Assembly (NCBI RefSeq): GCF_040529045.1 | Contig: NZ_CP131914.1 | Coordinates: 2,588,501 to 2,652,500, forward strand | Length of the DNA: 64,000 nt | DNA from: Xanthomonas indica | GTDB lineage: Bacteria; Pseudomonadota; Gammaproteobacteria; Xanthomonadales; Xanthomonadaceae | Direction of reading: 5' to 3' | Shown here: in pieces, positions 1 to 64,000 of the stretch | Numbering within the stretch: position 1 is the first letter of the stretch | How the letters are laid out: each line of letters opens with the position of its first letter | Notes under the pieces: model-generated | What the model was told of the DNA's origin: nothing | What the model saw: the letters and a program-made list of their open reading frames with translations, nothing else | The model's database searches: none | Position numbers and translations under genes: made by a program

Positions 1-757
1 GCCACGGCATGAAACTGGCGTTCTCCACCGGGTCCCAGAACCACCAGCCGCCCCAGCCCAGTTCGTAGTACGCCCACCAGCTGCCGAGGGCGATGCCGAT
101 GGTCAGAAAGCCCCAGGCCACGTTGGTCCATGGCCGCGTCCAGCGCAGCCAGCGCGCGTCCACCTGGCCGTCCAGCAACGCGGCGATGGCGAACGCGAAC
201 GGCACCGCGAAGCCGACGTAGCCGGCGTACAGCAGCGGCGGATGGATCACCAGGCCGGGATCCTGCAGCAACGGATTGAGATCGCGCCCTTCCAGCGGCG
301 CCGGCAGCAGCCGCGCGAACGGGTTGGAGGTGAACAGCAGGAACGCCAGGAAACCCACGCTGACCAGCGCCAGGGTGCCGATCACCCGCGCCACCACCTG
401 GGCCGGCAGGCGCCGCGAGTACAGCGCCACCGCGCCGGTCCATAGCGCCAGGATCAGCGTCCACAGCAGCAGCGAGCCCTCGTGCGCGCCCCACACCGCG
501 GAGTAGCGGTACACCAGCGGCAGCAAGGAGTTGGAGTTCTCGGCCACGTAGGCCACCGAGAAATCCTGGGTCACGAAGGCATGGGTAAGGATCGCGAAGG
601 CGCCGGCGACCAGCGCCAGTTGCGCGAACGCCGCCGGCCGCGCCACGCCCATCCAGCGTGCATCGCCGCGCTGCGCACCGGCCAGCGGCAGCGCCGCCTG
701 CAGCACGGCGGTGAGCAGGGCAAGGATCAGCAGGAGCTGACCGACCTCAGGCAGCAT
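1..757 (-). CDS. ccmF: Cytochrome c maturation protein CcmF, N-terminal part (cut by window edge)
   Basis: CcmF is the membrane heme lyase subunit that, with CcmH, joins heme delivered by CcmE to apocytochrome c on the periplasmic side. About 252 N-terminal residues are visible, starting [20 protein letters not shown], with successive hydrophobic segments and the tryptophan-rich heme-handling WWD motif ([19 protein letters not shown]) near the window edge. The rest lies outside the window. It follows ccmE by about 200 bp; that gap carries a heptamer repeat but no visible terminator, so it probably still belongs to the ccm operon. The motif and gene order make the call firm. Confidence 0.95.
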
Positions 758-918
758 GGCGCTCGCGCCGGCACGCGGCATCCAAGACGCCAGGATGCGG
801 TGCTAGGTGTCCACACGGAAAACCCGGCGTCGGGAGGTCGAGGCGAACGACCTGGACCACAGGCTTGCATGGACGCTGCGCGGCGGTGCCGACGGTCGGC
901 GGCATGCGTCTGCTTCGA

Positions 919-953
919 CCATTCCCCAATCCCGATTCCCGGTTCCCGCCCCT
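919..953. repeat. GGGAATN heptamer repeat cluster
   Basis: A short run of ATTCCC-type heptamers (attccccaatcccgattccc, then one more unit) fills much of the ccmE-ccmF gap. The same family recurs near 5141, 26080, 26196, 28888, 33694, 37500, 37556 and 40433. No function is apparent. Confidence 0.8.
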
Positions 954-961
954 CCGGCACG

Positions 962-1411
962 TCACTGCATCGCCCCCACATCGTGCTTGCGATGCGCGCT
1001 GCCCATCTTGTCCGCCAGTTCCTTCGGCATGTAGGTCTCGTCGTGCTTGGCCAGCACGTCCTCGGCGACGAACACGCCGTCGTGCATGCTGCCGGTGGCC
1101 ACCACCGCCTGGCCCTCGCGGAACAGGTCGGGCAGGATCCGGTCGTAGCGCACGGTCAGTTGCGCGTCGCCGTCGGTGACGCGGAAGTGCGACTGCAGCG
1201 ACCCGGGGGCGCGCTGGAAGGAACCTTTCTCGACCATGCCGCCGAGGCGGAAACGCGCGTGCGCGCCGGTCTTGCCGGCCAGCACCTCGGCCGGGGTGTA
1301 CAGGTAGGCGGTATTGCGCTGCAGCGCCATCGCCACCAGCGTGGTGGTGAGGCCGGCGGCCAGCACCAGCAGCATCAGCCACAGCAGGCGGCGCTTGCGC
1401 TGCGGGTTCAT
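962..1411 (-). CDS. ccmE: Heme chaperone CcmE
   Basis: CcmE takes heme from the CcmABCD release complex, binds it covalently in the periplasm and passes it to CcmF/CcmH. The 149-residue product has an N-terminal membrane anchor (about residues 9-29) and then the OB-fold periplasmic domain. The heme-binding motif [10 protein letters not shown] is present, with the covalent His at about 123 and the axial Tyr at about 127. Its ATG overlaps the ccmD stop by ATGA, so the two are translationally coupled. Confidence 0.97.
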
Positions 1412-1584
1412 CGGCTCAGCTCCAGCGGCGGCGCCGGTTCGGCCTTGGCCTGGCGCTTGCGCTGCGCGCGCAGCCGCGCCGCGCGCAAGGCGTTGCGCAC
1501 CTGCAGCCGCGCCAGCACGAAATCGGCCAACAGCACCCCGGCGAATACCGCATAGGCCCCGACCACATACGGCAGGTAGTTCAT
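1408..1584 (-). CDS. ccmD: Heme exporter accessory protein CcmD
   Basis: This 58-residue protein ([20 protein letters not shown] at its start) has one membrane helix followed by a basic tail rich in Arg and Lys, the usual CcmD architecture. CcmD helps release holo-CcmE from the CcmABC complex. It is held by ATGA overlaps with ccmC upstream and ccmE downstream. Small size and weak conservation mean the identification rests on position plus topology, which agree here. Confidence 0.93.
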
Positions 1585-2330
1585 CCGCGCGCCTCCGCCA
1601 GCTGCGTCACCCAGTCCTTACCCGCCTCGCGGCGCAGGTTGTCGGCGCGTGCGCGCGCCAGCAGCGAGCCGGCGAACCAGAACTTGGTCGCGGCCACCAT
1701 CAGCCACAGCGGCGGCAGCATGCTCGGGTCCATGCTGGACTGGCCGAACAGGCGGATGGTCTGGCCCTGGTGCAGCGAGTTCCACCACACCACCGAATAG
1801 CGGATCACCGGCAGCAGCACCACGCCGACGATGGCCAGCAGCCCGGCCGCGCGCGCCGCGGTGCGCCGGTCCTCGATGGCCAGGTACAGGCCCATCACGC
1901 CGATGTACAGGAACAGCAGGATCAGTTCGGTGGTCAGGCGTGGGTCCCAGTCCCACCAGGCGCCCCACATCGGCTTGCCCCAGATGCTGCCGGTCAGCAG
2001 GGTGATCAGGGTGAAGGCGGCGCCGATCGGCGCGCAGGCCATCGCCAGGATCTCGCACAGCTTGATCCGCCACACCTGGGCGATGGCGGCGTACACGGCC
2101 ATCAGGCCGAACACGAACAGGCTCATCCAGGCGCTGGGCACGTGGATGTAGAGGATGCGGAAGGCGTCGCTCTGCAGGCGGTCGGCCGGCACCACGAACA
2201 GCGCCTGCCAGATGCCCACGCCGGCCAGCAGCAGCGCCGCCAGGTAGCACCACGGGGTCCAGCGCGCCGCGAAGCGATCGAAGGTCGGCGGTGAACCGAG
2301 TTGGTGGAACCAGCGGACGAGAGAGGCCAT
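1581..2330 (-). CDS. ccmC: Heme transporter/handler CcmC
   Basis: CcmC is the integral membrane protein that presents heme to CcmE. The 249 residues contain six hydrophobic segments, the WWD motif [15 protein letters not shown] at about 121-135, and candidate external heme-ligand histidines in YIHVPSAW (about H63) and WWNSLHQGQ. Its stop overlaps the ccmD start by 4 nt. It lies about 105 bp downstream of ccmB in the same orientation, as in the standard ccmABCDEF order. Confidence 0.97.
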
Positions 2331-2435
2331 GCGGACGATTCTAGCTGGCGAGAGGCGGGCGTCGATGCGACAACAACGGAATGGCGATGGAGCACTGCGC
2401 TTGCATGGGACGGCCGCCGCCGCGCCGCCGCTGGC

Positions 2436-3131
2436 TCAGCTCAGCGAGATGCGGATCGCCGCGGCCGCCGCCAGCGGTGCCAGCACCAGGCCCGCCACCA
2501 GGCCCGCGGCCAGCAACAGCAGGCCGCCGGCCGGGTCCAGGCCCTGCGCCGCCGCCGCCACGCTGCCGGCGCCGAATACCAGCACCGGCACGTACAGCGG
2601 CAAGGCCAGCAGCGCGACCAGGATGCCGGCGCGCTTCATGCCCACCGTCAGCGCCGCAACCACCGCACCGAGCAGGCTCAGCAGCGGGGTCCCCAGCGCC
2701 AACGATGCCAGCAGCACCGGCATGCGGTCATGCGGCAGGTGCAGCAATTCGCCCAGCAGCGGCGCGGCCACGATCAGCGGCAAGGCGGTGGTGACCCAGT
2801 GCAGGAGCACCCGCACCAGCACCAGCCAGGCCAGTGGCACCGGCGCCAGCAGCCATTGCTCCAGCGAGCCGTCCTCGGCATCGCTGCGGAACAGGCTGTC
2901 CAGCGCCAGCAGGCCGGCCAGCAGCACCGCCAGCCACAGCGCGGCACCGGCCACCTCGCCGAGCAGGCGCGGCTGGTTGCCCAGCGCCAGCGCGAACAGG
3001 GCCACGATCAGCAGGGCGAACAGCGCCGGCTGCAACGCGTCTCCGCGGCGCCGCCACAGCAGGCGCAGGTCGCGCACCAGCAATGCGCGGGTGGCCTGCC
3101 AGAGGGAGGGGACGGGCGTGGCCAGGCTCAT
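2436..3131 (-). CDS. ccmB: Heme exporter permease CcmB
   Basis: CcmB is the membrane subunit of the CcmAB ABC complex, whose ATP hydrolysis drives release of holo-CcmE. The 231-residue protein is almost wholly hydrophobic with about six transmembrane segments and begins [20 protein letters not shown]. The ATG overlaps the ccmA stop by 4 nt, which fixes the start even though the frame stays open upstream. Family length is usually about 220 residues. Confidence 0.95.
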
Positions 3132-3775
3132 GCGGCGACTCCGCTCAAGGTCAGCATGCGGGTGCGCACGGGGGGCGCGGCATAGGCGCCATGGGTGGTG
3201 ACCAGGGCCGCGCCGCCGCTGCGCAGGTGCGCGGCGATCATGCGGTTGACCAGGGTGATGCCGTCCAGGTCGAGGTTGGCGTAGGGCTCGTCGAGCAGCC
3301 ACAGCGGCGCCGGCGACAGCCACATCCGCGCCAGCGCCAGGCGCTTCTTCTGCCCGGCCGACAACTGCCGCACCAGGGTGTCCTCGTAGCCGGCCAGGCC
3401 GACGATGGCCAGCGCGCTGCCGGGCATCTGCTTGGCCCGGCGCCCCTGCAGGCCGCACAGGTAGTGCAGGTTCTCCAGGGTGCTCAGGTCGGCCTTCAGC
3501 GCGCCCAGGTGGCCCAGGTAGGCCATGAAGCGGGCGCGGTCGCCGCGCCGCACCGGATGGCCGTCGATCTCGATGCGCCCGGCCTCGGCGCGCAGCAGGC
3601 CGACCAGCACCCGCAGCAGGGTGGTCTTGCCGGCGCCGTTGTCGCCCTGCACCAGCAACGCCTCGCCGGCATCCAGGTGGAAATCCAGCGGACCGAACAC
3701 CGCCGCGTCGTCGCGGGCGAACGTGAGCCCGTGCGCGGCCAGCAGCGGCGGCGGGGTGTACAGCGGATCGGTCAT
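3128..3775 (-). CDS. ccmA: Cytochrome c biogenesis ATP-binding protein CcmA
   Basis: This is the ABC ATPase partner of CcmB. The 215 residues hold Walker A (GDNGAGKTT, about 44-52), the signature motif LSAGQKKR (about 139-146) and Walker B with LLDEP (about 161-165). The chosen start gives [20 protein letters not shown] and the usual family length; an in-frame ATG about 50 bp upstream would add 17 residues without family support. It is the first gene of the ccm operon, divergent from the aminotransferase across about 200 bp. Confidence 0.95.
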
Positions 3776-3979
3776 CGGCGAAGGCCGCGCGGATGGCGCG
3801 GCGAAGGGGGCAGGGAAGGCGCGCATTGTATCGGCATGCGGGCGTCCGGCGGATGCCGGCGGCGGCCACACGCGGCGATGCGCGCGCGCTGTTGCAGTGG
3901 AGCCGCGGGCCGCTGGCGCATCGCGCGCAAGCGGCTTTGCGTACACTCGGCGTTTTCCCGCTGCCCGCAGATCCCCCGC

Positions 3980-5128
3980 ATGCATCCGCAGACCAAGCTG
4001 CCCAAGGTGGGCACCACCATCTTCACCGTGATGTCGCAACTGGCCGCCGAGCACGGCGCGGTCAACCTGGGCCAGGGTTTTCCCGACTTCCCGGTACCGC
4101 CGCGGCTGATCGAGGCGCTGGACCAGGCCATGCGCGACGGCCACAACCAGTACCCGCCGATGACCGGCGTGCCGGCGCTGCGCCAGGCGATCGCCGAAAA
4201 GGCGTTGCGCTGCTACGGCGCCCAGGTCGATGCCGACACCGAGGTCACCGTCACCAGCGGCGCCACCGAGGCGCTGTTCAACGCCATCCACGCCGTGGTG
4301 CGCCCGGGCGAGGAGGTGATCGTGCTGGATCCGGCCTACGACAGCTACGAGCCGGCGATCGACCTGGCCGGCGCGCGCGCGGTGCACGTGCCGCTGGACC
4401 CGCAGAGCTTCGCCGTGGACTGGGAGCGCGTGCGCGCGGCGATCACCCCGCGCACCCGCTTGCTGATGCTCAACAGCCCGCACAACCCGTCCGGGGCGAT
4501 GTTCGGCGCCGACGACCTGCAGGCGGTGACCGAGCTGCTGCGCGGCAGCGACATCTTCCTGATCTCCGACGAGGTCTACGAGCACATCGTGTTCGACGGC
4601 CGCCGCCACGAATCGGTGCTGCGCTGGCCGGAACTGCGCGCGCGCGCCTTCGTGGTCTCCAGCTTCGGCAAGACCTATCACTGCACCGGCTGGAAGATCG
4701 GCTACGCGATCGCCCCGCCGGCACTCAGCGCCGAGTTCCGCAAGGTCCACCAGTACAACACCTTCACCAGCTTCGGCCCGGCCCAGCACGCCTTCGCCGC
4801 GATGATCCGCGAGCAGCCCGAGCACGACGAGCAGCTCGGCGCGTTCTACCAGGCCAAGCGCGACCGCTTCCGCGAACAGTTGCTGGGTACCCGGCTGAAG
4901 CCGCTGCCGGTGCCGGGTGGCTACTTCCAGCTGGTCGACTATTCGGCGGTCAGCGACCTGCCCGACACCGAGTTCGTGAAGTGGCTGACCATCGAGAAGG
5001 GCGTGGCGGCGATCCCGCTGTCGCCGTTCTACCAGGAGCCCCCGCAGGGCCAGCGCCTGGCGCGGCTGTGCTTCGCCAAGAACGAGGCGACGCTGGATGC
5101 GGCGATCGAGCGCTTACGCGCGCTGTAG
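3980..5128 (+). CDS. Class I/II pyridoxal-phosphate aminotransferase, methionine/glutamine type (YbdL-like)
   Basis: This 382-residue fold-type I aminotransferase carries NSPHNPSG (about 165-172), SDEVYEH, and [16 protein letters not shown] with the Schiff-base Lys at about 231. The N-terminal NLGQGFPDF and overall sequence resemble the YbdL/kynurenine aminotransferase-glutamine transaminase K group, which transaminates methionine and glutamine. An omega-amidase gene lies about 380 bp downstream; in the established glutamine transaminase-omega-amidase pathway the two enzymes are coupled, and in bacteria they serve methionine salvage. Its stop codon sits inside a perfect inverted repeat. Exact substrate specificity is inferred. 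Confidence 0.88.
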
Positions 5129-5141
5129 CGCGCGTAAGCGC
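5110..5141 (+). other. Perfect 15-bp inverted repeat spanning the aminotransferase stop codon
   Basis: Arms GCGCTTACGCGCGCT and its exact complement AGCGCGCGTAAGCGC are separated by 2 bp, and the TAG stop (5126-5128) lies at the apex. No T-tract follows, so this is not a classical intrinsic terminator; it could stabilise the 3' end or act with Rho. Confidence 0.75.
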
Positions 5142-5195
5142 CGGGATTGGGGATTCGGGAATGGGGAATCGTAGGAGCGGGTTCGTGGCGCGGGG
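5141..5195. repeat. GGGAATN repeat followed by a degenerate REP
   Basis: Heptamer units (gggattggggattcgggaat and one more) are followed directly by gtaggagcgggttcgtggcg, a decayed copy of the GTAGGAGCGGCTTCAGCC element. They separate the aminotransferase from the next gene. Confidence 0.65.
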
Positions 5196-5201
5196 TGGGG
5201 T

Positions 5202-5510
5202 GTGTCGGTCGCTGGCATCTATTTTGGGGTGACGTTTGGGGCGGCGGCGGTCAGTGCGGCGGTCGACGGGGCCCTGTTCTACGGGCATGTGCTGACCGGA
5301 TTGGCTGATCGCGGTCAGCGTGTCGGGATGGATTTCGGTGTCGTGCCGTTCCGGCGCCAGGCCTATGTGGATCGCTACCTTACGCTGCTGACGCCGCAGG
5401 AGCGGGGTACGCTGGCCAACCGCCTGGTCCGCCACCTGCCATGGGTAACGCCTACACTGGGCCTGCTGTGCCTGGTCGGCACGATCTGCATCGGAGTACG
5501 TTGGGGATGA
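5202..5510 (+). CDS. Small predicted membrane protein of unknown function
   Basis: This 102-residue protein has two hydrophobic segments, about residues 5-28 (IYFGVTFGAAAVSAAVDGAL) and 82-99 (TPTLGLLCLVGTICIGV), with a basic region between them. I do not recognise a family. The start is a GTG right after the degenerate REP, and no better ATG exists upstream. Its stop overlaps the start of the omega-amidase gene by ATGA, which is the best argument that it is translated and co-expressed with the amidase. Confidence 0.6.
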   Translation: MSVAGIYFGVTFGAAAVSAAVDGALFYGHVLTGLADRGQRVGMDFGVVPFRRQAYVDRYLTLLTPQERGTLANRLVRHLPWVTPTLGLLCLVGTICIGVRWG

Positions 5511-6334
5511 CACAGGTGGCACAGGATCTGAGGATCTCATTGGTCCAGGGCGATACCCGCTGGCACGATCCGGCCGGCAACCGCGCGCATTACGCCGAAC
5601 TGCTGGCGCCGCTGGCCGGCATCACCGATGTGGTGATCCTGCCGGAGACCTTCACCAGCGGCTTCTCCAACGATGCCCTGGCGCAGGCCGAGGACATGGA
5701 CGGGCCGACGGTGGCGTGGATCCGCGAGCAGGCGGCGCGGCTGGGCGCCGCGGTGACCGGCAGCGTGCAGTTGCGCGTGCCCGGCGCCGATGGCCAGGCC
5801 AAGGTGTGCAACCGCCTGCTGTGGGCCACGCCCGACGGCGGGTTGCAGCATTACGACAAGCGCCATCTGTTCCGCTACGGCAACGAGCACCTGCGCTACG
5901 CCGCCGGGCACGAGCGCCTGTGCGTGGAGTGGAAGGGCTGGCGGATCAATCCGCAGGTCTGCTACGACCTGCGCTTTCCGGTGTTCTGCCGCAACCGCTA
6001 CGACGTGGAACGCCCCGGGCAACTGGATTTCGATCTGCAACTGTTCGTCGCCAACTGGCCGTCGGCACGGGCTTACGCCTGGCGTACGCTGCTGCGCGCG
6101 CGCGCGATCGAGAACCTGTGCTTCGTGGCCGCGGTCAACCGGGTCGGCGTGGACGGCAACGACCTGCACTATGCCGGCGACAGCGCGGTGATCGATTTCC
6201 TCGGCCAGCCGCAACTGGAAATCCGCGAGCGCGAGCAGGTGGCCACCACCACCATCTCCGCCGCCGCGCTGGCCGCGCACCGCGCGCGCTTTCCGGCCAT
6301 GCTCGATGCCGACGCTTTCAGCCTGGACGACTAG
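5507..6334 (+). CDS. Omega-amidase / nitrilase-family amidohydrolase (YafV-like)
   Basis: Predicted to hydrolyse alpha-ketoglutaramate or related omega-amides formed by glutamine transamination. The 275-residue protein shows the nitrilase Glu-Lys-Cys triad: LPETFTSGF (E about 47), YDKRHLF (K about 118) and NPQVCYDLRFP (C about 152). Start ATG overlaps the stop of the small membrane protein gene. Proximity to a YbdL-like aminotransferase fits the transaminase plus omega-amidase pairing known from methionine salvage; the exact amide substrate is inferred. Confidence 0.9.
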   Translation: MTQVAQDLRISLVQGDTRWHDPAGNRAHYAELLAPLAGITDVVILPETFTSGFSNDALAQAEDMDGPTVAWIREQAARLGAAVTGSVQLRVPGADGQAKVCNRLLWATPDGGLQHYDKRHLFRYGNEHLRYAAGHERLCVEWKGWRINPQVCYDLRFPVFCRNRYDVERPGQLDFDLQLFVANWPSARAYAWRTLLRARAIENLCFVAAVNRVGVDGNDLHYAGDSAVIDFLGQPQLEIREREQVATTTISAAALAAHRARFPAMLDADAFSLDD

Positions 6335-6800
6335 CCTGCGGCTCCAGTGACGCCGGAGAGTTCACCTGTGCTATCCCTGAAGGCCCTCCTTGTAGGAGCG
6401 GCTTCAGCCGCGACGGGCTCTCCCTGCAACGCCTGTCGCGGCTGATTTCGAAAACGCGGCAATAGCCCGGCCCGCACCATGCTGCGGCAAGTTTGGCGGG
6501 TTCACTGCGGGAGGGACTTCAGTCCCGACGCATTGCGCCATCGGAAAGTGCTTCGCACGTCGCCGCTGCATGAGCGTTGACGCCTACAAAGCACAGAGGC
6601 AATCAGGCCAAGCCGCCGCAAATGCCTGGTGTCGGCGTCGGCGTCGCGCCCTGCATGTACTCCCGCCGGGCCGGAACCGATCCTGCCTGCCGCGAGTGGA
6701 AATGCCTGCTGAACGCATGCGCCGCGCCCCGGCAACCTTGTCGCGGCCGCGACAATCCCATTGCTACGCTCGCGCCTGGTCCACTCACCGGAATGCCCAC
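6335..6800. repeat. Non-coding gap with two REP-type elements
   Basis: There is no convincing gene here. A REP (GTAGGAGCGGCTTCAGCC and its tail) occupies 6392-6415, with a truncated inverse half (CTGTCGCGGCTGA) at 6432-6444. A second, related palindrome (GGGAGGGACTTCAGTCCCGA) lies at about 6509-6528. The remainder shows no clear structure; the promoter of the exported-protein gene at 6801 should lie near its end. Confidence 0.7.
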
Positions 6801-7238
6801 ATGATCAAGTCGCTTTCCCTGCTCGCATTGCTGGGCGCGGCCGCCCTGGCGCCGCAGGCCCAGGCCGCCGGCAACATCGATTGCAAGCTGTCCTTCAACC
6901 TGTCGGGCTGGTCGGTGTTCTACAAGACCGCCAAGGGCACCGGCACCATCACCTGCAACGATGGCGCGGTCATCCCGGTCAAGATCAGCAGCAAGGGCGG
7001 TGGCCTGACCGTCGGCAAGTCGAAGATCGTCGGCGGCCGCGGCACCTTCACCGGCGCCTACAGCCTCAACGATCTGTTCGGCACCTATGCCGCCGCCGAG
7101 GCGCATGCCGGCGTGGTGAAGTCCAGCACGGCGCAGGTGGTCACCAAGGGTGACATCTCGCTGGCCCTGGCCGGCACCGGCGAAGGCGTCGATCTGGGCG
7201 TCAACGTCGGCAACTTCGTGATCGAGCGCCGCAAGTAA
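6801..7238 (+). CDS. Small exported protein of unknown function
   Basis: This 145-residue product has a clear Sec signal peptide (MIKSLSLLALLGAAALAPQA, then QAAGN) with cleavage near residue 23. The mature part is small, rich in Gly, Thr and Lys, and carries two cysteines (IDCKLSF and ITCNDG) that could form a disulfide. The pattern looks like a beta-rich secreted or periplasmic protein. I do not recognise the family. Start chosen at the ATG that opens the signal peptide; the open frame upstream lacks coding character. A strong terminator follows. Confidence 0.85.
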   Translation: MIKSLSLLALLGAAALAPQAQAAGNIDCKLSFNLSGWSVFYKTAKGTGTITCNDGAVIPVKISSKGGGLTVGKSKIVGGRGTFTGAYSLNDLFGTYAAAEAHAGVVKSSTAQVVTKGDISLALAGTGEGVDLGVNVGNFVIERRK

Positions 7239-7300
7239 GGCGCCGCGTCCTGCCTGACGCCACGGCGCAGGCAGGACCGTTACGATTGAGCAGTGCATCT

Positions 7301-7332
7301 AATCCAGGCGCAGCGCGCCTGGATTCTTTTTT
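7301..7332 (+). terminator. Intrinsic terminator
   Basis: A perfect 11-bp stem (AATCCAGGCGC / GCGCCTGGATT) with an AGC loop is followed by CTTTTTT. It ends transcription of the exported-protein gene at 6801 and lies between it and the convergent lipoprotein gene. Confidence 0.92.
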
Positions 7333-7442
7333 GGGTCAACGGCTCCAGCGGCCATCGACCGCAAGTTGGCCGCCGTTGGAGATGCAATGCGATGCGGCGA
7401 CGCGCGCCCCGTGCGAGGACGCGTGTCGCGCTTACCGCGCGC

Positions 7443-8150
7443 TTACTGCTGCGCGAACACCCAGGCCAGCTGACCGCGCACCGGCTCTGGGGCCGCCAGC
7501 GCCTGGCGATACAGGGTGCGTGCGGTCCAGCAGGCGTCCTCGTCGCTGGCCTTGGTGATCTCCGGCAACACCCGCATCAGGCGTTGCTGCTGGTCGGCGG
7601 GCAGCGATTTGACCAGCGTGCCCATCGCCGCGTGGATCTGCTCCTGGGTCACCGGCTGCGCCGGGGTCTTGTTCAATTCCGCGTCGGTGGCCTTCAGCGA
7701 GACATCGAACCAGCGGTCGATCTGCGCCTGCGGCAGCTTTTCCAGGCCGGACAGCATCGCCGCGCTCAGCGCCTGCGCATCGTTGGGATTGCCGCCGCGG
7801 GCCAGCACCGCACACTGCGGCACGGTGACCTTGTCGCTGACCTGGGACAGGATCTCCAGGCGCTGTTCCAGCGTGGCGTGGTCCAGCCGCGCGATGCCGT
7901 TCTGCGCCAGTTGGAAGCCGGCCTGCTGCGCCTGCGGGCCGCTCTGCTTGAGCAGCGCCACGTAGCGCGGATCGTTGGCCAGCTTGCGCAGCATGCGATC
8001 GAACGGCGCGTGCAGCGGCGAGCCGGCAGGGTAGGGGTTCTGCGCCGCGGCGATCTCTTCCTGGGCCTTCTGCTGCGCCTTCTGGCAGGCGCCGAGGCTC
8101 AGCACGCCGGCGATCAGCAGCGGCAGGGCGATCTTCATCTTCCGTGTCAT
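7443..8150 (-). CDS. Putative lipoprotein of unknown function
   Basis: The 235-residue protein starts MTRKMKIALPLLIAGVLSLG and has a lipobox ending GAC at about residue 23, so it is probably lipid-anchored. The mature part is Gln/Ala-rich and predicted helical, with cysteines in VPQCAVL and DEDACWTART. I see no recognised domain. The start could also be the second Met (MKIALP) four residues later. It is a single gene, convergent with the exported-protein gene upstream. Confidence 0.8.
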   Translation of the reverse strand: MTRKMKIALPLLIAGVLSLGACQKAQQKAQEEIAAAQNPYPAGSPLHAPFDRMLRKLANDPRYVALLKQSGPQAQQAGFQLAQNGIARLDHATLEQRLEILSQVSDKVTVPQCAVLARGGNPNDAQALSAAMLSGLEKLPQAQIDRWFDVSLKATDAELNKTPAQPVTQEQIHAAMGTLVKSLPADQQQRLMRVLPEITKASDEDACWTARTLYRQALAAPEPVRGQLAWVFAQQ

Positions 8151-8395
8151 CGGGATTCCTGGTCGGTGAGGGGCGGCCACCCGCGGCGGCCGCCAGATGC
8201 GCCAGGATATCGGCTTCGTTCGCGCAGGGCGAACGGCGCAATAGCCGGGCGCCCTGGTATCGCCACACGCACGTCGTGCGAATGGCGGGGACGTCGGGGG
8301 CCGCTTCGGCTGCAGCCGTCACGGCCCTCACCATTGAGTGCCGCCTTTCCCGGCGCCTATCATCCGATCCTGCCTCTGCACGCGAGATCGTCCGC

Positions 8396-8842
8396 ATGAA
8401 CCCCGGAATGCTGGTTGGCCTTGTCGCGCTTGGGGTCAGCGCTTCGTCGCTGGCCGCGCTGCCGCAGGCGGGCATCACGGACGCGGTCATCCAGCATCTG
8501 GACCTGACCTCGTTCCCCAATTCGGTCGGCCCGCGCCGCCTGCCGGGGAAGACGACGTTCGCGGACTATGGCTTCGTGGATGTCACGAAAACCGCCGATG
8601 GTGCGCGCCTGCTCCAGACCGACAAGGGCTGGATGATGCGCTTCGAGGTGCTGTCGGCCGACGCCACGTCCGTGCGCTTGTGCTTCCATGACACGGGATT
8701 GGCCAGACCCGGCGAGACACGCGCCCCCAGCTACAACGCAACCTCGGCGTTGCTGGTCTCGAAATCTTCCCATGGCAACTGGACCGCCAGGCAGGTCTCC
8801 GCGGGGTTTGCGGACTGCAGGAACGATCCTGTCGATGCGTGA
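8396..8842 (+). CDS. Small exported protein of unknown function
   Basis: This 148-residue product begins MNPGMLVGLVALGVSASSLA, a plausible signal peptide cleaved near residue 21. The mature region has one LCFHDTG and one FADCRND cysteine and no motif I recognise. It is a lone gene between divergent lipoprotein and convergent rluB, with no co-transcribed partner. Confidence 0.7.
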   Translation: MNPGMLVGLVALGVSASSLAALPQAGITDAVIQHLDLTSFPNSVGPRRLPGKTTFADYGFVDVTKTADGARLLQTDKGWMMRFEVLSADATSVRLCFHDTGLARPGETRAPSYNATSALLVSKSSHGNWTARQVSAGFADCRNDPVDA

Positions 8843-8937
8843 GCGAGCAGGCGGCCGCGATGCGGACCGTCTCGCGTACATGGCGCGGACGCCGGCGTCC
8901 AGCGGCGCGCTCCATTCCGGCTGGCGGTAGCGCCCAC

Positions 8938-8968
8938 GAAAAAGGGCGCCGCTTGCGCAGACGCCCTT
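8938..8968 (-). terminator. Intrinsic terminator of the scpA-scpB-rluB operon
   Basis: Read on the minus strand, AAGGGCG pairs with CGCCCTT across a GC-rich loop that contains a smaller nested stem, followed by a run of five T. It lies about 45 bp beyond the rluB stop. Confidence 0.82.
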
Positions 8969-9012
8969 GTCGGGAGCGGGCTGGCCGACGCAGGCCGCGT
9001 CGGCGCCGTCAC

Positions 9013-10557
9013 TCAGCCGCCGCGGTTGCCGCCACGGTTGCCGCCGCCACCGGGACGGCCGCCGCCGCCCGGACGCCCACCGGCCGGGCGGTTGCCGCCG
9101 CCGGGGCGCCCGCCCGGACCCGGGCCGCGCTTCTGGCCGCCGGCCGGGCGCGCGGCGCGCGGCGCGGCGCCGTAGGGGTTGAAGCCGGGGGTGGCGTGAT
9201 CGGACGGGAAGCTCGGCGCGTTGCCCGGATGCCCGTAGGGATGCGCCTTGCGCTGCTGGCCCTGGCCGCGACCCTGGCCGCCAGCGCCCGCACCGGCGCC
9301 GGCCGGACGCGGCTTGGCATTGGCATAAGGACGCCCCTGGCCCTGGCCCTGGCCGCGGCCGCCGGGACCGGCGTTGCGGTGGCCGGTCGGGCCGGTACTG
9401 ACGCCGTCCGGCACGTACCAGGTGCGGAACGCCGCCGGGTTGCCGTCCGGCAGCGGCTTGGGGCCCTTCGGCGTGCGCTGCTTGAACGGCTTCTGCGACT
9501 GCTTGGCGGCCATTTCGCCGCTCACGGTCAGGCCGCCATGCGGCTTCTTGCCGCCGCGGCCGCGGCCGCGGTCCTCGCGGAAGGTGTCGAAGCGGCGCAG
9601 CTCGCGGCCTTCGTCGGCGGTGTTGTGGCCGTTGACGTAGGCGTTGCCGCCGCGGCCGACCTGCACGGTGGCCTTGGCGGCCTTGCGCTGGCCGATCACC
9701 GGCTGCAGGGTCAGCGCCGACGGGGTGCCTTCCTCCAGCTTCAGTTCGGCGCGCAGCGCCTCGACCTTGTCCTGCGCCAGTTCCATCGAGTGCCCGCGCA
9801 GCAGTTCGCGCGGCAGCGCGATCTTGCCGTAGCGGGTGCGCTTGAGCCGGCTGACCTGGCAGCCCTGCGATTCCCACAGGCGCCGCACTTCGCGGTTGCG
9901 GCCTTCCTTGACCACCACCCGGAACCAGTCGTGCGAGTCGGTGCCGCCGATGCGTTCGATCTCGTCGAACTTGGCGCCGCCGTCCTCCAGCAGCACGCCG
10001 CGCGAGAGCCGCTCGATCATGCTGTCGGGCACGGTCTCTTCGCCTTCCGGGGCGCGCACGCGCACCACGTATTCGCGCTCGATCTCGTAGGAGGGGTGCA
10101 TCATCGCGTTGGCCAGCTCGCCGTCGGTGGTGAGCAGCAGCAGGCCGGTGGTGTTGATGTCCAGGCGGCCGATCGCGATCCAGCGCGCGCCCTTCAGCGC
10201 CGGCAGCGCCTCGAAGATGGTCGGGCGGCCTTCGGGATCTTCGCGCGTGGTCACTTCGCCTTCGGGCTTGTTGTAGATCAGCACGCGCGAGGGCTCGGTC
10301 AGCGCGCTGGCGACGAAGCTGCGGCCGTCCAGCTCGATCTTGTCGCCGCTGCGGATCGACATGCCGGTCTGCGCGACCTCGCCATTGACCTTGACCAGGC
10401 CGTCGGCGATGCGCTGTTCCAGCGCCCGGCGCGACCCCAGCCCGGCCTGGGCCAGGACCTTGTGCAGGCGTTCTTCCAGTTTCGGCTGCTCGGCGGCAGC
10501 GGCATCGCGCTTGAGCGAGAGCTTGTTCAACGACAGCTTGCGGGAGGTGTCACTCAT
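9013..10557 (-). CDS. rluB: 23S rRNA pseudouridine synthase RluB with long Gly/Arg/Pro-rich tail
   Basis: RluB converts U2605 (E. coli numbering) of 23S rRNA to pseudouridine. The 514 residues comprise an S4 RNA-binding domain (about 27-90, LEERLHKVLAQAGLGSRRAL) and an RsuA/RluB catalytic domain with the nucleophile Asp at about 133 in AIGRLDINTTGLL. From about residue 300 to the end the chain is low complexity, ending in dozens of residues made almost only of Gly, Arg, Pro and Asn, probably a disordered RNA-binding extension. E. coli RluB is about 290 residues, so the tail nearly doubles it. Start overlaps the scpB stop by 8 nt. Confidence 0.95.
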   Translation of the reverse strand: MSDTSRKLSLNKLSLKRDAAAAEQPKLEERLHKVLAQAGLGSRRALEQRIADGLVKVNGEVAQTGMSIRSGDKIELDGRSFVASALTEPSRVLIYNKPEGEVTTREDPEGRPTIFEALPALKGARWIAIGRLDINTTGLLLLTTDGELANAMMHPSYEIEREYVVRVRAPEGEETVPDSMIERLSRGVLLEDGGAKFDEIERIGGTDSHDWFRVVVKEGRNREVRRLWESQGCQVSRLKRTRYGKIALPRELLRGHSMELAQDKVEALRAELKLEEGTPSALTLQPVIGQRKAAKATVQVGRGGNAYVNGHNTADEGRELRRFDTFREDRGRGRGGKKPHGGLTVSGEMAAKQSQKPFKQRTPKGPKPLPDGNPAAFRTWYVPDGVSTGPTGHRNAGPGGRGQGQGQGRPYANAKPRPAGAGAGAGGQGRGQGQQRKAHPYGHPGNAPSFPSDHATPGFNPYGAAPRAARPAGGQKRGPGPGGRPGGGNRPAGGRPGGGGRPGGGGNRGGNRGG

Positions 10558-11518
10558 TTACTTGGCTCCGGCCGGCGCGTTGCGCGTCGGCCTGTGGTTC
10601 GGAATCGGCATCGTCAACAGCCACGGTCGTCGTCGCGACGGCGTTGTCTTCGGCTTCGTTCGCATCCGCCGCGCGCTCTCCCGGCGCGGCTTCGGGTTCG
10701 CCCGTCGGGGCGGTCGTGGAATCCGTGGCCGTCGGCGCGTCGGCGTCGTCGGTCGCGGGGGTGTTCGGTCCTGCGGTGTCGCTGGTGTCGGTGTCCGTGG
10801 CGTCTGCGGCCACGGCCGCGTCTGCCTGCGCCGTCGCGGCAGGCGCGGCGGATTCGTTGGCGGCCGCGGCCTGCGCCGTGGTGTCGCCCTGGTTGCCCTG
10901 GTCGGCGTCCTCGCCCGGCGCGGCGCCGGCCTGGGCCACGTCGCCGACCGGCAGCGCGTCGCGGTCCAGCGGCAGCTGCGGTTCCAGCTCGCCGATGTCC
11001 TTGAGTTCGGACAGCGGCGGCAGTTCGTCCAGGCGCTTGAGCCCGAAATAGTCCAGGAAGGTCTTGGTGGTGCCGAACAGCGCCGGCTTGCCCGGCACGT
11101 CGCGGTGCCCGACCACGCGGATCCACTCGCGCTCTTCCAGCGCCTGGATGATGTTGCTGCTGACCGCCACGCCGCGCACCTGCTCGATCTCGCCGCGGGT
11201 GATCGGCTGCCGGTAGGCGATCAGCGCCAGGGTCTCCAGCGTGGCGCGGGTGTAGCGGGTCTTGCGCTCGGTCCACAGCCGCGCCACCCAGGCGTGCACG
11301 TCGCTGCGTACCTGGTAGCGGAACCCGGAGGCCACTTCGACCAGCTCGACGCCGCGGCCCTCGCAGGCCTCGCGCAGCAGTTCCAGCGCGCGCTCGATGC
11401 TGCCCGGCGGCGCGGGCTCCTCCTCCGGGAACAGGCCGTGCAACTGCGCCAGCGGCAACGGCTGGTTGGCGGCGAGCAGGGCGGCCTCGACGATGCGGTT
11501 GATCAGCGCTTGATCCAT
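10550..11518 (-). CDS. scpB: Chromosome segregation and condensation protein ScpB
   Basis: ScpB binds ScpA to complete the SMC-ScpAB condensin. The 322 residues contain the two winged-helix domains in the first 185 or so (RATLETLALIAYRQPITRGE, then GKPALFGTTKTFLDYFGL). The last 130 residues form an acidic Ala/Thr/Asp/Glu-rich tail that most ScpB proteins lack. The ATG at 11518 gives the canonical MDQALINRIVEAALLAANQP. It follows scpA by about 20 bp and overlaps rluB. Confidence 0.95.
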   Translation of the reverse strand: MDQALINRIVEAALLAANQPLPLAQLHGLFPEEEPAPPGSIERALELLREACEGRGVELVEVASGFRYQVRSDVHAWVARLWTERKTRYTRATLETLALIAYRQPITRGEIEQVRGVAVSSNIIQALEEREWIRVVGHRDVPGKPALFGTTKTFLDYFGLKRLDELPPLSELKDIGELEPQLPLDRDALPVGDVAQAGAAPGEDADQGNQGDTTAQAAAANESAAPAATAQADAAVAADATDTDTSDTAGPNTPATDDADAPTATDSTTAPTGEPEAAPGERAADANEAEDNAVATTTVAVDDADSEPQADAQRAGRSQVNE

Positions 11519-11540
11519 GCGGGGGCGGGTTCTCGGGGAC

Positions 11541-12482
11541 TCAGGTGGTGGCGTCGGCGGCGTCGCTGTCGTCGAACTCGCTGTTGAACTGCAGCGGCGC
11601 GTTGGTGTTGCCCAGCGCCAGCGACTTGACGTAGATCGGTGGCATCGGCGGCCGCTCGGTGGCCTCGGCGGGGACGTGCGCCAGCGGCTCCTGGACGATG
11701 TCCAGCAACTGCTCCTTGGCCAGTTCCAGCAGCGCCAGGAAGGTGACCAGCACGCCGAGCTTGCCTTCCTCGGCACTGAACAGCGATTCGAAACGGTGGA
11801 ACTTGCCGTCATCCAGACGGCCCAGCACGTCGCCCATGCGCTGGCGCACGCTCAGCGCCTCGCGCTTGATGGCGTGGCCGCTGAACAGTTCGGCGCGCTT
11901 GAGCACGTCGTACAGCGCCAGCAGCATTTCCTTCAGCTCCACCGGCGGCGGCAGCTTGACCGCGGCCCGGTCCGGCACGTGGGCGTGCACCGGGGTGGTG
12001 TCGCGGTCCTGCCGCGGCAGCGCGTCGATGTCCTCGGCCGCCTGCTTGAAGCGTTCGTACTCCTGCAAGCGGCGGACCAGTTCGGCACGCGGGTCCACTT
12101 CCTCGCCGTCTTCGGCCGGCGGCCGCGGCAGCAGCATCCGCGACTTGATCTCGGCCAGGATCGCGGCCATCACCAGGTACTCGGCCGCCAGTTCGAAGCG
12201 CAGCTCCTGCATCACGTTGATGTAGTCCACGTACTGCCGGGTGATCTCGGCGACGGGGATGTCCAGGATGTCCAGGTTCTGCCGGCGGATCAGGTACAGC
12301 AGCAGGTCCAGCGGGCCTTCGAACGCGTCCAGGATGACTTCCAGCGCGTCCGGCGGGATGTACAGATCCTGCGGGATCTGCAGCACCGGCTGCCCATGCA
12401 CGACCGCCAGCGGCATTTCCTGCTGCTGTGGCGGAGTCGTCTGGGTTGGCGGGTTCGCGTCGAGCGCGAGTTCGGAGGTCAT
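11541..12482 (-). CDS. scpA: Segregation and condensation protein A
   Basis: ScpA is the kleisin that bridges SMC heads. The 313-residue product has the kleisin N-terminal motif FEGPLDLLLYLIRRQNLDIL (about 65-85), the ITRQYVDYI and AAEYLVMAAILAEIKSRMLL helices, and a C-terminal winged-helix segment (VTFLALLELAKEQLLDIVQ). Start MTSELALDANPP is preferred because the upstream open frame (47 residues) has no family counterpart. It is first in scpA-scpB-rluB. Confidence 0.95.
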   Translation of the reverse strand: MTSELALDANPPTQTTPPQQQEMPLAVVHGQPVLQIPQDLYIPPDALEVILDAFEGPLDLLLYLIRRQNLDILDIPVAEITRQYVDYINVMQELRFELAAEYLVMAAILAEIKSRMLLPRPPAEDGEEVDPRAELVRRLQEYERFKQAAEDIDALPRQDRDTTPVHAHVPDRAAVKLPPPVELKEMLLALYDVLKRAELFSGHAIKREALSVRQRMGDVLGRLDDGKFHRFESLFSAEEGKLGVLVTFLALLELAKEQLLDIVQEPLAHVPAEATERPPMPPIYVKSLALGNTNAPLQFNSEFDDSDAADATT

Positions 12483-12855
12483 CGGTTGGACATCGGTGTT
12501 GCGGTAGCGAAGGGCCGGGCAGGCGCGACCCGGCGCGGCTCCTTGCCGGCAGTGCTGCGGTTCAATGGCGCGTCGTCCCCGCAACGCGCTCGGTACTTCA
12601 ACAAGACACACGACGCACGCCACGCGTGTCGTGGCGGCGGGAACTGCAGAGGAGGACGTCTGCGCGGGCGGTGTCAGGCAGCGAATCGGTCGTCGGAAGG
12701 GGCTTGGGGTCGCCGATCACCGACGGGCCGCTGCATCCGGCCGCGTGCAATGGGACCAAGGGTAATGCGCCGGCGGGGTCGGTGTCCAGCGCCGCCGCAC
12801 CGGGGCAGGTCCTACAATGGCACGTCTCTGAGGATGGAACGAGGGCGGATACGCG
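12483..12855. promoter_or_regulatory. Divergent intergenic region scpA / yciI-like gene
   Basis: There is no gene here. A possible -10 box TACAAT lies at 12813-12818, about 40 bp before the YciI-like start, without a convincing -35. The scpA promoter should lie in the left part, but no clear hexamers stand out. Confidence 0.4.
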
Positions 12856-13155
12856 ATGTGGTACGTGATCGAGGGGTACGACGTGGCCGATGCGCTGCCG
12901 CGGCGGGCGGCGGCGCGGCCGGCGCATCTGCAGCGGCTGACCCAGCTGCAGGAGGCCGGACGGCTGCTGCTGGCCGGGCCGTGCCCGGCGATCGACGCCG
13001 AGGATCCGGGCCCGGCCGGCTTCAGCGGCAGCCTGGTGGTGGCCGCGTTCGACTCGCTGGCCGAGGCGCGGGCCTGGGCCGAGGCCGATCCCTATGTGGA
13101 GGCCGGTGTCTACGCGCGGGTCGAGGTACGGCCGTTCCGCAAGGTGCTGCCGTGA
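12856..13155 (+). CDS. YciI-like protein
   Basis: This 99-residue ferredoxin-like dimeric alpha-beta barrel protein starts [20 protein letters not shown]. The family features are the early His of RPAHLQRL, the [11 protein letters not shown] turn, and the C-terminal [20 protein letters not shown] strand. E. coli YciI has no fully established cellular role. The stop overlaps the bolA GTG by GTGA; yciI-bolA coupling and proximity to scp genes is common in Xanthomonadales. Confidence 0.9.
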
Positions 13156-13436
13156 GCCAGGTCGGCGCCGAGCGGGTGGCGCGGATCCGTGCCGCGCTGG
13201 AGGCGGCGTTCGCGCCGCAGGCACTGGAGGTCGAGGACGACAGCCACCGTCATGCCGGCCATGCCGGCGCGCGCGACGGCCGTGGACATTTCAATGTAAG
13301 GGTGGTCAGCGCGGCCTTTGCCGGGATGGCGCCGCTGGCCCGGCACCGTGCCGTCTACGCGGCGCTGGGCGAGATGATGCAGACCGACATCCATGCGCTG
13401 TCGATCCGCGCCGAGGTGCCGGGCGCCGCCCGCTGA
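13152..13436 (+). CDS. bolA: BolA-family protein
   Basis: BolA proteins bind monothiol glutaredoxins in iron-sulfur trafficking and can also bind DNA. The 94 residues show the class II KH-like fold with [20 protein letters not shown] (conserved His pair and the HF-V-VVS strand), [13 protein letters not shown] and the C-terminal [11 protein letters not shown]. The start is GTG, overlapping the yciI-like stop by 4 nt; no ATG alternative exists. The bolA stop is embedded in the first copy of a 19-bp tandem repeat. Confidence 0.93.
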
Positions 13437-13471
13437 CGCGTTGCGGCGAAGGTGACACGTTGCGGCGAAGG
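13434..13471 (+). repeat. 19-bp tandem duplication at the bolA stop
   Basis: TGACGCGTTGCGGCGAAGG is followed at once by TGACACGTTGCGGCGAAGG (one mismatch). A further small direct repeat, CAGGTCCAA, occurs twice at about 13480-13499. Confidence 0.85.
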
Positions 13472-13643
13472 GGTGCCGCAGGTCCAACACAGGTCCAAAT
13501 AGGAGTGTGGATCCCGCGGAAAAGCGGAATCTGCACCTGGATTATGTTGCGTTGCGGCACGATTCCGACCGGTTTCGCATTATTCAAGTGACTGAAAAAG
13601 AAGACTTTTATTGGAAAAATAACAAAGGGCTTCTGCCTTGCGC

Positions 13644-13657
13644 TGAAAACGATTACA
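13644..13657. promoter_or_regulatory. Putative LacI-family operator 1 (upstream of lacI-type gene)
   Basis: TGAAAACGATTACA is an imperfect palindrome with the central CG typical of LacI/GalR operators, 45 bp before the regulator start. It matches the sites at 17862 and 32469. It lies just after an unusually AT-rich stretch (13570-13640) likely to hold the promoter. Probable autoregulation. Confidence 0.75.
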
Positions 13658-13701
13658 GTCCGCGCCAGTTTCTCAAGGTCTCTGCCGCGGAGGGCGGCAC
13701 G

Positions 13702-14715
13702 ATGGCGAAGAGCGCGGTCACCATCAAAGACGTCGCACGCGAGGCCCGGGTTTCCGTGGCCACCGTGTCGCGTGCGCTCAATGGCCACGAAAACGTGGCC
13801 GCGCCAGTGCGCACTCTCGTCCTGGAAGTGGCCGAGCGCCTGCGCTACAGCCCGCATGCGGCGGCGCGCAGCCTCAGCAGCCGCCGCACCCAGACCCTGG
13901 GCGTGGTGCTGCCCGACCTGTACGGCGAATTCTTCTCCGAACTGATCCGCGGCATCGACGGCGCCGCCCGCGCGCGCCGCCAGCACCTGCTGGTGTCCAG
14001 TTACCACGGCGACCCGGAAGAGCAGGGACGGGCGCTGCGCGCGATGCGCGGCCGCGTCGACGGCCTGCTGGTGCTGTCGCCGTATGCCGAGCGCCCGGGC
14101 TTCCTCACCGACAACCTGCCGCAGGCGCTGCCGACGGTGTTGATCAACACCCATCTGCCGGGCACCGAGTACCCGGTGTTGAGCATCGACGACCATGCCG
14201 GTGCGGTGGCGATGACCGAGCACCTGCTGGCGATGGGGCATCGCCGCATCGCCTTCATCGGCGGCCCGGAACTGAACTTCGACGCGCGCGAACGCCTGCG
14301 CGGTTTCCGCGACACCATCGCGCGTCATCCCGGGCAGGCGCACGGCCAGGAGTTTCCGGGCGACTTCGACGAAGCCTCCGGCTATCGCGCGGGGCAGGCG
14401 ATGCTGCAGGCCGGCACGCTGCCCGATGCGGTGTTCGCCGCCAACGACATGACCGCGCTCGGCTGCCTCTACGCCTTTACCCAGAGCGGTGTGCGCGTGC
14501 CCCACGACATCGCGTTGGCCGGCTTCGACGACATTCCGCTGGCGCGTTTCGTTCACCCGTCTCTCACCACCATGCGCGTCAGCATCGCCGGGCTTGGTGA
14601 GCAGGCGATGCATCGCCTACTGCACCTGATCGATCGTCCCGACGCGGACGATGGACGGCGGCAGACCCTGGTTCCTACGTTGGTCGTGCGCGATTCCAGC
14701 ACGGCCCGTTCCTGA
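13702..14715 (+). CDS. LacI-family transcriptional regulator of the sugar-utilisation locus
   Basis: The 337-residue protein has a canonical LacI helix-turn-helix at about residues 6-30 (TIKDVAREARVSVATVSRAL), followed by a periplasmic-binding-protein-like effector domain (TLGVVLPDLYGEFFSELIRG; AVFAANDMTALGC; ALAGFDDIPLARFVHPSLTT). It probably represses the adjacent TonB receptor/GH144/ABC locus and the Entner-Doudoroff cluster, judging from three shared operator-like palindromes. Effector unknown, probably a glucose-derived oligosaccharide or catabolic intermediate. The ATG at 13702 puts the HTH at the usual distance from the N-terminus; the frame is open further upstream but that part is not LacI-like. 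Confidence 0.92.
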   Translation: MAKSAVTIKDVAREARVSVATVSRALNGHENVAAPVRTLVLEVAERLRYSPHAAARSLSSRRTQTLGVVLPDLYGEFFSELIRGIDGAARARRQHLLVSSYHGDPEEQGRALRAMRGRVDGLLVLSPYAERPGFLTDNLPQALPTVLINTHLPGTEYPVLSIDDHAGAVAMTEHLLAMGHRRIAFIGGPELNFDARERLRGFRDTIARHPGQAHGQEFPGDFDEASGYRAGQAMLQAGTLPDAVFAANDMTALGCLYAFTQSGVRVPHDIALAGFDDIPLARFVHPSLTTMRVSIAGLGEQAMHRLLHLIDRPDADDGRRQTLVPTLVVRDSSTARS

Positions 14716-14820
14716 TGCGACGCGGTGGTTCGCGCCGCATCGCTTGTTCCACTTCGTTTGATCGAAGCACCACGCACCACCCATAACGAGCATCACGTCT
14801 TCCTGGAGGGAAAACCCCAC

Positions 14821-17793
14821 ATGCAACACACCCCGCATTCCGCCCGGCCCACGCGCAAGCTGTTGAGCTGCGCCCTCGCCAGTTGCCTGCTGCTGGGCGC
14901 CGCGCCGGCATTCGCGCAAAGCACCGGCGCCACCATTCGCGGACAGGTCAAGGTCGATTCGGCGCCGGCTGCGTCCGCGCAGGTCACCGCCACCAACCTC
15001 GCCACCGGTCTGAGCCGCAGCGTGCAGACCAGCAACGGCACCTATTCGGTCGGCGGCCTGCCGCCGGGTTCCTACCGCATCGACGTCACCGCCGACGGCA
15101 AGACCACTTCGCAGAACGTCACCGTGCAGGTCGGCCAGACCGCGACCCTGGACCTGGGCGTGGGCGGCGAAGCGGCCACCGCCAACGGGCAGGGCGCGAC
15201 CACGCTCGACGCGGTGCAGGTGCAGGCGCCGCCGGTGCTGGTGGAAACCCGCACCTCGGAGAACGCCACCTACATCTCCAACGTGCAGATCGAGAAGCTG
15301 CCGCAGGCCACGCGCAACTTCCTCGAGCTGGCCGACAGCGTGCCGAGCGTGCAGTTCCAGCGCGACGCCAAGGGCAACACCACGGTGCGCTCCGGCGCGA
15401 CCTCGGCCAACGGCACCAACGTCTACATCGACGGCATCAGCCAGAAGAACTACGTGCTGACCGGCGGCGTCAGCGGCCAGGATTCCAGCCGCGGCAATCC
15501 GTTCCCGCAGTCGGCGATCGGCGAGTACAAGGTCATCACCTCCAACTACAAGGCCGAGTTCGACCAGGTCAGCAGTGCGGCGATCGTGGCCTCGACCAAG
15601 TCCGGCACCAACGATTTCCACGGCAGCTTCTTCTGGGATACGACCAACGACGACTGGCGCGCCGAAAGCCCGCTGGAGCGCAAGGCCGGCCAGCGCGACG
15701 ACTTCTCCGAGACCCAGTACGGCGCCACCTTCAGCGGCCCGATCCTCAAGGACCGCGCGCACTTCTTCGTGGCCTACGAGGCCAAGGAGTACACCACGCC
15801 CAACACGGTCATCCCCGGCGGCATCTATGCCGACCGCGTCGACCAGTTGCCGGCGCAGTTGCAGCCGCTGGTCGCCACCTACAGCACGCCGTTCAAGGAA
15901 GACCTGTACTTCGGCAAGATCGACTGGACCCTGGGCGACAACAACCTGTTCGAGCTGACCGGCAAGTACCGCAAGGAAGACGAACTGTCGGACATCGGCG
16001 ACACCACCACCTACCAGCACGGCAGCACCAACGGCCAGAAGGAAAAGCGCGCCAACCTGCGCTGGCAGTACAGCGGCGAGGCGTTCCTCAACGATCTGAA
16101 CCTGAGCTACGAGAGCGCGTTCTGGACCCAGACCCCGCTCACCGACGGCAGCGGCTACGTGTTGTCCTACGTGCCGCAGGCCGGCAACGAGACCACCATC
16201 CTCAGCGCCGGTGCCGGCAGCAGCTTCCAGAACAAGGGCCAGAAGGGCTGGACCCTGCAGGATGACCTGACTCTCAACAGCCTCGACTGGCACGGCAGCC
16301 ACACCATCAAGATGGGTGTGAAGTACAAGGACATCCAGCTCGATTCGACCCAGATCAATCCGGCCAATCCGCAGTACTACTACAACATCCTCAGCGATGT
16401 CGGCACGCCGTACCGGGTGCGCTTCGGCGACACCGGCGACGGCGGTTCGGTGCAGTCGCAGAACAAGCAGTACGGCATCTACCTGCAGGACGACTGGGAG
16501 GTCAACGAGCACCTGACCCTGAACCTGGGCGTACGCTACGACTACGAGAAGACCCCCTCGTTCCTCGACTTCGTCACCCCGGCCGACGTCGCCAGCGCGC
16601 TGCTGAACTGGCGCAACCTGGACAACGCCAACTACGACATCACCAACTACATCAGCACCGGCAACAACCGCAAGGCGTTCAAGGATGCCTGGCAGCCGCG
16701 CCTGGGCTTCTCCTACGACCTGTTCGGCGACCAGGCGCACGTGATCTACGGCGGCGCCGGCCGTGCCTACGACCGCAACCTGTTCGACTACCTGGCGCTG
16801 GAGCAGCTGAACAACAACTTCCGCTCCTACAGCTACTACTTCAGCAGCGCCAACACGCCGTGCCTCGGCCAGCCGTGCGTGGCATGGAATCCGAGTTATG
16901 CGACCCAGGCCGGCCTGGACGGGCTGGCCGCCTCCACCACCGCCGGCACCGGCGGCGGCCGCGAGGTCTACCTGATCGACAACAACATCAAGGTGCCGTA
17001 CTCGGACCAGTTCAGCCTGGGCATGCGCAACATGGTGCATTTCTGGGGCAACGACTGGTACACGGACGTGACCCTGAGCCGCATCGTCAGCGAGGACGGC
17101 TTCGTGTTCCTGCGCGGCAACCGTCGTGCCGACGGTTCGTTCTTCCTGCCAGGCACCACCTCCGGCGTGCCCACCGACTCGCCCAATGGCTACAGCGCGA
17201 TCGTGCTCGGCACCAACGGCCTGAAGACGCGCAACAACCAGCTGGCGCTGAAGCTGGACAAGCCCTACGACAAGGAGTCCGGCTGGGGTCTGACCGTGGC
17301 CTACACCTTCTCCGATGCCAAGGAGAACCGTCAGTACGGCGAGCACTACGCGCTGGACCAGCCGTCGATGGCCGGCTACGGCTGGCGTGAGGCCGGTGGC
17401 ATCCCGAAGAACCGCCTGGTGGTCACCGGCATCTACGACCTGCCGTACGACATCACCCTGTCGGCCAAGCTGTCGCTGGCCAGCCAGACCCCGCGCTACG
17501 GCACCGACTGCCTGGCGGGCAACGACCAGTGCTATATCATCCAGTACAAGCCGGATGCGACGCTGGGCTACAAGGAGTTCAGCCTGGCGGCGAACAAGGA
17601 ATGGGATACCGGCTCGGGCATCAAGTTCAACGTCCGCGCCGATGTCATCAACCTGTTCAACTGGACCAACTACGCGGACTACAACACCGATACCGGCACC
17701 TATGCCGACCTGAACACGGCGTTCGGCACGCCGAACGGCGTGCTCGCCTCGCCGATGCGGACGTTCAAGCTGTCGTTTGGCTTGAACTGGTAA
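14821..17793 (+). CDS. TonB-dependent outer-membrane receptor, Oar-like with N-terminal carboxypeptidase-regulatory-like domain
   Basis: The 990-residue receptor probably imports an oligosaccharide across the outer membrane using TonB/ExbBD energy. It has a signal peptide ending APAFAQ (about residue 33), a beta-sandwich repeat domain (about 35-115, ATIRGQVKVDSAPAASAQVT onward), a plug domain (about 130-260, VQIEKLPQATRNFLELADSV onward) and a long barrel ending in an aromatic residue (LSFGLNW). A strong ribosome site (GGAGGG) lies 10 nt before the ATG. It follows the LacI-type gene by about 105 bp and precedes periplasmic glycosidase and ABC genes, the plan of Xanthomonas carbohydrate-utilisation loci. 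The ligand is inferred from those neighbours. Confidence 0.93.
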   Translation: MQHTPHSARPTRKLLSCALASCLLLGAAPAFAQSTGATIRGQVKVDSAPAASAQVTATNLATGLSRSVQTSNGTYSVGGLPPGSYRIDVTADGKTTSQNVTVQVGQTATLDLGVGGEAATANGQGATTLDAVQVQAPPVLVETRTSENATYISNVQIEKLPQATRNFLELADSVPSVQFQRDAKGNTTVRSGATSANGTNVYIDGISQKNYVLTGGVSGQDSSRGNPFPQSAIGEYKVITSNYKAEFDQVSSAAIVASTKSGTNDFHGSFFWDTTNDDWRAESPLERKAGQRDDFSETQYGATFSGPILKDRAHFFVAYEAKEYTTPNTVIPGGIYADRVDQLPAQLQPLVATYSTPFKEDLYFGKIDWTLGDNNLFELTGKYRKEDELSDIGDTTTYQHGSTNGQKEKRANLRWQYSGEAFLNDLNLSYESAFWTQTPLTDGSGYVLSYVPQAGNETTILSAGAGSSFQNKGQKGWTLQDDLTLNSLDWHGSHTIKMGVKYKDIQLDSTQINPANPQYYYNILSDVGTPYRVRFGDTGDGGSVQSQNKQYGIYLQDDWEVNEHLTLNLGVRYDYEKTPSFLDFVTPADVASALLNWRNLDNANYDITNYISTGNNRKAFKDAWQPRLGFSYDLFGDQAHVIYGGAGRAYDRNLFDYLALEQLNNNFRSYSYYFSSANTPCLGQPCVAWNPSYATQAGLDGLAASTTAGTGGGREVYLIDNNIKVPYSDQFSLGMRNMVHFWGNDWYTDVTLSRIVSEDGFVFLRGNRRADGSFFLPGTTSGVPTDSPNGYSAIVLGTNGLKTRNNQLALKLDKPYDKESGWGLTVAYTFSDAKENRQYGEHYALDQPSMAGYGWREAGGIPKNRLVVTGIYDLPYDITLSAKLSLASQTPRYGTDCLAGNDQCYIIQYKPDATLGYKEFSLAANKEWDTGSGIKFNVRADVINLFNWTNYADYNTDTGTYADLNTAFGTPNGVLASPMRTFKLSFGLNW

Positions 17794-17799
17794 GCAAGG

Positions 17800-17833
17800 T
17801 CGCCGCGGCTCCCCAGGAGGGGGGCCGCGGCGA
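17800..17833 (+). other. Strong GC-rich hairpin after the TonB receptor gene
   Basis: Stem TCGCCGCGGC / GCCGCGGCGA is extended by CCCC/GGGG around an AGGA loop. The only T-run (17849-17854) starts about 15 nt after the stem, too far for a classical terminator. It may be a partial terminator or an RNA-stabilising element between receptor and glycosidase genes. Confidence 0.6.
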
Positions 17834-17861
17834 TGCGGAAGTGGGGTATTTTTTGCGTGCG

Positions 17862-17875
17862 TGTAAACGATTTCA
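17862..17875. promoter_or_regulatory. Putative LacI-family operator 2 (upstream of GH144-like gene)
   Basis: TGTAAACGATTTCA; its reverse complement TGAAATCGTTTACA matches the sites at 13644 and 32469 in 12-13 of 14 positions. It ends 11 bp before the ATG of the GH144-like lipoprotein gene, so a bound repressor would overlap the start of the mRNA and probably the promoter. Confidence 0.75.
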
Positions 17876-17886
17876 CGGGGGGCACG

Positions 17887-19509
17887 ATGAAGAAGCAGCG
17901 CAGTTTCATCAGGTTTTCGTTGATGCTGATGGCAGCAGGGGTGCTGCTGACGGCCTGCAAGAAGACCGAGGAGCCGAAGGCGGTGGAGAAGAAGCCGGTC
18001 AAGGTCATCCTGGTCGAGGCCGAACTGCCGCCGAAACTGCTGAAGCCGGAGCTGCCGCCCCTGTTCGAGGACATCGAACGCCGCACCTTCCAGTTCTTCT
18101 GGGACACCACCAACGAGCAGAACGGCATGGCGGTGGACCGCTATCCGTCGCGGCCGTTCGCGTCGATCGCGTCGGTCGGCTTCGCGCTCACCGTCTATCC
18201 CATCGGTTACGAGAACGGCTGGATCAGCCGTGAGCAGGCCGTGCAACGCACCCTGACCACGCTGCGCTTCCTGCGCGACGTGCCGGTCGGCCCGCAGCGC
18301 ACCGGGCGCGCCGGCTACAAGGGCTTCTACTACCACTTCCTGGACATGCAAAAAGGGTTGCGCTACGACCAGTGGGTGGAGCTGTCCAGCGTGGACACCG
18401 CGCTGCTGATGATGGGCGTGCTGTTCGCCCAGTCCTACTACGAAGGCGACACGCCCGACGAGAAGGAGATCCGCCAGATCGCCGATACGCTGTACCGGCG
18501 CGTGGACTGGCCGTGGATGCAGCAGCGCAAGCCGCTGATCTCGATGGGCTGGTATCCCGAGCGCGGCTTCATCCAGCACGACTGGATGGGCTACAACGAA
18601 GGCATGATGGTGTACCTGCTGGCGCTGGGCTCGCCGACCCATCCGGTGGAACCGGACGCGTGGCAGGAGTGGACCCGTACCTACAACAAGGACTGGGGCG
18701 TGTACTACGGCCAGGAGTACCTGGCGTTCGGCCCGCTGTTCGCGCACCAGTACAACCACGTCTGGATCGATTTCCGCGACATCCAGGACCAGTACATGCG
18801 CGAGCATGGCATCGACTATTTCCTCAACAGCCGCCGCGCCACCCTGGCGCAGCGCGAGTACGCCATCGACAACCCGATGAAGTGGAAGGAGTACGGCGAG
18901 AACGTGTGGGGCCTGACCGCCAGCGACGGTCCGCAGAACACCACCCAGGAGTACCGCGGCGAGCAGCGCCAGTTCTTCCACTACCGCACCCGCGGTGCCG
19001 GCCTGTTCGAGGCGTTCGACGACGGCACCATCGCACCGACCGCGGCGGTCTCCTCGATCGTGTTCGCGCCGGAGGTGGTGATTCCGGCGACCCAGGAAAT
19101 GCACAAGCGCTTCGGCGACTTCCTGTATTCGAGCTACGGCTTCCTGGATTCGTTCAATCCCAGCTTCAACTACGATATCCCGCTCAAGACCGGCCGCATG
19201 ATCCCCAACCGCGGCTGGGTGGCCAGCGACTACATCGGCATCGACCAAGGCGCGATCGTCACCATGATCGCCAATTACCGCAATGAGTTCGTCTGGAACG
19301 TGATGAAGAAGAACAAGTACATCCGCACCGGGCTGGAGCGCGCCGGCTTCACCGGCGGCTGGCTGACCCCGGAAGGCGAGACGCAGCCGCTGCCCAAGAA
19401 GGACGAGCAGGCGGCCAATGCGCGTGCGCTGGGCATCGCCGAGTCGCGCGCCGCCGCCGCCGAGGCGCAGTCCACCCCTCCACAGCGCCAGCCGCAGCAA
19501 CCGGAATGA
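17887..19509 (+). CDS. GH144-like (Pfam glucoamylase/PF10091-type) lipoprotein glycosidase
   Basis: This 540-residue lipoprotein has a lipobox LLTAC with the lipidated Cys at about 24. After a charged linker comes a single (alpha/alpha)6-type domain, from LFEDIERRTFQFFWDTTNEQ to SGWVAS-like repeats (NRGWVASDYIGIDQGAIVTM). FFWDTTNEQNGMAVDRYPSR and WGLTASDGPQ are typical of the PF10091 family that founded CAZy GH144, whose characterised members act on beta-1,2-glucan (endo-glucanase or sophorosidase). Membrane anchoring beside an ABC importer suggests it trims oligosaccharides in the periplasm. Substrate is inferred, since PF10091 is broader than the tested enzymes. Its stop overlaps the binding-protein start (ATGA). 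Confidence 0.85.
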   Translation: MKKQRSFIRFSLMLMAAGVLLTACKKTEEPKAVEKKPVKVILVEAELPPKLLKPELPPLFEDIERRTFQFFWDTTNEQNGMAVDRYPSRPFASIASVGFALTVYPIGYENGWISREQAVQRTLTTLRFLRDVPVGPQRTGRAGYKGFYYHFLDMQKGLRYDQWVELSSVDTALLMMGVLFAQSYYEGDTPDEKEIRQIADTLYRRVDWPWMQQRKPLISMGWYPERGFIQHDWMGYNEGMMVYLLALGSPTHPVEPDAWQEWTRTYNKDWGVYYGQEYLAFGPLFAHQYNHVWIDFRDIQDQYMREHGIDYFLNSRRATLAQREYAIDNPMKWKEYGENVWGLTASDGPQNTTQEYRGEQRQFFHYRTRGAGLFEAFDDGTIAPTAAVSSIVFAPEVVIPATQEMHKRFGDFLYSSYGFLDSFNPSFNYDIPLKTGRMIPNRGWVASDYIGIDQGAIVTMIANYRNEFVWNVMKKNKYIRTGLERAGFTGGWLTPEGETQPLPKKDEQAANARALGIAESRAAAAEAQSTPPQRQPQQPE

Positions 19510-20816
19510 GCACAGCACGCATGATCGGTCGTTGGGTTTCGCTGGGTTTGGTTGTATTGGCGGTGTGCGGCTGCGCACGCGCGCCGCAGGGCGAGGTGGT
19601 GCGGTTCTGGGCAATGGGCCGCGAGGCCGAGGTAGTGGCCGAGCTGATCCCGGAGTTCGAGAAGGAGAACCCGGGCATCCACGTGGACATCCAGAACATC
19701 CCCTGGACTGCCGCGCACGAGAAGCTGCTCACCGCCTTCGCCGCCGACGGGCTGCCGGACGTGTGCCAGCTGGGCAACACCTGGATCCCGGAGTTCGCCG
19801 AGCTGGGCACGCTGCAGCCGCTGCAGCCCTACGTCGACCGCTCCAAGGTAGTCGACCCGAAGGACTACTTCCCCGGCATCTGGGACACCAGCGTCATCGA
19901 CGGCCAGCTCTACGGCATCCCCTGGTACGTGGACACGCGTCTGCTGTTCTACCGCAAGGACATGCTGCGCGACGCCGGGGTGACCAAGCTGCCGCAGACC
20001 TGGGCCGAGTGGGAGCAGGCGATGGCGGCGGTGAAGAAGCACGTGGGCCCGAAGCGCTACGCGATCCTGATGCCGCTCAACGAGTTCGAGCAGCAGCTGT
20101 CGCTGGGCCTGCAGCTGCCCGATCCGCTGCTGCGCGACCACAACAACTACGGCAACTTCGAAAGCCCCGGCTTCCGCAAGGCGCTGGCGTTCTACGCCAA
20201 CATGTTCGACCAGGGCTGGGCGCCGAAGATGTCGGAGACGCAGATCTCCAACGTCTGGGACGAGTTCTTCAACGGCTTCTACGCTTTCTACATCTCCGGC
20301 CCGTGGAACATCCGCGAGTTCCGCAAGGTGCAGCCGCCGGCGCTGAAGGACCAGTGGGGCACCATGCCGCTGCCCGGCCCGGATGGCCCCGGCGCCGGCA
20401 TCGCCGGCGGCACCAGCCTGGTGATCTTCCGCAAGTCCGAGCACAAGGACGCGGCGTGGAAGCTGATCGAGTTCCTGTCGCGGCCGCAGATCCAGGCGCG
20501 TTTCCACGCGCTGATCGGCGACATGCCGCCGCGGCGCAGCACCTGGGCGTATCCGTCGCTGGCCGACGATCCGTTGGCGCATGCGTTCCGCGATCAGCTG
20601 GAGCGGGTCAAGCCGGCACCGAAGGTGTTGGAGTGGGAGCGCATCGTGCAGGAGATGCGGCTGGCCACCGAGCGGGTGGTGCGCGGCGGTGAGCCGCAGG
20701 AGAAGGCAATGCGGGAACTGGACAAGCGGGTCGACGAGATCCTGGAGAAACGCCGCTGGATCCATCAGCAGCACCGCGAGGCCACGGCGGCGCCGGCCGC
20801 GGGAGCCACGCCATGA
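19506..20816 (+). CDS. Sugar ABC transporter substrate-binding lipoprotein (CUT1 type)
   Basis: The 436-residue extracellular solute-binding protein family 1 member has an N-terminal hydrophobic signal and a somewhat atypical lipobox (VCGC, Cys about 23). The core VVRFWAMGREAEVVAELIPE, GLPDVCQLGNTWIPEF, GIPWYVDTRLLFYRKD and FYISGPWNIREF matches maltose/oligosaccharide-binding proteins. It starts within the stop of the GH144-like gene and ends within the start of the first permease, so the genes form one operon. It would deliver the released sugar to the permeases. Confidence 0.93.
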   Translation: MSTARMIGRWVSLGLVVLAVCGCARAPQGEVVRFWAMGREAEVVAELIPEFEKENPGIHVDIQNIPWTAAHEKLLTAFAADGLPDVCQLGNTWIPEFAELGTLQPLQPYVDRSKVVDPKDYFPGIWDTSVIDGQLYGIPWYVDTRLLFYRKDMLRDAGVTKLPQTWAEWEQAMAAVKKHVGPKRYAILMPLNEFEQQLSLGLQLPDPLLRDHNNYGNFESPGFRKALAFYANMFDQGWAPKMSETQISNVWDEFFNGFYAFYISGPWNIREFRKVQPPALKDQWGTMPLPGPDGPGAGIAGGTSLVIFRKSEHKDAAWKLIEFLSRPQIQARFHALIGDMPPRRSTWAYPSLADDPLAHAFRDQLERVKPAPKVLEWERIVQEMRLATERVVRGGEPQEKAMRELDKRVDEILEKRRWIHQQHREATAAPAAGATP

Positions 20817-21694
20817 AGCGCGGTTCCCTGATCGGCTGGCTGTTCGCCGGCCCGGCGCTGATCGTGATCGGCGTGTTCTTCGGCCTGCCGGTGCTGTCGG
20901 CGCTGGCGCTGAGCGTCACCGACTTCGACCTGTATGCGCTGGCCGACCGCCACAACCTGCGCTTCGTCGGCTTCGGCAACTACATCGAGTTGCTGCAGAC
21001 GCCGATGTTCTGGAAGTCGCTGTGGAACACCACCTACTTCGTGATCGTCGGCGTGCCGCTGTCCATCGGCGCCTCGCTGGGCGCGGCGCTGCTGCTGAAC
21101 GCGCCGGTGGCCCGCTTCAAGGCGCTGTTCCGCACTGCGTTGTTCGCGCCGGTGGTGACCACGCTGGTGGCGGTGGCGGTGATCTGGCGCTACCTGTTCC
21201 ACACCAGCTACGGCCTGGTCAACTACGGCCTGGCGCACCTGGGCATCGGCCCGATCGACTGGCTCGGCGATCCGCACTGGGCGATGCCGACCATCATGCT
21301 GTTCGCGGTGTGGAAGAACTTCGGCTACAACATGGTGATCTTCCTCGCCGGCCTGCAGGCCATCCCGCAGGACCTGTACGAGGCCGCGCGCATCGACGGC
21401 GCCTCCAAGTGGCGGCAGTTCCTGCACATCACCCTGCCGATGCTGGGGCCGGTGCTGCTGGTGGTCGGGGTGATTACCGTGTCCGGCTACTTCCAGTTGT
21501 TCGCCGAGCCCTACGTGATGACCCGTGGCGATCCCCTGCAGAGCACGGTGAGCGTGCTGTATTACATGTTCGAGGAAGGCTTCAAGTGGTGGAACCTCGG
21601 CCGCGCCTCGGCGGTGGCGTTCCTGCTGTTCCTGATCATCCTGGGAGTGACGACAGTGATGCTGCGCTTCGGCCGCAAGAGGGACCTGGTATGA
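20813..21694 (+). CDS. Sugar ABC transporter permease (MalF/UgpA-like)
   Basis: This 293-residue protein has six predicted transmembrane segments and the inner-membrane EAA loop LYEAARIDGASKWRQFLHIT that docks the ATPase. ATGA overlaps tie it to the binding protein and the second permease. No ATPase gene follows; the likely partner is encoded at 32607. Confidence 0.94.
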   Translation: MKRGSLIGWLFAGPALIVIGVFFGLPVLSALALSVTDFDLYALADRHNLRFVGFGNYIELLQTPMFWKSLWNTTYFVIVGVPLSIGASLGAALLLNAPVARFKALFRTALFAPVVTTLVAVAVIWRYLFHTSYGLVNYGLAHLGIGPIDWLGDPHWAMPTIMLFAVWKNFGYNMVIFLAGLQAIPQDLYEAARIDGASKWRQFLHITLPMLGPVLLVVGVITVSGYFQLFAEPYVMTRGDPLQSTVSVLYYMFEEGFKWWNLGRASAVAFLLFLIILGVTTVMLRFGRKRDLV

Positions 21695-22527
21695 GCCGGG
21701 AGATCGGCGCCTCGCGCTGGAACACGCTGCTGGTCAACGGCGGGCTGCTGCTGCTCGCCGTGGTCAGCCTGGCGCCGCTGTTGTGGATGGTGTCGGTGTC
21801 GTTCATGCCGGCCGGGCAGGCCAGTCGCTTCCCGCCGCCGATGCTGCCCACCGGCGCCACCCTGGCCAACTACGGCGAGCTGTTCTCGCGCACCGGCATG
21901 GCGCGCAATTTCGCCAACAGCCTGCTGGTGTCGTGCGCGATCACCTTCGGCTCGCTGCTGATCAACACCATGGCCGGTTACGCCTTCGCCAAGCTGCGCT
22001 TCGTCGGCAAGGAGCGGATCTTCCAGATCCTGCTGGCGGCGCTGGTGATTCCGGCGCAGGTGGCGATGCTGCCGCTGTTCCTGCTGATGAAGCAATTGCA
22101 CCTGGTCAACAGCTTCGGCGGGGTGGTCGTGCCGGCGCTGGCGACGGTGTTCGGTATCTTCCTGGTGCGCCAGTACGCGCGTTCGATCCCGGACGAACTG
22201 CTCGAGGCCGCCCGCATCGACGGCGCCGGCGAGCTGCGGATCTTCTTCCAGATCGTGCTGCCGATGCTCAAGCCGGTGCTGGTCACGCTGACCATCTTCA
22301 CCTTCATGGCCGCGTGGAACGACTTCATGTGGCCGCTGATCGTGCTGACCGACCAGGAGCACTACACCTTGCCGGTGGCGCTGGCGGCGCTGTCGCGCGA
22401 GCACATCATGGACGTGGAGATGATGATGGCCGGCGCGGTGGTCACGGTGATCCCGGTGCTGGCCCTGTTCCTGGCCCTGCAGCGCTACTACATCCAGGGC
22501 CTGCTGCTCGGCAGCGTGAAGGGGTGA
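21691..22527 (+). CDS. Sugar ABC transporter permease (MalG/UgpE-like)
   Basis: The 278-residue second permease has six predicted transmembrane helices and the EAA loop LLEAARIDGAGELRIFFQIV, with the MalG-like ending LALQRYYIQGLLLGSVKG. It completes the membrane part of the importer. Its start overlaps the first permease stop. The next gene lies 390 bp downstream beyond two repeat copies, so the operon may end here or read through. Confidence 0.94.
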   Translation: MSREIGASRWNTLLVNGGLLLLAVVSLAPLLWMVSVSFMPAGQASRFPPPMLPTGATLANYGELFSRTGMARNFANSLLVSCAITFGSLLINTMAGYAFAKLRFVGKERIFQILLAALVIPAQVAMLPLFLLMKQLHLVNSFGGVVVPALATVFGIFLVRQYARSIPDELLEAARIDGAGELRIFFQIVLPMLKPVLVTLTIFTFMAAWNDFMWPLIVLTDQEHYTLPVALAALSREHIMDVEMMMAGAVVTVIPVLALFLALQRYYIQGLLLGSVKG

Positions 22528-22528
22528 G

Positions 22529-22722
22529 GCGCAACGCTTGCGCGCCACTGGCGCGCGTTGCGCGGAACGACCGGCCATGGATGGCCGGGCCGGGTCGTCC
22601 GGAGCCGATCAGTTGCGCCAGGGATGGCATGGGAAAGAGGCGAGTGCGGCGACGCGCTTGCGAGCCACTGGCTCGCGCGTTGCCGAACGTCCGGCCATGG
22701 ATGGCTGGGCCGGACGTTCTGG
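22529..22722 (+). repeat. Two diverged copies of a 74-bp palindrome-rich repeat
   Basis: Copy 1 (22529-22602) and copy 2 (22649-22722) start 120 bp apart. Both contain CGCTTGCG.GCCACTGG, then GTTGC, then CCGGCCATGGATGGC followed by GGGCCGG, with internal inverted repeats (GGCCATGGATGGCC core). They are not related to the REP or heptamer families. The 22528-22916 gap holds no gene. Confidence 0.75.
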
Positions 22723-22818
22723 TGTGGGGCAGGTGCGTCATGGACGGCAGCATGGATGCGTATCATCGGGCGCCGTAAGCGCACACCGCGCCGCACGCGC
22801 GGCCTTGGGCGCGCGCCT

Positions 22819-22842
22819 GTAGGCGCGGCTTCAGCCGCGACG
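22819..22842. repeat. REP element (GTAGGCGCGGCTTCAGCC variant)
   Basis: A single, unpaired copy of the dispersed palindromic unit, with C for A at position 6 of the core, lies 75 bp before the large glycosidase gene. Confidence 0.8.
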
Positions 22843-22916
22843 GCAGGACGGGACACTCCATCGGGGCCGATGCCCCTCCGACAGAAGCAGACACGACGAC
22901 AGCAACGGGGAAGGCG

Positions 22917-25900
22917 ATGAGGGACGGGATGGCGATGACGTGCGCACGCGCGATGCTGGCGATGCTGGGACTGGCGGCCGCCCATGCCGTCGCCGCGCCG
23001 CCGACCTCCACGGTGACGCTGGACAGCTTCAACGATCTGGACAAATGGCAGATCGTCGTTTCCAACCAGGTCACCGCCTCGACCCGGCTGGTCCAGGCAC
23101 CCAGCGGCGGCCGCGCCAAGGCACTGTGCCTGGACTACGACTTCAACGGCGTGTCCGGCTATGCCGGGATCCGCCGCAGCGTGCCGATCGAGTATCCGGA
23201 CAACTACCAGTTCGCGTTCCAGCTTCGCGGCGATTCGCCGAGCAACGACCTGCAGTTCAAGCTGGTCGACGCCAGCGGCGACAACGTGTGGTGGGTCAAC
23301 CGGCCGCGCTACGCGTTCCCTGCGCAGTGGAGCACGGTCACCTTCAAGAAGCGGCAGATCGACAAGGCCTGGGGCCCGAGCCCCGAGAAGGAGCTGACCC
23401 GCAGCGCGCAGATCGAGTTCACCATCTACAACCAGGTCGGCGGCGCCGGCACGGTGTGCTTCGACCAACTGACCCTGACCCCGTTGCCGCCGCAGGACAC
23501 CTCGCCGCTGACGGTCAAGGTCAGCGCCGATACCGCGCCGGCGCTGCAGCAGCGCATCGCCGACGGCAAGCCGGACACGGTCTGGTACAGCGGCAACGCC
23601 AAGACCCAGACGGTGATGCTGGACCTGGGCAAGGTGCGCGAGTTCGGCGGCGCCAAGGTGCAGTGGGCGCCGGGCGTGTACGCCTCGCGCTATACCGTGC
23701 AGGGCTCGGCCGACGGGCGCAGCTGGCGCGAGCTGCGCGCGGTGACCGCCGGCAACGGCGGCACCGACTGGCTGGCGTTGCCGGAGACCGAGGCGCGCTA
23801 CGTGCGCTTCGACCTGCAGGACGGCCCCAGCTTCCGCTACGGCATCGCCGACATCGCACTGCAGCCGCTGGCCTTCGCCGCGACCCAGAACGACTTCATC
23901 AAGTCGGTGGCGGCGCAGTCTGCCCGCGGCTGGTTCCCGCGCGGCTTCAGCGGCGAGCAGCCGTACTGGACCATCGTCGGCCTGGACGGCGGCCGCGAGC
24001 AGGGCCTGGTCGGCGAGGATGGCGCGATCGAGGTGGGCAAGGGCGGCTTCAGCATCGAACCGTTCCTGCTGCTGGACGGCAAGCGCCTGAGCTGGGCCGA
24101 CGTCAAGGCCGCGCAGAGCCTGCAGGACGACTATCTGCCGATTCCCAGCGTGGACTGGACCCACGACAACGCCGCGCTGCGCGTCACCGCCTTCGTGCAG
24201 GGCGAGCCGGAGCAGGCGCAACTGGTGGCGCGCTACCGGCTCAGCAACCCCAGCAAGCAGCCGCACGACTACACCCTGGCGCTGGCGGTGCGTCCGTTCC
24301 AGGTCAATCCGCCCAGCCAGTTCCTCAACACCGTCGGCGGGGTCAGCCCGATCCGCTCGCTCGCCTTCGCCGGCACGCAGGTGCAGGTCAACGGCCAGCC
24401 GCGGGTGTTCGCCGTGCAGAAGCCCGATGCCGCCTACGCCAGCGCGTTCGACGCCGGCATGGACATCGAACGGCTCGGCACCGATACCGGCGGCCTGCCG
24501 CAGCAGGCGCAGGATCCGGACGGGCTGGCGTCCGGGGCGCTGCTGTACCGCGGGCGCCTGGCCCCGGGCGAGGTGCGCGAAGTGGCGCTGGTGATCCCGC
24601 AGACCGGCAACGCCGCGCTGCCGGCGGGCTTCGATGCCGCACGCGCGCAGCAGCAGGTCGCCGCGCAGTGGCACGAGAAGCTGGACCGCGTGCAGTTGCA
24701 TGTGCCGGCGCAGGGCAAGGCGGTCACCGACACGCTGCGCACCGCGCTGGCGCACATGTTGATCTCGCGCATCGGGCCGCGCCTGCGGCCGGGCACGCGC
24801 TCGTACTCGCGCAGCTGGATCCGCGACGGCGCGATGATCTCCGAAGGCCTGCTGCGGCTGGGCCGCGCCGACGTGGTCCGCGAGTACGTGGCGTGGTACG
24901 CGCCGTACCAGTTCGCCAACGGCATGGTGCCGTGCTGCGTGGACGATCGCGGCAGCGACCCGGTGCCGGAGAACGACAGCCACGGCGAGCTGATCTACAG
25001 CGTCGCCGACTACTACCGCTACACCGGCGACCGCGCCTTCCTCGAGCAGATGTGGCCGCACGTCCTCGGCGCCTACACCTACATGGAACAGCTGCGGCTG
25101 AGCGAGCGCACCGACGAGAATCGTGCGCGCAATGCGGCCTTCTACGGGATGATGCCGGTGTCGATCAGCCACGAGGGCTACTCGGCCAAGCCGATGCACT
25201 CGTACTGGGACAACTTCTGGGCGCTGCGCGGCTACAAGGACGCGGTGAGCATCGCCGCCGAACTGGGCCGCGTCGACGACGCCGCGCATTTCGCCGCCTC
25301 GCGCGACCAGTTCCGCCAGGACCTGTACGCCTCGCTGGACGCGGCCACCCAGCAGCACCACATCGACTTCCTGCCGGGCTCGGCGGAGCTGGGCGATTTC
25401 GATCCGACCTCGACCACGATCGCGCTGGCGCCGGGCGGCGAGCAGGGCCGGCTGCCGCAGGCGCTGCTCGACAACACCTTCGAGCGCTACTGGAGCGAAT
25501 TCGTCGGCCGCCGCGACGGCACCCGCGAGTGGAAGGACTACACCCCCTACGAGTGGCGCAACGTGTCCGCGTTCGTGCGCCTGGGCTGGCGCGAGCGCGC
25601 CTGGGAGGCGACCGCGTTCTTCTTCAAGGACCGCGCCCCGCAGCCCTGGAACCAGTGGGCCGAGGTGGTCTCGCGCACGCCGCGCAAGCCGTTCTTCCTG
25701 GGCGACCTGCCGCATGCCTGGGTCGCCTCGGACTTCGTGCGCTCGGTGCTGGACATGTTCGCCTACGCCCGCGACGTCGACGACAGCCTGGTGCTGGCCG
25801 CCGGCATCCCGGCCGACTGGCTCGACGGCAAGGGCGTGGCGATCGAACAGTTGCGCACCCCGCAGGGGCCGCTGAGCTACCAGCTGCGGCGGCAGAAGAA

Positions 25901-26078
25901 CCGGCTGCTGCTGAACATCCCCGAGGGCCTGCGCATGCCCAGCGGCGGCCTGGTGCTGCCGTGGCCGTACCCGGGCGAACCGGGCCGCACGCTGGTCAAC
26001 GGCGAAGCGGCGCAGTGGGAACACGGCGAACTGCGTATCCATGTGTTGCCGGCGGATGTGCAGATTGAGGTGCGTTGA
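22917..26078 (+). CDS. Large secreted multi-domain glycosidase: discoidin (F5/8 C) plus six-hairpin catalytic region
   Basis: The 1053-residue protein has a signal peptide cleaved near AVAA (residue 27), then a beta-sandwich carbohydrate-binding-like module (about 30-185), a discoidin-type domain (about 195-330: KPDTVWYSGNAKTQTVMLDL, SRYTVQGSADGRSWREL), a beta-sandwich region, and an (alpha/alpha)6 part from about 600 (SYSRSWIRDGAMISEGLLRL; YWDNFWALRGYKDA; TPYEWRNVSAFVRLGWRERA). The last resembles six-hairpin glycosidases, but I cannot assign a GH family or catalytic acids. It closes the utilisation locus and ends at a bidirectional terminator. Probably periplasmic or surface-acting on the same glucan as the GH144-like enzyme. 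Confidence 0.85.
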   Translation: MRDGMAMTCARAMLAMLGLAAAHAVAAPPTSTVTLDSFNDLDKWQIVVSNQVTASTRLVQAPSGGRAKALCLDYDFNGVSGYAGIRRSVPIEYPDNYQFAFQLRGDSPSNDLQFKLVDASGDNVWWVNRPRYAFPAQWSTVTFKKRQIDKAWGPSPEKELTRSAQIEFTIYNQVGGAGTVCFDQLTLTPLPPQDTSPLTVKVSADTAPALQQRIADGKPDTVWYSGNAKTQTVMLDLGKVREFGGAKVQWAPGVYASRYTVQGSADGRSWRELRAVTAGNGGTDWLALPETEARYVRFDLQDGPSFRYGIADIALQPLAFAATQNDFIKSVAAQSARGWFPRGFSGEQPYWTIVGLDGGREQGLVGEDGAIEVGKGGFSIEPFLLLDGKRLSWADVKAAQSLQDDYLPIPSVDWTHDNAALRVTAFVQGEPEQAQLVARYRLSNPSKQPHDYTLALAVRPFQVNPPSQFLNTVGGVSPIRSLAFAGTQVQVNGQPRVFAVQKPDAAYASAFDAGMDIERLGTDTGGLPQQAQDPDGLASGALLYRGRLAPGEVREVALVIPQTGNAALPAGFDAARAQQQVAAQWHEKLDRVQLHVPAQGKAVTDTLRTALAHMLISRIGPRLRPGTRSYSRSWIRDGAMISEGLLRLGRADVVREYVAWYAPYQFANGMVPCCVDDRGSDPVPENDSHGELIYSVADYYRYTGDRAFLEQMWPHVLGAYTYMEQLRLSERTDENRARNAAFYGMMPVSISHEGYSAKPMHSYWDNFWALRGYKDAVSIAAELGRVDDAAHFAASRDQFRQDLYASLDAATQQHHIDFLPGSAELGDFDPTSTTIALAPGGEQGRLPQALLDNTFERYWSEFVGRRDGTREWKDYTPYEWRNVSAFVRLGWRERAWEATAFFFKDRAPQPWNQWAEVVSRTPRKPFFLGDLPHAWVASDFVRSVLDMFAYARDVDDSLVLAAGIPADWLDGKGVAIEQLRTPQGPLSYQLRRQKNRLLLNIPEGLRMPSGGLVLPWPYPGEPGRTLVNGEAAQWEHGELRIHVLPADVQIEVR

Positions 26079-26226
26079 GGCCGGGAATAGGAAGTGGGGA
26101 ATCGGGAATCGCAACAGTAAAAGAAAAGCGCCGGCATGCCGGCGCTTTTGCTTTCTGGAGTATTGAGTTGTGAGAGCCGAGGTTCTGGCTTTAACGATTC
26201 CCTATTCCCCAATCCCCATTCCCGGC
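26079..26226. repeat. Inverted pair of GGGAATN heptamer arrays
   Basis: A forward array (26083-26110) and an inverted array (ATTCCC units, 26196-26226) enclose about 85 bp that includes the bidirectional terminator. The layout resembles a small palindromic mobile unit. The same arrangement is seen at 28888-29020 and 37500-37594. Confidence 0.7.
26124..26149. terminator. Bidirectional intrinsic terminator
   Basis: A perfect palindrome with core GCGCCGGCATGCCGGCGC is flanked by AAAA on the left and TTTT on the right, so it works on either strand. It separates the convergent glycosidase and eda transcripts. Confidence 0.93.
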
Positions 26227-26232
26227 TAGGCG

Positions 26233-26886
26233 CTACCGCGCCGCCGCCACGATCGCGGCCGCCTTCGCCGAGCTCTCGCGCACCTTGTCCCAGGCGCCGT
26301 CGGCAAGCCAGTCCTTGGGCACCATCCACGAGCCGCCGATGCAGACCACGTTGGGCTGCGCCAGGTACTCGGCGGCGGTGTTTTCGCCGATGCCGCCGGT
26401 GGGGCACAGCTTGAGCTCGGCCAGGGGGCCGGCCAGGCCCTTGAGCATCGCCAGGCCGCCGACGGCGGAGGCGGGGAACAGCTTGCACACGCGGAAGCCG
26501 CGCTCCATCAGCGCCAGCAGCTCGCTCGGGGTGGCCGCGCCCGGCACCACCGGCAGCGGCGCCTGCGCCAGGGCGTCGGCCAGGGTCGGGGTGGTGCCGG
26601 GGGTGACGATGAAGTCGGCGCCGGCGTCGATCGACTGCTGCAGCTGGGTGGCGTTGAGCACGGTGCCGGCGCCGATCACGATGTCCGGCAGCTCGCGCTT
26701 GAGCATCGCCAGCGCCTCCATCGCCACCGGCGTGCGCAGGGTCAACTCGATCGCCGGCAGGCCGCCTTCGAGCAGCGCGGCCGACACGCGGCGCGCCTCC
26801 TCCAGGGTGTGGACGGTGACGACGGGCAGGATGCCGGCTGCGCGCAGCAGCTGCTCGGCCTTGGTCTGGTGTTCGGCGATGGTCAT
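26233..26886 (-). CDS. eda: 2-dehydro-3-deoxyphosphogluconate (KDPG) aldolase
   Basis: Eda splits KDPG into pyruvate and glyceraldehyde 3-phosphate, the last Entner-Doudoroff step. The 217 residues show the catalytic Glu and phosphate contacts in AIELTLRTP (E about 47, R about 51) and the Schiff-base Lys in VCKLFPAS (K about 135). It lies 72 bp downstream of edd on the same strand. Confidence 0.97.
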   Translation of the reverse strand: MTIAEHQTKAEQLLRAAGILPVVTVHTLEEARRVSAALLEGGLPAIELTLRTPVAMEALAMLKRELPDIVIGAGTVLNATQLQQSIDAGADFIVTPGTTPTLADALAQAPLPVVPGAATPSELLALMERGFRVCKLFPASAVGGLAMLKGLAGPLAELKLCPTGGIGENTAAEYLAQPNVVCIGGSWMVPKDWLADGAWDKVRESSAKAAAIVAAAR

Positions 26887-26958
26887 GACGGTCTCGGTTG
26901 CGAGGGGGAGGCCCCGGCCGCGACCGGCCAGGGCAGGGTGGGGCAGGCGGCGCCGCGG

Positions 26959-28875
26959 TCAGGCGTCCTTGGATTCGTGCGGCGCGGCGGCGGCCTCGGC
27001 ATCGCGGCCCAGGTCGTATTCGGCGTCGTAGTTCCACAGGTCGCCGTCGGCGGCCGGCGGGCCGCAGGAGATCGACAGCGCGCCCTGGTCGGCTGGGCCG
27101 ACCATGCGGCGGTTGAGTCCGAACAGGTTGCGGCCCAGGTCGTGCGCGGCCGGCGCGGTGTTCGGCGCCAGCGGGCGCGCGGCCCACTCGGCGGCGTCCA
27201 CCAGCACTTCCAGGGTGCCGGCCTCGCCGTCCAGGCGCACGATGTCGCCTTCGCGCACGCGGGCGATGGGGCCGCCGCGCGCCGCTTCCGGGGTCACGTG
27301 GATGGCCGCGGGGAACTTGCCGGACGCGCCGGACAGGCGTCCGTCGGTGACCAGCGCCACGCGCCGGCCCTGGTTCTGCAGCAGGCCCAGCAACGGCGCC
27401 AGCGAATGCAGTTCCGGCATGCCGTTGGCCTGCGGGCCCTGGTAGCGCAGCACCACCACGAAGTCGTGCGGCAGTGCGCCGGCGGCGTGCAGCTTGTTCA
27501 GCGCCTGCGGCGCGTCGATCACCACGGCCGGGGCTTCGATGGTGCGGAACTGCGGCTTCACCGCCGACAGCTTGATCAGCGAGCGGCCCAGGTTGCCGCG
27601 CAGCAGGCGAAGGCCGCCCTGCGCCTCGAACGGGTTCGACGCCGGGCGCACCACCGCCTCGTCGGCGCTCTTGGCCGGGCTCGGCACGTAGCTCAGCTTG
27701 CCGTCCTGCAGGCACGGCTCGTCGCCGTAGGCGCGCATGCCGCCGGGCACGATGGTGGCCAGGTCGTCGTGCATCAGCCCGGCGTCCATCAGCTCGCGGA
27801 ACACGAAGCCGATGCCGCCGGCAGCGGCGAAGTGGTTCACGTCGGCCTCGCCGTTCGGATACACCCGCGCCAGCAGCGGCACCAGTTGCGACAGCGCGTC
27901 CAGGTCGTCCCAGGTCAGCACGATGCCGGCCGCGCGCGCCACCGCCAGCCAGTGGATGGTGTGGTTGGTGGAGCCGCCGGTGGCCATCAGCGCGACCACC
28001 GCGTTGACGATGGCGCGCTCGTCGATCAAACGGCCCAGCGGGCGGAAGTCGCTACCCAGCGCGGTGATGCGCAGCGCACGCTCGGTCGCCTGCTGGGTCA
28101 GCGCCTCGCGCAGCGGGGTGCCGGGATTGACGAAGGAGGCGCCGGGCAGCTGCACGCCCATCGCTTCCAGCAGCACCTGGTTGGAATTGGCGGTGCCGTA
28201 GAAGGTGCAGGTGCCGGGGGCGTGGTAGGACGCCGATTCGGCGGCCAGCAGTTCCTCGCGGGTGGCCTGGCCGGCGGCGTAGCGCTCGCGCACCTCGGCC
28301 TTCTGCTTGTTGGGGATGCCCGGGGTCATCGGCCCGGCCGGCACGAATACCGCCGGCAGGTGGCCGAAGGCCAGCGCGCCGATCAGCAGGCCCGGCACGA
28401 TCTTGTCGCACACGCCCAGGTACAGGCTGGTGTCGAACATGTCGTGGCTGAGGCCGATCGCGGTGGCCTGGGCGATCACGTCGCGCGAGAACAGCGACAG
28501 CTCCATGCCGGGACGGCCCTGGGTCACGCCGTCGCACATCGCCGGCACGCCGCCGGCGACCTGCGCGGTGGCGCCGAGCGCGCGCGCGGTGCTGCGGATG
28601 ATTTCCGGGTAGTGCTCGAACGGCTGGTGCGCCGAGAGCATGTCGTTGTAGGCGGTGATGATGCCCAGGTTGGGGGTGATCCCGCCTTCCAGCCGGCTCT
28701 TGTCGGTGGGGCCGCAGGCGGCGAAGCCGTGGGCGAGGTTGCCGCAGCTCAGGCGGCTGCGGAACGGACCGTCGCGCAGCGCGGCGTCGATGCCGGCCAG
28801 GTAGGCGCGCCGCGACGGCGCACTGCGCTGGCGGATGCGTTCGGTGATCGCGTGGAGGGTCGGATGCAGGCTCAT
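26959..28875 (-). CDS. edd: 6-phosphogluconate dehydratase
   Basis: Edd dehydrates 6-phosphogluconate to KDPG. The 638-residue IlvD/Edd-family protein has the iron-sulfur cysteine motifs [18 protein letters not shown] and [10 protein letters not shown] and the conserved [18 protein letters not shown] near the C-terminus. Edd is distinguished from dihydroxyacid dehydratase by length and by the eda neighbour. It is separated from pgl by a 145-bp gap full of heptamer repeats. Confidence 0.97.
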
Positions 28876-28887
28876 TGGCGGAAATGG

Positions 28888-29020
28888 CTATGAAGGGGGA
28901 ATCGGGAAACGGGAATCGGGAATCGGGAATCGCAAGAGCGGGAATCGGGAATCGGAAGGGCGGAAATGCGTCAGCGCGCAGTTGTTGCCAATTCCCACTC
29001 CCGACTCCCCAATCCCCGCC
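28888..29020. repeat. Inverted pair of GGGAATN heptamer arrays in the edd-pgl gap
   Basis: Seven or so GGGAATC-type units (28892-28958) face an inverted set (ATTCCC.. CTCCCGACTCCCC, 28990-29018). The insertion sits inside the zwf-glk-pgl-edd-eda operon; no terminator is visible. Confidence 0.75.
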
Positions 29021-29740
29021 TCACTCGCACCAATGCACGCGCAAGCGCGCACCCGGCGTATCGAAGGCGACGCGGATCGGATACTCGTGCGGATCGGTGC
29101 CGGCCAGCGCACGCTCCAGCACCTCCAGCTTCTGCGTGCCGCGCAACAGCAGCACGCGCTGGCCGATCGGCGCCAGGCCGGCCGGGGTCAGGGTGATGCG
29201 CAGCGGCCAGGTGTTGGCGCCGGGGCAGCCGGTGGCGTCGAGCGCGGCGTAGGGCAGGGGATTGGTCAGGGCCTTGTTCAGGTCCGTCGCTCCGGGGAAC
29301 AGCGAGGCGGTGTGGCCATCGCCGCCCATGCCCAGCACCGCCATGCACGCGGCCGGGGCGTGCCGCGCATGCAGGTTGGCGGCATGCACGCAGTCCTGCA
29401 GCGGCTTGCCGACCCGTACCAGCGGCTCGAAGCGCGCCTCCTCGGCGCGGTCCAGCAGGCTGTGCCGGATCAGGTAGGCGTTGCTGTCGCTGTCCTGCGG
29501 CGACAGCCAGCGCTCGTCGACCAGGCCGACTTCCAGCTTCGACCAGTCCAGCGGCAGCTCGGCCAGCGCCTGGTACACCGGCGCCGGGGTGGTGCCGCCG
29601 GACAGCAGCAGGCGCGCGCCGCCGCGGCGCTGGATCTCCTCGCGCAGCGCGGTGCCGATCTCGGCCGCCGCCGCGTCGATCCATTCGTCCGGATCGTCGT
29701 AGCGGATCAGCGTGATGCGGTCGGACAGCGTGGGGCTCAT
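29021..29740 (-). CDS. pgl: 6-phosphogluconolactonase
   Basis: Pgl hydrolyses 6-phosphogluconolactone, the Zwf product, to 6-phosphogluconate. The 239-residue DevB/SOL-type protein contains LLLSGGTTPAPVYQAL, VDERWLSPQDSDSN and MGGDGHTASLFPG, the phosphate- and substrate-binding motifs. Its ATG overlaps the glk stop by 4 nt. Confidence 0.96.
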   Translation of the reverse strand: MSPTLSDRITLIRYDDPDEWIDAAAAEIGTALREEIQRRGGARLLLSGGTTPAPVYQALAELPLDWSKLEVGLVDERWLSPQDSDSNAYLIRHSLLDRAEEARFEPLVRVGKPLQDCVHAANLHARHAPAACMAVLGMGGDGHTASLFPGATDLNKALTNPLPYAALDATGCPGANTWPLRITLTPAGLAPIGQRVLLLRGTQKLEVLERALAGTDPHEYPIRVAFDTPGARLRVHWCE

Positions 29741-30744
29741 GCAATGGCTCCTGGGGATTGCCGCGCGGCGTCCACCGCGTAGGCGGCGGCGCCGAGCAGG
29801 CCGGGACGGGGGTGGATCACCGCCAGCGACGGCACCCGCGCCATGATCGACGAAAACCGGCCCTTGTGCTCGAAACGCTGGCGGAACCCGGAATGCTGGA
29901 TCGCGTCGAGCATCTTCGGCACCAGCCCGCCGGTCAGGAACACGCCGTCCCAGGCGCCCTGCATCAGCACCAGGTCGCCGGCGATGGCGCCGAACACGGC
30001 GCAGAACACGTCCACTGTGCGCATCGCCCGGTAATCGCCCTGCGCGGCGCGCGCGGTGATGTCTTCCGGCTGCAGCGGGCCCGGATCGTCGCCGGCGATC
30101 TCGCTGAGCGCGCGGTGGATGTTGACCAGGCCCGGGCCACAGATCAGGCGCTCGTTGGAGACGCGGCCGAACTGCTGCGACAGCAGTTCCAGGATGCGGA
30201 TCTCCTCCGGCGTGCCCGGCGGGAAGCTGACGTGGCCGCCCTCGGTCTCCAGCGGAAAGCAGCGCCCGCCGCGCATCATCAGGCCGCCCACGCCCAGGCC
30301 GGTGCCAGGGCCGATCACGCCGTAGTTGCGCGGCACCTCGACCGGCGCCGGCGTCCAGCTGGCGCCGCCGACCTGGACCACGTCCTGCGGCCGCAGCAGG
30401 CTGATCGCCATCGCCTGCGCGGCGAAGTCGTTGATCAGGTGCAGTTCGTCGAAGCCGAGCATGGCGCGGGTGCGCGCCCGCGAGATCACCCACGGGTGGT
30501 TGGTGATGCGTGCCTCGTCGCCGTCGACGCGGCCGGCCACCGCGAAGGTGCCGCTGCGCGCGTCCACCCCGGTCTGTTCCAGATAATGGCGGGCGGCGTC
30601 GCCCAGCGACGGGAACTCCACCACCGAGTAGGTCTGCGTGCTGTCGTCGAGCAGCGGCACCGAGGCGTCGAGATCGGCGAGAGCGAAACGGGCATTGGTG
30701 CCGCCGATGTCGGCCACCAGCACCGGGCGCTGCGGGGCGCTCAC
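29737..30744 (-). CDS. glk: Glucokinase (ROK-unrelated Glk family)
   Basis: Glk phosphorylates glucose to glucose 6-phosphate. The 335 residues start with the phosphate-binding motif LVADIGGTNARFAL; LINDFAAQAMAI, GPGTGLGVGGLM and EGGHVSFPPGTPEE are the glucose-binding hallmarks of the bacterial Glk family. Overlaps of 4 nt with zwf upstream and pgl downstream show translational coupling. It would feed cytoplasmic glucose from imported glucans into Zwf. Confidence 0.97.
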   Translation of the reverse strand: MSAPQRPVLVADIGGTNARFALADLDASVPLLDDSTQTYSVVEFPSLGDAARHYLEQTGVDARSGTFAVAGRVDGDEARITNHPWVISRARTRAMLGFDELHLINDFAAQAMAISLLRPQDVVQVGGASWTPAPVEVPRNYGVIGPGTGLGVGGLMMRGGRCFPLETEGGHVSFPPGTPEEIRILELLSQQFGRVSNERLICGPGLVNIHRALSEIAGDDPGPLQPEDITARAAQGDYRAMRTVDVFCAVFGAIAGDLVLMQGAWDGVFLTGGLVPKMLDAIQHSGFRQRFEHKGRFSSIMARVPSLAVIHPRPGLLGAAAYAVDAARQSPGAIA

Positions 30745-32204
30745 GAAGCGACCCGCGGCGCGGCGCCGGACTGGTCGCAGGACACGTAGGCCTGCGCTTC
30801 CTCCGGCCCCCAGCTACCGGCCGGGTAGGGCAGCAACGGAAGGTGCGCCTGCGCCCAGGCGGCGCTGACGCTGTCGATCCAGGCCCAGGCGGCGCGCACC
30901 TCGTCGTCGCGCACGAACAGCGCGTGGTTGCCGTTGAGCGCGTCGAGCATCAGCCGCTCGTAGGCGATGCGCCGGTGCAGGCCGGTGGGCACCGACAGTT
31001 CCAGTTCCAGCGGCTGCAGTTCCAGCGCGCCCCATTCCGGGCCGGCCAGGCTGCTCATCAGCCCCAGTTCGATGTTCTCCTGCGGCTGCAGCTGGAAGGT
31101 CAGCCGGTTCGGCGCGGCCTGCTGTGCGGCCGGGCGCTCGAACAGCCAGTGGGTGACCGGCTTGAGCGTGACTACCACGCGGGTGGAGCGCTCGGCCAGG
31201 CGCTTGCCGGTGCACAGCCGGAACGGCACCCCGGCCCAGCGCCAGTTGTCGATGTAGGCGGTGACCGCGGCGAAGGTTTCCACGTCGCTGCCTTCCGGCG
31301 GCTGGTAGGCCTGCGCCGGCTGGCCGTTGATGGCGCCGGCGGTGTAGCGCCCGCGCACGCTGTCGCGGGCGGCATGCTCCGCGCTCAGCGGCCGCAGTGC
31401 GCGCAGCACCTTGACCTTCTCGTCGCGGATGCGGTCGGCTTCCAGCGACGCTGGCGGCTCCATCGCCACCAGGCACAGCAGCTGCAGGATATGGCTCTGC
31501 ACCATGTCGCGCAGCGCGCCGGAGCGCGCGTAGTAGGCATCGCGGCCGTCCACGCCCTCGCTCTCGGCGACCAGGATGTCCACCGACTCGATGTAGGTGC
31601 GGTTCCACACCGCCTCCAGCAGCGTGTTGCCGAAGCGCAGCGCGATCAGGTTCTGCACCGCGGCCTTGCCCAGGTAGTGGTCCAGGCGGAACACGCGATC
31701 CTCGTCGATCAGCGCGCCGATCGCCTGCACGATCTCGCGGGCGCTGTCCGAATCGTGGCCGATCGGCTTCTCCAGCATCAGCCGGTGCGGCGCGGCCAGC
31801 GCCCCGCCCAGGGCCAGGCCCTGGCAGGTGCTGATGTACAGCCCCGGCGGGATCGCCAGGTAGCTCACGCAGCGGCGCGCGGTCAGGTCGCGCACCGCGG
31901 CGGCCACCGATTCGGCGTCGCGCAGGTCCACCGAGCGGTAGTCGATGCGCGCCAGCAGCGCCTGCACGATCGATTCGCCGATCTGCGGCATCGCCGCCTG
32001 CAGGCGCGGCTTGAGGAGTTCGTGGAACTTGGCGGTGTCGTGCGGCGACAGCGCCAGCGCGCGGATGCGGAAGTCTTCCGGCAGGAAGCCGTCGTCGAGC
32101 ATGCGCAGCAGCGAGGGGAACAGGTAGCGCTGGGCCAGATCGCCGGTGGCGCCGAACAACAGGAAGGTATCGTGCATCGACCGGGTTTCGGTTTCGGGTG
32201 ACAT
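30741..32204 (-). CDS. zwf: Glucose-6-phosphate 1-dehydrogenase
   Basis: Zwf oxidises glucose 6-phosphate to 6-phosphogluconolactone with NAD(P)+. The 487 residues show the coenzyme motif FGATGDLA (about 17-24), EKPIGHD (about 145-151) and the substrate/catalytic motif RLDHYLGK (about 173-180). The ATG at 32204 has an AGGTG ribosome site 10 nt upstream; the next ATG (32177) has none. First gene of the Entner-Doudoroff operon, divergent from the ABC ATPase gene across a region holding operator 3. Confidence 0.96.
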   Translation of the reverse strand: MSPETETRSMHDTFLLFGATGDLAQRYLFPSLLRMLDDGFLPEDFRIRALALSPHDTAKFHELLKPRLQAAMPQIGESIVQALLARIDYRSVDLRDAESVAAAVRDLTARRCVSYLAIPPGLYISTCQGLALGGALAAPHRLMLEKPIGHDSDSAREIVQAIGALIDEDRVFRLDHYLGKAAVQNLIALRFGNTLLEAVWNRTYIESVDILVAESEGVDGRDAYYARSGALRDMVQSHILQLLCLVAMEPPASLEADRIRDEKVKVLRALRPLSAEHAARDSVRGRYTAGAINGQPAQAYQPPEGSDVETFAAVTAYIDNWRWAGVPFRLCTGKRLAERSTRVVVTLKPVTHWLFERPAAQQAAPNRLTFQLQPQENIELGLMSSLAGPEWGALELQPLELELSVPTGLHRRIAYERLMLDALNGNHALFVRDDEVRAAWAWIDSVSAAWAQAHLPLLPYPAGSWGPEEAQAYVSCDQSGAAPRVAS

Positions 32205-32606
32205 GGTGTCGATCACCTGGGGGCTAGAAGTGACGTGGCGTGGGAAAGCGAACGGCGGGAACGGCCTGTATCCGGCCGGTTCGGGCGAAGGCGTGACGCG
32301 GGACGGCCGCCAGGCGGGGACGCACGATCCAGGAGATGAATACGACTGCCAGACCTCTGAGCATACCTCTCCCATGCCTCATGCTGCAGGCCGGATAACG
32401 ACGGCGCGCCGGATCGGCGGCTGGCGGCGGATCGCATTGCGTGCCCTCCCAGGCTCGAGGTTGCCCCGTGAAAACGGTTACATGGCAGAATACCGCATCG
32501 CGATCCATTGTTGCCTGCGCGCTGGCACGATGCGACCCGCATTCGTATGCACTGCCCTCGGGAGGGACCGGCGGCAGCCCGTTCCTCACTGCCGGAAACC
32601 GGATAC
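32205..32606. promoter_or_regulatory. Divergent control region zwf / sugar ABC ATPase
   Basis: This 400-bp gap has no gene. It holds the LacI-type operator at 32469 and presumably both promoters. The operator is closer to the ATPase gene (125 bp) than to zwf (265 bp). I see no clear -35/-10 pair. Confidence 0.6.
32469..32482. promoter_or_regulatory. Putative LacI-family operator 3
   Basis: TGAAAACGGTTACA differs from operator 1 by a single base and keeps the central CG. Located between zwf and the ABC ATPase gene, it could control both the Entner-Doudoroff operon and the transporter ATPase. Confidence 0.78.
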
Positions 32607-33719
32607 ATGGCGAAAGTACAACTGGACAACATCCGCAAGGTCTACGACAACGGCCAGGTCGCCGTGCACGGGGCCAGCTTCGAAGTGGCCGACGGCGAAC
32701 TGATGGTGCTGGTCGGGCCTTCGGGCTGCGGCAAGTCCACGCTGCTGCGGATGATCGCCGGCCTGGAGGAGATCAGCGGCGGCGAGCTGCGCATCGGCGA
32801 GCGCGTGGTCAACGAGGTGGCGCCGAAGGATCGCGACATCGCCATGGTGTTCCAGAGCTATGCGCTGTACCCGCACATGACCGTGGCCGAGAACCTGGCG
32901 TTCGGGCTCAAGCTGCGCGGCGAGAGCAAGGAGGTCATCCGCCAGCGCGTGGCCGCCGCCGCCGACACCCTGGGCCTGACCCCGATGCTGGACAAGCTGC
33001 CGCGCGCGATGTCCGGCGGCCAGCGCCAGCGCGTGGCGCTGGGCCGCGCCCTGGTGCGCGAGCCGGCGGTGTTCCTGCTCGACGAGCCGCTGTCCAACCT
33101 GGACGCCAAGCTGCGCCATTCGGTGCGCACCGAGATCGCGCAGCTGCACCGCAAGCTCGGCACCACCATGATCTACGTCACCCACGACCAGGTCGAGGCG
33201 ATGACCCTGGGCCAGCGCATCGTCGTGCTCAAGGACGGGGTGATCCAGCAGATCGACACGCCGATGGCGCTGTACGACCGCCCGGCCAACCTGTTCGTGG
33301 CCGGCTTCCTCGGTAGCCCGGCGATGAACGTACTGCGCGGGCGGCTGGTCGGCGAGGGCGGCCTGCAGTTGCACTTGCAGGACGGTGGCCGGGTGCCGCT
33401 GCCGGGCGCGCAGCTGGCGCCGCAGTGGCTGGGCCGCGAACTGGCGGTCGGCGTGCGGCCGGAACACCTGCAGCCCAGCGACGACGCGCAGGGCGGCTTC
33501 GAGGCCACCATCGAGGTGATCGAGCCGGTCGGCAACGAAATCTTCGTCAATCTCAGCCACGGCGCGCAGCCGCTGGTGATGCGGGTGGCGCCGCGCGCGC
33601 TGCCGGGCCTGGGCGAGCGCCTGCGGGTGGCGGTGCGCGGCGACGCGCTGCACTTCTTCGATGCCGAGAGTGGGGTGCGCCTGGAGGCGCGGGACTCGGG
33701 AATCGGGAATCGGGAATAG
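32607..33719 (+). CDS. ugpC: Sugar ABC transporter ATPase (UgpC/MalK/MsmX-like)
   Basis: The 370-residue ATPase has Walker A VGPSGCGKST (about 36-45), signature MSGGQRQRVALGRAL, Walker B VFLLDEPLSNLD and a C-terminal TOBE/OB-fold regulatory domain (VGVRPEHLQPS). MalK-type subunits serve CUT1 importers. The binding protein and permeases at 19506-22527 lack an ATPase, and both genes carry the same operator motif, so this is their likely partner. The coding end runs into a heptamer repeat: the last residues (RDSGIGNRE) are encoded by it. Confidence 0.93.
   Translation: MAKVQLDNIRKVYDNGQVAVHGASFEVADGELMVLVGPSGCGKSTLLRMIAGLEEISGGELRIGERVVNEVAPKDRDIAMVFQSYALYPHMTVAENLAFGLKLRGESKEVIRQRVAAAADTLGLTPMLDKLPRAMSGGQRQRVALGRALVREPAVFLLDEPLSNLDAKLRHSVRTEIAQLHRKLGTTMIYVTHDQVEAMTLGQRIVVLKDGVIQQIDTPMALYDRPANLFVAGFLGSPAMNVLRGRLVGEGGLQLHLQDGGRVPLPGAQLAPQWLGRELAVGVRPEHLQPSDDAQGGFEATIEVIEPVGNEIFVNLSHGAQPLVMRVAPRALPGLGERLRVAVRGDALHFFDAESGVRLEARDSGIGNRE
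33694..33718. repeat. GGGAATC repeat forming the 3' end of the ATPase gene
   Basis: Heptamer units (actcgggaatcgggaatcgg and a further partial unit) code for the last residues and supply the TAG stop. The following bases (gcaaaagcaacag..aacgccggcg) resemble those after the array at 26110. Confidence 0.8.
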
Positions 33720-33749
33720 CAAAAGCAACAGCGCGAAACGCCGGCGCGC

Positions 33750-34622
33750 TCAGCGCGCCAGGCCGTCGACCAGCGGTTGCCAGCGTGCGGGGTGACCGTC
33801 GACGTCCAGCGCGGCCGGCGGCGCCTCCTCCAGCGGCAGCACCGCCAGCGCCAGGGTCCCGGCGACGCTGACCACGCTGCCGAACGGCTGGCCGTCGCGC
33901 AGCACCGCCGCGTCGATCGCGACCGCGGCCTCTGTTTCCAGCAACTGCACGGCGCGCTTGGCCTTGCCCAGGAAGTGGGTGCGGGCGACGATTTCCTGGC
34001 CGGGGTAGCAGCCCTTCTTGACGCTGAAGGCATGCAGCCGGTCCAGGCCCAGTTGCTGCGGCGTCCACTGTTCGCGCTGGCTCGGCGCCAGCCGCACCAG
34101 GCCCAGGCGCAGGTCGGCCGCGCGCCAGGCTTCCGCCAGCGCCGGGTCGGCGGCCGGCGCATCTGCCACCGGCGCCGGCACCAGGCGCAACGTACGCGGC
34201 AGGCCGTCGCCGCCCATGTCCAGTTCGATCACGCCGGACTCATCGCGCGCCGACGTCGCGCCCCGGGCCTGCTCCGGTAGGCTCAGGCGACCCAAGGCAA
34301 GCAGCGTGCCCTCGACGGTGATGCGCAGCTTGCGCCGGAACACGAAGCGGCCCAGTGCCGCCGCCAGGTCCTCGGCGCCGCCGTCGGGCAGCAGCATCAG
34401 CAAGGCGTCGTCGGCCTGGCGCAGCAGCGCGAACACCGCGATCACCCGGCCCTTGGCGGTGAGCCAGGCGTTCCACTGCCACTGGCCCGCGGCCAGCGCC
34501 TGCACGTCGTTGGCGAACTGCGCATGGGCGAAGGCCACTGCATCCGGACCGCGCAAGGCGACGTATTGCAGGTGTGGCAAGGCGGAAAAACCGCCGGAAT
34601 CGAGATTCAGGTTGTCAGGCAC
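33750..34622 (-). CDS. ygfZ: Folate-binding protein YgfZ (iron-sulfur/tRNA-modifying GcvT-like)
   Basis: YgfZ uses tetrahydrofolate and supports assembly or repair of some iron-sulfur enzymes, including MiaB. The 290-residue GcvT-like protein has the family signature VKKGCYPGQEIVART with the conserved Cys. It is divergent from the sdh cluster with only 39 bp between starts, so the promoters overlap. Its proximity to the Fe-S enzyme succinate dehydrogenase is functionally sensible. Confidence 0.95.
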   Translation of the reverse strand: MPDNLNLDSGGFSALPHLQYVALRGPDAVAFAHAQFANDVQALAAGQWQWNAWLTAKGRVIAVFALLRQADDALLMLLPDGGAEDLAAALGRFVFRRKLRITVEGTLLALGRLSLPEQARGATSARDESGVIELDMGGDGLPRTLRLVPAPVADAPAADPALAEAWRAADLRLGLVRLAPSQREQWTPQQLGLDRLHAFSVKKGCYPGQEIVARTHFLGKAKRAVQLLETEAAVAIDAAVLRDGQPFGSVVSVAGTLALAVLPLEEAPPAALDVDGHPARWQPLVDGLAR

Positions 34623-34661
34623 GAGAGGGGAGGACTAAAATTGACGAGTTGTGAGACCCGC

Positions 34662-34832
34662 ATGATAGGCCAACCAACCCCCACACCCGAGTCCGATCCC
34701 GAAACGCAGCGGCCCGCCGAGGAGACCCCTCCGCAGACCACGCCTGCGCCGCGGGAGATCGGCGGGCGCGGCGGCCTCGAGCCGACGCGCTACGGCGACT
34801 GGGAGAAAAACGGACGCTGCATCGATTTTTGA
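34662..34832 (+). CDS. Succinate dehydrogenase assembly factor 4 homolog (DUF1674)
   Basis: This 56-residue protein has a Pro/Thr-rich N-terminal half and the C-terminal hallmark GGRGGLEPTRYGDWEKNGRC-IDF. In eukaryotes SdhAF4 binds flavinylated SdhA during assembly. Being first in front of sdhCDAB supports the same job. The frame could begin slightly earlier at a TTG, but the ATG gives the usual small size. Confidence 0.88.
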   Translation: MIGQPTPTPESDPETQRPAEETPPQTTPAPREIGGRGGLEPTRYGDWEKNGRCIDF

Positions 34833-34892
34833 GCAGCTTTGAGCCAACGCGGCCTTAAGCACGCCGCCCAGCCGAGACAACGAGCCCAGCGA

Positions 34893-35285
34893 ATGGCTAC
34901 GCGCGAACGTCCTCTTTCCCCGCATCTGCAGGTCTATCGCTGGCAGATCCAGATGGTGACCTCGATCCTGAATCGGGCCACCGGCATCGTGCTGTCGATC
35001 GGTGCCCTGATCATCGCCGCCGGCCTGTTGGCCCTGATGCTCGGCCCCGCCTCCTGGAATCTCTTCCGCGACATCGCCGGCGCCTGGTACGGCCAGGTGT
35101 TCCTGTTCGGCTGGACCTGGTGCTTCGCCTTCCATCTGTTCGGCGGCCTGCGCCACATCCTGCAGGATTTCGGCCAGGGCTACGCCGTCCGCGCCTTCGT
35201 CACCATCGGCTGGCTGTCGGTCGTGCTCAGCTTCGTGCTGACCGCCGCCGTGTGGGCCTACGTGCTGCTGGGAGCCACCGCATGA
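34893..35285 (+). CDS. sdhC: Succinate dehydrogenase cytochrome b556 subunit
   Basis: SdhC anchors the complex and binds heme b and quinone. The 130 residues have three transmembrane segments, the N-terminal RPLSPHLQVYRWQIQMVTSI with the quinone-site region, and the heme-ligand His in GGLRHILQDFG (about 88). The ATG overlaps nothing upstream; its stop overlaps the sdhD start by ATGA. Confidence 0.95.
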   Translation: MATRERPLSPHLQVYRWQIQMVTSILNRATGIVLSIGALIIAAGLLALMLGPASWNLFRDIAGAWYGQVFLFGWTWCFAFHLFGGLRHILQDFGQGYAVRAFVTIGWLSVVLSFVLTAAVWAYVLLGATA

Positions 35286-35668
35286 GCCGCTATCGCACTC
35301 CGTTGAAGAACGTCCGCGGCCTGGGCGCGGCCAAGACCGGCACCGAGCATTTCGTGGTGCAGCGCCTGACCGCCACCGCGCTGGTGCCGTTGTCGATCTG
35401 GTTCCTGATCTTCGTGCTGAGCCTGCTCGGCTCGGACTATGTCGCCGCCACCGAGGCCGTGGCCAAGCCGTGGAACGCGATCCTGCTGGTCGGCTTCCTG
35501 ATCGCCGCGTTCTGGCACGCCCAGCTCGGCATGCAGGTGGTGCTGGAAGACTACGTGCACACCTCGCTGCTGGCCCTGGCCGCGCAGACCATCGTGCGCT
35601 TCGTCGCCGTGCTCGGCGCCATCGTCAGCATCTTCGCCGTGGCGCGCATCGCGCTGGGCATCGCCTGA
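35282..35668 (+). CDS. sdhD: Succinate dehydrogenase hydrophobic anchor subunit
   Basis: The 128-residue SdhD has three membrane helices and the sequence FWHAQLGMQVVLEDYVH containing the heme-ligand His and the quinone-side Asp-Tyr. Start overlaps sdhC by 4 nt. sdhA follows after 33 bp. Confidence 0.95.
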   Translation: MSRYRTPLKNVRGLGAAKTGTEHFVVQRLTATALVPLSIWFLIFVLSLLGSDYVAATEAVAKPWNAILLVGFLIAAFWHAQLGMQVVLEDYVHTSLLALAAQTIVRFVAVLGAIVSIFAVARIALGIA

Positions 35669-35701
35669 TCCATCGGCGCCCCCTCTAGGAACCACATTTC
35701 G

Positions 35702-37492
35702 ATGTCCGCTTACAAGATCACCGAACACAAGTACGACATGGTCGTGGTCGGCGCCGGCGGCGCCGGCCTGCGCGCGACCTTCGGCCTGGCCCAGAAGGGC
35801 CTGCAGACGGTCTGCCTGACCAAGGTCTTCCCGACCCGTTCGCACACCGTGGCCGCGCAGGGCGGCATCTCCGCCGCGCTCGGCAACATGGGCGAGGACG
35901 ACTGGCGCTACCACTTCTACGACACCATCAAGGGGTCGGACTGGCTGGGCGACCAGGACGCCATCGAATACATGTGCCGCGAGGCGATCCCGGCGATCAT
36001 CGAGCTGGAGCACTACGGCGTGCCGTTCAGCCGCACCGAGGACGGCAAGATCTACCAGCGCCCGTTCGGCGGCATGACCACCAAGTACGGCGAAGGCCCG
36101 TCCGCGCAGCGCACCTGCGCCGCCGCCGACCGCACCGGCCACGCCATGCTGCACACGCTGTACCAGCAGTCGCTGGCGCACAACGCGCGCTTCATGATCG
36201 AGTACTTCGCGCTCGACCTGATCTTCGACGAGGAAGGCGCCTGCCGCGGCGTGCTCGCCTTGGACATGGCCGAAGGCTCGCTGCACCTGTTCCGCGCCCA
36301 TGGCGTGGTGCTGGCCACCGGCGGCTACGGCCGCGCCTACTTCAGCGCCACCTCCGCGCACACCTGCACCGGCGACGGCGGCGGCCTGGTGATGCGTGCC
36401 GGCCTGCCGATGCAGGACATGGAGTTCGTGCAGTTCCACCCGACCGGCATCTACGGCGCCGGCTGCCTGATCACCGAAGGCGTGCGCGGCGAAGGCGGCA
36501 TCCTGCGCAACAGCAGCGGCGAGCGCTTCATGGAGCGCTACGCCCCGCACTACAAGGATCTGGCCTCGCGCGACGTGGTGTCGCGTTCGATGACCATCGA
36601 GATCCGCGAAGGCCGCGGCGTCGGCGAGCACAAGGACCACATCCTGCTCGACCTGACCCACCTCGGCCCGGGCGTGATCGACGACAAGCTGCCGGGTATC
36701 GCCGAGAGCGCGCGCATCTTCGCCGGCGTCGACGTGCACAAGCAGCCGATCCCGGTGATCCCGACCGTGCACTACAACATGGGCGGCATCCCGACCAACT
36801 ACCACGGCGAAGTGGTGCGCAAGGACGGCGACAACCCCGATGCGGTGGTGCCGGGTCTGTACGCGATCGGCGAGGCCGCCTGCGTGTCGGTGCACGGCGC
36901 CAACCGCCTGGGCTCCAACTCGCTGCTCGACCTGGTGGTGTTCGGCCGTGCCGTGGCCAACCGCTGCGCCGAGACGATCAAGACCGGTGCGCCGCACAAG
37001 GGCCTGCCGGGCGACGCCTGCGACAAGGCGCTGGGCCTGCTGGACAAGCTGCGCAACGCCAACGGCAGCACCCCGACCTCGGTGATCCGCGACAAGATGC
37101 AGCGCACCATGCAGTCGGACGCGGCCGTCTTCCGCACCAGCAAGACGCTGAAGGAAGGCGTGGACAAGATGGCCGACATCTTCGCCAGCTTCGAGGACGT
37201 CAAGGTCTCCGACCGCTCGCTGGTGTGGAATTCCGACCTGATCGAGACCTACGAGTTGAACAACCTGCTGCTCAATGCAGTGGCGACGATCAACTCGGCC
37301 GAACAGCGCAAGGAAAGCCGCGGCGCGCACGCCCACGAGGATTTCCCCGACCGCGACGACGTCAACTGGCAGAAGCACACGCTGGTCACCGTCGACGACA
37401 AGGGCCAGTGCAGCTTCGACTACCGCCCGGTGCACATGTACACGCTCAGCAAGGACGTGGACGTGGTGCCGCCGAAGCCGCGCGTTTACTGA
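35702..37492 (+). CDS. sdhA: Succinate dehydrogenase flavoprotein subunit
   Basis: SdhA oxidises succinate to fumarate at a covalently bound FAD. The 596 residues show the dinucleotide-binding motif [12 protein letters not shown] (about 14-25), the FAD-linked His in [10 protein letters not shown] (about 48), and the substrate-site HPTGIYGAG and [10 protein letters not shown] regions. Second in enzyme order after the membrane anchors and followed by sdhB across a repeat-filled 111-bp gap. Flavinylation is aided by SdhE, encoded further down. Confidence 0.98.
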
Positions 37493-37499
37493 CCACAGC

Positions 37500-37594
37500 C
37501 GGGAAACGGGAGTAGGGAATCGGGAATCGAGAACAGCGCATGCGCTCTTCGCCCCCGCTTCCCATTCCCCATTCCCCAATCCCCATTCCCGGAT
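37500..37594. repeat. Inverted pair of GGGAATN heptamer arrays between sdhA and sdhB
   Basis: The forward array (37500-37530) and inverted array (37558-37592, attccccattccccaatccc and one more unit) enclose about 28 bp. It fills the sdhA-sdhB gap inside an operon and would form a long imperfect hairpin in the mRNA. Confidence 0.8.
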
Positions 37595-37603
37595 TTTAAA
37601 GCC

Positions 37604-38386
37604 ATGGCAGAGTTCACCCTCCCCAAGAATTCCAAGATCGGCAAGGGCAAGCACTTTCCCGCCAAGGGCGCGAAGAATGTGCGGACCTTCAAGGTCTACC
37701 GGTGGAATCCGGACGACGACAGCAACCCGCGGACCGACACCTACGAGGTGGATCTGGACGCGTGCGGCCCGATGGTCCTGGACGCGCTGATCAAGATCAA
37801 GAACGAGATCGACCCGACCCTGACCTTCCGCCGCTCGTGCCGCGAGGGCATCTGCGGGTCGTGCGCGATGAACATCGACGGCACCAACACGCTGGCCTGC
37901 ACCAAGGCGATCAGCGACTGCGGCAAGAAGGAAGTGCCGATCTACCCGCTGCCGCACATGAGCGTGGTCAAGGATCTGGTGCCGGACCTGACCCACTTCT
38001 ACGCGCAGTACGCCTCGATCAAGCCGTGGATCCGTACCCAGACCCCGCCGCCGCCGGACCGCGAGCGGCTGCAGTCGCCGGAAGACCGCAAGAAGCTCGA
38101 CGGCCTGTACGAGTGCATCCTGTGCGCGTGCTGCTCGACCAGCTGCCCGAGCTACTGGTGGAACGGCGAGCGTTACCTGGGTCCGGCGATCCTGCTGCAG
38201 GCCTACCGCTGGATCATCGACTCGCGCGACGAGGACACCGGTGCGCGCCTGGACGATCTGGAAGATCCGTTCAAGCTGTACCGCTGCCACACCATCATGA
38301 ACTGCGCGCGGACCTGTCCGAAGGGGCTGAACCCGGCGCTGGCCATCGCCGAGATCAAGAAGCTGATGATGGCGCGCCGCGCCTGA
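37604..38386 (+). CDS. sdhB: Succinate dehydrogenase iron-sulfur subunit
   Basis: SdhB passes electrons from FAD to quinone. The 260 residues contain the three cluster motifs: [12 protein letters not shown] (2Fe-2S), [16 protein letters not shown] (4Fe-4S, 3Fe-4S) and [18 protein letters not shown]. The N-terminal [20 protein letters not shown] is the extended version seen in Xanthomonadales and alphaproteobacteria. Confidence 0.98.
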
Positions 38387-38430
38387 TCGCAGCGGCGCAC
38401 GTTCCAAGCGGCGGGCCTGCCCGCCGACCG

Positions 38431-38461
38431 CGCGGCACCGGCTTTCGGGTTCGGTGCCGCG
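38431..38461 (+). terminator. Possible terminator hairpin after sdhB
   Basis: CGCGGCACCG pairs with CGGTGCCGCG around an 11-nt loop and is followed by TTCGTTTTC. The T-tract is interrupted, so termination may be only partial before sdhE. Confidence 0.5.
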
Positions 38462-38513
38462 TTCGTTTTCGGCGGCTGCCGTGCGGCGCCGTCCCCAGGC
38501 AAGGGCGCATGCG

Positions 38514-38762
38514 ATGGACGAGACCACCGAACTGAAGAAGCTGCGCTGGCGCTGCCGGCGCGGCATGCGCGAACTGGACCAGTTGTTCGGCCGCTACCTG
38601 GACCGGCGCTGGGCGCAGGCTTCCGAAGACGAGCGCGGGGTTTTCCTATACCTGCTCGATTGCGAGGACGATAAGTTGTGGCGCTGGTTCATGGGCTACG
38701 AGGCCTGTCCCGATGCACGCGCCGCCGATCTCATCGCTTCCATCCGCGCCATGCCGGCTTGA
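38514..38762 (+). CDS. sdhE: FAD assembly factor SdhE
   Basis: SdhE promotes covalent flavinylation of SdhA. The 82-residue DUF339 protein carries the essential RGxxE motif as RRGMREL, plus the [15 protein letters not shown] region typical of the family. It follows sdhB by about 127 bp and its 3' end overlaps the next gene by 50 bp. Confidence 0.95.
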
Positions 38763-39165
38763 CTGGCGCCCCTCGCGCCGGCTGCTGGCCGCGCTGACCC
38801 TGCTCGGCGCGCTGGCGCCGCTGGCGCTGCTCGGTTCCGACCTGCCGCCACACCTGGCCTGGCCGGCCGCCGCGCTGGCGCTGCTGTACGCGGTGTGGCT
38901 GCTGCGCCGCGAGGCCGGGCGGGCGCCGCGCACGCTGGTGCTTCCTGCCGGCGCCGGTGCGCCCAGCGTCGACGGCGCGGCGGTGAACGACCTGCAGGTC
39001 GCCTGGCGCGGGCCGCTGGCGTTCGTGCGCTGGCGCGATGCGCAGGGGCGCACCCAGCGCCTGGCGTGGTGGCCGGACACGCTGCCGCCGGCGGCACGAC
39101 GTGAACTGCGTCTGGCCGCTTCGGCCCATGCCGCTTCGTCTGCGCCGCCGCAAATGGCACCATAG
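38713..39165 (+). CDS. Small membrane protein, probably YgfX-like
   Basis: The 150-residue protein has a short N-terminal tail, two close transmembrane segments ([20 protein letters not shown] and [15 protein letters not shown]) and a small C-terminal beta-rich domain ([20 protein letters not shown]). This is the topology of YgfX (CptA), which directly follows sdhE (ygfY) in E. coli. Sequence similarity is not strong enough to be sure. Its start lies 50 bp inside sdhE in another frame, so it is probably translationally coupled. Confidence 0.72.
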
Positions 39166-39188
39166 CGCTCCCTGGATGGTGGCTGCGC

Positions 39189-40433
39189 ATGTTCAAACCC
39201 TTACCCGTGGCCATCGGCCTGCGCTATCTGCGCGCCAAGCGCCGCAATAATTTCATCTCCTTCATCTCCATGGCCTCGATCCTCGGCATCGCGCTGGGCG
39301 TGACCGTGCTGATTACCACCCTGGCGGTGATGAGCGGCTTCCAGAAGGAGATCCGCGACCGCCTGCTGCAGATGGCCGCGCACGCCACGGTCAGCGCGCA
39401 GGGCGCGCCGATGGAGGACTGGCAGCACGCGGTGGACGTGGCCATGCGCGACAAGCGCGTCGCCGGCGCCGCGCCCTACGTCGAGGAAGAGGCGCTGCTG
39501 ACCGGCCAGCGCAACCAGCCGGCGATCGTCCGCGGCATCCTGCCCAAGGAAGAGGCCAAGGTCTCGGTGCTGGCGCAGAAGATGAAGCAGGGCTCGGTCG
39601 ACAGCCTGACCCCGGGTTCGTACAACATCCTGCTCGGCCAGGAGCTGGCGCTGTGGCTGGGCGTGGGCGTGGGCGACAAGGTGGTGGTGATGCTCGGCGA
39701 GCCGCAGGCCAGCCCGATGGGCATGGTGCCGCGCTACAAGCGCTTCACCGTCAGCGGCATCTTCGAGGCCGGCTACAACGAGATCGACCGCGGCCTGGCG
39801 GTGACCAGCATGCCGGACCTGCAGCGGGTGCTGCGCATGGGCGACGGCGTCACCGGCGTGCGCCTGAAGCTGTACGACATGGACCAGGCCTGGAACGTGG
39901 CGCGCGACCTGGCGCTGAACCTGCACGGCCCGTACATGGTCAGCGACTGGACCCGCGAGAACGCCAACCTGTACCAGTCGCTGAAGATGGAAAAGACGGT
40001 GATGGGCATCCTGCTGTCGCTGATCATCGCGATGGGCGCGTTCAACCTGGTGTCCTCGCAGGTGATGCTGGTGACCGACAAGCAGGCCGACATCGCCATC
40101 CTGCGCACGCTGGGATTGAGCCCGGGCGGGGTGATGCAGGTGTTCATGGTGCAGGGCACGCTGATCGGCGTGATCGGCACCGTCGCCGGCGTGATCGGCG
40201 GCATCGTGCTGACGCTCAACCTGGAGCGGATCCTGGCCGGCATCGAGGCGGTGTTCAACATCAAGCTGCTGCCCGAGGACGTCTACTACATCACCGGCTT
40301 GCCCACCGACATGCAGCCGCACGACGTCATGGTGATCACCATCGTGGCGCTGCTGATGAGCTTCCTGGCCACGCTGTACCCGGCCTGGCGCGCGGCGCGC
40401 ACGCAGCCGGCGGAGGCGCTGCGCTATGAATGA
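39189..40433 (+). CDS. lolC: Lipoprotein-releasing ABC transporter permease LolC/LolE
   Basis: The permease of the Lol complex detaches outer-membrane lipoproteins from the inner membrane and passes them to LolA. The 414 residues have one N-terminal and three C-terminal membrane helices with a large periplasmic domain between; [20 protein letters not shown] and [20 protein letters not shown] are family hallmarks. Only one permease gene is present, so it may act as a homodimer (LolF type). It overlaps lolD by 8 nt. Confidence 0.96.
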
Positions 40434-41178
40434 GGGCCGGGAATCGGGAATGGGGAATCGGGAGTCGGGAATGCAGAAGCCACAAGCGGACGCGGCGATC
40501 CGCGCCGAAGGCCTGGCCAAGACCTACGCCGAAGGCAAGATGCGCACGCCGGTGTTCGACGGGCTGGAGCTGAGCGTGGCCGCCGGCGAGACCGTGGCCA
40601 TCGTCGGCGCGTCCGGTGCCGGCAAGAGCACCTTGCTGCACCTGCTCGGCGGCCTCGACGTGCCGACCTCCGGCGAGGTCTACGTGGCGGGGCAGCGCAT
40701 GTCGGCGTTGACCGACGCGGCGCGCGGGCAGTTGCGCAACCGCTCGCTGGGCTTCGTCTACCAGTTCCATCACCTGCTGCCCGAATTCACCGCGCTGGAG
40801 AACGTGATGATGCCGGTGCTGCTGGGCGGCGCGGCGATGTCCGATGCCGACGCGCGCGCACGTGCGCTGCTGGAATCGGTGGGCCTGGGTCATCGCCTGG
40901 AGCACAAGCCGGGCGAACTGTCCGGCGGCGAACGCCAGCGCGCCGCGGTGGCGCGTGCCCTGGTCAATCGCCCGGCCTGCGTGCTCGGCGACGAGCCGAC
41001 CGGCAACCTCGACGACAAGACCGCGGCCAACGTGTTCGCGCTGATGCTCGAACTCAACCGCGCGCAGGGCACCAGCCTGGTCCTGGTCACCCACGACCGC
41101 AGCCTGGCGCGCAAGCTGGACCGTGTGCTGGAACTGCACCAGGGCAAGCTGCGCGAACTGGCGCCTGCGGACGTGTGA
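40426..41178 (+). CDS. lolD: Lipoprotein-releasing ABC transporter ATPase LolD
   Basis: LolD powers lipoprotein release. The 250 residues include Walker [14 protein letters not shown], signature [15 protein letters not shown], Walker B ([13 protein letters not shown]) and the LolD motif [20 protein letters not shown]. The start at 40426 gives [16 protein letters not shown], whose first 16 residues are encoded by a heptamer repeat array, so the original start may instead be the Met at 40471 ([20 protein letters not shown]). Confidence 0.95.
40433..40472. repeat. GGGAATN array at the lolC/lolD junction
   Basis: Forward heptamers (gggccgggaatcgggaatgg onward) lie exactly over the start of lolD, where they are read as [12 protein letters not shown] if translation begins at the first ATG. 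Confidence 0.85.
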
Positions 41179-42000
41179 ACGAGCGCGGTGGCGGCCGCAT
41201 GTGCCGCCGTCTTGCATGTTCTCGGGCAGGATCGCGGCCTGAGGTCGCGAGCCGCTGAAGTCTGGTGCATGCGGGGCCGGGCGTGACAGCTTGGCTTGCT
41301 GTGCAGCGCTCGGGGTCACGACAAGAGCAGTGTCCTGCGACCCGGTGCAGTGTGCGTCGGGACTGAAGCCCCTCCCACAGTGCACATCGCCGCTTCGCCA
41401 AGCGGTGAAGCGACGCCAGGCGCGACGAACGAGGCCGCGAGCCGCAGTGGCTTCACTGCATCTGCCGACGCCAAAGAGCCTCGGACAGGCGAAAGCACCT
41501 CGTCGCAAGCGCCCCGTAGGAGCGGCTTCAGCCGCGACGAACCAAGTCGGAGAACCCGACGTTTCAGTGCGCGATCCGCAACCACCTTTCCCTGTCGCGA
41601 AACTGGCCGTCGCGGTACGTTTCTGGGCGTGACTCCGAGGCACATCTAATCGCTTTCTTTCGCCCTAGGTGGCGAGACACACCATTGCCTCGTAGGAGCG
41701 GCTGCGGTCGCGACGGTGCGTCATCGGTAGAGCCTGTCGCGGCTGAAGCCGCTCCTACACGTGCACCCCACGTAGGAGCGGCTTCAGCCGCGACGAACGG
41801 AGTCGGCACGTCGCCGGCCTTCGTTGCTGTCGGCACCGAAACCCTCGCACAGCAGCCCTGCAAACGCGCCGCCGCGGTCATGCCGCGGATGTCCCTACAA
41901 CGGCGACCGTCCTGCAGCGCATCGCATGCGCCGTAGGGCGGCAACCTTTCGGATTGCCGCGTTCCCGCTGCCGAGACGACTCCTCATCCGGTCGCGCGGC
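41179..42000. repeat. 822-bp REP-rich region without genes
   Basis: It holds at least four copies of the GTAGGAGCGGCTTCAGCC element: forward at 41516-41539, 41692-41715 and 41772-41795, reverse at 41735-41758. A copy of the related GGGACTGAAGCCCCTCCCAC unit lies at about 41355-41375. The remaining bases show no open frame with coding character. Confidence 0.8.
41692..41758. repeat. 67-nt paired REP (hairpin unit)
   Basis: A forward REP and an inverted REP face each other and could fold into one long stem. The total length, 67 nt, equals that of the paired unit at 49746-49812, suggesting a defined mobile unit (BIME-like). Confidence 0.8.
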
Positions 42001-43065
42001 TCAGGGAATCACCCGCTGCGCACGCAGCCGCGTGAACAGTTCCAGGAACGAGGCGCGGCTGTCGTAGTAGCCGAGGAAGCCCAGGTCGCGGCTCTTGGTC
42101 ATGTCGTTGACGCATTCGATCTCGCGGCCGAGGTCGGCATCGGTGTGCCACCACGACGCGAGCTGGTTCACGTCCGCCTGTACCAGCCCATGGCGCTCGG
42201 CGATCTCGCGCCACAGGGCCGGCGCGGTGTCCTGCAGACGCGCTTGCAGCGGCATCGGTGCCTCCGGATAGGGCGCCGGCTGCAGGCCGAAGAACGCGGC
42301 GATCTCGCCCCACATCCAGCGCCAGCGGAACACGTCGCCGTTGACCGTGTTGAAGGCCTGGTTGCGCGCGGCCGGATTGGTCGCGGCCCAGGCCAGCTGG
42401 CGGCCGAGCAGGCCGGCGTCGGTGAGGTCGGTGAGGCTGTCCCACTGCGCGCGCGAACCGGGGAACACGAACGGCTGCCCGGTGTGCTTGCACAACGTCG
42501 CATACACCGCCAGGGTCACGCCCATGTTCATCGCATTGCTGCCGTTGGCCTGGCCGATCATGGTGTGCGAGCGGTGCACGCTCCAGCCGAAGCCGTGGCG
42601 CGCGGCGGCGTCGAACAGCAGGTCTTCCAGCGTGTAGTAGAAATTCTCGCCCGGTTGCCGCGGCTCGCTCTCGCGGAACGGCGTCTCCGCCTTGCCGCTG
42701 CCGTAGTGCTCGAACGAGCCCAGGTAGTGCTTGGTGCCGGTCACCAGCGCCATGTGCTGCAGCGGCGCGCCGTCCAGGCCTTCGCACAGATGCCGCAACA
42801 TCGCGCCGTTGGCGGCGACGTTCTCCTTCTCGGTGTCGCGCCGGGTCCAGGTGCAGAAGAACACGTGGGTGATCGGCAGCCCGCGCAGCGCGGCCACGGT
42901 GGCCTCGCGGTCGAGCAGATCGGCCGCCACCGGGATCACGCCTTCCTGCGGCACCGGGCGGCGCGCCAGCCCGTAGACGGTCCAGCCGTCGGCGACCAGC
43001 ACGTTGGCGAGGTTGTAGCCGGAGATGCCGGTGACTCCGACGATCAGTGCAATGCCCTTGCGCAT
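42001..43065 (-). CDS. SDR oxidoreductase, progesterone 5-beta-reductase / iridoid synthase-like (PRISE)
   Basis: This 354-residue NAD(P)-dependent enzyme has the PRISE-specific nucleotide motif GVTGISG (about 10-16), VFFCTWTRRDTEKEN, and NFYYTLEDLLFD with the catalytic-type Tyr. The family reduces enone C=C bonds; plant members act on progesterone or iridoid precursors, and bacterial substrates are mostly unknown. TAAGGAG lies 7 nt before the chosen ATG and rules out the upstream ATG at 43092. It stands alone on the strand opposite to its neighbours, next to a REP-rich gap, which suggests insertion. Confidence 0.88.
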   Translation of the reverse strand: MRKGIALIVGVTGISGYNLANVLVADGWTVYGLARRPVPQEGVIPVAADLLDREATVAALRGLPITHVFFCTWTRRDTEKENVAANGAMLRHLCEGLDGAPLQHMALVTGTKHYLGSFEHYGSGKAETPFRESEPRQPGENFYYTLEDLLFDAAARHGFGWSVHRSHTMIGQANGSNAMNMGVTLAVYATLCKHTGQPFVFPGSRAQWDSLTDLTDAGLLGRQLAWAATNPAARNQAFNTVNGDVFRWRWMWGEIAAFFGLQPAPYPEAPMPLQARLQDTAPALWREIAERHGLVQADVNQLASWWHTDADLGREIECVNDMTKSRDLGFLGYYDSRASFLELFTRLRAQRVIP

Positions 43066-43323
43066 GCGCGCACTCCTTACGACGTTGGGCACCGCACCAT
43101 AGGCGCCCGCCGATGAAGCTGCGGCGAACTTCGCCGGGACTGTGACGCGGCGTGCACCCAGGCCTTAGGCAAATTCTGACGCAGTCCCCCGGCGTAGACC
43201 GATGGCCCGCGTCGAGCCGCGATGCGACGCTGGCGTGGCGAACGCGATGGCAGTGCACGATGCGGATGTCAGCGCGGACGTTGTTGCTGTTTCCGATCTG
43301 CCGATGCCAAGGAGGGCAAGTAG

Positions 43324-45888
43324 ATGCATCGCTCTGCAGAAGCCGTGCCGCGCCCAGACGCCGGTGGCGTTGACACTGGCGCTGGCGCCTCGGGCTGGCC
43401 GGCCCTGGCGCCGTTGGGTGCTGCGGTCGCCGCCAGCCTCGCCGCCGGCGTGCTGGCCGCGCTGTGGTTGCCGCGCCTGCCGCCTTGGCCGCTGGCCTTT
43501 GCGCTCCTGCTCGCCGGAGCGGTGCTGTACGTGGCAGCACCGCGCTGGCGCTGGCTGGGGGCGTTCGCGATCGGCGCCGGCTGGCTGGCGCTGGTCGCCG
43601 GCGTGGTGCTGGCGCGGCAGTTGCCGGCCGACTGGGAAAAGCGCGTGGTCACCGTCCGTGGCCAGGTGGTGGAACTGCCGCAGGCGGAGACCCGGCGCAC
43701 CCGCTTCCTGTTCCGCGTGGAGGCCGATGCGGCGCAGCCGGCGCCGTTGCGCGGGCGTTTGCTGCAACTGGCGTGGTACGACGACTTCGGTACGCATCAA
43801 GCCGGGCCGCGCAGCGCCCTGCGCGCCGGCGCGCGCTGGCAGCTGCAGGTGCGCCTGCGCGCGCCGCGCGGCTTGAGCAATCCCGGCGGCTTCGACGCCG
43901 AAGCCTACGCGCTGGCGCAGCGGATCAGCGCCAGCGGCTACGTGGTGGCGCCGCATGCGGCAGCGCCACTGGCGCCGGGGCAGGGCATCGACGCCTGGCG
44001 TGCGGGCATGTCCGCGCGCATCGCCGCGGCCGTGCCGCAGGCCTCGGCGCGCTTCGTGCAGGCACTGGCGCTGGGCGATACGCGGCGGCTGGACGATCGC
44101 GACTGGCGCATCCTGCGTGCCGCCGGCCTGACCCATCTCATCGCCATCTCGGGCTTCCACGTCGGGCTGGTGGCCGGCGCCTTCGCCTTGCTCGGCGGCG
44201 GCCTGTGGCGGCTGTGGCCGCAACTGGGCCGCCATTGGCCGCGCCGCCAGGCCGCGGCCGCGCTGGCGCTGCTCGGTGCCGGCGGCTACACCCTGGTGTC
44301 GGGCATGGCCCTGCCGACCGTGCGCACCGCCCTGATGATCGCGGTGGTGGTCGCGGCGCGGCTGTGGCGGCGGCCGGTGCGGGTGGTCGACGCGTTGGCG
44401 CTGGCGGCCATCGCCATGCTGCTTTGCGACCCGCTGGCGGTGCTCTCGGCCGGCTTCTGGCTGAGCTTCCTCGGTGTCGCCTGGCTGGCCTGGTGCATGC
44501 CCGAGGCCGGTCGCGGCTGGCGGGAGACGCTGCGCAGCTTCCTGACCGCGCAGGGCGTGGCCACGGTCGGCCTGCTGCCGGTGAGCACGATGCTGTTCGG
44601 GCAGGCGTCGCTGGTCGGGCCGCTGGCCAATCTGCTGGCGATCCCGTGGTGGAGCCTGGTGGTGGTGCCGCTGGCCCTGCTCGGCACCGCGGCGGAGGCA
44701 CTGCATGCCGGCGCGGGCGTCTGGCTGTGGCGGCTGGCCGCCGCCTGTTTCGACCTGACCTGGCCGTGGTTCGTCGCCCTGGGCGAAAGCCGCTTCGCGT
44801 TGCACTGGCTGCCGGAGGCGCGCGGCTGGGCGCTGCCGCTGGCCCTGCTGGGCGCGTTCTGGCTGCTGCTGCCGCGCGCCGTGCCGGGCAAGCCGCTGGC
44901 CGCGCTGCTGTGGCTGCCGTTGCTGTGGCCACCGCTGGAGCGGCCGCGACAGGGCGAGGTCGATCTGGTGATGTTCGACGTGGGGCAGGGGCTGTCCTTG
45001 CTGGTGCGCACCGCGCATCACCAGGTGCTGTACGACGCCGGGCCGGCGGTCGAGGACGGCTACGACGCCGGCGAGCGCGTGGTGGTGCCGGCGCTGCACG
45101 CGCTCGGCGTGGCGCGGCTGGATCGCGCGGTGATCAGTCATGGCGACAACGACCACGCCGGCGGCCTGGCTGCGGTGCGCGCGGCGTTGCCGATCGGCCT
45201 GGTTCAGGCCCCCGCCGGCGCGCCGTTGCCGGTGGACCGGGCCTGCGTGGCCGGCGAGGCCTGGGAGTGGGATGGAGTGCGTTTCCGGTTCCTGCATCCG
45301 ACGCCGCACTTTCCCTATCTGCGCAACGAGTCCAGTTGCGTCCTGCGCGTGGAGACTGCGCACGGTGCGCTGTTGCTGGCCGGCGACATCGGCGATGTGG
45401 TCGAGCGCAAGCTGCTGCGCGAGGCGCCGCAGGCGCTGCGCGCCGACGTGGTGGTGGCGCCGCACCACGGCAGCGCGCATTCCTCGCAGCCGGCCTTCGT
45501 CACCGCCACCGGCGCACGGCTGGTGCTGGTCTCGGCGGCCTACGGCAATCGCTTCGGCCATCCGCATCCGGGCGTGGTGGCGCGTTGGCAGGCGGCCGGG
45601 GCCGAAGTCGTCGGCACCCCGCAGGGCGGGGCGCTGCGCGTGTGGCTGGGGCGCGCCGGCCTGCAACTGCGCGAGCGGCGGCCCTGGCGGGCGCGGCTGT
45701 GGGATGCGGCGGAGCGGGCGCGGACGGCTGCTATCCTATCGGCCAGTGAACGAACGGCCGAGCGTGCCGGAGGATTGCGACGTGTGGGAACTGGTCAAGG
45801 CCGGTGGCTGGCCGATGGTGCCGTTGCTGCTGTTGGGCGTGGTCGCGCTGGCGATCGTCCTGGAGCGGTTCTGGAGCCTGCGCCGTAG
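43324..45888 (+). CDS. comEC: DNA internalization competence protein ComEC/Rec2
   Basis: ComEC forms the inner-membrane channel for single-stranded DNA uptake. The 854 residues comprise an N-terminal membrane segment and OB-fold (VVTVRGQVVELPQAETRRTR), a multi-helix competence domain (HLIAISGFHVGLVAGAFALL; GMALPTVRTALMI) and a C-terminal metallo-beta-lactamase-like domain with ISHGDNDHAGG and VVAPHHGSAHS. AAGGAGG lies 8 nt before the ATG. The last 36 or so residues are encoded inside exbB in another frame and look like read-through rather than conserved sequence. Confidence 0.95.
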   Translation: MHRSAEAVPRPDAGGVDTGAGASGWPALAPLGAAVAASLAAGVLAALWLPRLPPWPLAFALLLAGAVLYVAAPRWRWLGAFAIGAGWLALVAGVVLARQLPADWEKRVVTVRGQVVELPQAETRRTRFLFRVEADAAQPAPLRGRLLQLAWYDDFGTHQAGPRSALRAGARWQLQVRLRAPRGLSNPGGFDAEAYALAQRISASGYVVAPHAAAPLAPGQGIDAWRAGMSARIAAAVPQASARFVQALALGDTRRLDDRDWRILRAAGLTHLIAISGFHVGLVAGAFALLGGGLWRLWPQLGRHWPRRQAAAALALLGAGGYTLVSGMALPTVRTALMIAVVVAARLWRRPVRVVDALALAAIAMLLCDPLAVLSAGFWLSFLGVAWLAWCMPEAGRGWRETLRSFLTAQGVATVGLLPVSTMLFGQASLVGPLANLLAIPWWSLVVVPLALLGTAAEALHAGAGVWLWRLAAACFDLTWPWFVALGESRFALHWLPEARGWALPLALLGAFWLLLPRAVPGKPLAALLWLPLLWPPLERPRQGEVDLVMFDVGQGLSLLVRTAHHQVLYDAGPAVEDGYDAGERVVVPALHALGVARLDRAVISHGDNDHAGGLAAVRAALPIGLVQAPAGAPLPVDRACVAGEAWEWDGVRFRFLHPTPHFPYLRNESSCVLRVETAHGALLLAGDIGDVVERKLLREAPQALRADVVVAPHHGSAHSSQPAFVTATGARLVLVSAAYGNRFGHPHPGVVARWQAAGAEVVGTPQGGALRVWLGRAGLQLRERRPWRARLWDAAERARTAAILSASERTAERAGGLRRVGTGQGRWLADGAVAAVGRGRAGDRPGAVLEPAP

Positions 45889-46450
45889 CGAGGTCTTGCC
45901 GCCGGGACTGGGCCAGGAAGTACGCAACTGGGCCACGCGCGGCAAGCTCGATCCCACCCACATCGAATCGCTGCGGCGCAATTCGCCGCTGGGCGCGCTG
46001 CTCGCCGCCGGCCTGGACGTGCGCAACCGCCCGCGCGAGATCGTGCGCGAGCGCATCGAGGACACCGGCCGGCACGTCGTGCACCGCATGGAGCGCTACC
46101 TGAACGCTTTGGGCACGATTGCCTCGGCCGGACCGCTGCTGGGCCTGCTCGGCACCGTGGTCGGCATGATCCAGATGTTCCTCGGCATTCTCGACCATGG
46201 CCTGGGCGACGTGAACCAGCTCGCCGGCGGCATCGGCAAGGCGCTGGTGTGCACCGCCACCGGCATGATCATCGCGGTGCCGGCGCTGATCTTCCATCGC
46301 CATTTCAAGGGCCGCATCGCCGGCTACGTGATCGAGATGGAGAAGGAAGCCACCGCACTGACCGACGCGCTGGACGGCCACGGCCGTGCCACGGCGCCGG
46401 CCGCGCCGGCGCGTGGCGCCGCGCCGAACGCCGCGGCGGCCAAGGGCTGA
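45782..46450 (+). CDS. exbB: MotA/TolQ/ExbB proton channel family protein
   Basis: This 222-residue inner-membrane proton channel subunit, with three transmembrane segments (MVPLLLLGVVALAIVLERFW; GTIASAGPLLGLLGTVVGMI; ALVCTATGMIIAVPALIF), partners with ExbD. It starts at GTG with GGAGG 8 nt upstream, giving VWELVKAGGWPM. In this position before msbA the pair is common in gammaproteobacteria and may energise TonB-type or envelope lipid processes. The start lies 107 nt inside comEC. Confidence 0.93.
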   Translation: MWELVKAGGWPMVPLLLLGVVALAIVLERFWSLRRSEVLPPGLGQEVRNWATRGKLDPTHIESLRRNSPLGALLAAGLDVRNRPREIVRERIEDTGRHVVHRMERYLNALGTIASAGPLLGLLGTVVGMIQMFLGILDHGLGDVNQLAGGIGKALVCTATGMIIAVPALIFHRHFKGRIAGYVIEMEKEATALTDALDGHGRATAPAAPARGAAPNAAAAKG

Positions 46451-46454
46451 GCCG

Positions 46455-46892
46455 GTGCGGATCCGCGACGACCGTGGCCAGGACGAGCCGCATATCGACC
46501 TGGTGCCCTTGATCGACGTCATCCTGGTGCTGATCATCTTCTTCGTCGTGACCACCACCTTCGATGCCCGTTCCACGCTGCAACTGCAGCTGCCCAATGC
46601 CAGCGACCGCAACGCGCCGCCGCCGGCGCATGCGCTGAGCGTGCTGATCAACGCCGACGGGCATTACTTCATCAACGACCAGGAAGTGCTGCGCACCGAC
46701 GTGGAGTCGGTCAAGCGCAGCATCGCCCAGGTCGCCGGCGACGACCGCGAGCAGCCGGTACTGCTGCGCGCCGACGCGCGCACGCCGTACCAGGCGGTGG
46801 TTACCGCCCAGGACGCGTTGGGCCAGCTCGGGTTCCGCCGCATCGCCATCGCCACTGCTCCCGAAGTCAACAGGGACGGAAGCTCCAAGTGA
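46455..46892 (+). CDS. exbD: Biopolymer transport protein ExbD/TolR family
   Basis: The 145-residue partner of the ExbB channel has one N-terminal membrane helix with the proton-carrying Asp in [20 protein letters not shown] and a small periplasmic domain. It starts at GTG four bases after the exbB stop. The end overlaps the msbA GTG by 4 nt. Confidence 0.93.
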
Positions 46893-48661
46893 ATGTACCT
46901 ACCGACGTGCCCGTCCAGGATTCCCCCTGGCGGACCTATCGCCGCCTGTTGTCCTATGCCGGCGGCTACCGCGGACTGCTGCTGATCGCCGCGGTCGGCG
47001 CGCTGCTGGAGGCGCTGGCCGGCTCCGGCTTCCTGGCGCTGATGAAGCCCATCACCGACGAGACCTTCATCGCGCGCAATCGCGAGGTGGCGATGTGGCT
47101 GCCGTTGCAGATCGTCGGCCTGTTCGTGCTGCGCGGCATCGCCGGCTACGTCACCGACATGTCGATGGGGCGCGCGGCGCGGAGCATCTCCCGCGATTTC
47201 CGGGTCAACGTGCTGGACAAGTACCTGCGCCTGCCGGGCAGCCGCTTCGACGCCGAGCCGGTGGCCTCGATGCTGGTGCGGCTGGGCTCGGACAGCGAGC
47301 AGGTGGCGCAGGCCGCGGTCGACGCGATGAAGGTGATGGTGCAGCAGACCCTGCAGATCGTCGGCGCGCTGGCGGTGATGCTGTGGTACAGCTGGACCGT
47401 GACCGTCACCATCCTGCTGGTGGCGCCGCCGCTGGCCTGGGTGATGGACCGCGTGGCCAAGCGCTACCGCCGGGTCAGCCACCGCATCCAGGAGAGCAAC
47501 GCCGAACTGATGCAGGCCGCCGAGCAGGCGCTGTCCGGCAACCAGGAGGTCAAGGTCTACGGCGCGCGCGCCAGCGAGATGGAGCGCTACCAGCACCTGG
47601 CCGACACCAACCTGCATCTGGCGATGAAGGTCGAGTCCACCCGCGGCATCTCTTCGGCCGCAGTGCAGTTGCTGGGCGCGATCGGCCTGGCCGCGCTGCT
47701 GCTGATCGCCGGCCACGAGGCACTGGCCGGGCGCCTGACCGCCGGCGAGTTCGTCTCGCTGATGACCGCGATGATGGCGATCATCCCGGCGCTGAAGAAC
47801 CTGACCAACGTGCAGAACATGCTGCAGCGGGGCGTCGCCTCGGCGCAGCGGCTGTTCGTGGTGCTGGATGCGCCGGAGGAACAGGACAGCGGCAGCCGCC
47901 ACATCGAGCGTGCGCAGGGGCGGATCGAGTTCCGCGAGGTCACTGCCGCCTACCCGGGGCAGGCACGGCCGGCGCTGGCCGAGGTCAGCTTCGTCGCCGA
48001 GCCCGGCACCGTCACCGCCATCGTCGGCCGCTCCGGCAGCGGCAAGTCCAGCCTGGTCAAGCTGATCCCGCGTTTCTACGATCCGCAATCCGGGCAGATC
48101 CTGCTCGATGGCCATCCGCTGCAGGAGTACCGCCTGGAGGATCTGCGCCGGCAGATCGCCCTGGTCGGCCAGCAGGTGATGCTGTTCGACGGCAGCATCG
48201 CCGAGAACGTCGCCTATGGCGAGATGCGCGAGGCGGGCCCGGCGCAACTGCAGCAGGCGATCGCCGACGCCAACGCGATGGAGTTCGTCGAGCACCTGCC
48301 CGAGGGCGTGCAGGCGCAGGTCGGGGCCAAGGGCGGGCGCCTGTCCGGCGGCCAGCGCCAGCGCCTGGCGATCGCCCGCGCGATGCTCAAGGACGCGCCG
48401 ATCCTGATCCTCGACGAGGCCACCGCCGCGTTGGACAACGAATCCGAACGGCTGGTGCAGGACGCCCTGCACCGGTTGATGCCCGATCGCACCACGCTGG
48501 TCATCGCCCACCGTTTGTCGACCATCGAACACGCCGACCAGGTGCTGGTGATGGACCATGGCCGCATCGTCGAGCGCGGCACCCACCACGAACTGCTGGC
48601 GCTGGGCGGAGTGTATGCGCACCTGCACAGCATGCAGTTCCGCGAAAGGCAGTTCGGATGA
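46889..48661 (+). CDS. msbA: Lipid A export ATP-binding/permease protein MsbA
   Basis: MsbA flips core-lipid A across the inner membrane. The 590-residue half-transporter has six membrane helices in the first 320 residues and an ATPase domain with Walker [21 protein letters not shown], signature [16 protein letters not shown] and Walker [14 protein letters not shown]. It starts at GTG, overlapping exbD, and its stop overlaps lpxK. Its place before lpxK is the conserved lipid A gene order. Confidence 0.97.
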
Positions 48662-49692
48662 GCGAGCGCGGGCCACACACCCCCGCCTACTGGTACGGCA
48701 CGGGCGCGCCGCCGCTGCACGCGCGCGTGCTGACCCCGCTGTACGCGGCGGCGATCGCGCTGCGCCGTGCGCTGTACCGGCGCGGCTGGCGCAAGCGCCA
48801 CAGCATCGCCGCGCCGGTGGTGGTGGTGGGCAATCTCACCGCGGGCGGCACCGGCAAGACGCCGCTGACCATCGCCCTGGTGCAGCGCCTGCGCGAGGCC
48901 GGCTGGAGCCCGGGCGTGGCCAGCCGCGGCTACGGCCGCAGCCAGCCGCAGGAACCGCGCTGGATCGAGCCGGGCACGTCGGCCGAGCAGGGCGGCGACG
49001 AGCCGGTGCTGATCGCGCGCAAGACCGGCGTGCCGGTGCGGGTGGACCGCGACCGCGTGGCCGCGGCGCGCGCGCTGCTGCAGGCCGGCTGCGACATCGT
49101 GGTCTGCGACGATGGCCTGCAGCACTACCGTCTGCAGCGCGACATCGAGATCGAGGTGGTGGACGGCCAGCGCCGCTACGGCAACGGCCGCCTGCTGCCG
49201 GCCGGGCCGCTGCGCGAGCCGGTGGCGCGCGGCAACGAATGCGATTTCCGGGTCATCAACCTGGGTCAGGCCAGCGACAGCGGCACGCTCGACGCCGGCT
49301 TTGGCGAGTGGGCGATGCGTCTGCGCATCGACAGCGCGCAGCCGTTGCGCGGCGGCCGTGCGCGGCCGCTGCGCAGCTTCGCCGGCCAGCGCGTGCATGC
49401 CGTCGCCGGCATCGCCCATCCGCAGCGCTTCTTCGACATGCTGCGCGCGCAGGGCATCGGCGTGGTCCCGCATGCCTTTCCCGACCACCACCAGTACCGC
49501 GCCGCGGACCTGGCCTTCGGCAGCGAACTGCCGGTGCTGATGACCGAGAAGGATGCGGTCAAGTGCGCCGCCTTCGTCAACGATTGGTGCTTCAGCGTGC
49601 CGCTGGTCGCCGAACTGCCGGCGGCGTTCTGGATCGGCCTGCTGGACCGGCTGGACAAGCTGCGCGGCCGCGCCGGCGAGTCCGCCGACTAG
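48658..49692 (+). CDS. lpxK: Tetraacyldisaccharide 4'-kinase
   Basis: LpxK phosphorylates the disaccharide precursor of lipid A. The 344 residues contain the P-loop [18 protein letters not shown] (about 57-74), [29 protein letters not shown] and the late MTEKDAVKC motif. ATG overlaps the msbA stop. The usual downstream partner kdsB is separated here by a receptor gene. Confidence 0.97.
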
Positions 49693-50008
49693 CGGCGCCT
49701 CTCGGCACCGGTTTCCGCCACCATCGCGCCGGATCCGCATGCCCCGTAGGAGCGGCTTCAGTCGCGATGGGGCGTTCCCGGGAACGCCCGTCGTGGCTGA
49801 AGCCGCTCCTACGAGACACTTTTCGCCGTGATGATAGGCGTCCTCGCGGCGCGCCGCGCTCCACCTGTCGCGCCGTGCCGACGGCGCGTTCGGATGTCCG
49901 CGCGTACCGCGCTTCCGCTAGCGGCCGTCGCACGTTTCGCAATTACCAGCGACGGCACCCCGCGTCGCGGCAGGGGCCCGGCGCGACGCGTTCCGCCAGC
50001 GGCCTGCG
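49693..50008. repeat. lpxK downstream gap containing a REP hairpin
   Basis: The 316-bp stretch has no gene. A 67-nt paired REP lies at 49746-49812, with a perfect inner palindrome GGGCGTTCCCGGGAACGCCC at 49770-49789. The rest up to the receptor gene end shows no repeated structure. Confidence 0.85.
49746..49812. repeat. 67-nt paired REP forming a nearly perfect hairpin
   Basis: A forward REP (GTAGGAGCGGCTTCAGTC..) and an inverted REP (..GGCTGAAGCCGCTCCTAC) flank a perfect 20-bp palindrome, so the whole unit can fold as one stem. It lies directly after lpxK and could also terminate its transcript. Confidence 0.88.
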
Positions 50009-52198
50009 CTAGAACCGGTAGGTCAGCGACAGCGCCGTGTTGCGTGGCGCGCCGTAGTAGCCCTGCGCCCAGTACAGGCTGTTGATGTATTTGCGGTCGG
50101 TGACGTTGTAGACGTTGAGCGTCGCGCTGAGCCGCGGCGTGATGGCGTACTGCGCCATCAGCCCCAGCAGCGCATAGCTGCCTTGGCGGGTGTAGATGGG
50201 ATTGCCGGCGGTGTCCACGGCCTCCTGGTCGCGGACGATGGCGTCTTGCCAGGTCAGGGTCGCGCCCAACTGCAAGGCGTCCCATTGCGGCACGGTGTAG
50301 GTGGTCGCCAGCTTGAACGTGCGGCGCGGCACGTAGGTGCGCACGTTGCGCCCGTCGTCGCCCTTGATGCCCAGTTGGGTATAGCCGGCGTTGAGTTGCC
50401 AGTGCGCGCCGATCCGGCCGGCGACGTCGAACTCGTAGCCGGTGGAGGTGGCGTCGATCGGCCGGTAGGTCTGCAGGGTGCCGACGAAGACATCGGCTTC
50501 GGCGGTGTTGTCCTGCTTGGCACGGAACAGGGCGAAGGAGGCATTGACGCGCTGCTGCAACCACTGGCCCTTGATGCCGAGTTCGGCGTTGCTGCCGGTG
50601 ATGGGGTCGAGCACCCGCAGCGTGCGGTCCAGTTCGGTCTGCGGGTTGAAGATCTCCGCATAGCTGGCGTACAGCGCGTAGTTCGGAGCGAAGTTATAGA
50701 CCGCACCGACGAACGGCGTGGTCTTGCTGTCGTCGTAGGCGTGCTGCACGCCGTAGTTCTGGCCGCGGCTCTCGATCCGGGTGTGGTTGACGCCGGTGAT
50801 CAGCTTCAGCGTCTCGCCGAGGTTCCAGCGCGCAGTGGCGTAGGCGGTGCGCCGGGTGATGTCGAACTGCGCGCCGTCGGAGAAGGCATCGAACCGCGGC
50901 TTGGGATAGGCGCCGGTCCAGTCCTGCAGAGGCGGCAGTGGCGTGCCGATGTCGTTGCCGTACCAGGACACCTGGTCGGCCTCCACGCGGCCCCACTTCA
51001 CGCCCACCACCAACTCGTGCTCGCGCCCGCCGAGCGCGAACGGGCCGCTCGCGTACACGTCGGCGTACTTCTGCGTTTCGGTGCTGCCGTACTGCGAGGG
51101 ATAGGAGAACAGGCCCAGGCCGGTCGCGCGGTCGGGGGTGCCGTAGACGTAGAACAGCTGGGCATCGTTGTCGAGCTTGCGGTAGTTCAGCGCCAGCGTG
51201 AGCTGCCAGTCCGCGCCCAGGTCCTGCCGCAGTTCCAGGAACCCGCGCTTGTCTTCGGTGGTCCAGTACGACCAGTCGGCCGAGGTGCTGGTGGACCGAA
51301 CGAAATCCGTGGCGCTGCCATCGCTGTAGTACAGCGGCAGTGCGCCCCACATGCCGCCGGTGGCGTCGTTTTTTTGATAGCTTGCGCCGACGCTCAGGCG
51401 GGTGCGATCGCCGAGATCGGTCTCGACGATGCCATAGAGGCTGTGCTTCTTCAGCGCATAGCGGTCCAGGTAGCTGTCGCCGTCCTGGCCGGCGGCGACT
51501 ACGCGGCCGCGCACGCTGCCGCTGGCGTTGAGCGGGCCGGACAGGTCGGCGTCCAGCCGCCGCGTGTCCCAGCTGCCCACCGTCACCCCAGCGCTGCCTT
51601 GCAGGTCCTCGGTGGGTCGCTTGCGCACGAAGTTGATCGTGGCCGACGGATTGCCGGTCGAGGACAGCAAGCCGTTGGCACCGCGCAAGACCTCCACCCG
51701 CTCGTACATCGCAGTGTCCAGGTCACCCTCGGCGCCGCCGTTGGTGAACGGCAGACCGAGGCCGTCGACCTGGAAGTTGACGACGTCGAAACCGCGCGCA
51801 CTGTAGTAGGTGCGATCGGTCTCGATCTTCTCGACGTTGATGCCGGTGGCCAGCGCCAGCACGTCGTTGGCGTTGCGCAGGCCGAAGTCGTCCATCTGCT
51901 CGCGGCCGATGCTGCTCACCGACTGCGGCGTCTCCAGCGGACTGAGCACCAAGCCGGTGCCGGTGGCGCTGGACGGCGCGGTATAGCCGTCCTTGCGCTG
52001 CGCGACCACATCCAGTTTCTCCAACTCGGTGGGTTGCCGGTCGCCGGTCGCCAGGGCGTCGGCCGCGCCAACGCCGGCCTCGGCGGCGCTGGCCGCGGCT
52101 GGCAGAAGCAGTGCGGCGATGGCCAGGCACAGTGCGCGGCGCGTGATGGCGGAAGGGAGCTGCGCAGCGGATCGGAGGGAGGGGGCAGGGAGGTTCAT
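50009..52198 (-). CDS. TonB-dependent siderophore receptor (FhuE/FpvA-like)
   Basis: This 729-residue outer-membrane receptor probably imports a ferric siderophore. A signal peptide ends near SAAEA (about 40), followed by a TonB-box-like LDVVAQ, a plug domain ([67 protein letters not shown]) and a 22-strand barrel ending in Phe (SLTYRF). Those plug motifs are typical of the siderophore class. A Fur-box-like site lies about 100 bp upstream. It is alone and opposite in orientation to lpxK and kdsB. Confidence 0.93.
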
Positions 52199-52295
52199 CG
52201 GTGGGGTCTATAGAATGGGCGGGAGGCAACGCCGTCGCGCCAGAGGCTGTCGTAGCGGCACATGTGCCGGGGCAGTTCGGTCGTCAAATGGCGAA

Positions 52296-52310
52296 TGCGA
52301 ACTATTCTCA
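52296..52310. promoter_or_regulatory. Putative Fur box upstream of the siderophore receptor
   Basis: TGCGAACTATTCTCA (minus strand TGAGAATAGTTCGCA) fits the 7-1-7 Fur pattern well in its left half and about 4 of 7 in its right half. It lies 98 bp before the receptor start in an otherwise AT-rich patch (ctcaataattgac), likely the promoter. Iron repression is inferred. Confidence 0.55.
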
Positions 52311-52415
52311 ATAATTGACGGAGAAAGATCAATTCATGGCCGGATTCGCCCCGCTCCCGCTCCCGCACCTGCCTGCCGCCGCCATCGACCTTCCCGCCGC
52401 CGGCGCGGTGGCGGC

Positions 52416-53195
52416 ATGAACGCCGCCGTCCCGTCCTTCGTCGTCGCCATCCCGGCCCGCTATGCCGCGTCGCGGCTGCCGGGCAAGCCCTTGCGCGCGC
52501 TCGGCGGCGAGCCGCTGATCCGCCACGTGGCACGGCGTGCGCTCGCCGCCGGCGCTTGGCAGGTGTGGGTGGCCGCCGACGATGCGCGCATCGCCGCCGC
52601 GGTGGCCGACCTGGACGGCGTGCACGTGGCCCATACCTCCACCGACCACGCGTCCGGCACCGATCGCCTGGCCGAATGCGCCGACATCGCCGGCTGGGAC
52701 GACGCGACCCTGGTGGTCAACCTGCAGGGCGACGAGCCGTTCGCGCCGGTCGCCGGCATCGTCGCGGTGGCCCGGACCCTGGCCGACAGCGGCGCCGAGA
52801 TGGCGACCCTGGGTACGCCGGTGGACGCGGCCGAGCATCTGTTCGATCCCAACGTGGTCAAGCTGGTGCGCAGTGCCGCTGGCGATGCGCTGTACTTCAG
52901 CCGCGCGCCGATCCCCTGGCACCGCGACGCCTTCGCCGCCTCGCAGGCGCAGCTGCCGCTGCCGGGCCCGTGGCTGCGGCATATCGGCATCTACGCCTAC
53001 CGCGCGGGCTTCCTGCGCCGGTTCGCGGCGATGCCGCCGGGGCAGTTGGAGCGGATCGAGTCGCTGGAACAGTTGCGGGTGCTGGAAGCCGGCTTCCGCA
53101 TCGCGGTGGCGCTGTCGCCGGCGCCGTTCCCGCCCGGCGTGGACACGCCCGAGGACCTGGCGCGCGCCGAGGCCCACCTGCAGGGCCAGGCATGA
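52416..53195 (+). CDS. kdsB: 3-deoxy-manno-octulosonate cytidylyltransferase
   Basis: KdsB activates Kdo with CTP for lipopolysaccharide core synthesis. The 259 residues include the nucleotide-binding motif [25 protein letters not shown], and [12 protein letters not shown] plus [11 protein letters not shown]. Its 3' end overlaps the phosphatase gene by ATGA, beginning a run of four overlapping genes. Confidence 0.97.
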
Positions 53196-53680
53196 AGCTG
53201 CTGCTGGTGTGCCTGGGCAACATCTGCCGGTCGCCGATGGCCGAGGGCGCGCTGCGCCATCACCTGCAGCGCTCGCCGCTGGCCGGGCTGGTCCAGGTCG
53301 ACTCGGCGGGCACCGGCGACTGGCACCGGGGCGAACCGCCGGACCGGCGCGCGGTGGCCTGCGCCGCCGCCCACGACGTGGACATCGCCGGGCTGCGCGC
53401 GCGCCAGCTGCACGACCGCGACTTTGCCGAGTTCGACTGGATCCTGTGCGCCGATGCGGCCAACCTGCGCGACGTGCTCCAGCGTGCTCCGGCATCGGCG
53501 CACGACCGCGTGGCGCTGTGGCTGCCGTGGGCCGGGGTGCGCAGCCATCGCGAGATCCCCGATCCGTACACCGGCGGCAGCGCCCAGTTCGAGCAGGTCT
53601 GGCAACTGGTAGACGAAGCCGCCGCCGGCAGCGTGGCACGACTGTCCGTGGACCTCGGCTCCGGCATAATCGGCCGATGA
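53192..53680 (+). CDS. Low-molecular-weight protein-tyrosine-phosphatase family protein
   Basis: The 162-residue enzyme carries the catalytic P-loop [14 protein letters not shown] (nucleophile Cys near residue 7) and the general-acid motif IPDPYTGG. Such proteins either dephosphorylate tyrosine kinases of polysaccharide synthesis or act as small-molecule phosphatases; the partner is unknown here. Overlaps of 4 nt on both sides place it in the kdsB-uvrC operon. Confidence 0.93.
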
Positions 53681-55098
53681 ATTCCATCGCCGCCTTGGAA
53701 CTTCCCGCGTCCGGCGCCTGGCTCAACGCGGCGCCGATCCGGCTGCGCGACCTGCAGGGCCGGGCGCTGGTGCTGGCCTTCGTCAACGCCGCGTCGGTGT
53801 GGTGCGCGCAGCGCCTGGCCGAACTCGGCCAGTGGCAGGCGCGCAATCCCGGGCGGCTGCAGGTGATCGTGGTGCAGGTACCGCGCTTCGACAGCGAGCG
53901 CGAGCCGCAGCGGGCGCTGAAGCTGCTGCGCAGCCAGGGCGTGTCCGCGCCGATCCTGCTCGATGCCGACTGGGCCGCCTGGCAGCGCTTCGGCGTCCAG
54001 GCCTGGCCGACCCTGGTCCTGATCGATGCCGGCGGGGTGGAGCGCGAGCGTCTGGTCGGGATCGGCGGCGCGGAACTGGACAAGGCGCTGCACGCGCTGT
54101 GCGCCGGACAGCCCTTGCCGCTGGACGAGGACCTGCGCGACGCCCGCGAGTCCCAGCCGGAGCCGCGCCTGCCGCTGCGCTTCCCGACCGGCCTGGCGCT
54201 GGCCGAGGACCGCCTGTACGTCGCCGACAGCGGCCACCACCGCATCCTCGAGTGCAGCACCAGCGGCCGCGTGCTGCGCCAGTTTGGCATCGGCACCGCC
54301 GACTTCATCGACGGCGCGATCGGCGAGGCGGCGTTCCACCGCCCGCGCGGGCTGGCCCTGGAGCGCGGGGTGCTGTACGTGGCCGACACCGGCAACCATG
54401 CGCTGCGCCGGATCAACCTGCTCACCGGCCAGGTCGACACCCTGTGCGGCAACGGCCGCGCCGGCGAGCCGGTGGAAGGGCCGGTGGAACAACCGCTGCT
54501 GGCGCCGTTGAACCATCCGCAGGACGTGGTGATCGCCGACAACCAGGTGCACCTGGCGATGGCCGGCGACAACCGTATCTGGAGCTATGACCTGGGCAGC
54601 CGCAGCCTGCGCTGGCGGGCCGGCGCGGGCGCGCTGGAGTTGCGCGACGGCAGCGGCCACCTGGCCGCGTTCGCGCAGCCGTGCAGCCTGGCCGCGGTGC
54701 AGCAGGTGCTGTACGTGTGCGATGCGCTGGGCTCGGCGGTGCGCTCGATGCAGTTGCGCGGCGACCTGGTGCAGACCCTGCTCGGCGGCCAGGGGCCGTG
54801 GGATTTCGGCGACGAGGACGGGCCGCGCAGCCGCGCCCGCCTGCAGTTCCCGCAGGCGATCGCGCTGAGCCCGGACGCGCCGCTGCTGTGGATCGCCGAC
54901 AGCGGCAACGGCAGCCTGCGCAGCCTGCGCCTGGGCGGCGGCGAACTGTCCACCGCGGCCTTGCCGCGGCGCCTGCACGGCCCGGGCGGGCTGGCGGTGG
55001 GCGCCGGCACGGTGTGGATCGCCGAGACCGACGCGCATGCGGTGCTGCGCTACGACATCGCCAGCGGCGAACTGCGCGACGTCGCGATCGGCGAATGA
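53677..55098 (+). CDS. Thioredoxin-like domain fused to an NHL-repeat beta-propeller (NHLRC2-like)
   Basis: The 473-residue protein joins a thioredoxin-like fold (about 1-150: LVLAFVNAASVWCAQRLAEL, FGVQAWPTLVLIDAGG) to NHL repeats (about 165-470: FPTGLALAEDRLYVADSGHH, FHRPRGLALERGVLYVADTG, LNHPQDVVIADNQVHLAMAG). The redox centre keeps only one Cys (WCAQR) where thioredoxins have CxxC, so disulfide reduction is doubtful. There is no signal peptide. Function unknown. ATGA overlaps with the phosphatase and uvrC genes. Confidence 0.88.
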   Translation: MNSIAALELPASGAWLNAAPIRLRDLQGRALVLAFVNAASVWCAQRLAELGQWQARNPGRLQVIVVQVPRFDSEREPQRALKLLRSQGVSAPILLDADWAAWQRFGVQAWPTLVLIDAGGVERERLVGIGGAELDKALHALCAGQPLPLDEDLRDARESQPEPRLPLRFPTGLALAEDRLYVADSGHHRILECSTSGRVLRQFGIGTADFIDGAIGEAAFHRPRGLALERGVLYVADTGNHALRRINLLTGQVDTLCGNGRAGEPVEGPVEQPLLAPLNHPQDVVIADNQVHLAMAGDNRIWSYDLGSRSLRWRAGAGALELRDGSGHLAAFAQPCSLAAVQQVLYVCDALGSAVRSMQLRGDLVQTLLGGQGPWDFGDEDGPRSRARLQFPQAIALSPDAPLLWIADSGNGSLRSLRLGGGELSTAALPRRLHGPGGLAVGAGTVWIAETDAHAVLRYDIASGELRDVAIGE

Positions 55099-56954
55099 GT
55101 ACTCCTGCAGCGCCGCCGTTCGACGGCAAGGCCTTTGCCGCCAACCTCAGTACCGCGCCCGGCGTCTACCGCATGTACGCCGCGGACGACACCTTGCTCT
55201 ACGTCGGCAAGGCCGGCGCGCTGCGCAAGCGCGTCTCCAGCTACTTCAGCGGTTCGCCGAAGAACGCGCGGACCATGGCCATGCTGGCGCAGGTGGCGCG
55301 CATGGACGTCACCGTCACCCGCAGCGAGGGCGAGGCGCTGCTGCTGGAAAACCAGCTGATCAAGTCGCTGTCGCCGCGCTACAACGTGTCGTTGCGCGAC
55401 GACAAGAGCTATCCGTACGTGCTGCTGACCCGCGAGGAGTGGCCGCGGATCACCCTGCATCGCGGCCCGCGCGCGGTGCCGGGGCGCTATTTCGGCCCGT
55501 ATCCCGGCGTCACCGCGGTGCGCGAGACGCTGAACCTGATGCACAAACTGTTCAAGCTGCGCAGTTGCGAGGACAGCGTGTTCCGCAACCGCTCGCGGCC
55601 GTGCCTGCAGTACCAGATCGGCCGCTGCAGCGCGCCGTGCGTGGCGCTGGTGGCGGCCGACGAGTACGCCGAGGCGGTGCGCCGCTCCACGCTGTTCCTG
55701 GAAGGGCGCAGCGACCAGCTCGGCGAGGAACTGGTGCAGGCCATGCAGGCCGCCAGCGAACGCCTGGAGTTCGAGCGCGCCGCGCGCCTGCGCGACCTGC
55801 TCGGCTCGCTGCGCAGCATGCAGAGCCGGCAGTACGTGGACGGCCGCGCCGCCGACCTGGACGTGCTGGCCTGCGCCACCCAGGGCGCCAACGCCTGCGT
55901 GCTGCTGCTGGCGTTCCGCGACGGCCGCAACCTCGGTACCCGCGCGTTCTTCCCCAAGACCAACGGCGAGGACAGCGCCGCCGAAGTGCTGGGCGCGTTC
56001 GTCTCGCAGTACTACGTCGAGCACGCGCCGCCGCGCGAGGTGCTGCTGGACCGCGAGATCCCCGATGCCGAGCTGATCGAGGCGGCGCTGAGTTCGGCCG
56101 CCGAGCGCAAGGTGCAGTTGAAGTGGAACGTGCGCGGCGAGCGCGCCGGCTACCTGGAACTGGCCAGCCGCAACGCCCAGGCGACCCTGGTCACCGAACT
56201 GACCAGCCGCAACGCCCAGCACGCGCGCAGCGAGGCGCTGCGCGAGATGCTCGGCCTGGCCGAGCCGGTCAAGCGGGTGGAATGCTTCGACATCAGCCAC
56301 ACCATGGGCGAGGCCACGGTGGCCTCGTGCGTGGTGTTCGATGCCAGCGGCCCGGTGCGCAGCCAGTACCGGCGCTACAACATCAGCGGCATCGAGCCGG
56401 GCGACGACTACGCGGCGATGCGCCAGGCGATCGAGCGCCGCTTCCGTCGCGCCGCCGAAGGCGAGGGCAAGGGCGACGTGGTGCTGCCGGACGTGCTGCT
56501 GATCGACGGTGGTGCCGGCCAGCTGGCGCAGGCCACGGGCGCGCTCGCCGACCTGGGCGTGGACGGTGTGCTGCTGATCGGCGTGGCCAAGGGCGCCGAG
56601 CGCCGCGCCGGCCACGAGACCCTGGTGATGCCGGACGGGCGCGAACTGCGGCCGGGCGCGGCGTCGCCGGCGCTGCAGTTCATCCAGCAGGTGCGCGACG
56701 AGGCGCACCGTTTCGCCATCACCGGCCACCGCGGGCGCCGCCAGAAGGCGCGCATGACCAGCAAGCTGGAGGACATCCCCGGCATCGGCCCGCGGCGCCG
56801 CGCCAGCCTGCTCAAGCATTTCGGTGGACTGGCCGGGCTCAAGGCCGCCGGCGAGGCCGAGATCGCGCGGGTGGAGGGCATCAATGACGCACTGGCCGCA
56901 CGAATCTACGCTAACCTGCACGGGCTGCCGGTACCCGATCCGGCAGGCGAGTAG
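55095..56954 (+). CDS. uvrC: UvrABC system protein C
   Basis: UvrC makes the dual incisions of nucleotide excision repair. The 619 residues contain the GIY-YIG nuclease (about 15-95: APGVYRMYA, LLYVGKAG), a Cys-rich segment (CLQYQIGRCSAPCV), the UvrB-binding UVR motif (SERLEFERAARLRDLL), the RNase H-like 5' nuclease domain (VECFDISHTMGE; LLIDGGAGQL) and tandem helix-hairpin-helix motifs (IPGIGPRRRASLLKHFGG). pgsA follows after 9 bp, as in E. coli. Confidence 0.98.
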   Translation: MSTPAAPPFDGKAFAANLSTAPGVYRMYAADDTLLYVGKAGALRKRVSSYFSGSPKNARTMAMLAQVARMDVTVTRSEGEALLLENQLIKSLSPRYNVSLRDDKSYPYVLLTREEWPRITLHRGPRAVPGRYFGPYPGVTAVRETLNLMHKLFKLRSCEDSVFRNRSRPCLQYQIGRCSAPCVALVAADEYAEAVRRSTLFLEGRSDQLGEELVQAMQAASERLEFERAARLRDLLGSLRSMQSRQYVDGRAADLDVLACATQGANACVLLLAFRDGRNLGTRAFFPKTNGEDSAAEVLGAFVSQYYVEHAPPREVLLDREIPDAELIEAALSSAAERKVQLKWNVRGERAGYLELASRNAQATLVTELTSRNAQHARSEALREMLGLAEPVKRVECFDISHTMGEATVASCVVFDASGPVRSQYRRYNISGIEPGDDYAAMRQAIERRFRRAAEGEGKGDVVLPDVLLIDGGAGQLAQATGALADLGVDGVLLIGVAKGAERRAGHETLVMPDGRELRPGAASPALQFIQQVRDEAHRFAITGHRGRRQKARMTSKLEDIPGIGPRRRASLLKHFGGLAGLKAAGEAEIARVEGINDALAARIYANLHGLPVPDPAGE

Positions 56955-56963
56955 AGCAGCGCA

Positions 56964-57599
56964 ATGAAGTTGACCATCCCCACCTGGCTCACGCTGCTGC
57001 GGATCGTGATGATCCCCGTGCTGGTGCTGGTGTTCTATCTGCCGTACACCTGGACCAACTTCGCCTCGGCGGCGATCTTCGGCCTGGCCGCGTTCACCGA
57101 CTGGCTGGACGGCTGGGTGGCGCGGCGCTACCACCAGTACTCCGCGTTCGGCGCGTTCCTGGATCCGGTGGCCGACAAGCTGATGGTGGCGGTGGCGCTG
57201 TTCCTGATCGTGCAGGGCCATCCGACGCCGTGGATGGCGTTCTGGGCGGCGGTGATCGTCGGCCGCGAGATCGCGGTGTCGGCGCTGCGCGAATGGATGG
57301 CCGAGATCGGCCAGCGCGCCAAGGTGCGCGTGGCGATGATCGGCAAGATCAAGACCACCGCGCAGATGGTGGCGCTGCTGTGCCTGCTGTACTCGGTGAT
57401 GCCCGACGGCTCGCCGCCGGAGAGCGTGTGGATGGGCCTGTTCATCTTCCACGTTGGCGACTGGACCCTGGCGATCGCGGCGATCCTGACGCTGTGGTCG
57501 GGCATCCAGTACCTGCATGCGGCCTGGCCGAGCCTGCGCGACGACGAGCGCGCGGCGATGGCGGAAAAGAACGCGAAAAAAATCGAAGGCAATGGTTGA
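56964..57599 (+). CDS. pgsA: CDP-diacylglycerol-glycerol-3-phosphate 3-phosphatidyltransferase
   Basis: PgsA makes phosphatidylglycerophosphate, the precursor of phosphatidylglycerol. The 211-residue membrane protein has the CDP-alcohol phosphotransferase motif spread as DWLDGWVARR...FGAFLDPVADKL (DG-x2-AR-x8-G-x3-D-x3-D). About five or six transmembrane segments. The uvrC-pgsA-tRNA-Gly order matches E. coli uvrC-pgsA-glyW. Its stop codon lies inside the -35 box of the tRNA promoter. Confidence 0.97.
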   Translation: MKLTIPTWLTLLRIVMIPVLVLVFYLPYTWTNFASAAIFGLAAFTDWLDGWVARRYHQYSAFGAFLDPVADKLMVAVALFLIVQGHPTPWMAFWAAVIVGREIAVSALREWMAEIGQRAKVRVAMIGKIKTTAQMVALLCLLYSVMPDGSPPESVWMGLFIFHVGDWTLAIAAILTLWSGIQYLHAAWPSLRDDERAAMAEKNAKKIEGNG

Positions 57600-57623
57600 C
57601 AGCCTGCGTGGTCCCGGTAGAAT
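57596..57623 (+). promoter_or_regulatory. Sigma-70 promoter of tRNA-Gly
   Basis: A consensus -35 TTGACA (57596-57601) and a -10 TAGAAT (57618-57623) are separated by 16 bp and lie 13 bp before the mature tRNA 5' end. The -35 overlaps the pgsA stop. Confidence 0.85.
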
Positions 57624-57635
57624 TCGCGGCCTCAA

Positions 57636-57711
<76 letters not shown>

Positions 57712-57750
57712 GAGTCTCGGTGCTGCCGTCGCGGCAGGGCCGATCAAACC

Positions 57751-57773
57751 AAGAGGCGCAAGCCTCTTTTTTT
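57751..57773 (+). terminator. Intrinsic terminator of the tRNA-Gly transcript
   Basis: AAGAGGC pairs with GCCTCTT around a GCAA tetraloop and runs into a T-tract (about seven T in all). Confidence 0.93.
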
Positions 57774-58232
57774 GTGCCCGGCGTTCGGGCGCCGCAACGC
57801 CGAGGCCTGCGATCCGCGCACGCGATCGCGTTCCCGACGATGACCGACGGCGTGCCGCGCGGTGCTCGTGCACCCGCGGCGCATGCGCAGCGTGCGCTGA
57901 CGCGTCGATGATGCGGCGCGATGTCGGCACCGACGGTCGCGCCGTTGGCTCGCGTGTCTGCGAGTTGTCTGGCGCGGCGTCGCCGCATTGGCAAATTTTT
58001 CCTCGGTCGCTGCAACGCGGCGTCGTCGTTTCACGGGCCGCTGACAGCGGCGTGCACGCCCTCCATACGAGTGCAGCCAAGGCGCGTGCGCCGCGGCAGA
58101 CGCGATTCGCCCCCAAACCCTGACAGGACGCCACATCGGCAGGTGCGCGGCCCGTACCGCGCGCACTTGGCACGCCATTTGCGCTGACCTCTCCCACGCC
58201 AGGCGATGACGCCCGGCCTCTGCGAGGAGTCG
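57774..58232. promoter_or_regulatory. Upstream region of the sigma-54 operon
   Basis: The 459-bp stretch has no supported gene. It contains the sigma-54 promoter at 58168 and, about 110 bp before it, a perfect palindrome GGCGTGCACGCC (58049-58060) that might serve an enhancer-binding activator; that role is a guess. Confidence 0.5.
58168..58182 (+). promoter_or_regulatory. Sigma-54 (RpoN) promoter
   Basis: TGGCACGCCATTTGC matches the -24/-12 consensus TGGCACG-N4-TTGC exactly, with correct spacing. Transcription should start near 58194, leaving a leader of about 40 nt before the first gene, whose ribosome site (GAGGAG) is 6 nt before its ATG. Activation by an enhancer-binding protein is therefore expected. 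Confidence 0.85.
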
Positions 58233-59243
58233 ATGATGGATGGCGCAATTGCTTCCCCTACCACCCAAGCGCCACCGCGCGCGCTGGTCGCCGGCGGTGC
58301 CGGCTTCGTCGGTGCGCATCTGTGCGAGCGCCTGCTCGAGGACGGCTACGACGTCACCGTGCTGGACAACCTGCTGACCGGCTCGCTGGACAATCTCGCG
58401 CATCTGCTGGGACAGCCGCGCTTCCGTTTCGTGGCCCACGACGTGGTGCAGCCGTACCAGGCCAAGGTCGACTGGGTGTTCAACCTGGCCTGCTGCGCTT
58501 CGCCGGTGCATTACCAGGCGCGTCCGCTGCATACCTTGCAGACCTGCCTGGAAGGCGCGATCAACCTGTTGGAGGTGGCGCGCAGCAACGGCGCGACCAT
58601 CTTCCAGGCCTCCACCAGCGAGGTCTACGGCGAGCCGGAGGTGCATCCGCAACGCGAGGACTACCGCGGTGCGGTCAGCCCGATCGGGCCGCGCGCCTGT
58701 TACGACGAGGGCAAGCGCTGCGCCGAAGCGGCGTTCTTCGATTACCACCGGCTGTACGCCACCGACATCAAGGTCGGCCGCATCTTCAATACCTACGGCC
58801 CGCGCATGCGCAACGACGACGGTCGGGTGGTGTCCAACCTGATCGTGCAGGCGCTGCGCGAGCAGCCGCTGACCCTGTACGGCGACGGCAGCCAGACCCG
58901 TTCGTTCTGCTACGTCTCCGATCTGGTCGAGGGCATCGTGCAACTGATGCGCAGCCCGCGTGGCTTCACCGGCCCGGTCAACCTCGGCAATCCGCACGAG
59001 ATCACCGTGGCCGAGCTGGCGCAGCGGATCCTGGCCCTGACCGGCTCGTCCTCGCGCATCGTGCGCCGGCCGATGCCCAAGGACGACCCGACCCGGCGCT
59101 GCCCGGACATCGGCCTGGCCCGGCGCGAACTCGGCTGGGAGCCGCAGGTGGCCTTGGACGACGGCCTGCGCCGCACCATCGCCTGGTTTCAGGCGCATCT
59201 GCACGACATCCCGGAACTGGAGGTGCAACGTGACTGTGCATGA
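58233..59243 (+). CDS. Extended SDR, UDP-glucuronate decarboxylase-like
   Basis: The 336-residue enzyme has the NAD-binding motif GGAGFVGAHL, the STSEVYGEPEVHPQ loop and the catalytic motif CYDEGKRCAEA, all characteristic of UDP-xylose synthase (UXS), as are RIFNTYGPRM and GDGSQTRSFCYVSDLVEG. The predicted reaction is UDP-glucuronate to UDP-xylose plus CO2 (or a related NDP-sugar step). First gene after the sigma-54 promoter. Its 3' end overlaps the next gene by 14 nt. The family call is good; the actual substrate is inferred. Confidence 0.87.
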   Translation: MMDGAIASPTTQAPPRALVAGGAGFVGAHLCERLLEDGYDVTVLDNLLTGSLDNLAHLLGQPRFRFVAHDVVQPYQAKVDWVFNLACCASPVHYQARPLHTLQTCLEGAINLLEVARSNGATIFQASTSEVYGEPEVHPQREDYRGAVSPIGPRACYDEGKRCAEAAFFDYHRLYATDIKVGRIFNTYGPRMRNDDGRVVSNLIVQALREQPLTLYGDGSQTRSFCYVSDLVEGIVQLMRSPRGFTGPVNLGNPHEITVAELAQRILALTGSSSRIVRRPMPKDDPTRRCPDIGLARRELGWEPQVALDDGLRRTIAWFQAHLHDIPELEVQRDCA

Positions 59244-60387
59244 ACTCAGGGGCGGCACGGGCCGCCCGCACGCCGGCAAGCGCGTGCTGATCACCGGCGG
59301 CGCCGGCTTCGTCGGCTCCCACCTGGCCGACGAGTTGCTGGCGCAGGGCTACCGGGTGCGGGTGCTCGACAACCTGTGCGCGCAGGTGCACGGCGCCAAT
59401 GCCACGCGGCCCGATTACCTGTCCGCGCAGGTGGAACTGATCGTCGGCGATGTCTGCGATCCGGCCACGGTGCGCGAGGCGCTGCAGGACGTGGACGGCG
59501 TGTTCCATCTCGCCGCCGCGGTCGGCGTGGGCCAGAGCATGTACCAGATCGCCCACTACACCCACACCAACAATCTCGGCACCGCGGTGCTGCTGGAAGC
59601 CTTGGTGGAGCGACCGGTGCAGCGGCTGGTGGTGGCGTCGAGCATGAGCGTCTACGGCGAAGGTGCCTACGTCGATGCCGACGGCACGCGCGTGCCGGTG
59701 CGCGAACGGCCGCTGGCGCAACTGCGCCGCGCGCAGTGGGAGCCGAGCGTGGACGGACGCCCGCTGCAGCCGGTGCCGACCGACGAGGGCAAGCCGGCCG
59801 AACCTTCGTCGGTGTACGCGCTGTCCAAGCTGGACCAGGAGCGCCTGTGCCTGATCGTCGGCCAGGCCTATGCGATCCCGACCACGGCATTGCGCTTCTT
59901 CAACATCTACGGCACGCGCCAGGCACTGTCCAATCCGTACACCGGGGTGCTGGCGATCTTCGCGGCGCGGCTGCTCAACCGCAAACCGCCGGTGATCTTC
60001 GAGGACGGCGCGCAACGCCGCGATTTCGTGCATGTCAGCGATGTCGCCCGTGCCTGCCGCCTGGCCTACGAAAGCGAATCCGCCGCGGGCCTGGCGTTGA
60101 ACATCGGCAGCGGCCAGGCGATCAGCATCAACGAGGTGGCGCAGCGCATCGCCGCGGCCATGGGTATCGACGATTTGCCGCCGCAGGTGTCCGGCAACTA
60201 CCGGGTGGGCGACATCCGCCACTGCTTCGCCGACATCTCCCTGGCCCGCGACCGCATCGGCTATGCGCCGCAGGTGGAGTTGCAGCAGGGGCTGGGCGAG
60301 TTGGTGACGTGGCTGCGCGAGCAGACCGCCGCCGATGGCATCGAAGCGGCCAATGCCGAGCTGGCGCGGCGGGGGTTGCAGGGATGA
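59230..60387 (+). CDS. Extended SDR, dTDP-L-rhamnose 4-epimerase-like
   Basis: The 385-residue NDP-sugar epimerase/dehydratase has GGAGFVGSHL, ASSMSVYGEGAYVD, and the catalytic SVYALSKLDQERLC. The insertion with LRRAQWEP and TDEGKPAEPSSVYALSK resembles the dTDP-L-rhamnose 4-epimerase group rather than GalE. It starts at GTG, overlapping the UXS-like gene, and ends overlapping the fusion gene (ATGA). The substrate is not known; pairing with UXS suggests work on the same sugar. Confidence 0.84.
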   Translation: MTVHELRGGTGRPHAGKRVLITGGAGFVGSHLADELLAQGYRVRVLDNLCAQVHGANATRPDYLSAQVELIVGDVCDPATVREALQDVDGVFHLAAAVGVGQSMYQIAHYTHTNNLGTAVLLEALVERPVQRLVVASSMSVYGEGAYVDADGTRVPVRERPLAQLRRAQWEPSVDGRPLQPVPTDEGKPAEPSSVYALSKLDQERLCLIVGQAYAIPTTALRFFNIYGTRQALSNPYTGVLAIFAARLLNRKPPVIFEDGAQRRDFVHVSDVARACRLAYESESAAGLALNIGSGQAISINEVAQRIAAAMGIDDLPPQVSGNYRVGDIRHCFADISLARDRIGYAPQVELQQGLGELVTWLREQTAADGIEAANAELARRGLQG

Positions 60388-62504
60388 GCGCGCAGGCACG
60401 CGAACGGCTGGCCGAGATCGGCCTGATCGAATGGTTGCGGATCGGCGACGAGGACGCCGTGCATGCGCTGTTGCGCGACATGCGCGAGCTCGGCGTGCGC
60501 CGGCTGCGCACCCAGTTCTCCTGGGCCGACTGGCACACCGCCGAGGGCGAGCGCTGGTATGCCTGGCTGATGCCGCTGCTCAGCGCGCACTGCGAGGTGT
60601 TGCCGTGCTTCTGCTACACCCCGCCATCGCTGGGGCTGGAGCCGCGCACCGCGTCGCCGCCGCGCGACAGCAAGGCTTTCGCCGATTTCATCGACCAGGT
60701 GGTGGGGCGCTTCGGCGACGGCTTCGAGTGGATCGAGCTGTGGAACGAGCCGAACAACCTCAACGACTGGGACTGGCACCTGGACCACGACTGGCAGCGC
60801 TTCGCCGAGATGATCGGCCAGGCCGCGCACTGGGCGCACCAGTTGGGCAAGAAGACCCTGCTGGGCGGCATGTGCCCGACCGATCCCAACTGGCTCGGGC
60901 TGATGGCGCGGCGCGGTGCGCTGGCGCATATCGATGCGATCGGCGTGCATGGGTTCCCCGGCACCTGGGATTTCCGTCGCCGGCCCTGGGCGGACGTGCT
61001 CGGCGAGGTGCGCGCGGTGCTGGCCGCGCACGGGTTGCAGCCGCAGGTCTGGCTCAGCGAGACCGGCTACTCGACCTGGCGCCACGACGAGATCGAGCAG
61101 GTGCGGCAGCTGCGCGAGACGCTGGATGCGCCGGTGGAGCGGCTGTACTGGTACGCCGCGCGCGACCTGCACGGCAGCATCAGCCACCAGGACGGTTTCC
61201 ACGAGGACGAGCGCCACTATCACTTCGGCCTGCGCGACGAGCGCGGCCGCGCCAAGCTGCTGTACCGGCTGTGGGCCGAGCAGGGCTACGACGGTATCGA
61301 GGCATTGGCGTCGCTGCACCACGAGCACGGCGCCAACCTGTCGCGCGCGCCGCGCCCGGAGGTCGCCCAGGAGCCGCTCGCCGCAGCGCCCAGCGCAGCT
61401 GGCCGTGCGCCGGTGCGTGCGCTGTCGCGTCCGCGCGCCGATGCGGTGCTGATCACCGGTGGCGCCGGTTTCATCGGCACCAACCTGGCCGCGCGCCTGC
61501 TCGACAGCGGGCGCCGCGTCATCGTCTACGACAACCTGTCGCGGCCCGGCGTGGAGCACAACCTGCAATGGCTGCGTCGCCACTATCCTGCCGAACGCCT
61601 GCACGTGGAGGTGGGCGACGTGCGCGACCGGCACCTGCTCGGCGATGCGGTGGCGCAGGCGGCGCAAGTGTTCCACCTGGCCGCGCAGGTGGCGGTGACC
61701 TCCAGCCTGGAGGATCCGTCGCACGACTTCGAGGTCAACCTGCGCGGCACCTTCAACGTGCTCGATGCGATCCGTTGCGCGCGGCGGCCGCCGCCGCTGC
61801 TGTTCACTTCCACCAACAAGGTGTATGGCGCGCTCGACGACGTGCCGCTGGAGGCCGACGCGCAGCGCTACCAACCCAGCGATCCGCTGCTGCGCGCGCG
61901 CGGCATCGACGAGCGCCGCGCGCTGGATTTCCACAGCCCCTACGGCTGCTCCAAGGGCGGCGCCGACCAGTACGTGCTGGATTACGCGCGCAGCTTCGGC
62001 CTGCAGGCGGTGGTGCTGCGGATGAGCTGCATCTATGGCCCGCACCAGTGCGGCAACGAGGACCAGGGCTGGGTCGCGCACTTCCTGATCCGCGCGTTGC
62101 AGCAGCAGCCGATCACCGTGTACGGCGATGGCCGCCAGGTCCGCGACCTGCTGTTCGTCGACGACCTGGTGGAGGCGTTCCTGCAGTGCCAGGCGCAGAT
62201 GCCGCGGCTGTCCGGGCGGGCGTTCAACATGGGCGGCGGGCCGGCCAATGCCGCCAGCCTGCGCGAGGTGCTGCGGCGGATCGAGGTCCTGGTCGGCCAT
62301 CGCCTGGAACTGGCGCACGCCGCGCCGCGGGTCGGCGACCAGCGCTACTACGTCTCCGACACCCGCGCCTTCGCCGCGACCACCGGCTGGTCGCCTCGCG
62401 TCGGCGCCGATGCCGGCATCACCCGGCTGCACCGCTGGCTGCACACGCAGGCAGAGCGCGCCGCACCTGTTTCCCCACCGCAACGGAGGATCCACGCCGC
62501 ATGA
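60384..62504 (+). CDS. Fusion protein: clan-A glycoside hydrolase-like domain plus CDP-paratose 2-epimerase-like SDR
   Basis: The 706-residue cytoplasmic protein has no signal peptide. Residues 1-325 form a TIM-barrel glycosidase of clan GH-A (GH39/GH5-like) with the acid/base in IELWNEPNN (E about 122) and a nucleophile-type Glu in WLSETGYST (about 226). After a Pro/Ala-rich linker (about 330-352), residues 353-706 are an SDR with GGAGFIGTN, FTSTNKVYG, the catalytic SPYGCSKGGADQ (Y about 520, K about 524) and MSCIYGPHQ / NEDQGWVAHF, the signature of RfbE-type CDP-paratose 2-epimerases. Both catalytic centres look intact. A hydrolase fused to a sugar-nucleotide epimerase is unusual. Overlaps on both sides keep it in the operon. 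Confidence 0.87.
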   Translation: MSAQARERLAEIGLIEWLRIGDEDAVHALLRDMRELGVRRLRTQFSWADWHTAEGERWYAWLMPLLSAHCEVLPCFCYTPPSLGLEPRTASPPRDSKAFADFIDQVVGRFGDGFEWIELWNEPNNLNDWDWHLDHDWQRFAEMIGQAAHWAHQLGKKTLLGGMCPTDPNWLGLMARRGALAHIDAIGVHGFPGTWDFRRRPWADVLGEVRAVLAAHGLQPQVWLSETGYSTWRHDEIEQVRQLRETLDAPVERLYWYAARDLHGSISHQDGFHEDERHYHFGLRDERGRAKLLYRLWAEQGYDGIEALASLHHEHGANLSRAPRPEVAQEPLAAAPSAAGRAPVRALSRPRADAVLITGGAGFIGTNLAARLLDSGRRVIVYDNLSRPGVEHNLQWLRRHYPAERLHVEVGDVRDRHLLGDAVAQAAQVFHLAAQVAVTSSLEDPSHDFEVNLRGTFNVLDAIRCARRPPPLLFTSTNKVYGALDDVPLEADAQRYQPSDPLLRARGIDERRALDFHSPYGCSKGGADQYVLDYARSFGLQAVVLRMSCIYGPHQCGNEDQGWVAHFLIRALQQQPITVYGDGRQVRDLLFVDDLVEAFLQCQAQMPRLSGRAFNMGGGPANAASLREVLRRIEVLVGHRLELAHAAPRVGDQRYYVSDTRAFAATTGWSPRVGADAGITRLHRWLHTQAERAAPVSPPQRRIHAA

Positions 62505-63463
62505 ACAGCATGCATGCCGCCGTCTTCGAAGGCCCGGGCCGCATCGTCGCCCAGCGCCAGCCACGCCCCGAACCCGCGCCGCAGCAGGTGCGGGTGCGCC
62601 TGCATGGCTGCGGCGTGTGTGCGTCCAATCTGCCGGTGTGGGCCGGCCGGCCCTGGTTCGCCTATCCGTTCGAACCCGGTGCGCCCGGCCACGAAGGCTG
62701 GGGCGAGGTCGACGCGGTCGGCGCCGAAGTCCGCGACTGGGCGCCGGGCGACCGCGTCGTGCTGCTGTCCGGCCGCGCCTATGCCGAGTACGACCTGGCC
62801 GAACCCGACGCGCTGGTGCGCTTGCCGCCGTCGCTGTCCGGCCGCGATCTGCCCGGCGAGCCGCTGGCCTGCGCGATGAACATCCTGCGCCGCAGCGACA
62901 TCCAGCCCGGCCATACCGTCGCGGTGGTCGGCGTCGGCTTCATCGGTGCGTTGCTGATCCAGTTGGCCACCGGGCTCGGCGCGCAGGTGATCGCGCTGTC
63001 GCGGCGTGAGTACGCGCTGCAGATCGCGCGCCAGTGCGGCGCCAGCGCCACGCTGGCCACCGAGGACCGGTACGCGGCGATCGGCGCGGTGCACGAACTC
63101 ACCGGCGGCAGCGGCTGCCTGCGGGTGATCGAGGCCGCAGGCGAGCAGGTCACCCTCGACATCGCCAGCGCGCTGTGCGGTGAAGGCGGGCGCCTGGTCA
63201 TCGCCGGCTACCACCAGGACGGCCCGCGCCAGGTCGACATGCAGCAGTGGAACTGGCGTGGCCTGGACGTGGTCAACGCGCACGAGCGCGATCCGCGGGT
63301 GGCGCTCCGTGGCCTGCAGGAGGCGGTGGACGCGGTCGCCGACGGGCGCCTGAATCCGTTTCCGCTGTTGACCCACCGCTATGCGCTGGATCGGCTGCCG
63401 CAGGCGTTCGCGGACATGGAGGCGCGCCCCGAGGGCTTCCTCAAAGGCGTGGTGCTGGCATGA
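62501..63463 (+). CDS. Zinc-type medium-chain alcohol dehydrogenase family protein
   Basis: The 320-residue MDR protein has the catalytic zinc motif GCGVCASNLPVW and GHEGWGEV, a third likely ligand in GEPLACAMN, and a Rossmann motif VVGVGFIGALLIQ. It lacks the structural-zinc four-Cys loop, like BchC/sorbitol-dehydrogenase-like shorter members. It probably oxidises a sugar or polyol alcohol. GGAGG lies 9 nt before the ATG, which overlaps the fusion gene's stop. Confidence 0.87.
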   Translation: MNSMHAAVFEGPGRIVAQRQPRPEPAPQQVRVRLHGCGVCASNLPVWAGRPWFAYPFEPGAPGHEGWGEVDAVGAEVRDWAPGDRVVLLSGRAYAEYDLAEPDALVRLPPSLSGRDLPGEPLACAMNILRRSDIQPGHTVAVVGVGFIGALLIQLATGLGAQVIALSRREYALQIARQCGASATLATEDRYAAIGAVHELTGGSGCLRVIEAAGEQVTLDIASALCGEGGRLVIAGYHQDGPRQVDMQQWNWRGLDVVNAHERDPRVALRGLQEAVDAVADGRLNPFPLLTHRYALDRLPQAFADMEARPEGFLKGVVLA

Positions 63464-64000
63464 ACGCGTGGGCGCAACCGCGTTGGCGCGCGCCGCGGCT
63501 GGGGTTCCTCGGCGTCGGCTGGATCGGCCGTGCACGCATGCGCGCCCTGGCCGACAGCGGACTGGGCCAGGTGGTGGCGATCGCCGATGCCAGCGCGACG
63601 GCGCTGCACGACGCATGCCAGGACGCACCGGCCGCCGACCTGCTGCCCGACCTGGAGGCGCTGCTGGCGCGCGAGGACCTGGACGGCGTGGTCATCGCCA
63701 CGCCCAGTGGCGCGCACGCCGCGCAGGCCGCCGCGGCCCTGCAGCGCGGCCTGGCGGTGTTCTGCCAGAAACCGCTGACCCGCACCGCCGCCGAAGCCGA
63801 GCAGGTGCTGGCGCTGGCGCAACGCCACGACCGCCTGCTCGCGGTGGATTTCAGCTACCGCTTCGCCAAGGGCATGGCGACGCTGCGCGAGCAGATCGCG
63901 CAGGGCGCACTGGGCGAGGTGTTCGCGATCGACCTGCTGTTCCACAACGCCTACGGCCCGGACAAGGACTGGTTCTACGACATCGCCCGTTCCGGCGGCG
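63460..64000 (+). CDS. Gfo/Idh/MocA-family oxidoreductase, N-terminal part (cut by window edge)
   Basis: About 180 residues are visible: the dinucleotide-binding GFLGVGWIGRARMRALADSG, the VVIATPSGAHAAQ turn and the catalytic-region VFCQKPLTRTAAEAEQ (EKP variant QKP). These enzymes oxidise or reduce sugar carbons with NAD(P). The start overlaps the dehydrogenase stop by 4 nt. Partner of the MDR enzyme in the unknown pathway; the rest of the operon lies beyond the window. Confidence 0.9.
   Translation, partial: MNAWAQPRWRAPRLGFLGVGWIGRARMRALADSGLGQVVAIADASATALHDACQDAPAADLLPDLEALLAREDLDGVVIATPSGAHAAQAAAALQRGLAVFCQKPLTRTAAEAEQVLALAQRHDRLLAVDFSYRFAKGMATLREQIAQGALGEVFAIDLLFHNAYGPDKDWFYDIARSGG

Follow-up and report, generated by a model that had tools for sequence, protein, structure and literature searches.

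A glycosidase-like barrel fused to a CDP-tyvelose-2-epimerase-type protein within a conserved, glycosyltransferase-bearing gene cluster

A single reading frame in Xanthomonas indica joins a GH-A-type (beta/alpha)8 barrel to an SDR of the CDP-tyvelose-2-epimerase type, and we consider it probable that the product is a cytoplasmic two-headed enzyme working in a conserved pathway for an oligosaccharide (or glycoside), with the barrel predicted to be an active retaining glycosidase or transglycosylase. The fusion gene (60384..62504, + strand, 706 aa plus stop) was delimited by its frame, profile matches, and a predicted model within the window—the whole 64,000-nucleotide stretch of DNA analyzed. 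Its occurrence points to an uncharacterized pathway common to Xanthomonas, rhizobial plasmids, Cyanobacteria, and others, to which the barrel gives an assayable catalytic handle. The family also offers a natural experiment in protein evolution: in one kind of cluster, the glycosidase barrel occurs as part of a fusion, on its own, and in circularly permuted form, and the fused copy decays in genomes with the permuted one.

Fold and conserved residues of the two halves

The fusion frame overlaps both neighbors, beginning within the stop of the upstream SDR gene and running into the start of the gene that follows. A codon-level check placed the WNEPN motif with E122 at 60741-60755, SETGY with E226 at 61056-61070, T477-N478-K479 at 61812-61820, and Y520 with K524 at 61941-61955. 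In the AlphaFold2 model, two well-folded domains are joined through a disordered linker (residues 314-350, 61323..61433, + strand, pLDDT <50) that differs in length among homologues. Codons, profiles, and model thus bear out a preliminary description that read the 706-residue frame as an intact GH-A barrel plus an intact CDP-paratose-2-epimerase-like SDR, and the structure prediction that it proposed as a check shows both domains folded with their catalytic residues kept. A crude hydropathy scan of the protein found no signal peptide or membrane segment (the 19-residue mean peaks at 1.35, at residue 355, within the Rossmann part), in agreement with the cytoplasmic setting that had been described.

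The barrel (residues 11-313, 60414..61322, + strand) was assigned from the AlphaFold2 model and from the PslG match of a profile of its circularly permuted relatives, which are separate proteins with the strand order beta4-8 then beta1-3. The model predicts the strands and helices of a (beta/alpha)8 barrel with high confidence, placing E122 behind strand 116-119 (the end of beta4, Asn-Glu) and E226 within strand 221-228 (the end of beta7). PslG of Pseudomonas aeruginosa is described in the available part of its paper (PMC11912335) as a GH-A barrel and retaining endo-beta-glucosidase of the Psl cluster, with acid/base Glu165 and nucleophile Glu276. The profile of the permuted family matches PslG at E 1.3e-7, and its two glutamates fall on this pair; from conservation and profile alignment, E122 (60747..60749, + strand) is the predicted acid/base, equivalent to Glu165, and E226 (61059..61061, + strand) the predicted nucleophile, equivalent to Glu276. 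A domain search, also proposed in the preliminary description, assigned the SDR half to Pfam Epimerase (8e-48); it placed the barrel half in no Pfam family even at an E value of 10. Direct matches of the barrel to GH39 xylosidases were weak (E 0.17 with the single sequence, 0.013 with a profile). The predicted model of a permuted relative has eight strands (pLDDT 81, pTM 0.85), and a Foldseek search with it returned generic TIM barrels and no GH-A enzyme, as would be expected of an order-dependent method. Among the best 50 Foldseek matches to the whole fusion, there were SDRs only and no GH-A enzyme.

The SDR half (SDR3; residues 354-690, 61443..62453, + strand) was assigned from its model and from matches to two solved CDP-tyvelose 2-epimerases, TaTyvE (9RL0, 4e-78) and the Salmonella enzyme (1ORR, 8e-78; 40% identity to the SDR half model), which have 340 and 347 residues and, unlike the fusion, no barrel. 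Taking the catalytic and nucleotide-site residues of TaTyvE from the accessible portions of the TyvE papers, we found by alignment and codon check that the catalytic Thr124, Tyr164, and Lys168 correspond to T477, Y520, and K524 (Y520 to K524, 61941..61955, + strand), all kept in 53 of 53 alignment rows, as is the entire TNK segment (T477-N478-K479, TaTyvE 124-126; 61812..61820, + strand). At the cytidine site, Trp207 and Phe211 are kept as Trp563 and Phe567, and Gln205 has an equivalent, whereas Trp210 is replaced by His566 in 53/53 rows. The VAM segment 83-85 is likewise not kept, reading VAV in 50 of the 53 rows and TAV in three, so that Met85 corresponds to Val438 throughout (53/53). The proposed likeness to a CDP-paratose-2-epimerase therefore stands for the catalytic residues; with Trp210 replaced, specificity for a CDP-sugar is not secured.

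Gene cluster and distribution

The cluster of the window genome begins with a UXS-like SDR of the UDP-glucuronate decarboxylase type (58233..59243, with an earlier start at 58206 possible), identified through homologues, which carry the annotation UDP-glucuronic acid decarboxylase family in the clusters of R. etli and Roseomonas. It is followed by SDR2 (59236..60387), a GalE-like extended SDR that, by profile matches and comparison of loci, usually lies directly upstream of the fusion or of a separate SDR3. Profile searches assigned the genes downstream of the fusion to a Zn-dependent dehydrogenase (62501..63463; best NCBIfam model scyllo-inosose 3-dehydrogenase, far under its cut-off) and a Gfo/Idh/MocA oxidoreductase truncated at the end of the window (63460..63999). 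All of these lie on the + strand, and beyond the window (L034:6963-12524) the cluster continues with a GT4, three GTs, a 90-aa protein, and a TIGR04290 methyltransferase that passes its cut-off (329.8 bits against 300).

Fusion loci are mostly syntenic, running from SDR2 and the fusion through the Zn-dehydrogenase, Gfo/Idh, GT4, and three GTs to the TIGR04290 methyltransferase; across genomes, the partners comprise this methyltransferase, a GT4, three further glycosyltransferases, SDRs, and either dehydrogenases or a radical SAM protein, the last being in some genomes a B12 radical SAM protein belonging to TIGR04295. This glycosyltransferase-bearing cluster agrees with the nucleotide-sugar operon that had been described. 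Among the listed genes within annotated clusters, whose gene tables are incomplete, there was no exporter, flippase, or polymerase. The neighbor of a separate barrel form is often not an SDR but the methyltransferase, an inositol-phosphate synthase, or a phosphatase. The signal for EcfG-like general-stress promoters was too weak for a claim: 19 alphaproteobacterial loci gave 14 matches, where single-base shuffles predict five, and only four lay near cluster genes.

Barrel and SDR are fused in one frame at 65 of the 72 barrel loci from named genomes, spanning many phyla, which rules out a frame or assembly artefact. The known range includes Xanthomonas, plasmids of Rhizobium and Sinorhizobium, Cyanobacteria, Pontibacter and relatives, Geomonas, Verrucomicrobiota, and others. 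In a sample of 398 genomes, all three unpermuted barrels, the window's own among them, were fused, and the genomes with a strong barrel match were precisely the 14 that have TIGR04290 above cut-off. A second family (120 genomes) had a strong barrel match in 42 of 43 genomes with TIGR04290 above cut-off; the exceptions to the association were G836, with TIGR04290 and no barrel match, and G859, with a permuted barrel and no TIGR04290. Among 296 genomes of a second phylum, the centre genome alone passed for TIGR04290, making that sample uninformative. The search for fused and separate homologues suggested in the preliminary description thus showed the fusion to be widespread and uncovered separate and permuted barrels as well; that description had recognized the fusion but not that the cluster is conserved, that barrels also occur separately and in permuted order, or that there is a link to TIGR04290. 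A phage origin was rejected, as phage records gave no match and viral contigs no confirmed relative.

Permuted barrels and the loss of glutamates

Among the unpermuted barrels, a set of 74 that counts two genomes twice, E122 is kept in 69, E226 in 72, and both in 68, which rules out a dead fold in general. Permuted barrels kept both glutamates in 30 of 30 cases and in ten of ten further ones, and the pair was confirmed in those of G821, G828, G841, G851, and ten others. The preliminary description had named glutamate loss in homologues as the finding that would count against an active barrel. Such loss does occur—in six of the 74 barrels and in four of eight new genomes positive for the permuted form—and in the genomes examined it was found only where the genome also has an intact permuted barrel (10/10), whereas both glutamates are present in all 61 genomes that lack a permuted barrel. 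This restriction argues for catalysis and against the carbohydrate-binding scaffold that had been offered as one option; judged from these sequence patterns, it suggests that cutting activity may matter in a sugar-building pathway.

An intact permuted barrel accompanied ten of ten glutamate-less barrels, compared with 15 of the 76 genomes whose unpermuted barrels are intact (Fisher 9e-7, a naive value that ignores kinship). Of the 41 unpermuted barrels in the family sample, the 13 with the lowest scores all came from genomes holding a permuted one (Mann-Whitney 3e-4, likewise naive to kinship), and six of the 19 barrels that have a permuted partner score no lower than barrels lacking one. In genomes with the permuted form, the epimerase half evolves no faster (p 0.17). 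On the tree, presence of the permuted barrel changes ten times and loss of a catalytic glutamate six times. A kinship-corrected sign test on independent pairs was not significant (median p 0.25), with 2-4 pairs agreeing in one pairing, 1-4 in the other, and none disagreeing. Because the glutamate-less barrels stay in frame with the epimerase, they may have a non-catalytic role or merely reflect lag.

Possible roles of the fusion

In the mechanism that we favor, the SDR half would supply an NDP-sugar made through C2 epimerization, and the barrel, as a putative retaining beta-glycosidase of the GH39/PslG type, would act in the cytoplasm on the product of its own cluster, cutting or transferring a beta-linked unit. 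Its role may be trimming, primer recycling, or transglycosylation, and the fusion would keep two steps of the same pathway close to each other with no fixed geometry. Only tentatively, and with some doubt, do we extend this to a widely shared cytoplasmic pathway making a methylated, partly inositol-linked oligosaccharide that would require an intracellular retaining glycosidase for primer recycling or transglycosylation, and in which the glycosidase would come in two interchangeable topologies (fused, or as a natural circular permutation), the permuted copy letting the fused active site decay.

In an unlikely alternative, the barrel would be dispensable as a catalyst and would serve as a carbohydrate-binding or structural domain, positioning the pathway acceptor. 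The ten glutamate-less barrels, retained in frame, and the fusion partner, itself a non-hydrolase, would fit such a role; the intact permuted barrel in all ten of these genomes, the intact pair in every genome without one, and an epimerase half that does not relax together with the barrel speak against it. It is less probable again that the barrel is a quality-control or salvage hydrolase acting on the epimerase's nucleotide sugar or sugar phosphate in coupling with the SDR. Recurrent fusion to one particular SDR (65/72 loci) would favor such coupling, but separate barrels often have neighbors other than an SDR, there is no channelling geometry because the linker is disordered and variable in length, and the GH39 substrates named in the available text of the PslG paper (PMC11912335) are glycosides.

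It is quite possible that two operon genes fused neutrally, with no functional coupling and with barrel and SDR acting far apart in the pathway, a reading compatible with the two-headed enzyme proposed here and differing from it solely on the reason for fusion. In the SDR tree, which like the other trees was built by a quick method with no bootstrap and contains several long branches, up to six changes of the fused state occur, at least three of them on well-supported branches; this, the separate frames of barrel and SDR in G824, and the variable linker are consistent with neutrality, whereas the presence of the fusion in many phyla means that it has been widely kept or regained. Each of the nine unfused epimerases in the tree set is accompanied, within its cluster or elsewhere in its genome, by a separate barrel that is usually circularly permuted.

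Among known systems, PslG shares with the two-headed enzyme a GH-A barrel, the glutamate pair, and a place in a polysaccharide biosynthesis system, a likeness that comes through the profile of the permuted relatives with strands in swapped order. It differs in lacking an epimerase fusion and, according to the part of PMC11912335 available, in having a signal peptide, its mature form being taken as periplasmic. MmpH, in the accessible text of PMC9883506, is an alpha-endomannosidase of the mycobacterial methylmannose polysaccharide (MMP) cluster that cuts the product into primers; it may offer an analogy of role, as a glycosidase encoded among the genes for a methylated polysaccharide, and it differs in being an alpha-endomannosidase and in the gene content of its cluster.

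TIGR04290 and TIGR04295 are NCBIfam hypothetical equivalogs whose model names give no function, and neither name was found in the literature searched. That literature, which included the available parts of the TyvE papers, held no paper on the fusion architecture and no described enzyme with it, in line with the earlier statement that no characterized one was known. The portions available on CgeB-type clusters, on circularly permuted glycosidases, and of a Ramlibacter genome paper yielded nothing useful, and those of R. etli stress papers nothing on the plasmid. In the plasmid records listed, stand-alone barrels are labelled 'beta-xylosidase', 'glycosyl hydrolase', or 'hypothetical protein' or are unannotated, and fused proteins are annotated as epimerase or SDR, so that the glycosidase half is invisible in those records.

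Architecture and distribution of the fusion

The frame at 60384-62504 encodes 706 residues and overlaps both neighbours—its start with the stop of the upstream SDR gene, and its stop with the start of the next gene. A codon-level check placed E122 (WNEPN), E226 (SETG), T477-N478-K479, Y520, and K524 in this one frame, bearing out the preliminary description, which had assigned the barrel glutamates and the YxxxK motif to a single protein. The SDR half matches Pfam Epimerase (8e-48) and solved CDP-tyvelose 2-epimerases (9rl0, 4e-78; 1orr, 8e-78); the barrel half matched no family in a Pfam search and gave only weak matches to GH39. An AlphaFold2 model built from 51 aligned fusions (mean pLDDT 86) predicts a confident barrel (11-313) and SDR (354-690) separated by a disordered linker (314-350), and a Foldseek comparison superposed the modelled SDR half on 1orr (TM 0.93 on target, 40% identity). 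Measured between fixed points in 67 fusions, the linker ranges from 20 to 84 residues (53 in the window fusion), and this variability argues against a fixed channel joining the two active sites.

A barrel-profile scan of a named genome collection yielded 72 loci, whose fused or separate state was scored by searching the locus frames with the window's cluster proteins (phmmer). Barrel and epimerase share one frame in 65, and the homolog search proposed in the preliminary description recovered both fused and separate forms. The other seven loci comprise a Gaiellaceae cluster in which the barrel lacks an adjacent epimerase half (L098:8650-9903), one truncated by a contig end (L104), two from Planctomycetota with a separate unpermuted barrel downstream of the methyltransferase (L108 and L109), and three with a separate, permuted barrel (L112, L113, and L114). 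Fused loci come from Lysobacteraceae, Desulfobulbaceae, Geomonas, Cyanobacteria, Bacteroidota, Verrucomicrobiota, Armatimonadota, Gemmatimonadota, Planctomycetota, and alphaproteobacteria. Within Xanthomonas the distribution is patchy: 3 of 19 genomes, that of the window included, give a full-length match. The barrel lies in a single 4.8-Mb contig in the window's genome, whereas a match at 96% identity was found in a 508,653-base plasmid-collection record of Xanthomonas sacchari (NZ_CP010410.1:484443-485428).

Circular permutation and the interchange of forms

Stand-alone relatives align to the barrel profile as about 114-291, then 10-113; the aligned proteins open with beta4 and its WNE motif and have beta1-beta3 as their last strands. 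Examples lie at L042:9518-10402 (reverse strand), L164:21010-21894 (forward), and L152:9901-10833 (forward), and the predicted model of one permuted relative is a closed full barrel (pLDDT 81, pTM 0.85). Independently, the permuted-family profile matches solved PslG (E 1.3e-7) in two pieces of swapped order, 195-295 on chain residues 19-130 and 3-166 on 132-303. Both family glutamates align to chain residues 139 and 250, corresponding at a constant offset of 26 to PslG Glu165 and Glu276, named as the catalytic pair in PMC11912335. Unlike these relatives, PslG is unpermuted, and the permuted form is therefore most simply regarded as the derived one. Few natural circular permutations are known in clan GH-A. 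Public plasmid records of S. meliloti, Roseomonas, Azospirillum, and Paracoccus label permuted barrels "beta-xylosidase", "glycosyl hydrolase", or "hypothetical protein".

When 53 epimerase halves are placed on a tree, the fused/separate label switches six times, at least three of them by well-supported branches. Every separate epimerase in that tree (9/9) is accompanied by another barrel—eight permuted, one unpermuted—and in genome G021 the permuted barrel and separate epimerase sit on different contigs. The permuted gene adjoins the methyltransferase in many alphaproteobacteria, but not in S. meliloti. It is usually accompanied by a histidine phosphatase together with an inositol-phosphate synthase (for example, L088:16359-17543 and L042:10443-11762), the latter TIGR03450-like in some and of PF07994/PF01658 type in others; some loci also have either a nucleotidyltransferase or both a pyruvyl-transferase and an FrhB-like protein. 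None of these companions was found in the L112 and L113 stretches, and fused-only loci mostly lack them within the stretch seen.

The conserved cluster and its methyltransferase

Typically, the cluster runs SDR2, fusion, Zn-dehydrogenase, Gfo/Idh oxidoreductase, GT4, three PF13524 glycosyltransferases, which we take to be CgeB-type, and a methyltransferase scoring 329.8 bits against TIGR04290 (cut-off 300). Neither half of the fusion has a new fold, and this methyltransferase family is already in NCBIfam; listings of the open-licence literature showed no publication that deals with the fusion, its cluster, or the permuted form.

The methyltransferase and the barrel largely occur together in two genome samples. 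Among 398 genomes of the window's phylum, TIGR04290 exceeded its cut-off in 14, and the barrel profile matched 18 at E up to 1e-4. All 14 have a barrel match (E 2e-28 or better), fused in three (G000, G321, and G370) and permuted in eleven; the four weaker matches (E 2e-18 to 3e-5), from genomes without TIGR04290 over cut-off, were taken for other glycosidases. In 120 genomes from the family of Pontibacter pamirensis (G460), with a barrel threshold of E up to 1e-18, TIGR04290 exceeded its cut-off in 43, the barrel was found in 43, and both in 42, the exceptions having only the methyltransferase (G836) or only a permuted barrel (G859).

A UXS-type SDR is common (24 of 101 stretches, with doubles included), and 10 of the 101 contain a TIGR04295-family B12 radical SAM protein, one of which scored 735.8 bits when scanned (cut-off 400). 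This variant is seen at L048:10887-12275 and in L049, L050, L053, L090, L112, L147, L148, and L159. Neither a Zn-dehydrogenase nor a Gfo/Idh gene was found within seven of the radical SAM stretches (L048, L049, L050, L053, L090, L112, and L159), as if the radical SAM protein and these enzymes were mutually replaceable. The gene tables of Rhizobium etli CFN42 p42b, a Sinorhizobium meliloti plasmid, and a Roseomonas mucosa plasmid, which are incomplete, show no exporter, flippase, or polymerase within the annotated clusters; transporter genes are found beyond them. A 90-aa protein (L034:11436-11708) without a Pfam or NCBIfam match has relatives in 13 of the 101 stretches. EcfG-like sites (GGAAC-N16/17-CGTT; L144:6883, L147:5087, L150:15035, and L099:7504) lie close to where the gene for the inositol-phosphate synthase or the 90-aa protein begins, and in some alphaproteobacteria may point to control by general stress.

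Glutamate loss and proposed activities

The preliminary description held that loss of the barrel glutamates in close homologs would indicate a dead fold. Such loss does occur: among 74 unpermuted barrels, in which two genomes appear twice, E122 is kept in 69, E226 in 72, and both in 68, the exceptions being four Verrucomicrobiota in which K replaces E122 (L088, L089, L092, and L094) and two Hymenobacter, one with A at 226 (L096) and one that has Q at 122 and is gapped at 226 (L106). We searched for permuted barrels in two sets of 55 and 24 genomes, which do not include the genome of L049; once 3 doubles and 4 genomes lacking an unpermuted barrel are taken from the 55, 72 distinct genomes with an unpermuted barrel remain. 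All six exceptional genomes encode a permuted barrel with both glutamates, compared with a permuted barrel in 11 of 66 intact genomes. Fourteen further genomes of the family sample with an unpermuted barrel divide into eight with a permuted barrel that retains both glutamates and six without a permuted barrel; the unpermuted barrel has lost a glutamate in four of the eight (G821, G828, G841, and G851) versus none of the six. In G824, which also has a permuted barrel, barrel and epimerase occupy separate, overlapping frames (L178:577-2639); the fusion there has either undergone fission or carries a frame error. Both glutamates are present in 30/30 permuted rows of one set and 10/10 of another.

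Combined, all ten glutamate-loss genomes hold an intact permuted barrel, versus a permuted barrel in 15 of 76 intact genomes (naive Fisher 9e-7), absence being scored from possibly incomplete assemblies. Among 41 unpermuted barrels of the family sample, the 13 lowest scores all come from permuted-positive genomes (naive Mann-Whitney 3e-4), though in 6 of the 19 permuted-positive genomes the score is no lower than in the permuted-negative ones. In 33 Hymenobacteraceae loci, which have many genomes in common with the 41-barrel set, the median barrel-to-epimerase identity ratio is 0.847 with a permuted barrel and 0.929 without (p 0.0067), while epimerase identity is not lower (p 0.17). None of these tests allows for kinship. 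Mapped on the tree, the glutamate-loss label requires six changes, and an independent-pairs test gave 2-4 agreeing pairs (1-4 under another pairing), none disagreeing, and a median p of 0.25, because fewer than six informative pairs cannot reach 0.05. The pattern of barrel decay where a permuted barrel is present is strong, though unproven.

We infer that the barrel is most likely a cytoplasmic retaining beta-glycosidase or transglycosylase that would act on the cluster's own product. The mycobacterial MMP system, in which a glycosidase cleaves the polysaccharide to yield primers (PMC9883506), offers a works-like precedent. The SDR half would serve as a C2 epimerase of an NDP-sugar: it keeps the TyvE triad and TNK, but the position of Trp210, part of the TyvE cytidine site, is His in 53/53 rows, so its nucleotide may differ from that of TyvE.
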